Source: Apostichopus japonicus (taxonomy: Eukaryota > Echinodermata > Holothuroidea > Aspidochirotida > Stichopodidae). Taken from it: 64,000 nucleotides of DNA. Of this stretch, positions 1 to 64,000 are shown piece by piece. Position 1 is the first letter of the stretch. Each line of letters opens with the position of its first letter. Made by a program: the position numbers and the translations under genes. Below the pieces are notes generated by a model. The model did no database searches and had not been told where the DNA came from. It saw nothing but the letters and a program-made list of their open reading frames with translations. The stretch covers positions 38,342,501-38,406,500 of the forward strand of contig NC_092568.1 of NCBI RefSeq assembly GCF_037975245.1. The letters run 5' to 3'.

Positions 1-109
1 ATATCACGTTGAATATACCGGTTCTCGTCCGATCACCGAAGTCAAGCAGCGTCGAGCCTAGTCAGTACTTGGATGGGTGACCGCCTGGGAATACTAGGTG
101 CCGTAGACT
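1..109 (+). rRNA. 5S rRNA gene, copy 1 (5' end cut by window)
   Basis: Positions 11-119 of the gene are present; the first ten bases lie outside the window. The following spacer has 10 C and microsatellite type S. Confidence 0.95.
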
Positions 110-791
110 TTTTCATTTTTCCTCACCCACAACTCCGCACCCTTTCTTTCTTTATTTCTTTTTCACTATTCTTTTATCCTGTCATTGTTATGAAAAGTCC
201 CTCCCCCCCCCCTCACCACCACCGTTGAAGACATTGACTTGCCATATACCACTATTGTTGTGACCTGATCATTGCAATCACAAGTTTTTCTCCAGCCCCC
301 TTTAATTCGAGACAAGTGTATCATTAGGGCTATATCATTCCGCATGCATGCACGCACGCACGAGTGTTCTCCCTCAGGAAAAGTGCCGAAAAGAAACGGG
401 AGAACATCTTTCTTGATATGTTCTCAAACAAAATCTCTCGTTTTTTGTGGCTTGGATGTCGGAGTACACAAAAGGAAGTAAATGTGATGCACAAATTAGG
501 TCGATTGAGGCAATTTTAGACCACTTTAGGCTTCCCATGAGCAGCGTACGAACACTATGTTAAGAGGTTTGTTCACAAGTCGGACGAACGTGGCTAGCTT
601 CAGACTCTCAGTGTGAGTGTGCGTGCGTGCGTCAGTCATTGGGGCAATCATATCCGGGCGTATATGCTACCATATAGCTTCTCAAGTCATATAAAAACAT
701 GCACATTATTTAGTTTAATGGGATAAGTAACCATATAGGTGGTCTAGAGTTGAACATCCAACTTTGCAAAATAAGTCTCGGGGCGGGCGGG

Positions 792-799
792 TATAAAAA
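792..799 (+). promoter_or_regulatory. TATA box of the 5S genes (representative, copy 2)
   Basis: TATAAAAA lies 30 bp before the first base of the gene and follows a GGGCGGGCGGG stretch. It is present at the same place before every gene whose upstream flank is in the window, except the 3' fragment at 30194, which has LINE sequence instead. Animal 5S genes rely mainly on the internal control region, but upstream TATA-like elements at about -30 are known to help in several invertebrates. A role here is inferred from position and conservation. Confidence 0.75.
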
Positions 800-821
800 G
801 CTTAAATTTCACCATTCTAAT

Positions 822-940
822 GTCTACGACCATATCACGTTGAATATACCGGTTCTCGTCCGATCACCGAAGTCAAGCAGCGTCGAGCCTAGTCAGTACT
901 TGGATGGGTGACCGCCTGGGAATACTAGGTGCCGTAGACT
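822..940 (+). rRNA. 5S rRNA gene, copy 2 (reference copy)
   Basis: 5S rRNA is the small structural RNA of the large ribosomal subunit, made by RNA polymerase III. The 119-nt gene begins GTCTACGACC and ends GCCGTAGACT, so GTCTAC and GTAGAC can form terminal helix I. The internal control region is plain: box A near positions 50-64 (AGTCAAGCAGC), an intermediate element near 67-72, and box C near 80-97 (TGGATGGGTGACCGCCTGGG). A T run at the 3' end is the terminator. The true transcript may carry one or two extra 3' U. The sequence matches animal 5S and lacks the plant or fungal start. Unit 838 bp, 13 C, type L1. Confidence 0.98.
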
Positions 941-944
941 TTTT
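940..944 (+). terminator. Pol III T-run terminator (representative, copy 2)
   Basis: Five T overlap the 3' end of the 5S gene, the usual RNA polymerase III stop. A second T run (CATTTTTCC) follows within 10 bp and may act as a backup. Both are present in all intact units. Confidence 0.85.
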
Positions 945-1187
945 CATTTTTCCTCACCCACAACTCCGCACCCTTTCTTTCTTTATTTCTTTTTCACTAT
1001 TCTTTTATCCTGTCATTGTTATGAAAAGTCCCTCCCCCCCCCCCCCTCACCACCACCGTTGAAGACATTGACTTGCCATATACCACTATTGTTGTGACCT
1101 GATCATTGCAATCACAAGTTTTTCTCCAGCCCCCTTTAATTCGAGACAAGTGTATCATTAGGGCTATATCATTCCGCATGCATGCAT

Positions 1188-1201
1188 GCACGCACGCACG
1201 A
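1188..1201 (+). repeat. CATG/CACG microsatellite in the 5S spacer (representative)
   Basis: A run of CATG followed by CACG steps in mid-spacer; the whole tract starts near 1176. Three versions occur through the array: short, one extra CATG, or one extra CACG. Together with the C tract near 1034-1046 it accounts for nearly all unit length variation. Confidence 0.85.
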
Positions 1202-1202
1202 G

Positions 1203-1244
1203 TGTTCTCCCTCAGGAAAAGTGCCGAAAAGAAACGGGAGAACA
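1203..1244 (+). other. Hairpin in the 5S spacer (representative)
   Basis: TGTTCTCCC at 1203-1211 is the exact reverse complement of GGGAGAACA at 1236-1244, with a 24-nt loop. It is present in every full unit and lost only in the 573-bp unit. The diverged spacer copy inside the DNA transposon keeps the stem, with one change that would leave a G-U pair. No function is known to me. Confidence 0.55.
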
Positions 1245-1659
1245 TCTTTCTTGATATGTTCTCAAACAAAATCTCTCGTTTTTTGTGGCTTGGATGTCGG
1301 AGTACACAAAAGGAAGTAAATGTGATGCACAAATTAGGTCGATTGAGGCAATTTTAGACCACTTTAGGCTTCCCATGAGCAGCGTACGAACACTATGTTA
1401 AGAGGTTTGTTCACAAGTCGGACGAACGTGGCTAGCTTCAGACTCTCAGTGTGAGTGTGCGTGCGTGCGTCAGTCATTGGGGCAATCATATCCGGGCGTA
1501 TATGCTACCATATAGCTTCTCAAGTCATATAAAAACATGCACATTATTTAGTTTAATGGGATAAGTAACCATATAGGTGGTCTAGAGTTGAACATCCAAC
1601 TTTGCAAAATAAGTCTCGGGGCGGGCGGGTATAAAAAGCTTAAATTTCACCATTCTAAT

Positions 1660-1778
1660 GTCTACGACCATATCACGTTGAATATACCGGTTCTCGTCCG
1701 ATCACCGAAGTCAAGCAGCGTCGAGCCTAGTCAGTACTTGGATGGGTGACCGCCTGGGAATACTAGGTGCCGTAGACT
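1660..1778 (+). rRNA. 5S rRNA gene, copy 3
   Basis: Intact; unit 836 bp, 11 C, type L1. Confidence 0.97.
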
Positions 1779-2495
1779 TTTTCATTTTTCCTCACCCACA
1801 ACTCCGCACCCTTTCTTTCTTTATTTCTTTTTCACTATTCTTTTATCCTGTCATTGTTATGAAAAGTCCCTCCCCCCCCCCCTCACCACCACCGTTGAAG
1901 ACATTGACTTGCCATATACCACTATTGTTGTGACCTGATCATTGCAATCACAAGTTTTTCTCCAGCCCCCTTTAATTCGAGACAAGTGTATCATTAGGGC
2001 TATATCATTCCGCATGCATGCATGCACGCACGCACGAGTGTTCTCCCTCAGGAAAAGTGCCGAAAAGAAACGGGAGAACATCTTTCTTGATATGTTCTCA
2101 AACAAAATCTCTCGTTTTTTGTGGCTTGGATGTCGGAGTACACAAAAGGAAGTAAATGTGATGCACAAATTAGGTCGATTGAGGCAATTTTAGACCACTT
2201 TAGGCTTCCCATGAGCAGCGTACGAACACTATGTTAAGAGGTTTGTTCACAAGTCGGACGAACGTGGCTAGCTTCAGACTCTCAGTGTGAGTGTGCGTGC
2301 GTGCGTCAGTCATTGGGGCAATCATATCCGGGCGTATATGCTACCATATAGCTTCTCAAGTCATATAAAAACATGCACATTATTTAGTTTAATGGGATAA
2401 GTAACCATATAGGTGGTCTAGAGTTGAACATCCAACTTTGCAAAATAAGTCTCGGGGCGGGCGGGTATAAAAAGCTTAAATTTCACCATTCTAAT

Positions 2496-2614
2496 GTCTA
2501 CGACCATATCACGTTGAATATACCGGTTCTCGTCCGATCACCGAAGTCAAGCAGCGTCGAGCCTAGTCAGTACTTGGATGGGTGACCGCCTGGGAATACT
2601 AGGTGCCGTAGACT
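2496..2614 (+). rRNA. 5S rRNA gene, copy 4
   Basis: Intact; unit 839 bp (joint longest), 14 C, type L2. Confidence 0.97.
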
Positions 2615-3334
2615 TTTTCATTTTTCCTCACCCACAACTCCGCACCCTTTCTTTCTTTATTTCTTTTTCACTATTCTTTTATCCTGTCATTGTTATGAAA
2701 AGTCCCTCCCCCCCCCCCCCCTCACCACCACCGTTGAAGACATTGACTTGCCATATACCACTATTGTTGTGACCTGATCATTGCAATCACAAGTTTTTCT
2801 CCAGCCCCCTTTAATTCGAGACAAGTGTATCATTAGGGCTATATCATTCCGCATGCATGCACGCACGCACGCACGAGTGTTCTCCCTCAGGAAAAGTGCC
2901 GAAAAGAAACGGGAGAACATCTTTCTTGATATGTTCTCAAACAAAATCTCTCGTTTTTTGTGGCTTGGATGTCGGAGTACACAAAAGGAAGTAAATGTGA
3001 TGCACAAATTAGGTCGATTGAGGCAATTTTAGACCACTTTAGGCTTCCCATGAGCAGCGTACGAACACTATGTTAAGAGGTTTGTTCACAAGTCGGACGA
3101 ACGTGGCTAGCTTCAGACTCTCAGTGTGAGTGTGCGTGCGTGCGTCAGTCATTGGGGCAATCATATCCGGGCGTATATGCTACCATATAGCTTCTCAAGT
3201 CATATAAAAACATGCACATTATTTAGTTTAATGGGATAAGTAACCATATAGGTGGTCTAGAGTTGAACATCCAACTTTGCAAAATAAGTCTCGGGGCGGG
3301 CGGGTATAAAAAGCTTAAATTTCACCATTCTAAT

Positions 3335-3453
3335 GTCTACGACCATATCACGTTGAATATACCGGTTCTCGTCCGATCACCGAAGTCAAGCAGCGTCGAG
3401 CCTAGTCAGTACTTGGATGGGTGACCGCCTGGGAATACTAGGTGCCGTAGACT
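3335..3453 (+). rRNA. 5S rRNA gene, copy 5
   Basis: Intact; unit 831 bp, 10 C, type S. Confidence 0.97.
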
Positions 3454-4165
3454 TTTTCATTTTTCCTCACCCACAACTCCGCACCCTTTCTTTCTTTATT
3501 TCTTTTTCACTATTCTTTTATCCTGTCATTGTTATGAAAAGTCCCTCCCCCCCCCCTCACCACCACCGTTGAAGACATTGACTTGCCATATACCACTATT
3601 GTTGTGACCTGATCATTGCAATCACAAGTTTTTCTCCAGCCCCCTTTAATTCGAGACAAGTGTATCATTAGGGCTATATCATTCCGCATGCATGCACGCA
3701 CGCACGAGTGTTCTCCCTCAGGAAAAGTGCCGAAAAGAAACGGGAGAACATCTTTCTTGATATGTTCTCAAACAAAATCTCTCGTTTTTTGTGGCTTGGA
3801 TGTCGGAGTACACAAAAGGAAGTAAATGTGATGCACAAATTAGGTCGATTGAGGCAATTTTAGACCACTTTAGGCTTCCCATGAGCAGCGTACGAACACT
3901 ATGTTAAGAGGTTTGTTCACAAGTCGGACGAACGTGGCTAGCTTCAGACTCTCAGTGTGAGTGTGCGTGCGTGCGTCAGTCATTGGGGCAATCATATCCG
4001 GGCGTATATGCTACCATATAGCTTCTCAAGTCATATAAAAACATGCACATTATTTAGTTTAATGGGATAAGTAACCATATAGGTGGTCTAGAGTTGAACA
4101 TCCAACTTTGCAAAATAAGTCTCGGGGCGGGCGGGTATAAAAAGCTTAAATTTCACCATTCTAAT

Positions 4166-4284
4166 GTCTACGACCATATCACGTTGAATATACCGGTTCT
4201 CGTCCGATCACCGAAGTCAAGCAGCGTCGAGCCTAGTCAGTACTTGGATGGGTGACCGCCTGGGAATACTAGGTGCCGTAGACT
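4166..4284 (+). rRNA. 5S rRNA gene, copy 6
   Basis: Intact; unit 832 bp, 11 C, type S. Confidence 0.97.
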
Positions 4285-4997
4285 TTTTCATTTTTCCTCA
4301 CCCACAACTCCGCACCCTTTCTTTCTTTATTTCTTTTTCACTATTCTTTTATCCTGTCATTGTTATGAAAAGTCCCTCCCCCCCCCCCTCACCACCACCG
4401 TTGAAGACATTGACTTGCCATATACCACTATTGTTGTGACCTGATCATTGCAATCACAAGTTTTTCTCCAGCCCCCTTTAATTCGAGACAAGTGTATCAT
4501 TAGGGCTATATCATTCCGCATGCATGCACGCACGCACGAGTGTTCTCCCTCAGGAAAAGTGCCGAAAAGAAACGGGAGAACATCTTTCTTGATATGTTCT
4601 CAAACAAAATCTCTCGTTTTTTGTGGCTTGGATGTCGGAGTACACAAAAGGAAGTAAATGTGATGCACAAATTAGGTCGATTGAGGCAATTTTAGACCAC
4701 TTTAGGCTTCCCATGAGCAGCGTACGAACACTATGTTAAGAGGTTTGTTCACAAGTCGGACGAACGTGGCTAGCTTCAGACTCTCAGTGTGAGTGTGCGT
4801 GCGTGCGTCAGTCATTGGGGCAATCATATCCGGGCGTATATGCTACCATATAGCTTCTCAAGTCATATAAAAACATGCACATTATTTAGTTTAATGGGAT
4901 AAGTAACCATATAGGTGGTCTAGAGTTGAACATCCAACTTTGCAAAATAAGTCTCGGGGCGGGCGGGTATAAAAAGCTTAAATTTCACCATTCTAAT

Positions 4998-5116
4998 GTC
5001 TACGACCATATCACGTTGAATATACCGGTTCTCGTCCGATCACCGAAGTCAAGCAGCGTCGAGCCTAGTCAGTACTTGGATGGGTGACCGCCTGGGAATA
5101 CTAGGTGCCGTAGACT
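4998..5116 (+). rRNA. 5S rRNA gene, copy 7
   Basis: Intact; unit 836 bp, 11 C, type L1. Its spacer has a private A-to-C change at 5628 (GTGTGCGTG for GTGTGAGTG). Confidence 0.97.
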
Positions 5117-5833
5117 TTTTCATTTTTCCTCACCCACAACTCCGCACCCTTTCTTTCTTTATTTCTTTTTCACTATTCTTTTATCCTGTCATTGTTATGA
5201 AAAGTCCCTCCCCCCCCCCCTCACCACCACCGTTGAAGACATTGACTTGCCATATACCACTATTGTTGTGACCTGATCATTGCAATCACAAGTTTTTCTC
5301 CAGCCCCCTTTAATTCGAGACAAGTGTATCATTAGGGCTATATCATTCCGCATGCATGCATGCACGCACGCACGAGTGTTCTCCCTCAGGAAAAGTGCCG
5401 AAAAGAAACGGGAGAACATCTTTCTTGATATGTTCTCAAACAAAATCTCTCGTTTTTTGTGGCTTGGATGTCGGAGTACACAAAAGGAAGTAAATGTGAT
5501 GCACAAATTAGGTCGATTGAGGCAATTTTAGACCACTTTAGGCTTCCCATGAGCAGCGTACGAACACTATGTTAAGAGGTTTGTTCACAAGTCGGACGAA
5601 CGTGGCTAGCTTCAGACTCTCAGTGTGCGTGTGCGTGCGTGCGTCAGTCATTGGGGCAATCATATCCGGGCGTATATGCTACCATATAGCTTCTCAAGTC
5701 ATATAAAAACATGCACATTATTTAGTTTAATGGGATAAGTAACCATATAGGTGGTCTAGAGTTGAACATCCAACTTTGCAAAATAAGTCTCGGGGCGGGC
5801 GGGTATAAAAAGCTTAAATTTCACCATTCTAAT

Positions 5834-5952
5834 GTCTACGACCATATCACGTTGAATATACCGGTTCTCGTCCGATCACCGAAGTCAAGCAGCGTCGAGC
5901 CTAGTCAGTACTTGGATGGGTGACCGCCTGGGAATACTAGGTGCCGTAGACT
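5834..5952 (+). rRNA. 5S rRNA gene, copy 8
   Basis: Intact; unit 838 bp, 13 C, type L2. Confidence 0.97.
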
Positions 5953-6671
5953 TTTTCATTTTTCCTCACCCACAACTCCGCACCCTTTCTTTCTTTATTT
6001 CTTTTTCACTATTCTTTTATCCTGTCATTGTTATGAAAAGTCCCTCCCCCCCCCCCCCTCACCACCACCGTTGAAGACATTGACTTGCCATATACCACTA
6101 TTGTTGTGACCTGATCATTGCAATCACAAGTTTTTCTCCAGCCCCCTTTAATTCGAGACAAGTGTATCATTAGGGCTATATCATTCCGCATGCATGCACG
6201 CACGCACGCACGAGTGTTCTCCCTCAGGAAAAGTGCCGAAAAGAAACGGGAGAACATCTTTCTTGATATGTTCTCAAACAAAATCTCTCGTTTTTTGTGG
6301 CTTGGATGTCGGAGTACACAAAAGGAAGTAAATGTGATGCACAAATTAGGTCGATTGAGGCAATTTTAGACCACTTTAGGCTTCCCATGAGCAGCGTACG
6401 AACACTATGTTAAGAGGTTTGTTCACAAGTCGGACGAACGTGGCTAGCTTCAGACTCTCAGTGTGAGTGTGCGTGCGTGCGTCAGTCATTGGGGCAATCA
6501 TATCCGGGCGTATATGCTACCATATAGCTTCTCAAGTCATATAAAAACATGCACATTATTTAGTTTAATGGGATAAGTAACCATATAGGTGGTCTAGAGT
6601 TGAACATCCAACTTTGCAAAATAAGTCTCGGGGCGGGCGGGTATAAAAAGCTTAAATTTCACCATTCTAAT

Positions 6672-6790
6672 GTCTACGACCATATCACGTTGAATATACC
6701 GGTTCTCGTCCGATCACCGAAGTCAAGCAGCGTCGAGCCTAGTCAGTACTTGGATGGGTGACCGCCTGGGAATACTAGGTGCCGTAGACT
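6672..6790 (+). rRNA. 5S rRNA gene, copy 9
   Basis: Intact; unit 833 bp, 12 C, type S. Confidence 0.97.
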
Positions 6791-7504
6791 TTTTCATTTT
6801 TCCTCACCCACAACTCCGCACCCTTTCTTTCTTTATTTCTTTTTCACTATTCTTTTATCCTGTCATTGTTATGAAAAGTCCCTCCCCCCCCCCCCTCACC
6901 ACCACCGTTGAAGACATTGACTTGCCATATACCACTATTGTTGTGACCTGATCATTGCAATCACAAGTTTTTCTCCAGCCCCCTTTAATTCGAGACAAGT
7001 GTATCATTAGGGCTATATCATTCCGCATGCATGCACGCACGCACGAGTGTTCTCCCTCAGGAAAAGTGCCGAAAAGAAACGGGAGAACATCTTTCTTGAT
7101 ATGTTCTCAAACAAAATCTCTCGTTTTTTGTGGCTTGGATGTCGGAGTACACAAAAGGAAGTAAATGTGATGCACAAATTAGGTCGATTGAGGCAATTTT
7201 AGACCACTTTAGGCTTCCCATGAGCAGCGTACGAACACTATGTTAAGAGGTTTGTTCACAAGTCGGACGAACGTGGCTAGCTTCAGACTCTCAGTGTGAG
7301 TGTGCGTGCGTGCGTCAGTCATTGGGGCAATCATATCCGGGCGTATATGCTACCATATAGCTTCTCAAGTCATATAAAAACATGCACATTATTTAGTTTA
7401 ATGGGATAAGTAACCATATAGGTGGTCTAGAGTTGAACATCCAACTTTGCAAAATAAGTCTCGGGGCGGGCGGGTATAAAAAGCTTAAATTTCACCATTC
7501 TAAT

Positions 7505-7623
7505 GTCTACGACCATATCACGTTGAATATACCGGTTCTCGTCCGATCACCGAAGTCAAGCAGCGTCGAGCCTAGTCAGTACTTGGATGGGTGACCGCCT
7601 GGGAATACTAGGTGCCGTAGACT
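7505..7623 (+). rRNA. 5S rRNA gene, copy 10
   Basis: Intact; unit 835 bp, 10 C, type L1. Confidence 0.97.
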
Positions 7624-8339
7624 TTTTCATTTTTCCTCACCCACAACTCCGCACCCTTTCTTTCTTTATTTCTTTTTCACTATTCTTTTATCCTGTCATT
7701 GTTATGAAAAGTCCCTCCCCCCCCCCTCACCACCACCGTTGAAGACATTGACTTGCCATATACCACTATTGTTGTGACCTGATCATTGCAATCACAAGTT
7801 TTTCTCCAGCCCCCTTTAATTCGAGACAAGTGTATCATTAGGGCTATATCATTCCGCATGCATGCATGCACGCACGCACGAGTGTTCTCCCTCAGGAAAA
7901 GTGCCGAAAAGAAACGGGAGAACATCTTTCTTGATATGTTCTCAAACAAAATCTCTCGTTTTTTGTGGCTTGGATGTCGGAGTACACAAAAGGAAGTAAA
8001 TGTGATGCACAAATTAGGTCGATTGAGGCAATTTTAGACCACTTTAGGCTTCCCATGAGCAGCGTACGAACACTATGTTAAGAGGTTTGTTCACAAGTCG
8101 GACGAACGTGGCTAGCTTCAGACTCTCAGTGTGAGTGTGCGTGCGTGCGTCAGTCATTGGGGCAATCATATCCGGGCGTATATGCTACCATATAGCTTCT
8201 CAAGTCATATAAAAACATGCACATTATTTAGTTTAATGGGATAAGTAACCATATAGGTGGTCTAGAGTTGAACATCCAACTTTGCAAAATAAGTCTCGGG
8301 GCGGGCGGGTATAAAAAGCTTAAATTTCACCATTCTAAT

Positions 8340-8458
8340 GTCTACGACCATATCACGTTGAATATACCGGTTCTCGTCCGATCACCGAAGTCAAGCAGCG
8401 TCGAGCCTAGTCAGTACTTGGATGGGTGACCGCCTGGGAATACTAGGTGCCGTAGACT
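8340..8458 (+). rRNA. 5S rRNA gene, copy 11
   Basis: Intact; unit 837 bp, 12 C, type L1. Confidence 0.97.
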
Positions 8459-9176
8459 TTTTCATTTTTCCTCACCCACAACTCCGCACCCTTTCTTTCT
8501 TTATTTCTTTTTCACTATTCTTTTATCCTGTCATTGTTATGAAAAGTCCCTCCCCCCCCCCCCTCACCACCACCGTTGAAGACATTGACTTGCCATATAC
8601 CACTATTGTTGTGACCTGATCATTGCAATCACAAGTTTTTCTCCAGCCCCCTTTAATTCGAGACAAGTGTATCATTAGGGCTATATCATTCCGCATGCAT
8701 GCATGCACGCACGCACGAGTGTTCTCCCTCAGGAAAAGTGCCGAAAAGAAACGGGAGAACATCTTTCTTGATATGTTCTCAAACAAAATCTCTCGTTTTT
8801 TGTGGCTTGGATGTCGGAGTACACAAAAGGAAGTAAATGTGATGCACAAATTAGGTCGATTGAGGCAATTTTAGACCACTTTAGGCTTCCCATGAGCAGC
8901 GTACGAACACTATGTTAAGAGGTTTGTTCACAAGTCGGACGAACGTGGCTAGCTTCAGACTCTCAGTGTGAGTGTGCGTGCGTGCGTCAGTCATTGGGGC
9001 AATCATATCCGGGCGTATATGCTACCATATAGCTTCTCAAGTCATATAAAAACATGCACATTATTTAGTTTAATGGGATAAGTAACCATATAGGTGGTCT
9101 AGAGTTGAACATCCAACTTTGCAAAATAAGTCTCGGGGCGGGCGGGTATAAAAAGCTTAAATTTCACCATTCTAAT

Positions 9177-9295
9177 GTCTACGACCATATCACGTTGAAT
9201 ATACCGGTTCTCGTCCGATCACCGAAGTCAAGCAGCGTCGAGCCTAGTCAGTACTTGGATGGGTGACCGCCTGGGAATACTAGGTGCCGTAGACT
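9177..9295 (+). rRNA. 5S rRNA gene, copy 12
   Basis: Intact; unit 836 bp, 11 C, type L2. Confidence 0.97.
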
Positions 9296-10012
9296 TTTTC
9301 ATTTTTCCTCACCCACAACTCCGCACCCTTTCTTTCTTTATTTCTTTTTCACTATTCTTTTATCCTGTCATTGTTATGAAAAGTCCCTCCCCCCCCCCCT
9401 CACCACCACCGTTGAAGACATTGACTTGCCATATACCACTATTGTTGTGACCTGATCATTGCAATCACAAGTTTTTCTCCAGCCCCCTTTAATTCGAGAC
9501 AAGTGTATCATTAGGGCTATATCATTCCGCATGCATGCACGCACGCACGCACGAGTGTTCTCCCTCAGGAAAAGTGCCGAAAAGAAACGGGAGAACATCT
9601 TTCTTGATATGTTCTCAAACAAAATCTCTCGTTTTTTGTGGCTTGGATGTCGGAGTACACAAAAGGAAGTAAATGTGATGCACAAATTAGGTCGATTGAG
9701 GCAATTTTAGACCACTTTAGGCTTCCCATGAGCAGCGTACGAACACTATGTTAAGAGGTTTGTTCACAAGTCGGACGAACGTGGCTAGCTTCAGACTCTC
9801 AGTGTGAGTGTGCGTGCGTGCGTCAGTCATTGGGGCAATCATATCCGGGCGTATATGCTACCATATAGCTTCTCAAGTCATATAAAAACATGCACATTAT
9901 TTAGTTTAATGGGATAAGTAACCATATAGGTGGTCTAGAGTTGAACATCCAACTTTGCAAAATAAGTCTCGGGGCGGGCGGGTATAAAAAGCTTAAATTT
10001 CACCATTCTAAT

Positions 10013-10131
10013 GTCTACGACCATATCACGTTGAATATACCGGTTCTCGTCCGATCACCGAAGTCAAGCAGCGTCGAGCCTAGTCAGTACTTGGATGGGT
10101 GACCGCCTGGGAATACTAGGTGCCGTAGACT
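10013..10131 (+). rRNA. 5S rRNA gene, copy 13
   Basis: Intact; unit 833 bp, 12 C, type S. Confidence 0.97.
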
Positions 10132-10845
10132 TTTTCATTTTTCCTCACCCACAACTCCGCACCCTTTCTTTCTTTATTTCTTTTTCACTATTCTTTTATC
10201 CTGTCATTGTTATGAAAAGTCCCTCCCCCCCCCCCCTCACCACCACCGTTGAAGACATTGACTTGCCATATACCACTATTGTTGTGACCTGATCATTGCA
10301 ATCACAAGTTTTTCTCCAGCCCCCTTTAATTCGAGACAAGTGTATCATTAGGGCTATATCATTCCGCATGCATGCACGCACGCACGAGTGTTCTCCCTCA
10401 GGAAAAGTGCCGAAAAGAAACGGGAGAACATCTTTCTTGATATGTTCTCAAACAAAATCTCTCGTTTTTTGTGGCTTGGATGTCGGAGTACACAAAAGGA
10501 AGTAAATGTGATGCACAAATTAGGTCGATTGAGGCAATTTTAGACCACTTTAGGCTTCCCATGAGCAGCGTACGAACACTATGTTAAGAGGTTTGTTCAC
10601 AAGTCGGACGAACGTGGCTAGCTTCAGACTCTCAGTGTGAGTGTGCGTGCGTGCGTCAGTCATTGGGGCAATCATATCCGGGCGTATATGCTACCATATA
10701 GCTTCTCAAGTCATATAAAAACATGCACATTATTTAGTTTAATGGGATAAGTAACCATATAGGTGGTCTAGAGTTGAACATCCAACTTTGCAAAATAAGT
10801 CTCGGGGCGGGCGGGTATAAAAAGCTTAAATTTCACCATTCTAAT

Positions 10846-10964
10846 GTCTACGACCATATCACGTTGAATATACCGGTTCTCGTCCGATCACCGAAGTCAA
10901 GCAGCGTCGAGCCTAGTCAGTACTTGGATGGGTGACCGCCTGGGAATACTAGGTGCCGTAGACT
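10846..10964 (+). rRNA. 5S rRNA gene, copy 14
   Basis: Intact; unit 832 bp, 11 C, type S. Lies exactly 6680 bp after copy 6. Confidence 0.97.
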
Positions 10965-11677
10965 TTTTCATTTTTCCTCACCCACAACTCCGCACCCTTT
11001 CTTTCTTTATTTCTTTTTCACTATTCTTTTATCCTGTCATTGTTATGAAAAGTCCCTCCCCCCCCCCCTCACCACCACCGTTGAAGACATTGACTTGCCA
11101 TATACCACTATTGTTGTGACCTGATCATTGCAATCACAAGTTTTTCTCCAGCCCCCTTTAATTCGAGACAAGTGTATCATTAGGGCTATATCATTCCGCA
11201 TGCATGCACGCACGCACGAGTGTTCTCCCTCAGGAAAAGTGCCGAAAAGAAACGGGAGAACATCTTTCTTGATATGTTCTCAAACAAAATCTCTCGTTTT
11301 TTGTGGCTTGGATGTCGGAGTACACAAAAGGAAGTAAATGTGATGCACAAATTAGGTCGATTGAGGCAATTTTAGACCACTTTAGGCTTCCCATGAGCAG
11401 CGTACGAACACTATGTTAAGAGGTTTGTTCACAAGTCGGACGAACGTGGCTAGCTTCAGACTCTCAGTGTGAGTGTGCGTGCGTGCGTCAGTCATTGGGG
11501 CAATCATATCCGGGCGTATATGCTACCATATAGCTTCTCAAGTCATATAAAAACATGCACATTATTTAGTTTAATGGGATAAGTAACCATATAGGTGGTC
11601 TAGAGTTGAACATCCAACTTTGCAAAATAAGTCTCGGGGCGGGCGGGTATAAAAAGCTTAAATTTCACCATTCTAAT

Positions 11678-11796
11678 GTCTACGACCATATCACGTTGAA
11701 TATACCGGTTCTCGTCCGATCACCGAAGTCAAGCAGCGTCGAGCCTAGTCAGTACTTGGATGGGTGACCGCCTGGGAATACTAGGTGCCGTAGACT
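11678..11796 (+). rRNA. 5S rRNA gene, copy 15
   Basis: Intact; unit 836 bp, 11 C, type L1. Confidence 0.97.
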
Positions 11797-12513
11797 TTTT
11801 CATTTTTCCTCACCCACAACTCCGCACCCTTTCTTTCTTTATTTCTTTTTCACTATTCTTTTATCCTGTCATTGTTATGAAAAGTCCCTCCCCCCCCCCC
11901 TCACCACCACCGTTGAAGACATTGACTTGCCATATACCACTATTGTTGTGACCTGATCATTGCAATCACAAGTTTTTCTCCAGCCCCCTTTAATTCGAGA
12001 CAAGTGTATCATTAGGGCTATATCATTCCGCATGCATGCATGCACGCACGCACGAGTGTTCTCCCTCAGGAAAAGTGCCGAAAAGAAACGGGAGAACATC
12101 TTTCTTGATATGTTCTCAAACAAAATCTCTCGTTTTTTGTGGCTTGGATGTCGGAGTACACAAAAGGAAGTAAATGTGATGCACAAATTAGGTCGATTGA
12201 GGCAATTTTAGACCACTTTAGGCTTCCCATGAGCAGCGTACGAACACTATGTTAAGAGGTTTGTTCACAAGTCGGACGAACGTGGCTAGCTTCAGACTCT
12301 CAGTGTGAGTGTGCGTGCGTGCGTCAGTCATTGGGGCAATCATATCCGGGCGTATATGCTACCATATAGCTTCTCAAGTCATATAAAAACATGCACATTA
12401 TTTAGTTTAATGGGATAAGTAACCATATAGGTGGTCTAGAGTTGAACATCCAACTTTGCAAAATAAGTCTCGGGGCGGGCGGGTATAAAAAGCTTAAATT
12501 TCACCATTCTAAT

Positions 12514-12632
12514 GTCTACGACCATATCACGTTGAATATACCGGTTCTCGTCCGATCACCGAAGTCAAGCAGCGTCGAGCCTAGTCAGTACTTGGATGGG
12601 TGACCGCCTGGGAATACTAGGTGCCGTAGACT
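12514..12632 (+). rRNA. 5S rRNA gene, copy 16
   Basis: Intact; unit 835 bp, 10 C, type L1. Confidence 0.97.
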
Positions 12633-13348
12633 TTTTCATTTTTCCTCACCCACAACTCCGCACCCTTTCTTTCTTTATTTCTTTTTCACTATTCTTTTAT
12701 CCTGTCATTGTTATGAAAAGTCCCTCCCCCCCCCCTCACCACCACCGTTGAAGACATTGACTTGCCATATACCACTATTGTTGTGACCTGATCATTGCAA
12801 TCACAAGTTTTTCTCCAGCCCCCTTTAATTCGAGACAAGTGTATCATTAGGGCTATATCATTCCGCATGCATGCATGCACGCACGCACGAGTGTTCTCCC
12901 TCAGGAAAAGTGCCGAAAAGAAACGGGAGAACATCTTTCTTGATATGTTCTCAAACAAAATCTCTCGTTTTTTGTGGCTTGGATGTCGGAGTACACAAAA
13001 GGAAGTAAATGTGATGCACAAATTAGGTCGATTGAGGCAATTTTAGACCACTTTAGGCTTCCCATGAGCAGCGTACGAACACTATGTTAAGAGGTTTGTT
13101 CACAAGTCGGACGAACGTGGCTAGCTTCAGACTCTCAGTGTGAGTGTGCGTGCGTGCGTCAGTCATTGGGGCAATCATATCCGGGCGTATATGCTACCAT
13201 ATAGCTTCTCAAGTCATATAAAAACATGCACATTATTTAGTTTAATGGGATAAGTAACCATATAGGTGGTCTAGAGTTGAACATCCAACTTTGCAAAATA
13301 AGTCTCGGGGCGGGCGGGTATAAAAAGCTTAAATTTCACCATTCTAAT

Positions 13349-13467
13349 GTCTACGACCATATCACGTTGAATATACCGGTTCTCGTCCGATCACCGAAGT
13401 CAAGCAGCGTCGAGCCTAGTCAGTACTTGGATGGGTGACCGCCTGGGAATACTAGGTGCCGTAGACT
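13349..13467 (+). rRNA. 5S rRNA gene, copy 17
   Basis: Intact; unit 837 bp, 12 C, type L1. Confidence 0.97.
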
Positions 13468-14185
13468 TTTTCATTTTTCCTCACCCACAACTCCGCACCC
13501 TTTCTTTCTTTATTTCTTTTTCACTATTCTTTTATCCTGTCATTGTTATGAAAAGTCCCTCCCCCCCCCCCCTCACCACCACCGTTGAAGACATTGACTT
13601 GCCATATACCACTATTGTTGTGACCTGATCATTGCAATCACAAGTTTTTCTCCAGCCCCCTTTAATTCGAGACAAGTGTATCATTAGGGCTATATCATTC
13701 CGCATGCATGCATGCACGCACGCACGAGTGTTCTCCCTCAGGAAAAGTGCCGAAAAGAAACGGGAGAACATCTTTCTTGATATGTTCTCAAACAAAATCT
13801 CTCGTTTTTTGTGGCTTGGATGTCGGAGTACACAAAAGGAAGTAAATGTGATGCACAAATTAGGTCGATTGAGGCAATTTTAGACCACTTTAGGCTTCCC
13901 ATGAGCAGCGTACGAACACTATGTTAAGAGGTTTGTTCACAAGTCGGACGAACGTGGCTAGCTTCAGACTCTCAGTGTGAGTGTGCGTGCGTGCGTCAGT
14001 CATTGGGGCAATCATATCCGGGCGTATATGCTACCATATAGCTTCTCAAGTCATATAAAAACATGCACATTATTTAGTTTAATGGGATAAGTAACCATAT
14101 AGGTGGTCTAGAGTTGAACATCCAACTTTGCAAAATAAGTCTCGGGGCGGGCGGGTATAAAAAGCTTAAATTTCACCATTCTAAT

Positions 14186-14304
14186 GTCTACGACCATATC
14201 ACGTTGAATATACCGGTTCTCGTCCGATCACCGAAGTCAAGCAGCGTCGAGCCTAGTCAGTACTTGGATGGGTGACCGCCTGGGAATACTAGGTGCCGTA
14301 GACT
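14186..14304 (+). rRNA. 5S rRNA gene, copy 18
   Basis: Intact; unit 836 bp, 11 C, type L1. Confidence 0.97.
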
Positions 14305-15021
14305 TTTTCATTTTTCCTCACCCACAACTCCGCACCCTTTCTTTCTTTATTTCTTTTTCACTATTCTTTTATCCTGTCATTGTTATGAAAAGTCCCTCCC
14401 CCCCCCCCTCACCACCACCGTTGAAGACATTGACTTGCCATATACCACTATTGTTGTGACCTGATCATTGCAATCACAAGTTTTTCTCCAGCCCCCTTTA
14501 ATTCGAGACAAGTGTATCATTAGGGCTATATCATTCCGCATGCATGCATGCACGCACGCACGAGTGTTCTCCCTCAGGAAAAGTGCCGAAAAGAAACGGG
14601 AGAACATCTTTCTTGATATGTTCTCAAACAAAATCTCTCGTTTTTTGTGGCTTGGATGTCGGAGTACACAAAAGGAAGTAAATGTGATGCACAAATTAGG
14701 TCGATTGAGGCAATTTTAGACCACTTTAGGCTTCCCATGAGCAGCGTACGAACACTATGTTAAGAGGTTTGTTCACAAGTCGGACGAACGTGGCTAGCTT
14801 CAGACTCTCAGTGTGAGTGTGCGTGCGTGCGTCAGTCATTGGGGCAATCATATCCGGGCGTATATGCTACCATATAGCTTCTCAAGTCATATAAAAACAT
14901 GCACATTATTTAGTTTAATGGGATAAGTAACCATATAGGTGGTCTAGAGTTGAACATCCAACTTTGCAAAATAAGTCTCGGGGCGGGCGGGTATAAAAAG
15001 CTTAAATTTCACCATTCTAAT

Positions 15022-15140
15022 GTCTACGACCATATCACGTTGAATATACCGGTTCTCGTCCGATCACCGAAGTCAAGCAGCGTCGAGCCTAGTCAGTACT
15101 TGGATGGGTGACCGCCTGGGAATACTAGGTGCCGTAGACT
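15022..15140 (+). rRNA. 5S rRNA gene, copy 19
   Basis: Intact; unit 837 bp, 12 C, type L1. Confidence 0.97.
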
Positions 15141-15858
15141 TTTTCATTTTTCCTCACCCACAACTCCGCACCCTTTCTTTCTTTATTTCTTTTTCACTAT
15201 TCTTTTATCCTGTCATTGTTATGAAAAGTCCCTCCCCCCCCCCCCTCACCACCACCGTTGAAGACATTGACTTGCCATATACCACTATTGTTGTGACCTG
15301 ATCATTGCAATCACAAGTTTTTCTCCAGCCCCCTTTAATTCGAGACAAGTGTATCATTAGGGCTATATCATTCCGCATGCATGCATGCACGCACGCACGA
15401 GTGTTCTCCCTCAGGAAAAGTGCCGAAAAGAAACGGGAGAACATCTTTCTTGATATGTTCTCAAACAAAATCTCTCGTTTTTTGTGGCTTGGATGTCGGA
15501 GTACACAAAAGGAAGTAAATGTGATGCACAAATTAGGTCGATTGAGGCAATTTTAGACCACTTTAGGCTTCCCATGAGCAGCGTACGAACACTATGTTAA
15601 GAGGTTTGTTCACAAGTCGGACGAACGTGGCTAGCTTCAGACTCTCAGTGTGAGTGTGCGTGCGTGCGTCAGTCATTGGGGCAATCATATCCGGGCGTAT
15701 ATGCTACCATATAGCTTCTCAAGTCATATAAAAACATGCACATTATTTAGTTTAATGGGATAAGTAACCATATAGGTGGTCTAGAGTTGAACATCCAACT
15801 TTGCAAAATAAGTCTCGGGGCGGGCGGGTATAAAAAGCTTAAATTTCACCATTCTAAT

Positions 15859-15977
15859 GTCTACGACCATATCACGTTGAATATACCGGTTCTCGTCCGA
15901 TCACCGAAGTCAAGCAGCGTCGAGCCTAGTCAGTACTTGGATGGGTGACCGCCTGGGAATACTAGGTGCCGTAGACT
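15859..15977 (+). rRNA. 5S rRNA gene, copy 20
   Basis: Intact; unit 835 bp, 10 C, type L1. Confidence 0.97.
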
Positions 15978-16693
15978 TTTTCATTTTTCCTCACCCACAA
16001 CTCCGCACCCTTTCTTTCTTTATTTCTTTTTCACTATTCTTTTATCCTGTCATTGTTATGAAAAGTCCCTCCCCCCCCCCTCACCACCACCGTTGAAGAC
16101 ATTGACTTGCCATATACCACTATTGTTGTGACCTGATCATTGCAATCACAAGTTTTTCTCCAGCCCCCTTTAATTCGAGACAAGTGTATCATTAGGGCTA
16201 TATCATTCCGCATGCATGCATGCACGCACGCACGAGTGTTCTCCCTCAGGAAAAGTGCCGAAAAGAAACGGGAGAACATCTTTCTTGATATGTTCTCAAA
16301 CAAAATCTCTCGTTTTTTGTGGCTTGGATGTCGGAGTACACAAAAGGAAGTAAATGTGATGCACAAATTAGGTCGATTGAGGCAATTTTAGACCACTTTA
16401 GGCTTCCCATGAGCAGCGTACGAACACTATGTTAAGAGGTTTGTTCACAAGTCGGACGAACGTGGCTAGCTTCAGACTCTCAGTGTGAGTGTGCGTGCGT
16501 GCGTCAGTCATTGGGGCAATCATATCCGGGCGTATATGCTACCATATAGCTTCTCAAGTCATATAAAAACATGCACATTATTTAGTTTAATGGGATAAGT
16601 AACCATATAGGTGGTCTAGAGTTGAACATCCAACTTTGCAAAATAAGTCTCGGGGCGGGCGGGTATAAAAAGCTTAAATTTCACCATTCTAAT

Positions 16694-16812
16694 GTCTACG
16701 ACCATATCACGTTGAATATACCGGTTCTCGTCCGATCACCGAAGTCAAGCAGCGTCGAGCCTAGTCAGTACTTGGATGGGTGACCGCCTGGGAATACTAG
16801 GTGCCGTAGACT
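16694..16812 (+). rRNA. 5S rRNA gene, copy 21
   Basis: Intact; unit 832 bp, 11 C, type S. Confidence 0.97.
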
Positions 16813-17525
16813 TTTTCATTTTTCCTCACCCACAACTCCGCACCCTTTCTTTCTTTATTTCTTTTTCACTATTCTTTTATCCTGTCATTGTTATGAAAAG
16901 TCCCTCCCCCCCCCCCTCACCACCACCGTTGAAGACATTGACTTGCCATATACCACTATTGTTGTGACCTGATCATTGCAATCACAAGTTTTTCTCCAGC
17001 CCCCTTTAATTCGAGACAAGTGTATCATTAGGGCTATATCATTCCGCATGCATGCACGCACGCACGAGTGTTCTCCCTCAGGAAAAGTGCCGAAAAGAAA
17101 CGGGAGAACATCTTTCTTGATATGTTCTCAAACAAAATCTCTCGTTTTTTGTGGCTTGGATGTCGGAGTACACAAAAGGAAGTAAATGTGATGCACAAAT
17201 TAGGTCGATTGAGGCAATTTTAGACCACTTTAGGCTTCCCATGAGCAGCGTACGAACACTATGTTAAGAGGTTTGTTCACAAGTCGGACGAACGTGGCTA
17301 GCTTCAGACTCTCAGTGTGAGTGTGCGTGCGTGCGTCAGTCATTGGGGCAATCATATCCGGGCGTATATGCTACCATATAGCTTCTCAAGTCATATAAAA
17401 ACATGCACATTATTTAGTTTAATGGGATAAGTAACCATATAGGTGGTCTAGAGTTGAACATCCAACTTTGCAAAATAAGTCTCGGGGCGGGCGGGTATAA
17501 AAAGCTTAAATTTCACCATTCTAAT

Positions 17526-17644
17526 GTCTACGACCATATCACGTTGAATATACCGGTTCTCGTCCGATCACCGAAGTCAAGCAGCGTCGAGCCTAGTCAG
17601 TACTTGGATGGGTGACCGCCTGGGAATACTAGGTGCCGTAGACT
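17526..17644 (+). rRNA. 5S rRNA gene, copy 22
   Basis: Intact; unit 832 bp, 11 C, type S. Lies exactly 6680 bp after copy 14. Confidence 0.97.
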
Positions 17645-18357
17645 TTTTCATTTTTCCTCACCCACAACTCCGCACCCTTTCTTTCTTTATTTCTTTTTCA
17701 CTATTCTTTTATCCTGTCATTGTTATGAAAAGTCCCTCCCCCCCCCCCTCACCACCACCGTTGAAGACATTGACTTGCCATATACCACTATTGTTGTGAC
17801 CTGATCATTGCAATCACAAGTTTTTCTCCAGCCCCCTTTAATTCGAGACAAGTGTATCATTAGGGCTATATCATTCCGCATGCATGCACGCACGCACGAG
17901 TGTTCTCCCTCAGGAAAAGTGCCGAAAAGAAACGGGAGAACATCTTTCTTGATATGTTCTCAAACAAAATCTCTCGTTTTTTGTGGCTTGGATGTCGGAG
18001 TACACAAAAGGAAGTAAATGTGATGCACAAATTAGGTCGATTGAGGCAATTTTAGACCACTTTAGGCTTCCCATGAGCAGCGTACGAACACTATGTTAAG
18101 AGGTTTGTTCACAAGTCGGACGAACGTGGCTAGCTTCAGACTCTCAGTGTGAGTGTGCGTGCGTGCGTCAGTCATTGGGGCAATCATATCCGGGCGTATA
18201 TGCTACCATATAGCTTCTCAAGTCATATAAAAACATGCACATTATTTAGTTTAATGGGATAAGTAACCATATAGGTGGTCTAGAGTTGAACATCCAACTT
18301 TGCAAAATAAGTCTCGGGGCGGGCGGGTATAAAAAGCTTAAATTTCACCATTCTAAT

Positions 18358-18476
18358 GTCTACGACCATATCACGTTGAATATACCGGTTCTCGTCCGAT
18401 CACCGAAGTCAAGCAGCGTCGAGCCTAGTCAGTACTTGGATGGGTGACCGCCTGGGAATACTAGGTGCCGTAGACT
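18358..18476 (+). rRNA. 5S rRNA gene, copy 23
   Basis: Intact; unit 836 bp, 11 C, type L1. Confidence 0.97.
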
Positions 18477-19193
18477 TTTTCATTTTTCCTCACCCACAAC
18501 TCCGCACCCTTTCTTTCTTTATTTCTTTTTCACTATTCTTTTATCCTGTCATTGTTATGAAAAGTCCCTCCCCCCCCCCCTCACCACCACCGTTGAAGAC
18601 ATTGACTTGCCATATACCACTATTGTTGTGACCTGATCATTGCAATCACAAGTTTTTCTCCAGCCCCCTTTAATTCGAGACAAGTGTATCATTAGGGCTA
18701 TATCATTCCGCATGCATGCATGCACGCACGCACGAGTGTTCTCCCTCAGGAAAAGTGCCGAAAAGAAACGGGAGAACATCTTTCTTGATATGTTCTCAAA
18801 CAAAATCTCTCGTTTTTTGTGGCTTGGATGTCGGAGTACACAAAAGGAAGTAAATGTGATGCACAAATTAGGTCGATTGAGGCAATTTTAGACCACTTTA
18901 GGCTTCCCATGAGCAGCGTACGAACACTATGTTAAGAGGTTTGTTCACAAGTCGGACGAACGTGGCTAGCTTCAGACTCTCAGTGTGAGTGTGCGTGCGT
19001 GCGTCAGTCATTGGGGCAATCATATCCGGGCGTATATGCTACCATATAGCTTCTCAAGTCATATAAAAACATGCACATTATTTAGTTTAATGGGATAAGT
19101 AACCATATAGGTGGTCTAGAGTTGAACATCCAACTTTGCAAAATAAGTCTCGGGGCGGGCGGGTATAAAAAGCTTAAATTTCACCATTCTAAT

Positions 19194-19312
19194 GTCTACG
19201 ACCATATCACGTTGAATATACCGGTTCTCGTCCGATCACCGAAGTCAAGCAGCGTCGAGCCTAGTCAGTACTTGGATGGGTGACCGCCTGGGAATACTAG
19301 GTGCCGTAGACT
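19194..19312 (+). rRNA. 5S rRNA gene, copy 24
   Basis: Intact; unit 835 bp, 10 C, type L1. Confidence 0.97.
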
Positions 19313-20028
19313 TTTTCATTTTTCCTCACCCACAACTCCGCACCCTTTCTTTCTTTATTTCTTTTTCACTATTCTTTTATCCTGTCATTGTTATGAAAAG
19401 TCCCTCCCCCCCCCCTCACCACCACCGTTGAAGACATTGACTTGCCATATACCACTATTGTTGTGACCTGATCATTGCAATCACAAGTTTTTCTCCAGCC
19501 CCCTTTAATTCGAGACAAGTGTATCATTAGGGCTATATCATTCCGCATGCATGCATGCACGCACGCACGAGTGTTCTCCCTCAGGAAAAGTGCCGAAAAG
19601 AAACGGGAGAACATCTTTCTTGATATGTTCTCAAACAAAATCTCTCGTTTTTTGTGGCTTGGATGTCGGAGTACACAAAAGGAAGTAAATGTGATGCACA
19701 AATTAGGTCGATTGAGGCAATTTTAGACCACTTTAGGCTTCCCATGAGCAGCGTACGAACACTATGTTAAGAGGTTTGTTCACAAGTCGGACGAACGTGG
19801 CTAGCTTCAGACTCTCAGTGTGAGTGTGCGTGCGTGCGTCAGTCATTGGGGCAATCATATCCGGGCGTATATGCTACCATATAGCTTCTCAAGTCATATA
19901 AAAACATGCACATTATTTAGTTTAATGGGATAAGTAACCATATAGGTGGTCTAGAGTTGAACATCCAACTTTGCAAAATAAGTCTCGGGGCGGGCGGGTA
20001 TAAAAAGCTTAAATTTCACCATTCTAAT

Positions 20029-20147
20029 GTCTACGACCATATCACGTTGAATATACCGGTTCTCGTCCGATCACCGAAGTCAAGCAGCGTCGAGCCTAGT
20101 CAGTACTTGGATGGGTGACCGCCTGGGAATACTAGGTGCCGTAGACT
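20029..20147 (+). rRNA. 5S rRNA gene, copy 25 (short unit)
   Basis: The gene is intact with 10 C, but the unit is only 573 bp because two pieces of its spacer are missing. Confidence 0.97.
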
Positions 20148-20601
20148 TTTTCATTTTTCCTCACCCACAACTCCGCACCCTTTCTTTCTTTATTTCTTTT
20201 TCACTATTCTTTTATCCTGTCATTGTTATGAAAAGTCCCTCCCCCCCCCCTCACCACCACCGTTGAAGACATTGACTTGCCATATACCACTATTGTTGTG
20301 ACCTGATCATTGCAATCACAAGTTTTTCTCCAGCCCCCTTTAATTCGAGACAAGTGTATCATTAGGGCTATATCATTCCGCATGATATGTTCTCAAACAA
20401 AATCTCTCGTTTTTTGTGGCTTGGATGTCATATCCGGGCGTATATGCTACCATATAGCTTCTCAAGTCATATAAAAACATGCACATTATTTAGTTTAATG
20501 GGATAAGTAACCATATAGGTGGTCTAGAGTTGAACATCCAACTTTGCAAAATAAGTCTCGGGGCGGGCGGGTATAAAAAGCTTAAATTTCACCATTCTAA
20601 T
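20148..20601 (+). other. Internally deleted 5S spacer
   Basis: Two blocks are missing compared with its neighbours: about 73 bp between CCGCATG and ATATGTTC (junction near 20384) and about 189 bp between GGATGTC and ATATCCGGG (junction near 20429). The ambiguous bases at the junctions are TG and TC, as expected for microhomology-mediated loss. The microsatellite, the hairpin and the GTGC tract are gone; the TATA box is kept. Confidence 0.9.
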
Positions 20602-20720
20602 GTCTACGACCATATCACGTTGAATATACCGGTTCTCGTCCGATCACCGAAGTCAAGCAGCGTCGAGCCTAGTCAGTACTTGGATGGGTGACCGCCTGGG
20701 AATACTAGGTGCCGTAGACT
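20602..20720 (+). rRNA. 5S rRNA gene, copy 26
   Basis: Intact; unit 835 bp, 10 C, type L1. The shortened spacer upstream still supplies the normal TATA box at -30. Confidence 0.97.
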
Positions 20721-21436
20721 TTTTCATTTTTCCTCACCCACAACTCCGCACCCTTTCTTTCTTTATTTCTTTTTCACTATTCTTTTATCCTGTCATTGTT
20801 ATGAAAAGTCCCTCCCCCCCCCCTCACCACCACCGTTGAAGACATTGACTTGCCATATACCACTATTGTTGTGACCTGATCATTGCAATCACAAGTTTTT
20901 CTCCAGCCCCCTTTAATTCGAGACAAGTGTATCATTAGGGCTATATCATTCCGCATGCATGCATGCACGCACGCACGAGTGTTCTCCCTCAGGAAAAGTG
21001 CCGAAAAGAAACGGGAGAACATCTTTCTTGATATGTTCTCAAACAAAATCTCTCGTTTTTTGTGGCTTGGATGTCGGAGTACACAAAAGGAAGTAAATGT
21101 GATGCACAAATTAGGTCGATTGAGGCAATTTTAGACCACTTTAGGCTTCCCATGAGCAGCGTACGAACACTATGTTAAGAGGTTTGTTCACAAGTCGGAC
21201 GAACGTGGCTAGCTTCAGACTCTCAGTGTGAGTGTGCGTGCGTGCGTCAGTCATTGGGGCAATCATATCCGGGCGTATATGCTACCATATAGCTTCTCAA
21301 GTCATATAAAAACATGCACATTATTTAGTTTAATGGGATAAGTAACCATATAGGTGGTCTAGAGTTGAACATCCAACTTTGCAAAATAAGTCTCGGGGCG
21401 GGCGGGTATAAAAAGCTTAAATTTCACCATTCTAAT

Positions 21437-21555
21437 GTCTACGACCATATCACGTTGAATATACCGGTTCTCGTCCGATCACCGAAGTCAAGCAGCGTCG
21501 AGCCTAGTCAGTACTTGGATGGGTGACCGCCTGGGAATACTAGGTGCCGTAGACT
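21437..21555 (+). rRNA. 5S rRNA gene, copy 27
   Basis: Intact; unit 831 bp, 10 C, type S. Confidence 0.97.
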
Positions 21556-22267
21556 TTTTCATTTTTCCTCACCCACAACTCCGCACCCTTTCTTTCTTTA
21601 TTTCTTTTTCACTATTCTTTTATCCTGTCATTGTTATGAAAAGTCCCTCCCCCCCCCCTCACCACCACCGTTGAAGACATTGACTTGCCATATACCACTA
21701 TTGTTGTGACCTGATCATTGCAATCACAAGTTTTTCTCCAGCCCCCTTTAATTCGAGACAAGTGTATCATTAGGGCTATATCATTCCGCATGCATGCACG
21801 CACGCACGAGTGTTCTCCCTCAGGAAAAGTGCCGAAAAGAAACGGGAGAACATCTTTCTTGATATGTTCTCAAACAAAATCTCTCGTTTTTTGTGGCTTG
21901 GATGTCGGAGTACACAAAAGGAAGTAAATGTGATGCACAAATTAGGTCGATTGAGGCAATTTTAGACCACTTTAGGCTTCCCATGAGCAGCGTACGAACA
22001 CTATGTTAAGAGGTTTGTTCACAAGTCGGACGAACGTGGCTAGCTTCAGACTCTCAGTGTGAGTGTGCGTGCGTGCGTCAGTCATTGGGGCAATCATATC
22101 CGGGCGTATATGCTACCATATAGCTTCTCAAGTCATATAAAAACATGCACATTATTTAGTTTAATGGGATAAGTAACCATATAGGTGGTCTAGAGTTGAA
22201 CATCCAACTTTGCAAAATAAGTCTCGGGGCGGGCGGGTATAAAAAGCTTAAATTTCACCATTCTAAT

Positions 22268-22386
22268 GTCTACGACCATATCACGTTGAATATACCGGTT
22301 CTCGTCCGATCACCGAAGTCAAGCAGCGTCGAGCCTAGTCAGTACTTGGATGGGTGACCGCCTGGGAATACTAGGTGCCGTAGACT
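22268..22386 (+). rRNA. 5S rRNA gene, copy 28
   Basis: Intact; unit 832 bp, 11 C, type S. Confidence 0.97.
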
Positions 22387-23099
22387 TTTTCATTTTTCCT
22401 CACCCACAACTCCGCACCCTTTCTTTCTTTATTTCTTTTTCACTATTCTTTTATCCTGTCATTGTTATGAAAAGTCCCTCCCCCCCCCCCTCACCACCAC
22501 CGTTGAAGACATTGACTTGCCATATACCACTATTGTTGTGACCTGATCATTGCAATCACAAGTTTTTCTCCAGCCCCCTTTAATTCGAGACAAGTGTATC
22601 ATTAGGGCTATATCATTCCGCATGCATGCACGCACGCACGAGTGTTCTCCCTCAGGAAAAGTGCCGAAAAGAAACGGGAGAACATCTTTCTTGATATGTT
22701 CTCAAACAAAATCTCTCGTTTTTTGTGGCTTGGATGTCGGAGTACACAAAAGGAAGTAAATGTGATGCACAAATTAGGTCGATTGAGGCAATTTTAGACC
22801 ACTTTAGGCTTCCCATGAGCAGCGTACGAACACTATGTTAAGAGGTTTGTTCACAAGTCGGACGAACGTGGCTAGCTTCAGACTCTCAGTGTGAGTGTGC
22901 GTGCGTGCGTCAGTCATTGGGGCAATCATATCCGGGCGTATATGCTACCATATAGCTTCTCAAGTCATATAAAAACATGCACATTATTTAGTTTAATGGG
23001 ATAAGTAACCATATAGGTGGTCTAGAGTTGAACATCCAACTTTGCAAAATAAGTCTCGGGGCGGGCGGGTATAAAAAGCTTAAATTTCACCATTCTAAT

Positions 23100-23218
23100 G
23101 TCTACGACCATATCACGTTGAATATACCGGTTCTCGTCCGATCACCGAAGTCAAGCAGCGTCGAGCCTAGTCAGTACTTGGATGGGTGACCGCCTGGGAA
23201 TACTAGGTGCCGTAGACT
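23100..23218 (+). rRNA. 5S rRNA gene, copy 29
   Basis: Intact; unit 836 bp, 11 C, type L1. Confidence 0.97.
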
Positions 23219-23935
23219 TTTTCATTTTTCCTCACCCACAACTCCGCACCCTTTCTTTCTTTATTTCTTTTTCACTATTCTTTTATCCTGTCATTGTTAT
23301 GAAAAGTCCCTCCCCCCCCCCCTCACCACCACCGTTGAAGACATTGACTTGCCATATACCACTATTGTTGTGACCTGATCATTGCAATCACAAGTTTTTC
23401 TCCAGCCCCCTTTAATTCGAGACAAGTGTATCATTAGGGCTATATCATTCCGCATGCATGCATGCACGCACGCACGAGTGTTCTCCCTCAGGAAAAGTGC
23501 CGAAAAGAAACGGGAGAACATCTTTCTTGATATGTTCTCAAACAAAATCTCTCGTTTTTTGTGGCTTGGATGTCGGAGTACACAAAAGGAAGTAAATGTG
23601 ATGCACAAATTAGGTCGATTGAGGCAATTTTAGACCACTTTAGGCTTCCCATGAGCAGCGTACGAACACTATGTTAAGAGGTTTGTTCACAAGTCGGACG
23701 AACGTGGCTAGCTTCAGACTCTCAGTGTGAGTGTGCGTGCGTGCGTCAGTCATTGGGGCAATCATATCCGGGCGTATATGCTACCATATAGCTTCTCAAG
23801 TCATATAAAAACATGCACATTATTTAGTTTAATGGGATAAGTAACCATATAGGTGGTCTAGAGTTGAACATCCAACTTTGCAAAATAAGTCTCGGGGCGG
23901 GCGGGTATAAAAAGCTTAAATTTCACCATTCTAAT

Positions 23936-24054
23936 GTCTACGACCATATCACGTTGAATATACCGGTTCTCGTCCGATCACCGAAGTCAAGCAGCGTCGA
24001 GCCTAGTCAGTACTTGGATGGGTGACCGCCTGGGAATACTAGGTGCCGTAGACT
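23936..24054 (+). rRNA. 5S rRNA gene, copy 30
   Basis: Intact; unit 837 bp, 12 C, type L1. The last intact copy before the LINE. Confidence 0.97.
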
Positions 24055-24772
24055 TTTTCATTTTTCCTCACCCACAACTCCGCACCCTTTCTTTCTTTAT
24101 TTCTTTTTCACTATTCTTTTATCCTGTCATTGTTATGAAAAGTCCCTCCCCCCCCCCCCTCACCACCACCGTTGAAGACATTGACTTGCCATATACCACT
24201 ATTGTTGTGACCTGATCATTGCAATCACAAGTTTTTCTCCAGCCCCCTTTAATTCGAGACAAGTGTATCATTAGGGCTATATCATTCCGCATGCATGCAT
24301 GCACGCACGCACGAGTGTTCTCCCTCAGGAAAAGTGCCGAAAAGAAACGGGAGAACATCTTTCTTGATATGTTCTCAAACAAAATCTCTCGTTTTTTGTG
24401 GCTTGGATGTCGGAGTACACAAAAGGAAGTAAATGTGATGCACAAATTAGGTCGATTGAGGCAATTTTAGACCACTTTAGGCTTCCCATGAGCAGCGTAC
24501 GAACACTATGTTAAGAGGTTTGTTCACAAGTCGGACGAACGTGGCTAGCTTCAGACTCTCAGTGTGAGTGTGCGTGCGTGCGTCAGTCATTGGGGCAATC
24601 ATATCCGGGCGTATATGCTACCATATAGCTTCTCAAGTCATATAAAAACATGCACATTATTTAGTTTAATGGGATAAGTAACCATATAGGTGGTCTAGAG
24701 TTGAACATCCAACTTTGCAAAATAAGTCTCGGGGCGGGCGGGTATAAAAAGCTTAAATTTCATCTTTCTAAT

Positions 24773-24810
24773 GTCTACGACCATATCACGTTGAATATAC
24801 CGGTTCTCGT
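24773..24810 (+). pseudogene. 5S rRNA gene copy 31, 5' fragment split by LINE
   Basis: Positions 1-38 of the 5S gene are kept, including the start and the TATA box upstream, but the internal control region has been moved more than 5 kb downstream. The last 12 bases (24799-24810) are the left target-site duplication. With boxes A and C gone, this fragment should not direct normal Pol III initiation. Confidence 0.95.
24799..24810 (+). repeat. Left target-site duplication of the LINE
   Basis: ACCGGTTCTCGT, 5S positions 27-38; it matches 30194-30205 exactly. The first A on the right could belong to the poly(A) tail, making the duplication 11 or 12 bp. Confidence 0.9.
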
Positions 24811-24838
24811 TGAATATACCGGTTCTCGTCGTTCTCGT
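24811..24838 (+). repeat. Extra partial target copies at the LINE 5' junction
   Basis: After 5S position 38 the sequence repeats positions 20-38 (TGAATATACCGGTTCTCGT, 24811-24829) and then gives a shorter echo, CGTTCTCGT (24830-24838). This ladder of target fragments lies between the array and unique LINE sequence. Confidence 0.85.
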
Positions 24839-25028
24839 GTTTGTTCGTACTTTTTACCCCTTTCCTTCCGTTCTTTTTCGGAATCGTGGCCATCGGCTGA
24901 TGTGTTTGTGATCAGCGGACATTTTAGTTGTTCTATTTAGGATTTTTGGTGAATAATTTGTGTTTTTACTGCATTTTTCGTGTCACTCCGCTGCGTCTCC
25001 GACGCACGCGGTCTTCACCTCAACGAGC
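24839..25028 (+). other. LINE 5' untranslated region
   Basis: About 190 bp of unique sequence between the target ladder and the first ATG of ORF1. An open frame reaches back to a GTG at 24960, but no ATG occurs in frame before 25029. No clear internal promoter motif was found. The normal 5S TATA box remains about 60 bp upstream, so the element may depend on 5S or array transcription for expression. Confidence 0.6.
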
Positions 25029-26123
25029 ATGGATTCCGCGAAATCCACTACCGCTGTTCAAAGCAGCACACAGAAACGCTGTGCGGTTATGAAAAACAAC
25101 AGTGTACGTATCACCGATAATAAATTTGAAGCCCGTGATGTCCTTCGCGCGCTATCTGATGACATTGGGAAAGAAAACATTCTCGGTTGTGTGAATTCCA
25201 ACGGGCAATGGATCGTAACACTTAAGGAAACAACAGATGTAGAGCTTCTACAGGCGACTGGCGTACTGATTGATGGTGTAGGATACGAGGTACGAGGGGT
25301 AACAAGGAACCTACTCACTGTGAGCTTGTTTGGGGTACCAGTTTTCATAGATGACGATGAACTGTCAGATAAGCTGAGAGAATTTGGGTGCATACTCAAG
25401 AGCGCATGGACCCACAAAACCTATGAGGACTTTCCCAATGTAGAGAACGGGATAAGATATATTAGGTTAGAACTCCCGTCCAACGCAAAGAGCCTTCCGT
25501 ACTCCATTTTCATATCTGGAGTCCATCTTCGATTGAAGCATAACGGACAATCCCGGGTATGCAACATTTGCCTTAGCTCGGACCATATCATGAGAGAGTG
25601 TAAGCAATATACTTGCAAAGAATGCGGTATGCAGGGTCACAGCGAAAGTAAATGCCCGCGGGTGAAATGTTACAGGTGCCAGCAATTCGGGCACAAAAGT
25701 TTCGACTGCCCTACTACTCCCCCTACACCCAAAGAAGACAACAATACCTCAGAAATGGAAACAAATGATTCGGCCTGCGCAGAACAAGATAATACAACAA
25801 TCCAAGATATCCCGGACAACCCCCAGCCACGTGAAACGATCGAAACAGACAAACAGACCCCAGCAGAAAACGAAAACAAACCAAGCCGAAAGATTAATAG
25901 CTCTCAACCGAAACCGAGAAATAATGAAACCACAGACCCAGCGACACAGAACACAGAGAAAGAAGACAACCCAACCTCGCAGAAACGGAACCTCTCTAGT
26001 GATGACGATTGGACTGTCCAAACGAGGAAAATGAAAAACAACAAAAAGAAAGCCGACCCTACACCCAACCTAGCCAAAGCACGTAATTTTCAACCTCGCC
26101 AGCCATCACTAGACCAGCATTAA
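25029..26123 (+). CDS. LINE ORF1 protein, zinc-knuckle RNA-binding
   Basis: A 364-aa protein from the first in-frame ATG (MDSAKSTTAV). It should bind the element RNA to form the ribonucleoprotein used in retrotransposition. Residues about 30-170 form a conserved-looking N-terminal domain. Three CX2CX4HX4C knuckles follow in a row near residues 177-230: CNICLSSDHIMREC, CKECGMQGHSESKC and CYRCQQFGHKSFDC. The last 130 residues are polar and low-complexity, rich in N, T, P, E and K, probably disordered and basic near the end. Zinc knuckles in ORF1 are typical of Tx1-type elements, whereas vertebrate L1 ORF1 lacks them. The reading frame is open throughout. The stop is followed two bases later by the ORF2 start. 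Confidence 0.88.
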   Translation: MDSAKSTTAVQSSTQKRCAVMKNNSVRITDNKFEARDVLRALSDDIGKENILGCVNSNGQWIVTLKETTDVELLQATGVLIDGVGYEVRGVTRNLLTVSLFGVPVFIDDDELSDKLREFGCILKSAWTHKTYEDFPNVENGIRYIRLELPSNAKSLPYSIFISGVHLRLKHNGQSRVCNICLSSDHIMRECKQYTCKECGMQGHSESKCPRVKCYRCQQFGHKSFDCPTTPPTPKEDNNTSEMETNDSACAEQDNTTIQDIPDNPQPRETIETDKQTPAENENKPSRKINSSQPKPRNNETTDPATQNTEKEDNPTSQKRNLSSDDDWTVQTRKMKNNKKKADPTPNLAKARNFQPRQPSLDQH

Positions 26124-26125
26124 CG

Positions 26126-29100
26126 ATGTATTTTTCACTCACCGTTATAATGTTTTTACTCGCCTGCCTAAATTGCAACGGACTGATCAATCAAGATAAA
26201 AGAAGAGGGTTATTCTCTCACGTTTCTAAAAACAAATTTGACCTTGTTTTATTACAAGAAACCTTTTGGGACCAGTCAATTCATGACCAGGCCAAACTTG
26301 AATGGGATGGTGATATTTTATCTTCCTTCTATTCTCCCTCGAGACGAAGGGGAACGAGTTGTTTAATTAGGAAGGGTAGCGATATCGATGTACACCACTT
26401 CGAACCGGATATAAACGGTCGCTTTTTAAAATTAAGTATTACTGTGGATGGACAGTCTTTTACAGTTTTTAACATCTATGCTCCAAACACGCCGAGCGAA
26501 CGAAAACAATTCCTAGAAGATATTTCAAGAAAACTCCGCAACGTGCCTGAACCAATTATTCTAGCGGGAGACTTCAATACCGTTCTTAATACTTACGTGG
26601 ATAAATACCCACCAACACCTAACCCGGACACTTCTCGAAAATCTCTGAAACTTATTATGACGGAATACGAGCTTGTCGATATTTGGAGAGAGCGCCACCC
26701 TTCTTTAATCCAATTTACAAGAACAGCCAGCAACCACAAAACCGCTTCCAGGATTGATAGATTTCTTTTAAACAAACAGCTAGTTCGCTACGTCAAATCA
26801 TGCTCCATCTCTCGCTATCCCGATTCTGATCACGACATGGTTGAACTTAAACTTGACTTTACCCTTTTTCCTAGGGGCCCCGGTGTATGGATCTTTAATA
26901 ACTCCATACTCGAGGACACATCCTTCTGTTCGGAAATAAGAGATTTCATCGAGCGAGAAAAACAGAAGACTTGTTACGACAATAATATCCTCCAGTGGTA
27001 TGACGTTTTGAAAGATTCACTAAAAAGGACTGCAATCAAATTTACCAAGGTCAAAAGCAGACTCTCGCGTACACATCAAAGAAAACTAAGGAAACAAATC
27101 AACCACGAAAGGGCGAAAGCGCAAAAATATCAAGACTACGACACTACAAGGCTACGGAATTTAGAATTTCAGCTAGACGAGACGACCCGCGCAGATATCA
27201 GAGGAGCCGCGCTTAGATCGAGAATCAAGTGGTTCGAAGAAGGAGAACGTTCGTCAAAATTTTTCCTCAATTTAGAAAAATCTCGACAAAGCAAAAAAGT
27301 AATGCGCCAGATTCTCACCGACGAGGGCGCGATCATTAACGATCAAGACGATATTATCCACGAACAGGCCAGATTTTACAAAACGCTGTACACCGCAGAA
27401 CCGTCAGTGAGTATTCAGAGGGAGGTACTACTTAGTCAGCTTTCTAAAACGTTGTCCGAACCTGATTCTCAGTCATGTGAGGGGGACATTTCGGCTGCAG
27501 AACTCCAAAAATCACTTTTTGATATGGAGTCGAGTAAAAGCCCTGGTTTAGACGGACTCACTGTTGAGTTTTATAAGGAATTTTGGGATGTATTGGGGGA
27601 GGTTTTTCTCAAACTGACGAAAGAAATTTACAACACAAATGAAATGTGTAAATCTATGAAAACAGGCCTAATTACCTTGATACCCAAGAAAGGGGATTTG
27701 AGAAAACTTAAGAATTGGAGACCGATTAGTCTTTTGAACACAGACTACAAAATAATCACAAAGGCCCTGGCCAATAGAATCTCTAGGGTTATCAATTGCC
27801 TTGTCTCTAGTGATCAGACCTGTTGTGTTCCCGGCAGAGATATTGCCGACAATGTTCTGGCTATGAGAAATATTATTAATTATGTTAACGAAAACAAGCT
27901 GGAGGGCTATGTTCTTAAAATTGATCAATTAAAAGCCTTCGATCGAGTAAACCATGAATATCTTATTAATGTTTTACAAAGGATGGGTTTCGGTACTAAT
28001 TTAATTAACTGGGTTAAAATCCTCTACAACGATATTCAAGGCTGTATTAAACACAATGGTTATATTTCAGATGCTTTTCATATTCAGAGAGGGGTTCGCC
28101 AGGGTTGTCCAATTTCTGCTATTTTATATGTATTATCTGCTGAACCATTTCATGACGCTATTTACAAAAGTAAGAGTATAGTTGGTATTAAGTTTATGCA
28201 TCATGAAGCTAAAATGTTTCAACATGCAGATGATACCACTTTCTTTCTCTCTGATACTTCTAGTGTTAAGTCCGTACAAAATGTTATTAACCTGTATGAA
28301 GGCGCCTCTGGCTCTAAGTGTAATGTAGAGAAAACCGAGTTACTAGTGCTCGGAAAAGGCAAAGTACGAAAAGACGAGTTCAATTTTCCGATTAGGAACG
28401 ATTTTATAGAAGTGCTTGGTGTTTGTATCGGCAATGATAAGGATGCTCTTGAAAGAGAAAACTGGAAAGCCAAGACTGCCTCTTGTTGCAATGTTCTCAA
28501 GAGGTGGAAAGGGCGGAACCTCTCCTTTAAAGGCAGAGCTCTTGTTGTAAATTCTCTAGTTGTCTCAAGACTGACATATCTTGCTACTATTATTCCGGTC
28601 CCTAAATGGGTAGGAGACTCTTTGAAAGAAAGTGTTATCGAATTTATGTGGGGAGGTAAGAAACCTGGCATATCCTACAATGTTCTTCTTCAACCTGTAG
28701 ACAAAGGTGGCCTTAACCTTTGTGACATTTTTATAAAGAGAGACGCTTTACGTATGAAGTACATCTGTAAACTACTTAGCAACAGTATCAATCCGATGTT
28801 AAAAGATTTAATGCTCTATTTTCTGAACCATTATGAATATATGAAACTAGGTTTACACGTATTTCGTATTTTACCTCATAGCAATTCTATGAGAAAACTT
28901 TTACCGTATTATTATGAGTTGTTGAGTGCCTGGAAAAAGTTAACGGATAAAAAGTTATGCCCTCCAGTGAACAGGGAAGAAATTCTTATGCAACCGCTGT
29001 TCCATAATCCATTTATTGTAAATGAAACTGACGAAACCCTCTTTAATAGAGATTTCATTGAAGGTGGTATACTTTTTGTAGGCGATCTTATGTATGAAAT

Positions 29101-29998
29101 GATCCCAAGACGGCTTCCCGCAGAGGGTATCCATGAAGCCATTACTATGGCCAACCCACATTGTAAACTTGATGTTGATGACGTATTTGATTACGTCACA
29201 TCTATTTTGAACGCTTTTCCAAAAGATTGGCTCGAACAAATCTATTCGGGCGATAAAATTGTCAGTCAAAATGACAATGAGTCACTTTCACTCACCCTCT
29301 CTTGTGGTGACACCACGCTAGATGCGTCCACCGTTAGTGTCAGGAATGCAACTGATCTCCTAAGGGAGGCCGTCTCAACAATTCCAAAAGGCGAAATCCA
29401 CTGGAAACACGTTTTTAACGATGTCTCTTTTGAACATAGGTGGACCAATGTCTACAAAGGTCTAAAAGCTTTTCACGATAGTGACCTCGATTTCCGTCTT
29501 CTTCATAATATTTTATTCTGTAACGATAAGTTGTATCTTTTTAAGCTAGTTGACTCTCCTTTATGTACCTTATGTAAGAACCATAATGAAACTGTCTTGC
29601 ATCTTTTTGTCGATTGCAAAACCGTAAATCTTCTCTGGGGAGATATTATCAAGAAGCTTCAGAAAATCTGTAAAATCAACAACAATGATAAATGGAGGCA
29701 AATAACTCTCTTAGGTATGGAACTTAACCATAGGAGGCATGAGACAATTTCGATTGATCTTATTCTAAACACTTTCAAAAAAGTTGTTTGGACCACTCGT
29801 GTTAGCCTCCTGAACGGGGAAAAGCACATTAATATTCAAAACTTCTTTCATAATTCACTACGAAAGAAAATCGATTTCTTATTCCACTATTTTGTAAAGA
29901 AAAAAGAAATTTCTACATTTTGGGAGTTGTTTACTCAAGGTGACGTCATTCTCAATCCTCTTGAAGATGGCTCCTACGAGTACAAGTTTGACAGTTAA
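26126..29998 (+). CDS. LINE ORF2 protein, APE endonuclease and reverse transcriptase
   Basis: A 1290-aa protein that nicks the target and copies the element RNA onto it. The endonuclease fills about residues 10-245, with the APE signatures LNCNGL, LLQETFW (E45), FNIYAPN, AGDFNT (D149), RIDRFL (D211) and SDHDMVEL (H236). The reverse transcriptase lies at about 465-760: KSPGLDGLT, LIPKKGD, NWRPISLLNTDYKI, KIDQLKAFDRV (D600), RGVRQGCPIS and QHADDTTFF (D702, D703). The usual YADD/FADD box reads HADD here. A zinc motif CX2CX8HX4C (C1147, C1150, H1159, C1164) is near the C-terminus. The length is normal for Tx1/L1 ORF2. All catalytic residues I can place are present and there is no stop, so it could be active. 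The frame differs from ORF1. A second Met at residue 9 is an alternative start. Confidence 0.95.
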   Translation: MYFSLTVIMFLLACLNCNGLINQDKRRGLFSHVSKNKFDLVLLQETFWDQSIHDQAKLEWDGDILSSFYSPSRRRGTSCLIRKGSDIDVHHFEPDINGRFLKLSITVDGQSFTVFNIYAPNTPSERKQFLEDISRKLRNVPEPIILAGDFNTVLNTYVDKYPPTPNPDTSRKSLKLIMTEYELVDIWRERHPSLIQFTRTASNHKTASRIDRFLLNKQLVRYVKSCSISRYPDSDHDMVELKLDFTLFPRGPGVWIFNNSILEDTSFCSEIRDFIEREKQKTCYDNNILQWYDVLKDSLKRTAIKFTKVKSRLSRTHQRKLRKQINHERAKAQKYQDYDTTRLRNLEFQLDETTRADIRGAALRSRIKWFEEGERSSKFFLNLEKSRQSKKVMRQILTDEGAIINDQDDIIHEQARFYKTLYTAEPSVSIQREVLLSQLSKTLSEPDSQSCEGDISAAELQKSLFDMESSKSPGLDGLTVEFYKEFWDVLGEVFLKLTKEIYNTNEMCKSMKTGLITLIPKKGDLRKLKNWRPISLLNTDYKIITKALANRISRVINCLVSSDQTCCVPGRDIADNVLAMRNIINYVNENKLEGYVLKIDQLKAFDRVNHEYLINVLQRMGFGTNLINWVKILYNDIQGCIKHNGYISDAFHIQRGVRQGCPISAILYVLSAEPFHDAIYKSKSIVGIKFMHHEAKMFQHADDTTFFLSDTSSVKSVQNVINLYEGASGSKCNVEKTELLVLGKGKVRKDEFNFPIRNDFIEVLGVCIGNDKDALERENWKAKTASCCNVLKRWKGRNLSFKGRALVVNSLVVSRLTYLATIIPVPKWVGDSLKESVIEFMWGGKKPGISYNVLLQPVDKGGLNLCDIFIKRDALRMKYICKLLSNSINPMLKDLMLYFLNHYEYMKLGLHVFRILPHSNSMRKLLPYYYELLSAWKKLTDKKLCPPVNREEILMQPLFHNPFIVNETDETLFNRDFIEGGILFVGDLMYEMIPRRLPAEGIHEAITMANPHCKLDVDDVFDYVTSILNAFPKDWLEQIYSGDKIVSQNDNESLSLTLSCGDTTLDASTVSVRNATDLLREAVSTIPKGEIHWKHVFNDVSFEHRWTNVYKGLKAFHDSDLDFRLLHNILFCNDKLYLFKLVDSPLCTLCKNHNETVLHLFVDCKTVNLLWGDIIKKLQKICKINNNDKWRQITLLGMELNHRRHETISIDLILNTFKKVVWTTRVSLLNGEKHINIQNFFHNSLRKKIDFLFHYFVKKKEISTFWELFTQGDVILNPLEDGSYEYKFDS

Positions 29999-30167
29999 TT
30001 TTCTCTTGCCTTCCCCAATCTAGGATTACTCTTTTATTGTTGTGCATGATTGTATCGATAGTGTTGTATTATTGTTATAGTTTTACATATATTCTCTTTC
30101 TTTATTTCTTGTAACCATGTTAATATCTGTACATTCAATCGGAGAACCAGTGGGTTTTTCCGTCAAT
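29999..30167 (+). other. LINE 3' untranslated region
   Basis: AT-rich sequence of about 170 bp after ORF2, with no further ORF. It ends in AATAAA (30165-30170), which merges into the poly(A) tail. Confidence 0.75.
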
Positions 30168-30193
30168 AAAAAAAAAAAAAAAAAAAAAAAAAA
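30168..30193 (+). repeat. LINE poly(A) tail
   Basis: An uninterrupted run of about 26 A joined directly to 5S position 27. A long pure tail suggests a young insertion. Confidence 0.93.
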
Positions 30194-30205
30194 ACCGGTT
30201 CTCGT
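30194..30205 (+). repeat. Right target-site duplication of the LINE
   Basis: ACCGGTTCTCGT directly after the poly(A) tail, continuing into the rest of the 5S gene. Confidence 0.9.
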
Positions 30206-30286
30206 CCGATCACCGAAGTCAAGCAGCGTCGAGCCTAGTCAGTACTTGGATGGGTGACCGCCTGGGAATACTAGGTGCCGTAGACT
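30194..30286 (+). pseudogene. 5S rRNA gene copy 31, 3' fragment split by LINE
   Basis: Positions 27-119 of the 5S gene follow directly on the LINE poly(A) tail. Boxes A and C and the terminator are intact, but the first 26 bases and the TATA box are missing. Any transcript started here would have LINE 3' sequence in place of the 5S 5' end. The next unit spacer has 12 C and type S. Confidence 0.95.
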
Positions 30287-31000
30287 TTTTCATTTTTCCT
30301 CACCCACAACTCCGCACCCTTTCTTTCTTTATTTCTTTTTCACTATTCTTTTATCCTGTCATTGTTATGAAAAGTCCCTCCCCCCCCCCCCTCACCACCA
30401 CCGTTGAAGACATTGACTTGCCATATACCACTATTGTTGTGACCTGATCATTGCAATCACAAGTTTTTCTCCAGCCCCCTTTAATTCGAGACAAGTGTAT
30501 CATTAGGGCTATATCATTCCGCATGCATGCACGCACGCACGAGTGTTCTCCCTCAGGAAAAGTGCCGAAAAGAAACGGGAGAACATCTTTCTTGATATGT
30601 TCTCAAACAAAATCTCTCGTTTTTTGTGGCTTGGATGTCGGAGTACACAAAAGGAAGTAAATGTGATGCACAAATTAGGTCGATTGAGGCAATTTTAGAC
30701 CACTTTAGGCTTCCCATGAGCAGCGTACGAACACTATGTTAAGAGGTTTGTTCACAAGTCGGACGAACGTGGCTAGCTTCAGACTCTCAGTGTGAGTGTG
30801 CGTGCGTGCGTCAGTCATTGGGGCAATCATATCCGGGCGTATATGCTACCATATAGCTTCTCAAGTCATATAAAAACATGCACATTATTTAGTTTAATGG
30901 GATAAGTAACCATATAGGTGGTCTAGAGTTGAACATCCAACTTTGCAAAATAAGTCTCGGGGCGGGCGGGTATAAAAAGCTTAAATTTCACCATTCTAAT

Positions 31001-31119
31001 GTCTACGACCATATCACGTTGAATATACCGGTTCTCGTCCGATCACCGAAGTCAAGCAGCGTCGAGCCTAGTCAGTACTTGGATGGGTGACCGCCTGGGA
31101 ATACTAGGTGCCGTAGACT
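31001..31119 (+). rRNA. 5S rRNA gene, copy 32
   Basis: Intact; unit 833 bp, 12 C, type S. The first intact copy after the LINE. Confidence 0.97.
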
Positions 31120-31833
31120 TTTTCATTTTTCCTCACCCACAACTCCGCACCCTTTCTTTCTTTATTTCTTTTTCACTATTCTTTTATCCTGTCATTGTTA
31201 TGAAAAGTCCCTCCCCCCCCCCCCTCACCACCACCGTTGAAGACATTGACTTGCCATATACCACTATTGTTGTGACCTGATCATTGCAATCACAAGTTTT
31301 TCTCCAGCCCCCTTTAATTCGAGACAAGTGTATCATTAGGGCTATATCATTCCGCATGCATGCACGCACGCACGAGTGTTCTCCCTCAGGAAAAGTGCCG
31401 AAAAGAAACGGGAGAACATCTTTCTTGATATGTTCTCAAACAAAATCTCTCGTTTTTTGTGGCTTGGATGTCGGAGTACACAAAAGGAAGTAAATGTGAT
31501 GCACAAATTAGGTCGATTGAGGCAATTTTAGACCACTTTAGGCTTCCCATGAGCAGCGTACGAACACTATGTTAAGAGGTTTGTTCACAAGTCGGACGAA
31601 CGTGGCTAGCTTCAGACTCTCAGTGTGAGTGTGCGTGCGTGCGTCAGTCATTGGGGCAATCATATCCGGGCGTATATGCTACCATATAGCTTCTCAAGTC
31701 ATATAAAAACATGCACATTATTTAGTTTAATGGGATAAGTAACCATATAGGTGGTCTAGAGTTGAACATCCAACTTTGCAAAATAAGTCTCGGGGCGGGC
31801 GGGTATAAAAAGCTTAAATTTCACCATTCTAAT

Positions 31834-31952
31834 GTCTACGACCATATCACGTTGAATATACCGGTTCTCGTCCGATCACCGAAGTCAAGCAGCGTCGAGC
31901 CTAGTCAGTACTTGGATGGGTGACCGCCTGGGAATACTAGGTGCCGTAGACT
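31834..31952 (+). rRNA. 5S rRNA gene, copy 33
   Basis: Intact; unit 836 bp, 11 C, type L1. Confidence 0.97.
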
Positions 31953-32669
31953 TTTTCATTTTTCCTCACCCACAACTCCGCACCCTTTCTTTCTTTATTT
32001 CTTTTTCACTATTCTTTTATCCTGTCATTGTTATGAAAAGTCCCTCCCCCCCCCCCTCACCACCACCGTTGAAGACATTGACTTGCCATATACCACTATT
32101 GTTGTGACCTGATCATTGCAATCACAAGTTTTTCTCCAGCCCCCTTTAATTCGAGACAAGTGTATCATTAGGGCTATATCATTCCGCATGCATGCATGCA
32201 CGCACGCACGAGTGTTCTCCCTCAGGAAAAGTGCCGAAAAGAAACGGGAGAACATCTTTCTTGATATGTTCTCAAACAAAATCTCTCGTTTTTTGTGGCT
32301 TGGATGTCGGAGTACACAAAAGGAAGTAAATGTGATGCACAAATTAGGTCGATTGAGGCAATTTTAGACCACTTTAGGCTTCCCATGAGCAGCGTACGAA
32401 CACTATGTTAAGAGGTTTGTTCACAAGTCGGACGAACGTGGCTAGCTTCAGACTCTCAGTGTGAGTGTGCGTGCGTGCGTCAGTCATTGGGGCAATCATA
32501 TCCGGGCGTATATGCTACCATATAGCTTCTCAAGTCATATAAAAACATGCACATTATTTAGTTTAATGGGATAAGTAACCATATAGGTGGTCTAGAGTTG
32601 AACATCCAACTTTGCAAAATAAGTCTCGGGGCGGGCGGGTATAAAAAGCTTAAATTTCACCATTCTAAT

Positions 32670-32788
32670 GTCTACGACCATATCACGTTGAATATACCGG
32701 TTCTCGTCCGATCACCGAAGTCAAGCAGCGTCGAGCCTAGTCAGTACTTGGATGGGTGACCGCCTGGGAATACTAGGTGCCGTAGACT
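32670..32788 (+). rRNA. 5S rRNA gene, copy 34
   Basis: Intact; unit 836 bp, 11 C, type L1. Confidence 0.97.
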
Positions 32789-33505
32789 TTTTCATTTTTC
32801 CTCACCCACAACTCCGCACCCTTTCTTTCTTTATTTCTTTTTCACTATTCTTTTATCCTGTCATTGTTATGAAAAGTCCCTCCCCCCCCCCCTCACCACC
32901 ACCGTTGAAGACATTGACTTGCCATATACCACTATTGTTGTGACCTGATCATTGCAATCACAAGTTTTTCTCCAGCCCCCTTTAATTCGAGACAAGTGTA
33001 TCATTAGGGCTATATCATTCCGCATGCATGCATGCACGCACGCACGAGTGTTCTCCCTCAGGAAAAGTGCCGAAAAGAAACGGGAGAACATCTTTCTTGA
33101 TATGTTCTCAAACAAAATCTCTCGTTTTTTGTGGCTTGGATGTCGGAGTACACAAAAGGAAGTAAATGTGATGCACAAATTAGGTCGATTGAGGCAATTT
33201 TAGACCACTTTAGGCTTCCCATGAGCAGCGTACGAACACTATGTTAAGAGGTTTGTTCACAAGTCGGACGAACGTGGCTAGCTTCAGACTCTCAGTGTGA
33301 GTGTGCGTGCGTGCGTCAGTCATTGGGGCAATCATATCCGGGCGTATATGCTACCATATAGCTTCTCAAGTCATATAAAAACATGCACATTATTTAGTTT
33401 AATGGGATAAGTAACCATATAGGTGGTCTAGAGTTGAACATCCAACTTTGCAAAATAAGTCTCGGGGCGGGCGGGTATAAAAAGCTTAAATTTCACCATT
33501 CTAAT

Positions 33506-33624
33506 GTCTACGACCATATCACGTTGAATATACCGGTTCTCGTCCGATCACCGAAGTCAAGCAGCGTCGAGCCTAGTCAGTACTTGGATGGGTGACCGCC
33601 TGGGAATACTAGGTGCCGTAGACT
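33506..33624 (+). rRNA. 5S rRNA gene, copy 35
   Basis: Intact; unit 836 bp, 11 C, type L2. Confidence 0.97.
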
Positions 33625-34341
33625 TTTTCATTTTTCCTCACCCACAACTCCGCACCCTTTCTTTCTTTATTTCTTTTTCACTATTCTTTTATCCTGTCAT
33701 TGTTATGAAAAGTCCCTCCCCCCCCCCCTCACCACCACCGTTGAAGACATTGACTTGCCATATACCACTATTGTTGTGACCTGATCATTGCAATCACAAG
33801 TTTTTCTCCAGCCCCCTTTAATTCGAGACAAGTGTATCATTAGGGCTATATCATTCCGCATGCATGCACGCACGCACGCACGAGTGTTCTCCCTCAGGAA
33901 AAGTGCCGAAAAGAAACGGGAGAACATCTTTCTTGATATGTTCTCAAACAAAATCTCTCGTTTTTTGTGGCTTGGATGTCGGAGTACACAAAAGGAAGTA
34001 AATGTGATGCACAAATTAGGTCGATTGAGGCAATTTTAGACCACTTTAGGCTTCCCATGAGCAGCGTACGAACACTATGTTAAGAGGTTTGTTCACAAGT
34101 CGGACGAACGTGGCTAGCTTCAGACTCTCAGTGTGAGTGTGCGTGCGTGCGTCAGTCATTGGGGCAATCATATCCGGGCGTATATGCTACCATATAGCTT
34201 CTCAAGTCATATAAAAACATGCACATTATTTAGTTTAATGGGATAAGTAACCATATAGGTGGTCTAGAGTTGAACATCCAACTTTGCAAAATAAGTCTCG
34301 GGGCGGGCGGGTATAAAAAGCTTAAATTTCACCATTCTAAT

Positions 34342-34460
34342 GTCTACGACCATATCACGTTGAATATACCGGTTCTCGTCCGATCACCGAAGTCAAGCAG
34401 CGTCGAGCCTAGTCAGTACTTGGATGGGTGACCGCCTGGGAATACTAGGTGCCGTAGACT
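34342..34460 (+). rRNA. 5S rRNA gene, copy 36
   Basis: Intact; unit 833 bp, 12 C, type S. Confidence 0.97.
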
Positions 34461-35174
34461 TTTTCATTTTTCCTCACCCACAACTCCGCACCCTTTCTTT
34501 CTTTATTTCTTTTTCACTATTCTTTTATCCTGTCATTGTTATGAAAAGTCCCTCCCCCCCCCCCCTCACCACCACCGTTGAAGACATTGACTTGCCATAT
34601 ACCACTATTGTTGTGACCTGATCATTGCAATCACAAGTTTTTCTCCAGCCCCCTTTAATTCGAGACAAGTGTATCATTAGGGCTATATCATTCCGCATGC
34701 ATGCACGCACGCACGAGTGTTCTCCCTCAGGAAAAGTGCCGAAAAGAAACGGGAGAACATCTTTCTTGATATGTTCTCAAACAAAATCTCTCGTTTTTTG
34801 TGGCTTGGATGTCGGAGTACACAAAAGGAAGTAAATGTGATGCACAAATTAGGTCGATTGAGGCAATTTTAGACCACTTTAGGCTTCCCATGAGCAGCGT
34901 ACGAACACTATGTTAAGAGGTTTGTTCACAAGTCGGACGAACGTGGCTAGCTTCAGACTCTCAGTGTGAGTGTGCGTGCGTGCGTCAGTCATTGGGGCAA
35001 TCATATCCGGGCGTATATGCTACCATATAGCTTCTCAAGTCATATAAAAACATGCACATTATTTAGTTTAATGGGATAAGTAACCATATAGGTGGTCTAG
35101 AGTTGAACATCCAACTTTGCAAAATAAGTCTCGGGGCGGGCGGGTATAAAAAGCTTAAATTTCACCATTCTAAT

Positions 35175-35293
35175 GTCTACGACCATATCACGTTGAATAT
35201 ACCGGTTCTCGTCCGATCACCGAAGTCAAGCAGCGTCGAGCCTAGTCAGTACTTGGATGGGTGACCGCCTGGGAATACTAGGTGCCGTAGACT
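35175..35293 (+). rRNA. 5S rRNA gene, copy 37
   Basis: Intact; unit 832 bp, 11 C, type S. Confidence 0.97.
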
Positions 35294-36006
35294 TTTTCAT
35301 TTTTCCTCACCCACAACTCCGCACCCTTTCTTTCTTTATTTCTTTTTCACTATTCTTTTATCCTGTCATTGTTATGAAAAGTCCCTCCCCCCCCCCCTCA
35401 CCACCACCGTTGAAGACATTGACTTGCCATATACCACTATTGTTGTGACCTGATCATTGCAATCACAAGTTTTTCTCCAGCCCCCTTTAATTCGAGACAA
35501 GTGTATCATTAGGGCTATATCATTCCGCATGCATGCACGCACGCACGAGTGTTCTCCCTCAGGAAAAGTGCCGAAAAGAAACGGGAGAACATCTTTCTTG
35601 ATATGTTCTCAAACAAAATCTCTCGTTTTTTGTGGCTTGGATGTCGGAGTACACAAAAGGAAGTAAATGTGATGCACAAATTAGGTCGATTGAGGCAATT
35701 TTAGACCACTTTAGGCTTCCCATGAGCAGCGTACGAACACTATGTTAAGAGGTTTGTTCACAAGTCGGACGAACGTGGCTAGCTTCAGACTCTCAGTGTG
35801 AGTGTGCGTGCGTGCGTCAGTCATTGGGGCAATCATATCCGGGCGTATATGCTACCATATAGCTTCTCAAGTCATATAAAAACATGCACATTATTTAGTT
35901 TAATGGGATAAGTAACCATATAGGTGGTCTAGAGTTGAACATCCAACTTTGCAAAATAAGTCTCGGGGCGGGCGGGTATAAAAAGCTTAAATTTCACCAT
36001 TCTAAT

Positions 36007-36125
36007 GTCTACGACCATATCACGTTGAATATACCGGTTCTCGTCCGATCACCGAAGTCAAGCAGCGTCGAGCCTAGTCAGTACTTGGATGGGTGACCGC
36101 CTGGGAATACTAGGTGCCGTAGACT
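36007..36125 (+). rRNA. 5S rRNA gene, copy 38
   Basis: Intact; unit 835 bp, 10 C, type L1. Confidence 0.97.
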
Positions 36126-36841
36126 TTTTCATTTTTCCTCACCCACAACTCCGCACCCTTTCTTTCTTTATTTCTTTTTCACTATTCTTTTATCCTGTCA
36201 TTGTTATGAAAAGTCCCTCCCCCCCCCCTCACCACCACCGTTGAAGACATTGACTTGCCATATACCACTATTGTTGTGACCTGATCATTGCAATCACAAG
36301 TTTTTCTCCAGCCCCCTTTAATTCGAGACAAGTGTATCATTAGGGCTATATCATTCCGCATGCATGCATGCACGCACGCACGAGTGTTCTCCCTCAGGAA
36401 AAGTGCCGAAAAGAAACGGGAGAACATCTTTCTTGATATGTTCTCAAACAAAATCTCTCGTTTTTTGTGGCTTGGATGTCGGAGTACACAAAAGGAAGTA
36501 AATGTGATGCACAAATTAGGTCGATTGAGGCAATTTTAGACCACTTTAGGCTTCCCATGAGCAGCGTACGAACACTATGTTAAGAGGTTTGTTCACAAGT
36601 CGGACGAACGTGGCTAGCTTCAGACTCTCAGTGTGAGTGTGCGTGCGTGCGTCAGTCATTGGGGCAATCATATCCGGGCGTATATGCTACCATATAGCTT
36701 CTCAAGTCATATAAAAACATGCACATTATTTAGTTTAATGGGATAAGTAACCATATAGGTGGTCTAGAGTTGAACATCCAACTTTGCAAAATAAGTCTCG
36801 GGGCGGGCGGGTATAAAAAGCTTAAATTTCACCATTCTAAT

Positions 36842-36960
36842 GTCTACGACCATATCACGTTGAATATACCGGTTCTCGTCCGATCACCGAAGTCAAGCAG
36901 CGTCGAGCCTAGTCAGTACTTGGATGGGTGACCGCCTGGGAATACTAGGTGCCGTAGACT
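36842..36960 (+). rRNA. 5S rRNA gene, copy 39
   Basis: Intact; unit 836 bp, 11 C, type L1. Confidence 0.97.
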
Positions 36961-37677
36961 TTTTCATTTTTCCTCACCCACAACTCCGCACCCTTTCTTT
37001 CTTTATTTCTTTTTCACTATTCTTTTATCCTGTCATTGTTATGAAAAGTCCCTCCCCCCCCCCCTCACCACCACCGTTGAAGACATTGACTTGCCATATA
37101 CCACTATTGTTGTGACCTGATCATTGCAATCACAAGTTTTTCTCCAGCCCCCTTTAATTCGAGACAAGTGTATCATTAGGGCTATATCATTCCGCATGCA
37201 TGCATGCACGCACGCACGAGTGTTCTCCCTCAGGAAAAGTGCCGAAAAGAAACGGGAGAACATCTTTCTTGATATGTTCTCAAACAAAATCTCTCGTTTT
37301 TTGTGGCTTGGATGTCGGAGTACACAAAAGGAAGTAAATGTGATGCACAAATTAGGTCGATTGAGGCAATTTTAGACCACTTTAGGCTTCCCATGAGCAG
37401 CGTACGAACACTATGTTAAGAGGTTTGTTCACAAGTCGGACGAACGTGGCTAGCTTCAGACTCTCAGTGTGAGTGTGCGTGCGTGCGTCAGTCATTGGGG
37501 CAATCATATCCGGGCGTATATGCTACCATATAGCTTCTCAAGTCATATAAAAACATGCACATTATTTAGTTTAATGGGATAAGTAACCATATAGGTGGTC
37601 TAGAGTTGAACATCCAACTTTGCAAAATAAGTCTCGGGGCGGGCGGGTATAAAAAGCTTAAATTTCACCATTCTAAT

Positions 37678-37796
37678 GTCTACGACCATATCACGTTGAA
37701 TATACCGGTTCTCGTCCGATCACCGAAGTCAAGCAGCGTCGAGCCTAGTCAGTACTTGGATGGGTGACCGCCTGGGAATACTAGGTGCCGTAGACT
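37678..37796 (+). rRNA. 5S rRNA gene, copy 40
   Basis: Intact; unit 832 bp, 11 C, type S. Confidence 0.97.
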
Positions 37797-38509
37797 TTTT
37801 CATTTTTCCTCACCCACAACTCCGCACCCTTTCTTTCTTTATTTCTTTTTCACTATTCTTTTATCCTGTCATTGTTATGAAAAGTCCCTCCCCCCCCCCC
37901 TCACCACCACCGTTGAAGACATTGACTTGCCATATACCACTATTGTTGTGACCTGATCATTGCAATCACAAGTTTTTCTCCAGCCCCCTTTAATTCGAGA
38001 CAAGTGTATCATTAGGGCTATATCATTCCGCATGCATGCACGCACGCACGAGTGTTCTCCCTCAGGAAAAGTGCCGAAAAGAAACGGGAGAACATCTTTC
38101 TTGATATGTTCTCAAACAAAATCTCTCGTTTTTTGTGGCTTGGATGTCGGAGTACACAAAAGGAAGTAAATGTGATGCACAAATTAGGTCGATTGAGGCA
38201 ATTTTAGACCACTTTAGGCTTCCCATGAGCAGCGTACGAACACTATGTTAAGAGGTTTGTTCACAAGTCGGACGAACGTGGCTAGCTTCAGACTCTCAGT
38301 GTGAGTGTGCGTGCGTGCGTCAGTCATTGGGGCAATCATATCCGGGCGTATATGCTACCATATAGCTTCTCAAGTCATATAAAAACATGCACATTATTTA
38401 GTTTAATGGGATAAGTAACCATATAGGTGGTCTAGAGTTGAACATCCAACTTTGCAAAATAAGTCTCGGGGCGGGCGGGTATAAAAAGCTTAAATTTCAC
38501 CATTCTAAT

Positions 38510-38628
38510 GTCTACGACCATATCACGTTGAATATACCGGTTCTCGTCCGATCACCGAAGTCAAGCAGCGTCGAGCCTAGTCAGTACTTGGATGGGTGAC
38601 CGCCTGGGAATACTAGGTGCCGTAGACT
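38510..38628 (+). rRNA. 5S rRNA gene, copy 41
   Basis: Intact; unit 835 bp, 10 C, type L1. The last intact copy before the DNA transposon. Confidence 0.97.
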
Positions 38629-39344
38629 TTTTCATTTTTCCTCACCCACAACTCCGCACCCTTTCTTTCTTTATTTCTTTTTCACTATTCTTTTATCCTG
38701 TCATTGTTATGAAAAGTCCCTCCCCCCCCCCTCACCACCACCGTTGAAGACATTGACTTGCCATATACCACTATTGTTGTGACCTGATCATTGCAATCAC
38801 AAGTTTTTCTCCAGCCCCCTTTAATTCGAGACAAGTGTATCATTAGGGCTATATCATTCCGCATGCATGCATGCACGCACGCACGAGTGTTCTCCCTCAG
38901 GAAAAGTGCCGAAAAGAAACGGGAGAACATCTTTCTTGATATGTTCTCAAACAAAATCTCTCGTTTTTTGTGGCTTGGATGTCGGAGTACACAAAAGGAA
39001 GTAAATGTGATGCACAAATTAGGTCGATTGAGGCAATTTTAGACCACTTTAGGCTTCCCATGAGCAGCGTACGAACACTATGTTAAGAGGTTTGTTCACA
39101 AGTCGGACGAACGTGGCTAGCTTCAGACTCTCAGTGTGAGTGTGCGTGCGTGCGTCAGTCATTGGGGCAATCATATCCGGGCGTATATGCTACCATATAG
39201 CTTCTCAAGTCATATAAAAACATGCACATTATTTAGTTTAATGGGATAAGTAACCATATAGGTGGTCTAGAGTTGAACATCCAACTTTGCAAAATAAGTC
39301 TCGGGGCGGGCGGGTATAAAAAGCTTAAATTTCACCATTCTAAT

Positions 39345-39444
39345 GTCTACGACCATATCACGTTGAATATACCGGTTCTCGTCCGATCACCGAAGTCAAG
39401 CAGCGTCGAGCCTAGTCAGTACTTGGATGGGTGACCGCCTGGGA
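39345..39444 (+). pseudogene. 5S rRNA gene copy 42, 5' part split by DNA transposon
   Basis: Positions 1-100 are kept, so the TATA box, box A and box C are all in place, but the last 19 bases and the T-run terminator are displaced to 47839. The gene could in principle still recruit TFIIIA/TFIIIC and transcribe into the transposon until a T run (the first TTTT is near 39590), giving a chimeric RNA. Confidence 0.95.
39442..39444 (+). repeat. Left 3-bp target-site duplication of the DNA transposon
   Basis: GGA, 5S positions 98-100; repeated at 47836-47838. It is the longest duplication compatible with the two junctions. Confidence 0.75.
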
Positions 39445-39540
39445 TAGACTATGGGGCATGTGGCCAAAACAGCTTTGTAAATTAATTCTTGCAGTCATCT
39501 CCTGGGGACTACATGAAATGTGGCTTAAAATGTAGGTATT
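39445..39540 (+). repeat. Left terminal inverted repeat
   Basis: It pairs with 47750-47835. The outermost TAGAC..TGGGGC and the inner GGGACTACATGAAA match exactly or nearly so; the stretch between them is poorly conserved and differs in length by a few bases. Confidence 0.8.
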
Positions 39541-40030
39541 GTGTGTCCTTTCAATATCCCAACAGTTCCCACTCCCAGAAATGGGGCACTTTTGAGTAAA
39601 TCCTGCCTAAAAACAAAACACTAAAAAACAAGAATTCCTTTAAAAAGGACTGCGTGTCATGCAAGTGAAATATGGTATTACACTGTTTGTTCAGGGATTT
39701 GACATCCTGCAATGACCCATATTGTTTTTTATAAGTAATGATATTGGAATTGGCATCTAATAAGGACGTGCATTCCATGAAGTGTTGAAACGAAACACCG
39801 TATAGTTGATGAAATTTCCCCAAAATAACAGATTTTTGCCATTTTATCACTTTATTATGACAAAAATGCATGTTTTTCTTTATAATTTGCAAGAATATTT
39901 TGCTTGTATCTCAGTTTATGCATGGCCGACCTTATTGTTTCTTTTGATATGACGGATCACATTTGACCAAATAGCAATTAGCATGATTAAAGAACCTTAG
40001 AATGATTCTTCATCTTCAAGGTGGCATACT
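39541..40030. other. Transposon left subterminal region, no gene seen
   Basis: AT-rich sequence with no recognisable domain; a 113-codon open frame here looks accidental. TTTATT at 39851-39856 reads AATAAA on the minus strand and could be the polyadenylation signal of the transposase gene, about 700 bp beyond its stop codon. Confidence 0.5.
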
Positions 40031-40510
40031 CCTATTAGAGTCTATATCAATCCGCTCGATTGTTCTCCTTCAGGAAAAGTGCCAAAAAGCAGCGGGAGAA
40101 CATCTTTTGTGACCTGTTATCAATCATAGTCTAGTTTTTGTGGCTTGCATGTTGAAGAGCATGAATGGAAGTACATGTGGTGAGAAAATTGGGTCAATTG
40201 AGGCAATTTTAGACCCCTTTAGGCCTCCCGGGAGCAGCGTAGGAAATTTGTTTACCACTGAGTGAAGAGGTTTGTTTACAAGTGACGAAAACTTCTGGCT
40301 CGGATAGCAAAAAATCTACATGGTCATGGTACAAAAAATTGATGGTGCCATGAAAGTCTAACTTGTCAGCTATCCGGTGATGGGTAGCGTTTAGCTAGTG
40401 AAAACTTCTATCTAGACTTAGAGACCACATTACTTTTAAGATTTAGTGTGTAAGTCAATGAGGCTTTTTACCTAAAAGTTCTCTTTATGCTACCTCGTAT
40501 GCTACCTCGT
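40031..40510 (+). repeat. Diverged copy of the 5S array spacer inside the transposon
   Basis: This stretch aligns with the host spacer in the same orientation. Shared blocks in order are CTATATCA.TCCGC, TGTTCTCC.TCAGGAAAAGTG, CGGGAGAACATCTTT, TTTTTGTGGCTTG, ATTGAGGCAATTTTAGACC, CTTTAGGC.TCCC, GAGCAGCGTA, AAGAGGTTTGTT.ACAAGT and, more weakly, AGTCA.TG.GGC and TATGCTACC. It corresponds to about 1162-1512 of the unit at 822. The CATG/CACG microsatellite of the present spacer is missing, and small indels are scattered through it. It is far more diverged than any spacer in the array. On the minus strand it lies just past the transposase stop codon, so it may form part of that gene's 3' UTR. Confidence 0.82.
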
Positions 40511-40572
40511 ATGCTACCTAATAGTATGCTACCTCGTATGCTCGTATGCTTTTTACCTCGTATGCTACCTAA
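40487..40572 (+). repeat. TATGCTACCTCG minisatellite
   Basis: Several imperfect tandem copies of TATGCTACCTCG, bounded on both sides by similar CCTAAAAGTTCTCTT segments (near 40470 and 40568). The repeat grows out of the TATGCTACC present once in the normal spacer, and its right edge reaches the last codons of the transposase gene. Confidence 0.75.
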
Positions 40573-43500
40573 AAGTTCTCTTCATCATCATGGAATTCAG
40601 CATCGTCATTGTCTTGCTCGTCATCATGCTCGTCATCATCTTCCTCATCACCTTCAGGCTCAGTGGCTGGCTCTTCATCTGGTATGGGCATGTTGGCACA
40701 GTTCTTACATCCACATAGTTCGGTACAGCGCAAACCCAAAGCTGCACAGCATCCTTCATCTGTACCTTGGCACTTTGACTTGTTGCAGGTGCATCGAGTT
40801 AATTCCATGATGCTTTGTTGAGCAGGCTGCAGGTCCATCCAATCTATCGCAAGGTTACCCTCTACTAATTTCCAACCATGGCCAACTGGTGATGGTATGT
40901 CAGGATGGCTTTCAAAACCACGTTTCCAAATAGCTGCCTGGTAATTTGCACGTTGTGAATGCTTTAGTAGTGCATCTCTGTTGGGGGGCATGATATCCTC
41001 TTGCCTGGTAGCCATGGAAAATAAGGCGTACCTGGCATCATTCACACTGCTGTGCTCTTGCATATTGTAAAGCTTGCACACAAAGTCCTCCAATGTTGAG
41101 ATGACGTCATCTGTAAGCGTGAATGCTTCACCCAGGGCTTGAAAAGCCTGTCTATACCTTTCATTGTCTAGAATTAGCTTCAATGGTCTTGTCTTCCCTT
41201 TTCCGTAGAAGGAACTTGTTGAATCACAGCCAGTGAAACAGTGCAGGCCTATCATAACTTTTGTGGTTTCCTCTCCCAGGTCAAGTTGGATGGCCTGTAG
41301 GCTGATGGTGCGGTTCTTTTCTTCTTTCCCTGTGTTGAAATATAGCTTTGAGCTCTCAAGTTTTGGTGACATAGCAATACCAATGATGAACACATCCGTG
41401 TCAGGACTCTTGATGACAATATCTTTACTTCCCATGTCGCTGGCGTACTTAGCATGGAGCAACATCCTGGTGTCGGCTTCCTCGTGTGTACAATGGAGTT
41501 CTGGAACTTCTTGAATATTTGTTGTCCCATTGCTTGCTGTAATTAGATGACACTGCTCTGCGTGTGCAATGTACACAGATATTCCCTTCAAATCCTCCTC
41601 CCCATAAGTACTCCAAGAGTCAAACAGGAAATTGACAAGTTGCTCCTTGTTGAATCCATTAGCCAGGTATTTCTTCCACTGTTTGGGCACGGGTTGGTCT
41701 GGCTTGGTGATCTTGATCCTTTGCGATCCACTTGCTGCACGCCGCTTCCTCTCTGCACCTTTGATGCTCATAGCTGGATATGTGTCTGTCACAAAGTGTA
41801 TGATGTTTGATCCAGTGCTTCTTGCCAAGTAAACCAGGTCTCTCAGTATTTTCTTTGCCAATTGTCCTATGGTGTCAGGCATCGTCTTTGAGTTCAACTG
41901 TTGAAGCTTGGCCATTCCGTCGACAATCCAAACACATTCCTTTGGTAACTCGACAGTCGGAGATGCTTCTGGTGACTTCTCTAGGTGGTGCAACAGACTG
42001 GCTTTGTTCGTCTTCACCAAACATCCATTAAGTTTGGCCAGGGCTGGAGGATATAGACTCAATGAGAAAGTCAACATGTTCCGCTGATCTACCTTACGTA
42101 CTCTGCCAATAATAATTAGCCTCGCCAGCAACTCTCTATCACTTTTCAAAGCCACCTCTTTCCCATTCATGTTCACAGTTGCTTTGCCTACATCTGCAAA
42201 TGTCTTCAACTTCATCTTGGACAGAGTTTTGTTGAGGTATATGTCTCCTTGCAGACGGGTCTTGGAGAAATTGATGAAGGCTTCGTCACCCTTTGTATAT
42301 GCATTCATAAGATCAGAGCATACATCAGCTGAAGCAATGACCCCTGATGATAGGTGCACAAGTTCTGCAGTATCTGCTTCTGGATCACTATCAAAAGGAT
42401 TGGTCATACTCATTATGGTGCTCATGATGTTGTTGATGTCATTCTGATCTCTCGTCATACGACTCTTTGTTAAATCTGCACGTCTTGAAACTTTTTCTCC
42501 CTTGCCAGCCATTTCCTCACACTGTCTCGTTATCAGTGCTCTTTCATGGTGGCCTCTGATCCATCGATTGGTGGCACCTTGGTTGTTTGAGAAGCCTTTA
42601 ACACCCCCTCTCGTTTTCGAATCTCTATTGGCAGTTTGCTCAATTGTCATGTCGCAAGCTACTCCTGCAAAACCGTGTGTGTCCTGACGCTGAACTGCAA
42701 AGTGGCCCTTGACTAGTTCATCATGGATAAATGGATTAGTGATTGGGAGTTTGTTCATTTCAAGCCAGTATACCGGAAGGTAGCGTGAGTAGTTTGTCCT
42801 ATCATAGGCAAACATCCATGGTAGCAAAACTCTGACTGTAGCAAGATGCAGTTTCCAGTCTCCTTCCCTGGTAGCTCTAATGAAGAGGAGAATATTGCCA
42901 ATCATTTCTAGGTAAGAGCACCAGAAAGCGAAAGTAGCGTTGTTCTTTCCTTCTTTAATGAAGTCTCCATACCTTGCCATCATAGCCTTGTAAGCACTTC
43001 CTTCCAGCTGGGTGTCAAACTCTCTTGGATAAGATGCCTGTAGGGATGACACTACTTTCTTGAACTGTTGTCTTTTCTGTTCCTCCAGAGTACTCAAGAA
43101 ACTTTGCCATCGAAGGCGGTGCAGTGCTTCAGCCATAAGCTTATGACAGCGAACACTTCGATTGTAGTTGTGGCCATTCATCACACCAGTCACTGACCCT
43201 GTTGCTACTACACCTGCCTCAATCAGGACATCTTGAAACCCTGCATCCTGGAACCTCTTCCCAATGCATGCTAATGCTGTCATTGTGGTATGGAAAGCTC
43301 CAAGACGAATAACTATTCTCTCCTGGAAAATTGGAGTCTGCCATCTGATTGTCTGAGCTTTACAATAAATCGCTTGGTCTACTACTACCACAATTGATGG
43401 AAGTTCCAACTGATCGGCTATTTCCAGGCTTCTGTGAAGTACAGTGTTGACAGTATTTAAATCCGTCGGGCTAGCATCTACAACTGGCAAGTATGCAATG

Positions 43501-45169
43501 GTTGCTTTAGGTGGAATGTTGGATGAAAGCAGTTGGTTGAATCCAGTCCAAGAGGGAAGAAGGCGGGCCTCAGAAAATTTTGAGACATAAAATGCATCTT
43601 CTTTTTCTCTGTATGGATGCAGGACAACATTATAATGCTCAACTTCCAGCTGTACACTGTCATCAAATGCCTGAGGGGATGACTTCTTCAAACCACCAAA
43701 TCTCACCATCTCTGAAGCAGGTGCTGGCAGGGATCGCTTCCTTGACTTTCTGATATGTTGACGCAATTGAGACCCTGAAGATGTAGAATCTAACTTCACA
43801 TGTTGGACAGCTATTCCGTTGGTGTTGTGGGTAGTGCCTTTACCTGATAGGGTGCATTCTCCAAAATCGTTGTTGTCCCACACAAGGGTGGTGTAGATGG
43901 ACTTGTTGAGACTGGATGGAAGAACATTGCCTCTATCAATTTCCTGCTGCCCTAATGCTGTATCGTGCTCCAAGACATTAGTGTGTGACACAGAATGTCC
44001 AAAACCATTCAGTAAACCAATGAGCTGGGCTGATCCACTAAGATGACGAATCGCCATTGACAGTGATGCATGCTTGGGCATCATCTTCCTTCCCTTTGTT
44101 GCCAGGTAGATGATGTCCTGCCCAATGGCAAGGATGCGACGATCTTCTGCATCTTGAATCTTTACTTTCTGCTCATCTGTTGGCTCATCGGACACACCAA
44201 CAATCCATGCTATAAAATTGTAGAGCTTGGTGGGGACTATCTTGCGTGCTGCATCAAGGGTTAAATCGTCAGATGTTGGAGGCCATGGAAGATTGGTTTT
44301 TTTCATGGCTTGCATGATTTCTTCTTTTAAATCCAATGCAGTAGAGTAGCAATCCCTTAGTGACGACATTTGAGGCTTGGATTGTCCACTGTTTGGTATG
44401 CCCTTTGGTCGCTTTCTGGGTGGTTCTTGTTCCTCCTCAGCATCTGTGTTGTCAGTATCTGTGGTGGTGTCAGTGTCATCTGCTTCAGAACCAACAGCTT
44501 CAGGCACAAGATCTTCGGCCGATAGTGTCTCAACATAAACCATCTCACTGGAACACCTCTTCTTGGGCTGAAGAAAGCACAGCTGTGGAAACCTTCGTTT
44601 GAGACGCTGCTTCAGGCTGTAAGTTCTGTAGTTGGAGGCATCTTTCATTTCAACATCTTTCACAGCTTTGCCAAAATACCGCCTTAGTGATGTCATTCTG
44701 TAAATCTGTTTCTCTCGAAGAATCTTGTGTTCGATGTAGTACTTGCAAAAAGCATCAAATGCTGTGGCATAGAGCTGTTCTTTTGGCTCAACATACTTCC
44801 TGGTTTGGTACCCTGTGTAGCTCCTGTAGCAACTTCTATGATAACGCAATTCGATTGCCACACAGTCACGATCACGAATTTGGAGAAGTATGCGGTCGTC
44901 CTTCTTGTCTTTAGCAGCTGCGGCTACCTTGCCTCCATCAGGCTGTTCACAAAGCATCAACTGTTCTTTTCTTTTTCTCCTCTGAGCGTCTGTATATGAT
45001 TTTTCATAGCGGCAACAGAAGATGCAAATCTTTGGCAGGATGTGGGAAGGGACAGATGGCTCCTTCGTTACACCCGCAAGAGCTGAGCTAGATCGTAACA
45101 CCCTCGGGGCTTGTTGTGGATTTGTTGCTTCATCACCAGTATCAATACTTGAAGTTGAAGGCTCCAATT
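40569..45169 (-). CDS. Academ-like transposase, exon 2 (central core, XPG-like nuclease, CXC domain)
   Basis: This exon supplies residues 114-1646 of the predicted 1646-aa protein. A second Cys/His module lies near 150-230 (CIFCC .. YHRSCYRSYT), followed by an acidic, low-complexity linker near 330-370. The conserved centre (about 430-990) contains VWDNNDFGECTLSGKGTTH, VVVVDQAIYCKA, LGAFHTTM, NYNRSVRCHK and CDMTIEQTANRDSKTRGG; D545 or D548, D711 and E794 or E957 are my candidates for a DDE-type triad, unproven. Residues about 1190-1450 match the FEN1/XPG PIN fold: WIVDGMAKL (D1197), FVTDTYPAMSIKGAERKRR (D1242), HEEADTRML (about 1343-1346), SPDTDVFII (D1370, D1372) and GLHCFTGCDST (D1429). A CXC domain with nine cysteines spans about 1573-1604, and an acidic D/E tail ends the protein. 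The frame is open for 4.6 kb. Confidence 0.85.
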
Positions 45170-45282
45170 CTGTAATGGCACAAAAGAAAGAAAGAAAAAT
45201 ATATGTGTGAATTTTCATTTTGTATTCTGTGTATAGGGAGATGATGGATATTTCAATGTAGCAATGAAAATAATAAAAATAT

Positions 45283-46345
45283 GTACACTAAAACACCTGA
45301 AAATCGGGCATAGCTCTGCCATCAACAGCTATTTAGAAAATGCCATATAAAATTAAAGATATATTTAAATATACAATTTTCAAGCCATTATAAAATTTAA
45401 GTTTGTATAATTTACACCAAGACACCTGAAAAATTGGGCATAGATCCAACATGCAATTTGTTAGGGCCTACAACTTTAAGTAGAGTTTGCACTTTATAAA
45501 ATTTAAGTTTGTATAATTTACACCAAAACACATAAAAAAATGTGCATACATATAGCTCCACGTGTGACAGGTTTTTCAACAAAATCTTGTCTGAAACTAC
45601 CATGGTGACATCTTTTTAGACAAAAACCATCAGAAAACTAAATATGAATATATACATTTTATCAATGTAGCTATATCTTTAACCTTTACACCAAAAAAAT
45701 TGGGCATTGCTCTGCCGTGCGTTGACTCTTTAAATGCAACATGATTTTTATGACCCAATAAAAAGACCTCAAAAATTGGGTATACATGTAGATCTGCTTT
45801 GCTTTAGCTTTTTTGAAGATGCAATATTGTTGTAACCCGAATAAAAACATGGGCCTAGGTCAGCCGTGTCGGCTTTTTAGACAAAATAAAGCAGTCAGAA
45901 AACTAAGAAGAATATATTATTTCAATGTAGCAATAAATAATATCTGTACACAAAAAACAAAACAAATGGGCATACATGTAGCTCCGCCGTGCGTTGGCTT
46001 TTTAGATGCAACATATTTAATTTTAAATTATTTTTATGACCCAATATAAAAAGATCTGAAAAATTGGGCATAGGTCTGCCGTGCGACAGCTTTTTAGACA
46101 CAAACCGTCAGAAAACCAAGTCTAAGTAGAATTATATTATAATAATTTCAATGTAGCACTAAATATATCAATTAATATTTACAACAAAACATCTGAAAAA
46201 TTGGGCATAGCTCTGACATGCATGATCATGCATTGGCTTTATATAATTTATGCAACATGATTTTTATGACCGACCCAATATAAGGATCTAACCTAACAAT
46301 ATTTTACACCAAAACACATAAAGAAGTGGGATATATAGGTCTGCT
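45283..46345. repeat. Degenerate tandem repeats in the intron
   Basis: A phrase like ACACCAAAACACCTGAAAAA then TTGGGCATAGCTCTGCC then GGCTTTTTAGA recurs about nine times at irregular spacing (roughly 75-190 bp), for example near 45290, 45415, 45525, 45690, 45950, 46050 and 46190. Copies differ by substitutions and indels, which suggests an old, decaying satellite-like array. No coding potential is evident. Confidence 0.7.
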
Positions 46346-46418
46346 AATTTATATTGGGTCATTATGACAGTATTTTTTTTTTAATTTAATGACATTAGCA
46401 TTGCCATAGGCTAGCATG

Positions 46419-46950
46419 GGGTACCGTTATTTTCCGCACACATTACTTTCCGCTGAAACAAAACGGTGTTTTCCGCTGACAAATTTGTCAGCGGAAAACA
46501 ACTTTTTTTTCAGCGGAAAGTACCATTTTTTTGGGAGGAACAGAATGACTTACTGAAATGATTAGGCACATGGAAGGATTTGGGAGGATGGAGAAGAAAG
46601 GATTTGACTGTAACAGGGTAAAATGTGAGACTAAAATGTGAGACTAGATTATTATTAGGATAGCTAAGGTTGTCATAATTCTTAAGAATCCCTAATTACA
46701 AACACCCCAAGCCTCCTGTAAATTAAAAGCTGCTTTAACTTTTCTGACATGAACTCAGTCTAACCACCCTTTATCAACGTTCTTTGATACTTTCTCATGT
46801 TATTTTAATCATCCAGCCTGAATTTGGTATCCTAAAATTGAGGAAAAATATAGTGTACAGGTAAGTGAAAAAAAAGTGTTTTCCGCACAAGAATTTTTTC
46901 AGCGGAATGTAATCTGCCGAAAGTAACGTATGCGGAAAACAACTGAACCC
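46419..46950. mobile_element. MITE nested in the transposon intron, 9-bp duplication
   Basis: A 532-bp non-autonomous element flanked by perfect 9-bp copies of GCTAGCATG (46410-46418 and 46951-46959). The ends are inverted repeats of about 38 bp: the left reads GGGTACCGTTATTTTCCGCA and the right, inverted, GGGTTCAGTTGTTTTCCGCA, both followed by a Y-ACRTTACTTTC-type stretch. Inside the left end is a perfect 32-bp palindrome (46468-46499) within a larger hairpin (46444-46522) built from TTTCCGCTGA motifs, and more CAGCGGAA motifs lie inside the right end. A 9-bp duplication is usual for Mutator/MULE elements, so that is my tentative family; there is no ORF of its own. Confidence 0.85.
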
Positions 46951-47093
46951 GCTAGCATGCACCACCAATACAACACAGTTGAACACACCATACAGCCAGT
47001 GCATTTCACCCTAGCCTAAGTGTGAGCAGTGAGTGAGTGAGTGAAATTTCTCTGTAAATGTCCATGTTTATATGACAAAAATAAAGAACCTAC

Positions 47094-47433
47094 CTGATGT
47101 ACGACTTGATTTGGCAGCTAGTAGTTGCTTCTCTTTGCTTATCTTTCCTCTCTTCTGCTTCGATGAGTCGGTAAAATACCGATAACAAGTGTTATGACAT
47201 CCACCAAATTCTGGAATTGGCAAGCTTAATACACACGTACTCCTATGCTCTCGCAAAAAAGCTGTTGCTATATCGGCTTGATTTCCGACCAAATCCTTCC
47301 AAATGTCCACACTTTTCAAGAATGTGGTCCACCTTGCTGTTGTAAAAGGTTTAATATCTTCTAAAACATCAGCGCAGTGAGCAAAACACCTGTTTTTGGA
47401 CGAATTCAGCGACTTTCCCGCATTGCAATCCAT
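47094..47433 (-). CDS. Academ-like transposase, exon 1 (N-terminal Cys/His module)
   Basis: Encodes residues 1-113 and the first base of codon 114. It starts at the first in-frame ATG (MDCNAGKSLN); the frame is open further upstream but without an ATG. The module CFAHC .. FTTARW .. W.DL .. GGCHNTCYRYFTD has the spacing of a zinc-binding domain and echoes the YHRSCYRSYT module at the start of exon 2. The donor site is TCAG/GTAGGT. Splicing in phase 1 to the acceptor TTACAG/AA keeps the frame (..SSRTS-E-LEPSTS..), which supports one joined protein. A start further upstream through an unseen exon cannot be excluded. Confidence 0.75.
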
Positions 47434-47749
47434 GTTTATGTCATGTTTTGCGGCAAGCGAAGCGTCTGTGTGTACCAGCTGAGACGTAAAATAGCCGAAC
47501 CGAAGCACGCTAAAACAGCGACTCTGATTCGTCGATCGGCATAATTTTGATGTACAGGCAAATTATCGGACCAATCGCGTCAATGACAAGTCTTAGCAAC
47601 CAGTGTCAAATGAAACTTGCGATCTGATTGGATATTTTCGTTTCTACAATCGGGTAATTTTAACAGAAATATATTTGCCGTTTTAATTAATTTCTCAATA
47701 ACGCCCCAATTCCCAGCGTGGGAAAACACAAAATTATTTTTTTTAAATA
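47434..47749 (-). promoter_or_regulatory. Probable promoter and 5' UTR of the transposase gene
   Basis: About 300 bp between the right terminal repeat and the start codon. It contains CCAAT at 47569-47573 on the + strand and ATTGG near 47628, but no clear TATA box. The promoter role is inferred only from position. Confidence 0.4.
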
Positions 47750-47835
47750 ATATATCTAATTTTAAGATCATTTTCATGTAGTCCCAAAGTGATGACAACG
47801 AGACAACCGTCCAGAACGGCTCGCCCCACCGTCTA
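47750..47835 (-). repeat. Right terminal inverted repeat
   Basis: Inverted copy of the left end, reading ..TTTCATGTAGTCCC.. and ending GCCCCACCGTCTA against the 5S remnant. Confidence 0.8.
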
Positions 47836-47838
47836 GGA
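47836..47838 (+). repeat. Right 3-bp target-site duplication of the DNA transposon
   Basis: GGA directly after the right end GTCTA; the 5S gene then continues with position 101. Confidence 0.75.
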
Positions 47839-47857
47839 ATACTAGGTGCCGTAGACT
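47836..47857 (+). pseudogene. 5S rRNA gene copy 42, 3' remnant split by DNA transposon
   Basis: 5S positions 98-119 follow directly on the right end of the transposon. The first three bases, GGA, are the right target-site duplication. No promoter element is present. Confidence 0.94.
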
Positions 47858-48576
47858 TTTTCATTTTTCCTCACCCACAACTCCGCACCCTTTCTTTCTT
47901 TATTTCTTTTTCACTATTCTTTTATCCTGTCATTGTTATGAAAAGTCCCTCCCCCCCCCCCCCTCACCACCACCGTTGAAGACATTGACTTGCCATATAC
48001 CACTATTGTTGTGACCTGATCATTGCAATCACAAGTTTTTCTCCAGCCCCCTTTAATTCGAGACAAGTGTATCATTAGGGCTATATCATTCCGCATGCAT
48101 GCATGCACGCACGCACGAGTGTTCTCCCTCAGGAAAAGTGCCGAAAAGAAACGGGAGAACATCTTTCTTGATATGTTCTCAAACAAAATCTCTCGTTTTT
48201 TGTGGCTTGGATGTCGGAGTACACAAAAGGAAGTAAATGTGATGCACAAATTAGGTCGATTGAGGCAATTTTAGACCACTTTAGGCTTCCCATGAGCAGC
48301 GTACGAACACTATGTTAAGAGGTTTGTTCACAAGTCGGACGAACGTGGCTAGCTTCAGACTCTCAGTGTGAGTGTGCGTGCGTGCGTCAGTCATTGGGGC
48401 AATCATATCCGGGCGTATATGCTACCATATAGCTTCTCAAGTCATATAAAAACATGCACATTATTTAGTTTAATGGGATAAGTAACCATATAGGTGGTCT
48501 AGAGTTGAACATCCAACTTTGCAAAATAAGTCTCGGGGCGGGCGGGTATAAAAAGCTTAAATTTCACCATTCTAAT

Positions 48577-48695
48577 GTCTACGACCATATCACGTTGAAT
48601 ATACCGGTTCTCGTCCGATCACCGAAGTCAAGCAGCGTCGAGCCTAGTCAGTACTTGGATGGGTGACCGCCTGGGAATACTAGGTGCCGTAGACT
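48577..48695 (+). rRNA. 5S rRNA gene, copy 43
   Basis: Intact; unit 836 bp, 11 C, type L1. The spacer between the transposon and this gene has 13 C and type L1. Confidence 0.97.
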
Positions 48696-49412
48696 TTTTC
48701 ATTTTTCCTCACCCACAACTCCGCACCCTTTCTTTCTTTATTTCTTTTTCACTATTCTTTTATCCTGTCATTGTTATGAAAAGTCCCTCCCCCCCCCCCT
48801 CACCACCACCGTTGAAGACATTGACTTGCCATATACCACTATTGTTGTGACCTGATCATTGCAATCACAAGTTTTTCTCCAGCCCCCTTTAATTCGAGAC
48901 AAGTGTATCATTAGGGCTATATCATTCCGCATGCATGCATGCACGCACGCACGAGTGTTCTCCCTCAGGAAAAGTGCCGAAAAGAAACGGGAGAACATCT
49001 TTCTTGATATGTTCTCAAACAAAATCTCTCGTTTTTTGTGGCTTGGATGTCGGAGTACACAAAAGGAAGTAAATGTGATGCACAAATTAGGTCGATTGAG
49101 GCAATTTTAGACCACTTTAGGCTTCCCATGAGCAGCGTACGAACACTATGTTAAGAGGTTTGTTCACAAGTCGGACGAACGTGGCTAGCTTCAGACTCTC
49201 AGTGTGAGTGTGCGTGCGTGCGTCAGTCATTGGGGCAATCATATCCGGGCGTATATGCTACCATATAGCTTCTCAAGTCATATAAAAACATGCACATTAT
49301 TTAGTTTAATGGGATAAGTAACCATATAGGTGGTCTAGAGTTGAACATCCAACTTTGCAAAATAAGTCTCGGGGCGGGCGGGTATAAAAAGCTTAAATTT
49401 CACCATTCTAAT

Positions 49413-49531
49413 GTCTACGACCATATCACGTTGAATATACCGGTTCTCGTCCGATCACCGAAGTCAAGCAGCGTCGAGCCTAGTCAGTACTTGGATGGGT
49501 GACCGCCTGGGAATACTAGGTGCCGTAGACT
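49413..49531 (+). rRNA. 5S rRNA gene, copy 44
   Basis: Intact; unit 833 bp, 12 C, type S. Confidence 0.97.
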
Positions 49532-50245
49532 TTTTCATTTTTCCTCACCCACAACTCCGCACCCTTTCTTTCTTTATTTCTTTTTCACTATTCTTTTATC
49601 CTGTCATTGTTATGAAAAGTCCCTCCCCCCCCCCCCTCACCACCACCGTTGAAGACATTGACTTGCCATATACCACTATTGTTGTGACCTGATCATTGCA
49701 ATCACAAGTTTTTCTCCAGCCCCCTTTAATTCGAGACAAGTGTATCATTAGGGCTATATCATTCCGCATGCATGCACGCACGCACGAGTGTTCTCCCTCA
49801 GGAAAAGTGCCGAAAAGAAACGGGAGAACATCTTTCTTGATATGTTCTCAAACAAAATCTCTCGTTTTTTGTGGCTTGGATGTCGGAGTACACAAAAGGA
49901 AGTAAATGTGATGCACAAATTAGGTCGATTGAGGCAATTTTAGACCACTTTAGGCTTCCCATGAGCAGCGTACGAACACTATGTTAAGAGGTTTGTTCAC
50001 AAGTCGGACGAACGTGGCTAGCTTCAGACTCTCAGTGTGAGTGTGCGTGCGTGCGTCAGTCATTGGGGCAATCATATCCGGGCGTATATGCTACCATATA
50101 GCTTCTCAAGTCATATAAAAACATGCACATTATTTAGTTTAATGGGATAAGTAACCATATAGGTGGTCTAGAGTTGAACATCCAACTTTGCAAAATAAGT
50201 CTCGGGGCGGGCGGGTATAAAAAGCTTAAATTTCACCATTCTAAT

Positions 50246-50364
50246 GTCTACGACCATATCACGTTGAATATACCGGTTCTCGTCCGATCACCGAAGTCAA
50301 GCAGCGTCGAGCCTAGTCAGTACTTGGATGGGTGACCGCCTGGGAATACTAGGTGCCGTAGACT
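50246..50364 (+). rRNA. 5S rRNA gene, copy 45
   Basis: Intact; unit 838 bp, 13 C, type L1. Confidence 0.97.
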
Positions 50365-51083
50365 TTTTCATTTTTCCTCACCCACAACTCCGCACCCTTT
50401 CTTTCTTTATTTCTTTTTCACTATTCTTTTATCCTGTCATTGTTATGAAAAGTCCCTCCCCCCCCCCCCCTCACCACCACCGTTGAAGACATTGACTTGC
50501 CATATACCACTATTGTTGTGACCTGATCATTGCAATCACAAGTTTTTCTCCAGCCCCCTTTAATTCGAGACAAGTGTATCATTAGGGCTATATCATTCCG
50601 CATGCATGCATGCACGCACGCACGAGTGTTCTCCCTCAGGAAAAGTGCCGAAAAGAAACGGGAGAACATCTTTCTTGATATGTTCTCAAACAAAATCTCT
50701 CGTTTTTTGTGGCTTGGATGTCGGAGTACACAAAAGGAAGTAAATGTGATGCACAAATTAGGTCGATTGAGGCAATTTTAGACCACTTTAGGCTTCCCAT
50801 GAGCAGCGTACGAACACTATGTTAAGAGGTTTGTTCACAAGTCGGACGAACGTGGCTAGCTTCAGACTCTCAGTGTGAGTGTGCGTGCGTGCGTCAGTCA
50901 TTGGGGCAATCATATCCGGGCGTATATGCTACCATATAGCTTCTCAAGTCATATAAAAACATGCACATTATTTAGTTTAATGGGATAAGTAACCATATAG
51001 GTGGTCTAGAGTTGAACATCCAACTTTGCAAAATAAGTCTCGGGGCGGGCGGGTATAAAAAGCTTAAATTTCACCATTCTAAT

Positions 51084-51202
51084 GTCTACGACCATATCAC
51101 GTTGAATATACCGGTTCTCGTCCGATCACCGAAGTCAAGCAGCGTCGAGCCTAGTCAGTACTTGGATGGGTGACCGCCTGGGAATACTAGGTGCCGTAGA
51201 CT
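51084..51202 (+). rRNA. 5S rRNA gene, copy 46
   Basis: Intact; unit 833 bp, 12 C, type S. Confidence 0.97.
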
Positions 51203-51916
51203 TTTTCATTTTTCCTCACCCACAACTCCGCACCCTTTCTTTCTTTATTTCTTTTTCACTATTCTTTTATCCTGTCATTGTTATGAAAAGTCCCTCCCCC
51301 CCCCCCCTCACCACCACCGTTGAAGACATTGACTTGCCATATACCACTATTGTTGTGACCTGATCATTGCAATCACAAGTTTTTCTCCAGCCCCCTTTAA
51401 TTCGAGACAAGTGTATCATTAGGGCTATATCATTCCGCATGCATGCACGCACGCACGAGTGTTCTCCCTCAGGAAAAGTGCCGAAAAGAAACGGGAGAAC
51501 ATCTTTCTTGATATGTTCTCAAACAAAATCTCTCGTTTTTTGTGGCTTGGATGTCGGAGTACACAAAAGGAAGTAAATGTGATGCACAAATTAGGTCGAT
51601 TGAGGCAATTTTAGACCACTTTAGGCTTCCCATGAGCAGCGTACGAACACTATGTTAAGAGGTTTGTTCACAAGTCGGACGAACGTGGCTAGCTTCAGAC
51701 TCTCAGTGTGAGTGTGCGTGCGTGCGTCAGTCATTGGGGCAATCATATCCGGGCGTATATGCTACCATATAGCTTCTCAAGTCATATAAAAACATGCACA
51801 TTATTTAGTTTAATGGGATAAGTAACCATATAGGTGGTCTAGAGTTGAACATCCAACTTTGCAAAATAAGTCTCGGGGCGGGCGGGTATAAAAAGCTTAA
51901 ATTTCACCATTCTAAT

Positions 51917-52035
51917 GTCTACGACCATATCACGTTGAATATACCGGTTCTCGTCCGATCACCGAAGTCAAGCAGCGTCGAGCCTAGTCAGTACTTGGAT
52001 GGGTGACCGCCTGGGAATACTAGGTGCCGTAGACT
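51917..52035 (+). rRNA. 5S rRNA gene, copy 47
   Basis: Intact; unit 836 bp, 11 C, type L1. Confidence 0.97.
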
Positions 52036-52752
52036 TTTTCATTTTTCCTCACCCACAACTCCGCACCCTTTCTTTCTTTATTTCTTTTTCACTATTCTTT
52101 TATCCTGTCATTGTTATGAAAAGTCCCTCCCCCCCCCCCTCACCACCACCGTTGAAGACATTGACTTGCCATATACCACTATTGTTGTGACCTGATCATT
52201 GCAATCACAAGTTTTTCTCCAGCCCCCTTTAATTCGAGACAAGTGTATCATTAGGGCTATATCATTCCGCATGCATGCATGCACGCACGCACGAGTGTTC
52301 TCCCTCAGGAAAAGTGCCGAAAAGAAACGGGAGAACATCTTTCTTGATATGTTCTCAAACAAAATCTCTCGTTTTTTGTGGCTTGGATGTCGGAGTACAC
52401 AAAAGGAAGTAAATGTGATGCACAAATTAGGTCGATTGAGGCAATTTTAGACCACTTTAGGCTTCCCATGAGCAGCGTACGAACACTATGTTAAGAGGTT
52501 TGTTCACAAGTCGGACGAACGTGGCTAGCTTCAGACTCTCAGTGTGAGTGTGCGTGCGTGCGTCAGTCATTGGGGCAATCATATCCGGGCGTATATGCTA
52601 CCATATAGCTTCTCAAGTCATATAAAAACATGCACATTATTTAGTTTAATGGGATAAGTAACCATATAGGTGGTCTAGAGTTGAACATCCAACTTTGCAA
52701 AATAAGTCTCGGGGCGGGCGGGTATAAAAAGCTTAAATTTCACCATTCTAAT

Positions 52753-52871
52753 GTCTACGACCATATCACGTTGAATATACCGGTTCTCGTCCGATCACCG
52801 AAGTCAAGCAGCGTCGAGCCTAGTCAGTACTTGGATGGGTGACCGCCTGGGAATACTAGGTGCCGTAGACT
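52753..52871 (+). rRNA. 5S rRNA gene, copy 48
   Basis: Intact; unit 835 bp, 10 C, type L1. Confidence 0.97.
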
Positions 52872-53587
52872 TTTTCATTTTTCCTCACCCACAACTCCGC
52901 ACCCTTTCTTTCTTTATTTCTTTTTCACTATTCTTTTATCCTGTCATTGTTATGAAAAGTCCCTCCCCCCCCCCTCACCACCACCGTTGAAGACATTGAC
53001 TTGCCATATACCACTATTGTTGTGACCTGATCATTGCAATCACAAGTTTTTCTCCAGCCCCCTTTAATTCGAGACAAGTGTATCATTAGGGCTATATCAT
53101 TCCGCATGCATGCATGCACGCACGCACGAGTGTTCTCCCTCAGGAAAAGTGCCGAAAAGAAACGGGAGAACATCTTTCTTGATATGTTCTCAAACAAAAT
53201 CTCTCGTTTTTTGTGGCTTGGATGTCGGAGTACACAAAAGGAAGTAAATGTGATGCACAAATTAGGTCGATTGAGGCAATTTTAGACCACTTTAGGCTTC
53301 CCATGAGCAGCGTACGAACACTATGTTAAGAGGTTTGTTCACAAGTCGGACGAACGTGGCTAGCTTCAGACTCTCAGTGTGAGTGTGCGTGCGTGCGTCA
53401 GTCATTGGGGCAATCATATCCGGGCGTATATGCTACCATATAGCTTCTCAAGTCATATAAAAACATGCACATTATTTAGTTTAATGGGATAAGTAACCAT
53501 ATAGGTGGTCTAGAGTTGAACATCCAACTTTGCAAAATAAGTCTCGGGGCGGGCGGGTATAAAAAGCTTAAATTTCACCATTCTAAT

Positions 53588-53706
53588 GTCTACGACCATA
53601 TCACGTTGAATATACCGGTTCTCGTCCGATCACCGAAGTCAAGCAGCGTCGAGCCTAGTCAGTACTTGGATGGGTGACCGCCTGGGAATACTAGGTGCCG
53701 TAGACT
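53588..53706 (+). rRNA. 5S rRNA gene, copy 49
   Basis: Intact; unit 831 bp, 10 C, type S. Confidence 0.97.
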
Positions 53707-54418
53707 TTTTCATTTTTCCTCACCCACAACTCCGCACCCTTTCTTTCTTTATTTCTTTTTCACTATTCTTTTATCCTGTCATTGTTATGAAAAGTCCCTC
53801 CCCCCCCCCTCACCACCACCGTTGAAGACATTGACTTGCCATATACCACTATTGTTGTGACCTGATCATTGCAATCACAAGTTTTTCTCCAGCCCCCTTT
53901 AATTCGAGACAAGTGTATCATTAGGGCTATATCATTCCGCATGCATGCACGCACGCACGAGTGTTCTCCCTCAGGAAAAGTGCCGAAAAGAAACGGGAGA
54001 ACATCTTTCTTGATATGTTCTCAAACAAAATCTCTCGTTTTTTGTGGCTTGGATGTCGGAGTACACAAAAGGAAGTAAATGTGATGCACAAATTAGGTCG
54101 ATTGAGGCAATTTTAGACCACTTTAGGCTTCCCATGAGCAGCGTACGAACACTATGTTAAGAGGTTTGTTCACAAGTCGGACGAACGTGGCTAGCTTCAG
54201 ACTCTCAGTGTGAGTGTGCGTGCGTGCGTCAGTCATTGGGGCAATCATATCCGGGCGTATATGCTACCATATAGCTTCTCAAGTCATATAAAAACATGCA
54301 CATTATTTAGTTTAATGGGATAAGTAACCATATAGGTGGTCTAGAGTTGAACATCCAACTTTGCAAAATAAGTCTCGGGGCGGGCGGGTATAAAAAGCTT
54401 AAATTTCACCATTCTAAT

Positions 54419-54537
54419 GTCTACGACCATATCACGTTGAATATACCGGTTCTCGTCCGATCACCGAAGTCAAGCAGCGTCGAGCCTAGTCAGTACTTGG
54501 ATGGGTGACCGCCTGGGAATACTAGGTGCCGTAGACT
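54419..54537 (+). rRNA. 5S rRNA gene, copy 50
   Basis: Intact; unit 835 bp, 10 C, type L1. Confidence 0.97.
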
Positions 54538-55253
54538 TTTTCATTTTTCCTCACCCACAACTCCGCACCCTTTCTTTCTTTATTTCTTTTTCACTATTCT
54601 TTTATCCTGTCATTGTTATGAAAAGTCCCTCCCCCCCCCCTCACCACCACCGTTGAAGACATTGACTTGCCATATACCACTATTGTTGTGACCTGATCAT
54701 TGCAATCACAAGTTTTTCTCCAGCCCCCTTTAATTCGAGACAAGTGTATCATTAGGGCTATATCATTCCGCATGCATGCATGCACGCACGCACGAGTGTT
54801 CTCCCTCAGGAAAAGTGCCGAAAAGAAACGGGAGAACATCTTTCTTGATATGTTCTCAAACAAAATCTCTCGTTTTTTGTGGCTTGGATGTCGGAGTACA
54901 CAAAAGGAAGTAAATGTGATGCACAAATTAGGTCGATTGAGGCAATTTTAGACCACTTTAGGCTTCCCATGAGCAGCGTACGAACACTATGTTAAGAGGT
55001 TTGTTCACAAGTCGGACGAACGTGGCTAGCTTCAGACTCTCAGTGTGAGTGTGCGTGCGTGCGTCAGTCATTGGGGCAATCATATCCGGGCGTATATGCT
55101 ACCATATAGCTTCTCAAGTCATATAAAAACATGCACATTATTTAGTTTAATGGGATAAGTAACCATATAGGTGGTCTAGAGTTGAACATCCAACTTTGCA
55201 AAATAAGTCTCGGGGCGGGCGGGTATAAAAAGCTTAAATTTCACCATTCTAAT

Positions 55254-55372
55254 GTCTACGACCATATCACGTTGAATATACCGGTTCTCGTCCGATCACC
55301 GAAGTCAAGCAGCGTCGAGCCTAGTCAGTACTTGGATGGGTGACCGCCTGGGAATACTAGGTGCCGTAGACT
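55254..55372 (+). rRNA. 5S rRNA gene, copy 51
   Basis: Intact; unit 833 bp, 12 C, type S. Confidence 0.97.
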
Positions 55373-56086
55373 TTTTCATTTTTCCTCACCCACAACTCCG
55401 CACCCTTTCTTTCTTTATTTCTTTTTCACTATTCTTTTATCCTGTCATTGTTATGAAAAGTCCCTCCCCCCCCCCCCTCACCACCACCGTTGAAGACATT
55501 GACTTGCCATATACCACTATTGTTGTGACCTGATCATTGCAATCACAAGTTTTTCTCCAGCCCCCTTTAATTCGAGACAAGTGTATCATTAGGGCTATAT
55601 CATTCCGCATGCATGCACGCACGCACGAGTGTTCTCCCTCAGGAAAAGTGCCGAAAAGAAACGGGAGAACATCTTTCTTGATATGTTCTCAAACAAAATC
55701 TCTCGTTTTTTGTGGCTTGGATGTCGGAGTACACAAAAGGAAGTAAATGTGATGCACAAATTAGGTCGATTGAGGCAATTTTAGACCACTTTAGGCTTCC
55801 CATGAGCAGCGTACGAACACTATGTTAAGAGGTTTGTTCACAAGTCGGACGAACGTGGCTAGCTTCAGACTCTCAGTGTGAGTGTGCGTGCGTGCGTCAG
55901 TCATTGGGGCAATCATATCCGGGCGTATATGCTACCATATAGCTTCTCAAGTCATATAAAAACATGCACATTATTTAGTTTAATGGGATAAGTAACCATA
56001 TAGGTGGTCTAGAGTTGAACATCCAACTTTGCAAAATAAGTCTCGGGGCGGGCGGGTATAAAAAGCTTAAATTTCACCATTCTAAT

Positions 56087-56205
56087 GTCTACGACCATAT
56101 CACGTTGAATATACCGGTTCTCGTCCGATCACCGAAGTCAAGCAGCGTCGAGCCTAGTCAGTACTTGGATGGGTGACCGCCTGGGAATACTAGGTGCCGT
56201 AGACT
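56087..56205 (+). rRNA. 5S rRNA gene, copy 52
   Basis: Intact; unit 836 bp, 11 C, type L1. Confidence 0.97.
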
Positions 56206-56922
56206 TTTTCATTTTTCCTCACCCACAACTCCGCACCCTTTCTTTCTTTATTTCTTTTTCACTATTCTTTTATCCTGTCATTGTTATGAAAAGTCCCTCC
56301 CCCCCCCCCTCACCACCACCGTTGAAGACATTGACTTGCCATATACCACTATTGTTGTGACCTGATCATTGCAATCACAAGTTTTTCTCCAGCCCCCTTT
56401 AATTCGAGACAAGTGTATCATTAGGGCTATATCATTCCGCATGCATGCATGCACGCACGCACGAGTGTTCTCCCTCAGGAAAAGTGCCGAAAAGAAACGG
56501 GAGAACATCTTTCTTGATATGTTCTCAAACAAAATCTCTCGTTTTTTGTGGCTTGGATGTCGGAGTACACAAAAGGAAGTAAATGTGATGCACAAATTAG
56601 GTCGATTGAGGCAATTTTAGACCACTTTAGGCTTCCCATGAGCAGCGTACGAACACTATGTTAAGAGGTTTGTTCACAAGTCGGACGAACGTGGCTAGCT
56701 TCAGACTCTCAGTGTGAGTGTGCGTGCGTGCGTCAGTCATTGGGGCAATCATATCCGGGCGTATATGCTACCATATAGCTTCTCAAGTCATATAAAAACA
56801 TGCACATTATTTAGTTTAATGGGATAAGTAACCATATAGGTGGTCTAGAGTTGAACATCCAACTTTGCAAAATAAGTCTCGGGGCGGGCGGGTATAAAAA
56901 GCTTAAATTTCACCATTCTAAT

Positions 56923-57041
56923 GTCTACGACCATATCACGTTGAATATACCGGTTCTCGTCCGATCACCGAAGTCAAGCAGCGTCGAGCCTAGTCAGTAC
57001 TTGGATGGGTGACCGCCTGGGAATACTAGGTGCCGTAGACT
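56923..57041 (+). rRNA. 5S rRNA gene, copy 53
   Basis: Intact; unit 836 bp, 11 C, type L1. Confidence 0.97.
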
Positions 57042-57758
57042 TTTTCATTTTTCCTCACCCACAACTCCGCACCCTTTCTTTCTTTATTTCTTTTTCACTA
57101 TTCTTTTATCCTGTCATTGTTATGAAAAGTCCCTCCCCCCCCCCCTCACCACCACCGTTGAAGACATTGACTTGCCATATACCACTATTGTTGTGACCTG
57201 ATCATTGCAATCACAAGTTTTTCTCCAGCCCCCTTTAATTCGAGACAAGTGTATCATTAGGGCTATATCATTCCGCATGCATGCATGCACGCACGCACGA
57301 GTGTTCTCCCTCAGGAAAAGTGCCGAAAAGAAACGGGAGAACATCTTTCTTGATATGTTCTCAAACAAAATCTCTCGTTTTTTGTGGCTTGGATGTCGGA
57401 GTACACAAAAGGAAGTAAATGTGATGCACAAATTAGGTCGATTGAGGCAATTTTAGACCACTTTAGGCTTCCCATGAGCAGCGTACGAACACTATGTTAA
57501 GAGGTTTGTTCACAAGTCGGACGAACGTGGCTAGCTTCAGACTCTCAGTGTGAGTGTGCGTGCGTGCGTCAGTCATTGGGGCAATCATATCCGGGCGTAT
57601 ATGCTACCATATAGCTTCTCAAGTCATATAAAAACATGCACATTATTTAGTTTAATGGGATAAGTAACCATATAGGTGGTCTAGAGTTGAACATCCAACT
57701 TTGCAAAATAAGTCTCGGGGCGGGCGGGTATAAAAAGCTTAAATTTCACCATTCTAAT

Positions 57759-57877
57759 GTCTACGACCATATCACGTTGAATATACCGGTTCTCGTCCGA
57801 TCACCGAAGTCAAGCAGCGTCGAGCCTAGTCAGTACTTGGATGGGTGACCGCCTGGGAATACTAGGTGCCGTAGACT
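57759..57877 (+). rRNA. 5S rRNA gene, copy 54
   Basis: Intact; unit 836 bp, 11 C, type L1; the third identical unit type in a row (copies 52-54). Confidence 0.97.
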
Positions 57878-58594
57878 TTTTCATTTTTCCTCACCCACAA
57901 CTCCGCACCCTTTCTTTCTTTATTTCTTTTTCACTATTCTTTTATCCTGTCATTGTTATGAAAAGTCCCTCCCCCCCCCCCTCACCACCACCGTTGAAGA
58001 CATTGACTTGCCATATACCACTATTGTTGTGACCTGATCATTGCAATCACAAGTTTTTCTCCAGCCCCCTTTAATTCGAGACAAGTGTATCATTAGGGCT
58101 ATATCATTCCGCATGCATGCATGCACGCACGCACGAGTGTTCTCCCTCAGGAAAAGTGCCGAAAAGAAACGGGAGAACATCTTTCTTGATATGTTCTCAA
58201 ACAAAATCTCTCGTTTTTTGTGGCTTGGATGTCGGAGTACACAAAAGGAAGTAAATGTGATGCACAAATTAGGTCGATTGAGGCAATTTTAGACCACTTT
58301 AGGCTTCCCATGAGCAGCGTACGAACACTATGTTAAGAGGTTTGTTCACAAGTCGGACGAACGTGGCTAGCTTCAGACTCTCAGTGTGAGTGTGCGTGCG
58401 TGCGTCAGTCATTGGGGCAATCATATCCGGGCGTATATGCTACCATATAGCTTCTCAAGTCATATAAAAACATGCACATTATTTAGTTTAATGGGATAAG
58501 TAACCATATAGGTGGTCTAGAGTTGAACATCCAACTTTGCAAAATAAGTCTCGGGGCGGGCGGGTATAAAAAGCTTAAATTTCACCATTCTAAT

Positions 58595-58713
58595 GTCTAC
58601 GACCATATCACGTTGAATATACCGGTTCTCGTCCGATCACCGAAGTCAAGCAGCGTCGAGCCTAGTCAGTACTTGGATGGGTGACCGCCTGGGAATACTA
58701 GGTGCCGTAGACT
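58595..58713 (+). rRNA. 5S rRNA gene, copy 55
   Basis: Intact; unit 837 bp, 12 C, type L2. Confidence 0.97.
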
Positions 58714-59431
58714 TTTTCATTTTTCCTCACCCACAACTCCGCACCCTTTCTTTCTTTATTTCTTTTTCACTATTCTTTTATCCTGTCATTGTTATGAAAA
58801 GTCCCTCCCCCCCCCCCCTCACCACCACCGTTGAAGACATTGACTTGCCATATACCACTATTGTTGTGACCTGATCATTGCAATCACAAGTTTTTCTCCA
58901 GCCCCCTTTAATTCGAGACAAGTGTATCATTAGGGCTATATCATTCCGCATGCATGCACGCACGCACGCACGAGTGTTCTCCCTCAGGAAAAGTGCCGAA
59001 AAGAAACGGGAGAACATCTTTCTTGATATGTTCTCAAACAAAATCTCTCGTTTTTTGTGGCTTGGATGTCGGAGTACACAAAAGGAAGTAAATGTGATGC
59101 ACAAATTAGGTCGATTGAGGCAATTTTAGACCACTTTAGGCTTCCCATGAGCAGCGTACGAACACTATGTTAAGAGGTTTGTTCACAAGTCGGACGAACG
59201 TGGCTAGCTTCAGACTCTCAGTGTGAGTGTGCGTGCGTGCGTCAGTCATTGGGGCAATCATATCCGGGCGTATATGCTACCATATAGCTTCTCAAGTCAT
59301 ATAAAAACATGCACATTATTTAGTTTAATGGGATAAGTAACCATATAGGTGGTCTAGAGTTGAACATCCAACTTTGCAAAATAAGTCTCGGGGCGGGCGG
59401 GTATAAAAAGCTTAAATTTCACCATTCTAAT

Positions 59432-59550
59432 GTCTACGACCATATCACGTTGAATATACCGGTTCTCGTCCGATCACCGAAGTCAAGCAGCGTCGAGCCT
59501 AGTCAGTACTTGGATGGGTGACCGCCTGGGAATACTAGGTGCCGTAGACT
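59432..59550 (+). rRNA. 5S rRNA gene, copy 56
   Basis: Intact; unit 835 bp, 10 C, type L1. The spacer carries the C-to-T variant at 60100. Confidence 0.97.
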
Positions 59551-60266
59551 TTTTCATTTTTCCTCACCCACAACTCCGCACCCTTTCTTTCTTTATTTCT
59601 TTTTCACTATTCTTTTATCCTGTCATTGTTATGAAAAGTCCCTCCCCCCCCCCTCACCACCACCGTTGAAGACATTGACTTGCCATATACCACTATTGTT
59701 GTGACCTGATCATTGCAATCACAAGTTTTTCTCCAGCCCCCTTTAATTCGAGACAAGTGTATCATTAGGGCTATATCATTCCGCATGCATGCATGCACGC
59801 ACGCACGAGTGTTCTCCCTCAGGAAAAGTGCCGAAAAGAAACGGGAGAACATCTTTCTTGATATGTTCTCAAACAAAATCTCTCGTTTTTTGTGGCTTGG
59901 ATGTCGGAGTACACAAAAGGAAGTAAATGTGATGCACAAATTAGGTCGATTGAGGCAATTTTAGACCACTTTAGGCTTCCCATGAGCAGCGTACGAACAC
60001 TATGTTAAGAGGTTTGTTCACAAGTCGGACGAACGTGGCTAGCTTCAGACTCTCAGTGTGAGTGTGCGTGCGTGCGTCAGTCATTGGGGCAATCATATCT
60101 GGGCGTATATGCTACCATATAGCTTCTCAAGTCATATAAAAACATGCACATTATTTAGTTTAATGGGATAAGTAACCATATAGGTGGTCTAGAGTTGAAC
60201 ATCCAACTTTGCAAAATAAGTCTCGGGGCGGGCGGGTATAAAAAGCTTAAATTTCACCATTCTAAT

Positions 60267-60385
60267 GTCTACGACCATATCACGTTGAATATACCGGTTC
60301 TCGTCCGATCACCGAAGTCAAGCAGCGTCGAGCCTAGTCAGTACTTGGATGGGTGACCGCCTGGGAATACTAGGTGCCGTAGACT
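60267..60385 (+). rRNA. 5S rRNA gene, copy 57
   Basis: Intact; unit 839 bp, 14 C, type L2. The spacer lacks the T variant seen in both neighbouring units. Confidence 0.97.
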
Positions 60386-61105
60386 TTTTCATTTTTCCTC
60401 ACCCACAACTCCGCACCCTTTCTTTCTTTATTTCTTTTTCACTATTCTTTTATCCTGTCATTGTTATGAAAAGTCCCTCCCCCCCCCCCCCCTCACCACC
60501 ACCGTTGAAGACATTGACTTGCCATATACCACTATTGTTGTGACCTGATCATTGCAATCACAAGTTTTTCTCCAGCCCCCTTTAATTCGAGACAAGTGTA
60601 TCATTAGGGCTATATCATTCCGCATGCATGCACGCACGCACGCACGAGTGTTCTCCCTCAGGAAAAGTGCCGAAAAGAAACGGGAGAACATCTTTCTTGA
60701 TATGTTCTCAAACAAAATCTCTCGTTTTTTGTGGCTTGGATGTCGGAGTACACAAAAGGAAGTAAATGTGATGCACAAATTAGGTCGATTGAGGCAATTT
60801 TAGACCACTTTAGGCTTCCCATGAGCAGCGTACGAACACTATGTTAAGAGGTTTGTTCACAAGTCGGACGAACGTGGCTAGCTTCAGACTCTCAGTGTGA
60901 GTGTGCGTGCGTGCGTCAGTCATTGGGGCAATCATATCCGGGCGTATATGCTACCATATAGCTTCTCAAGTCATATAAAAACATGCACATTATTTAGTTT
61001 AATGGGATAAGTAACCATATAGGTGGTCTAGAGTTGAACATCCAACTTTGCAAAATAAGTCTCGGGGCGGGCGGGTATAAAAAGCTTAAATTTCACCATT
61101 CTAAT

Positions 61106-61224
61106 GTCTACGACCATATCACGTTGAATATACCGGTTCTCGTCCGATCACCGAAGTCAAGCAGCGTCGAGCCTAGTCAGTACTTGGATGGGTGACCGCC
61201 TGGGAATACTAGGTGCCGTAGACT
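61106..61224 (+). rRNA. 5S rRNA gene, copy 58
   Basis: Intact; unit 836 bp, 11 C, type L1. The spacer carries the same T variant, at 61775. Confidence 0.97.
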
Positions 61225-61941
61225 TTTTCATTTTTCCTCACCCACAACTCCGCACCCTTTCTTTCTTTATTTCTTTTTCACTATTCTTTTATCCTGTCAT
61301 TGTTATGAAAAGTCCCTCCCCCCCCCCCTCACCACCACCGTTGAAGACATTGACTTGCCATATACCACTATTGTTGTGACCTGATCATTGCAATCACAAG
61401 TTTTTCTCCAGCCCCCTTTAATTCGAGACAAGTGTATCATTAGGGCTATATCATTCCGCATGCATGCATGCACGCACGCACGAGTGTTCTCCCTCAGGAA
61501 AAGTGCCGAAAAGAAACGGGAGAACATCTTTCTTGATATGTTCTCAAACAAAATCTCTCGTTTTTTGTGGCTTGGATGTCGGAGTACACAAAAGGAAGTA
61601 AATGTGATGCACAAATTAGGTCGATTGAGGCAATTTTAGACCACTTTAGGCTTCCCATGAGCAGCGTACGAACACTATGTTAAGAGGTTTGTTCACAAGT
61701 CGGACGAACGTGGCTAGCTTCAGACTCTCAGTGTGAGTGTGCGTGCGTGCGTCAGTCATTGGGGCAATCATATCTGGGCGTATATGCTACCATATAGCTT
61801 CTCAAGTCATATAAAAACATGCACATTATTTAGTTTAATGGGATAAGTAACCATATAGGTGGTCTAGAGTTGAACATCCAACTTTGCAAAATAAGTCTCG
61901 GGGCGGGCGGGTATAAAAAGCTTAAATTTCACCATTCTAAT

Positions 61942-62060
61942 GTCTACGACCATATCACGTTGAATATACCGGTTCTCGTCCGATCACCGAAGTCAAGCAG
62001 CGTCGAGCCTAGTCAGTACTTGGATGGGTGACCGCCTGGGAATACTAGGTGCCGTAGACT
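61942..62060 (+). rRNA. 5S rRNA gene, copy 59
   Basis: Intact; unit 831 bp, 10 C, type S. Confidence 0.97.
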
Positions 62061-62772
62061 TTTTCATTTTTCCTCACCCACAACTCCGCACCCTTTCTTT
62101 CTTTATTTCTTTTTCACTATTCTTTTATCCTGTCATTGTTATGAAAAGTCCCTCCCCCCCCCCTCACCACCACCGTTGAAGACATTGACTTGCCATATAC
62201 CACTATTGTTGTGACCTGATCATTGCAATCACAAGTTTTTCTCCAGCCCCCTTTAATTCGAGACAAGTGTATCATTAGGGCTATATCATTCCGCATGCAT
62301 GCACGCACGCACGAGTGTTCTCCCTCAGGAAAAGTGCCGAAAAGAAACGGGAGAACATCTTTCTTGATATGTTCTCAAACAAAATCTCTCGTTTTTTGTG
62401 GCTTGGATGTCGGAGTACACAAAAGGAAGTAAATGTGATGCACAAATTAGGTCGATTGAGGCAATTTTAGACCACTTTAGGCTTCCCATGAGCAGCGTAC
62501 GAACACTATGTTAAGAGGTTTGTTCACAAGTCGGACGAACGTGGCTAGCTTCAGACTCTCAGTGTGAGTGTGCGTGCGTGCGTCAGTCATTGGGGCAATC
62601 ATATCCGGGCGTATATGCTACCATATAGCTTCTCAAGTCATATAAAAACATGCACATTATTTAGTTTAATGGGATAAGTAACCATATAGGTGGTCTAGAG
62701 TTGAACATCCAACTTTGCAAAATAAGTCTCGGGGCGGGCGGGTATAAAAAGCTTAAATTTCACCATTCTAAT

Positions 62773-62891
62773 GTCTACGACCATATCACGTTGAATATAC
62801 CGGTTCTCGTCCGATCACCGAAGTCAAGCAGCGTCGAGCCTAGTCAGTACTTGGATGGGTGACCGCCTGGGAATACTAGGTGCCGTAGACT
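62773..62891 (+). rRNA. 5S rRNA gene, copy 60
   Basis: Intact; unit 838 bp, 13 C, type L1. Confidence 0.97.
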
Positions 62892-63610
62892 TTTTCATTT
62901 TTCCTCACCCACAACTCCGCACCCTTTCTTTCTTTATTTCTTTTTCACTATTCTTTTATCCTGTCATTGTTATGAAAAGTCCCTCCCCCCCCCCCCCTCA
63001 CCACCACCGTTGAAGACATTGACTTGCCATATACCACTATTGTTGTGACCTGATCATTGCAATCACAAGTTTTTCTCCAGCCCCCTTTAATTCGAGACAA
63101 GTGTATCATTAGGGCTATATCATTCCGCATGCATGCATGCACGCACGCACGAGTGTTCTCCCTCAGGAAAAGTGCCGAAAAGAAACGGGAGAACATCTTT
63201 CTTGATATGTTCTCAAACAAAATCTCTCGTTTTTTGTGGCTTGGATGTCGGAGTACACAAAAGGAAGTAAATGTGATGCACAAATTAGGTCGATTGAGGC
63301 AATTTTAGACCACTTTAGGCTTCCCATGAGCAGCGTACGAACACTATGTTAAGAGGTTTGTTCACAAGTCGGACGAACGTGGCTAGCTTCAGACTCTCAG
63401 TGTGAGTGTGCGTGCGTGCGTCAGTCATTGGGGCAATCATATCCGGGCGTATATGCTACCATATAGCTTCTCAAGTCATATAAAAACATGCACATTATTT
63501 AGTTTAATGGGATAAGTAACCATATAGGTGGTCTAGAGTTGAACATCCAACTTTGCAAAATAAGTCTCGGGGCGGGCGGGTATAAAAAGCTTAAATTTCA
63601 CCATTCTAAT

Positions 63611-63729
63611 GTCTACGACCATATCACGTTGAATATACCGGTTCTCGTCCGATCACCGAAGTCAAGCAGCGTCGAGCCTAGTCAGTACTTGGATGGGTGA
63701 CCGCCTGGGAATACTAGGTGCCGTAGACT
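63611..63729 (+). rRNA. 5S rRNA gene, copy 61
   Basis: Intact gene; its spacer (10 C, type L1) runs off the right edge of the window. Confidence 0.97.
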
Positions 63730-64000
63730 TTTTCATTTTTCCTCACCCACAACTCCGCACCCTTTCTTTCTTTATTTCTTTTTCACTATTCTTTTATCCT
63801 GTCATTGTTATGAAAAGTCCCTCCCCCCCCCCTCACCACCACCGTTGAAGACATTGACTTGCCATATACCACTATTGTTGTGACCTGATCATTGCAATCA
63901 CAAGTTTTTCTCCAGCCCCCTTTAATTCGAGACAAGTGTATCATTAGGGCTATATCATTCCGCATGCATGCATGCACGCACGCACGAGTGTTCTCCCTCA

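Follow-up and report, generated by a model that had tools for sequence, protein, structure and literature searches.

A DNA transposon in a 5S rRNA gene of Apostichopus japonicus carries a diverged segment resembling the host 5S spacer

Capture of spacer DNA by a transposon of rRNA genes is already known from Pokey, a piggyBac element that inserts in the 28S genes of Daphnia and carries IGS-derived repeats (PMC3849761; also PMC4912750). The 5' noncoding region of Pokey holds 2-5 copies of an IGS piece of ~200 bp together with an ITS2 piece of ~50 bp, and its IGS pieces show concerted evolution with the array. The authors of that study take the deep internal position of the acquired pieces as an argument against simple end-sliding or cryptic ends (PMC3849761). 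Dada-5S of ray-finned fish is a DNA transposon in 5S rRNA genes that produces target duplications of 6 or 7 bp (PMC8869645). Cassandra retrotransposons carry 5S-locus DNA (PMC10853983). Among the matches listed in our literature searches, no title or abstract opening described an Academ element in 5S genes or a 5S spacer inside a DNA transposon.

We analyzed a window of 64,000 nucleotides from the holothurian Apostichopus japonicus (NC_092568.1, positions 38,342,501 to 38,406,500) and compared an element that interrupts one of its 5S genes with these systems. The element resembles Pokey in being a DNA transposon in an rRNA gene array with a host spacer-like segment well inside a noncoding region. 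Pokey is a piggyBac element in the 28S gene and targets TTAA, whereas the present element lies in a 5S gene, apparently belongs to another superfamily and is flanked by GGA, a 3-bp duplication. The pieces in Pokey occur in 2-5 copies 5' of the transposase and evolve in concert, whereas the element described here has one 5S spacer piece, 3' of its gene, at a K2P distance of 0.18 from a near-uniform array. Dada-5S shares the character of a DNA transposon in a 5S rRNA gene but differs in its duplication (6 or 7 bp rather than 3 bp), and the excerpt describing it mentions no spacer capture (PMC8869645). Like Cassandra, the present element is mobile DNA with sequence from the 5S locus. Cassandra, however, is a non-autonomous retrotransposon whose LTRs hold 5S-related sequence and an internal promoter, whereas here a DNA transposon carries spacer.

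The window consists of tandemly repeated 5S rRNA units of ~835 bp. Rfam returned 61 5S matches, 58 of which reached the full 108.5 bits. Of the three lower-scoring matches, one is truncated at the edge of the window (1-109), and the other two are interrupted genes (30181-30276 and 39345-39466). We compared 55 units, each starting with a full-score 5S gene and extending to the next such gene; the three lower-scoring matches, a shortened unit (20029), the unit entering a retrotransposon (23936) and the last unit (63611) were omitted. Variation was found in 11 of 839 columns and consisted of 3 substitutions and 8 length changes, the latter in a C run and a 4-bp repeat. A 54-unit version of the comparison gave the same result. 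The array is near-uniform, with a single spacer class in the window. The shortened unit (20029-20602) has lost two separate parts of its spacer and retains 47 bp between them.

The transposon spans 39445-47835 (8391 bp, with its gene on the minus strand), as delimited by its junctions with the 5S gene. The 5S gene is broken after nt 100 (5' part, nt 1-100, at 39345-39444, plus strand) and restarts at nt 98 to the right of the element. This arrangement creates a 3-bp duplication, GGA, with the left copy at 39442-39444 (5S nt 98-100) and the right copy at 47836-47838. The element begins with TAGAC and ends with GTCTA, and its terminal regions (39466-39700 and 47600-47833) form an inverted match with a score of 73, compared to a shuffle maximum of 57 (0/300). 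The 8.39-kb insertion is apparently an intact DNA transposon. It is the one insertion of this transposon among the 61 5S matches in the window, and a single 5S insertion is insufficient to prove that the family resides in 5S genes.

The transposon left 5S nt 1-100 whole, a part that would include the internal promoter. The first T4 run within the transposon on the plus strand occurs at 39590. With nt 1-100 intact and this T run nearby, the junction of 5S gene and transposon (39345-39593) could possibly give rise to a short chimeric pol III RNA.

A non-LTR retrotransposon at 24830-30194 likewise interrupts a 5S gene, the second such insertion noticed. It contains an ORF1 with a zinc-knuckle (25029-26123; zf-CCHC, E 6e-07) and an endonuclease/reverse transcriptase frame (26087-29995; RVT_1, E 6e-34), and it ends in a 27-A tail. 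At its 5' end (24789-24829), a 19-bp stretch of 5S gene sequence (CGTTGAATATACCGGTTCT) occurs twice in tandem. The retrotransposon resembles elements of the 5S-targeting Mutsu group, which two papers name (PMC3706591, PMC11202950).

The DNA transposon contains a minus-strand frame that runs from 45287 to 40569 through 1572 codons without interruption. A splice acceptor lies near the start of this frame, and an upstream exon has a donor in phase with it. Counting the boundaries by hand, we infer a spliced gene with exon 1 at 47094-47433 (minus strand, start codon to splice donor) and exon 2 at 40569-45169 (minus strand), which would encode a putative transposase of ~1646 residues. Short tandem repeats (TATGCTACCTCG and longer units) occupy 40486-40576 at the end of the frame, and an AATAAA poly(A) signal that the transcript may use is present at 39851-39856 on the minus strand. 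The predicted intron is full of degenerate repeats at 45250-46400 (pairs of 27-205 columns, 67-93% alike). It also holds a palindrome at 46444-46522 (92.5% alike) and, at 46410-46956, a longer inverted pair with abundant TTTTCCGC; together these may represent a small transposon nested in the intron.

The proteins of Academ transposons have a cysteine-rich part together with an XPG-like nuclease, and AcademX has the nuclease rather than a helicase. The putative transposase is cysteine-rich near its C-terminus, and its C-terminal half may, on our reading of the translation, contain XPG-like motifs. Neither the profiles nor the structure models established a nuclease domain. Pfam gave sub-threshold matches only (DUF6589, NRF, a TCR-type cysteine-rich region and others), with no XPG or helicase families among them. 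DUF6589 scored 15.2 bits (E 0.0087) and the unrelated NRF domain 17.1 bits (E 0.0072), each below its cut-off of 27. Structure models for two parts of the protein had mean pLDDT values of 34.8 and 38.1, too low for use, and a search of solved structures returned a single match (E 0.98). Nine stretches in viral contigs fit a pattern for transposase relatives, and 0 were confirmed. Target duplications are given as 3 or 4 bp for AcademX and 9 or 10 bp for AcademH in a published account (PMC10045372). The 3-bp duplication of the present element is like that of AcademX, a feature that is not unique to AcademX and leaves membership unproven, and it is unlike that of AcademH. The element may be a cut-and-paste transposon, possibly of an Academ-like type.

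An earlier note on this DNA had proposed a diverged copy of the 5S spacer inside the transposon, and alignment of the insertion with one array unit supports that proposal. In addition to the flanking spacer, blastn matched 40053-40289 to the spacer on the same strand (187/242 columns, 77%, E 1e-50). When 40018-40297 was aligned globally with the array spacer at 37999-38276 (plus strand), 214 of 255 ungapped columns (83.9%) were identical. The last 8 element bases of this alignment are unaligned, so the match ends at ~40289. The block measures 237 bp by blastn and ~260-270 bp with a colinear left extension to 40018-40031. We thus place the spacer-like segment at 40018-40289 on the plus strand, in the orientation of the array spacer and between the transposase gene and the left end of the element.

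The similarity of this block to the spacer is far above chance. Its local score is 299, whereas the best of 300 dinucleotide shuffles scored 83 (0/300), and a second scoring gave 1009 against a shuffle maximum of 550 (n=300). The core of the block scored 279, compared to 38 for the best of 258 other, overlapping element stretches taken from both strands. An exact 18-mer common to block and spacer occurs 60 times in the window, 59 times in the array and once in the element. The rest of 39466-47833 gave no further match to the array unit at E<=0.01.

The colinear, same-orientation homology was originally put at 350-480 bp. The stretch from ~40018 to 40289 accounts for the part that holds, whereas the claimed continuation (40290-40510, plus strand) is a weak hint at most. 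To the right of ~40290, the score of the weak similarity is reached by 44/300 shuffles and equalled by 11/248 other element stretches. Two sub-stretches in this region gave p values of 0.028-0.136, and values for the continuation ranged from 0.013 to 0.50 depending on gap costs and the amount of spacer used. We rejected homology reaching 40510 as unproven, though some scorings gave p values of 0.013-0.05. To the left of the block, similarity in 39466-40030 is not above chance (52/300 shuffles reach the score), and 39960-40031 is at chance level against the spacer (p 0.86-0.98). On visual inspection, 60 bp immediately to the right of the block are enclosed by CGGATAGC and GCTATCCG (40301-40376), perhaps marking a small insertion that breaks the block; these arms are shorter than the minimum length used in the repeat search.

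Two short repeats bracket the block or its claimed extension. One is a 15-nt direct repeat (40007-40021 with 40579-40593, 13/15 alike), and the other is a 12-nt inverted repeat (40019-40030 with 40523-40534, 11/12 alike). Their scores were matched by 49/1000 and 53/1000 shuffles, respectively, or ~5% each. They may reflect chance, scars of a repair event or the ends of a small nested element. We also considered and rejected two merged nested insertions; no second terminal repeat or 5S fragment stands above shuffles near the block (5S gene, 234/300 and 200/300 on the two strands; left end, 274/300; right end, 89/300). In viral contigs, one exact 18-mer of the block was matched, extended only 19-21 bp and was taken as chance. 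Longer patterns from the block had 0 matches in viral or genome contigs, collections where a eukaryote element is not expected.

The carried copy is clearly diverged from the spacer, as the earlier note had claimed. The two differ by 19 transitions and 22 transversions (K2P 0.181), there are indels on both sides, and the CATG/CACG repeat present in the spacer is absent from the element block. Set against 3 substitution columns in 55 units, this distance indicates that the carried copy stands outside array homogenisation. The differences are evenly spread (variance p 0.24; longest identical run 19, p 0.80), a pattern that favors passive decay over recent gene conversion between block and array. 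The carried copy has a CpG observed/expected ratio of 0.49, similar to the 0.50 of the whole element, whereas the spacer block reaches 1.01 and the whole spacer 0.78; the counts are small (8 vs 6 sites), and the microsatellite adds CpGs to the spacer. A CpG in the spacer corresponds to TG or CA in the element three times, and the reverse is seen once. A/T drift is absent: at 14 sites a G/C of the spacer corresponds to A/T in the element, and 18 sites show the opposite. No Rfam family matched the shared block at the gathering score, and RNA folds of the two copies were no better than those of shuffles (z 0.96 and -0.49). The even spread of differences and the Rfam result leave the suggestion that the segment serves targeting by homology or hides the element unsupported. 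From the homogenised array, the unhomogenised block, the long frame and the perfect duplication, we conclude that the block entered the lineage well before the present insertion or came from another spacer type.

The similarity could have arisen in either direction, through capture of spacer by the transposon or seeding of the spacer from it, and our analysis suggests that capture is the better of the two. We favor, with moderate confidence, a model in which an ancestral transposon in a 5S array captured ~240-270 bp of spacer by gap repair and then carried it passively. The ancestor, possibly Academ-like, would have inserted in a 5S rRNA array of the same or a related lineage and acquired adjacent spacer in the noncoding region between its transposase gene and left terminal repeat. 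The acquisition probably took place during error-prone gap repair following excision, in which a broken element end would copy the sister array, switch template into the adjoining spacer in the same orientation and return to the element. The piece would then have been carried over later transpositions, diverging to its present distance while the array homogenised. The block lies between the transposase stop codon and the poly(A) signal at 39851. If that signal is used, the captured piece is now probably part of the 3' untranslated region of the transposase transcript, antisense to the spacer.

Several observations argue for this model. The homology is far above shuffled expectation and is confined to a single block that overlaps neither the reading frame nor the terminal repeats. 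The element sits in a 5S gene, and the block is the sole part of it that matches the array unit (E<=0.01). Parsimony, the Pokey precedent and the weak CpG signal also favor capture, and the unclustered mismatches resemble those of passive decay. The internal position of the block, as in Pokey, points to template switching during gap repair. The single element copy in the window, the small CpG counts and the lack of A/T drift count against capture.

The strongest rivals concern the donor of the segment and its independence from the array. There is some chance, though we think it a minor one, that the segment came from a further, diverged class of 5S spacer in the same genome or from another host before horizontal transfer. 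This is a sub-case of capture, and its probability overlaps that of the favored model. In its favor, the long ORF and perfect 3-bp duplication indicate that the element probably moved recently, and one study reports two 5S array patterns in Tribolium freemani (PMC11202950). In the window, however, there is no second spacer class, and the 55 units are near-identical. Should such a donor be correct, the divergence would be uninformative about long residence; the long residence originally proposed follows only if the donor was an ancestor of the present array. We regard it as unlikely that the block is an independent dispersed repeat that inserted separately at both places, for instance a short interspersed element or a small non-autonomous transposon. 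The block is short and has abrupt edges on both sides, and the 12-nt inverted repeat brackets the block and its claimed extension, though at a score that shuffles also reach (53/1000). That repeat has no target duplication evident by eye, and its right arm falls inside a tandem repeat. The Rfam and folding results described above do not point to such an element, and the shared orientation and the 5S location would have to be coincidences.

Seeding would require that an internal fragment of the transposon was left in one spacer and spread by concerted evolution. The element inserts in 5S arrays, and array turnover can amplify remnants, but no other part of the element is present in the array unit at E<=0.01 and the weak CpG signal points the opposite way; we judge this origin quite improbable. 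A role for selection is compatible with capture. The block could be kept as a terminator, a boundary or an antisense guide, in keeping with its location between the stop codon and the poly(A) signal and with the transcription-related roles suggested for Pokey IGS repeats (PMC3849761). We consider selection very unlikely given the evenly spread differences, the folds no better than shuffles and the single copy of the element.

Because the carried copy does not follow the self-homogenisation of the array, the piece is a fossil of an older or foreign spacer. Such a fossil could date residence in the array. If this element is a second case of spacer capture, in an apparently different superfamily and another rRNA gene, it would suggest that long life in an array tends to leave host spacer in the element. 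We tentatively raise the broader and rather doubtful idea of an Academ-like lineage that specialised on 5S genes independently of Dada and Pokey and has long carried a fossil of its home spacer, with the antisense piece in the 3' untranslated region perhaps coupling the element to recombination or silencing of the 5S array. If true, this lineage would represent a second origin of spacer capture by a transposon of rRNA genes, and the fossil would date its residence there.
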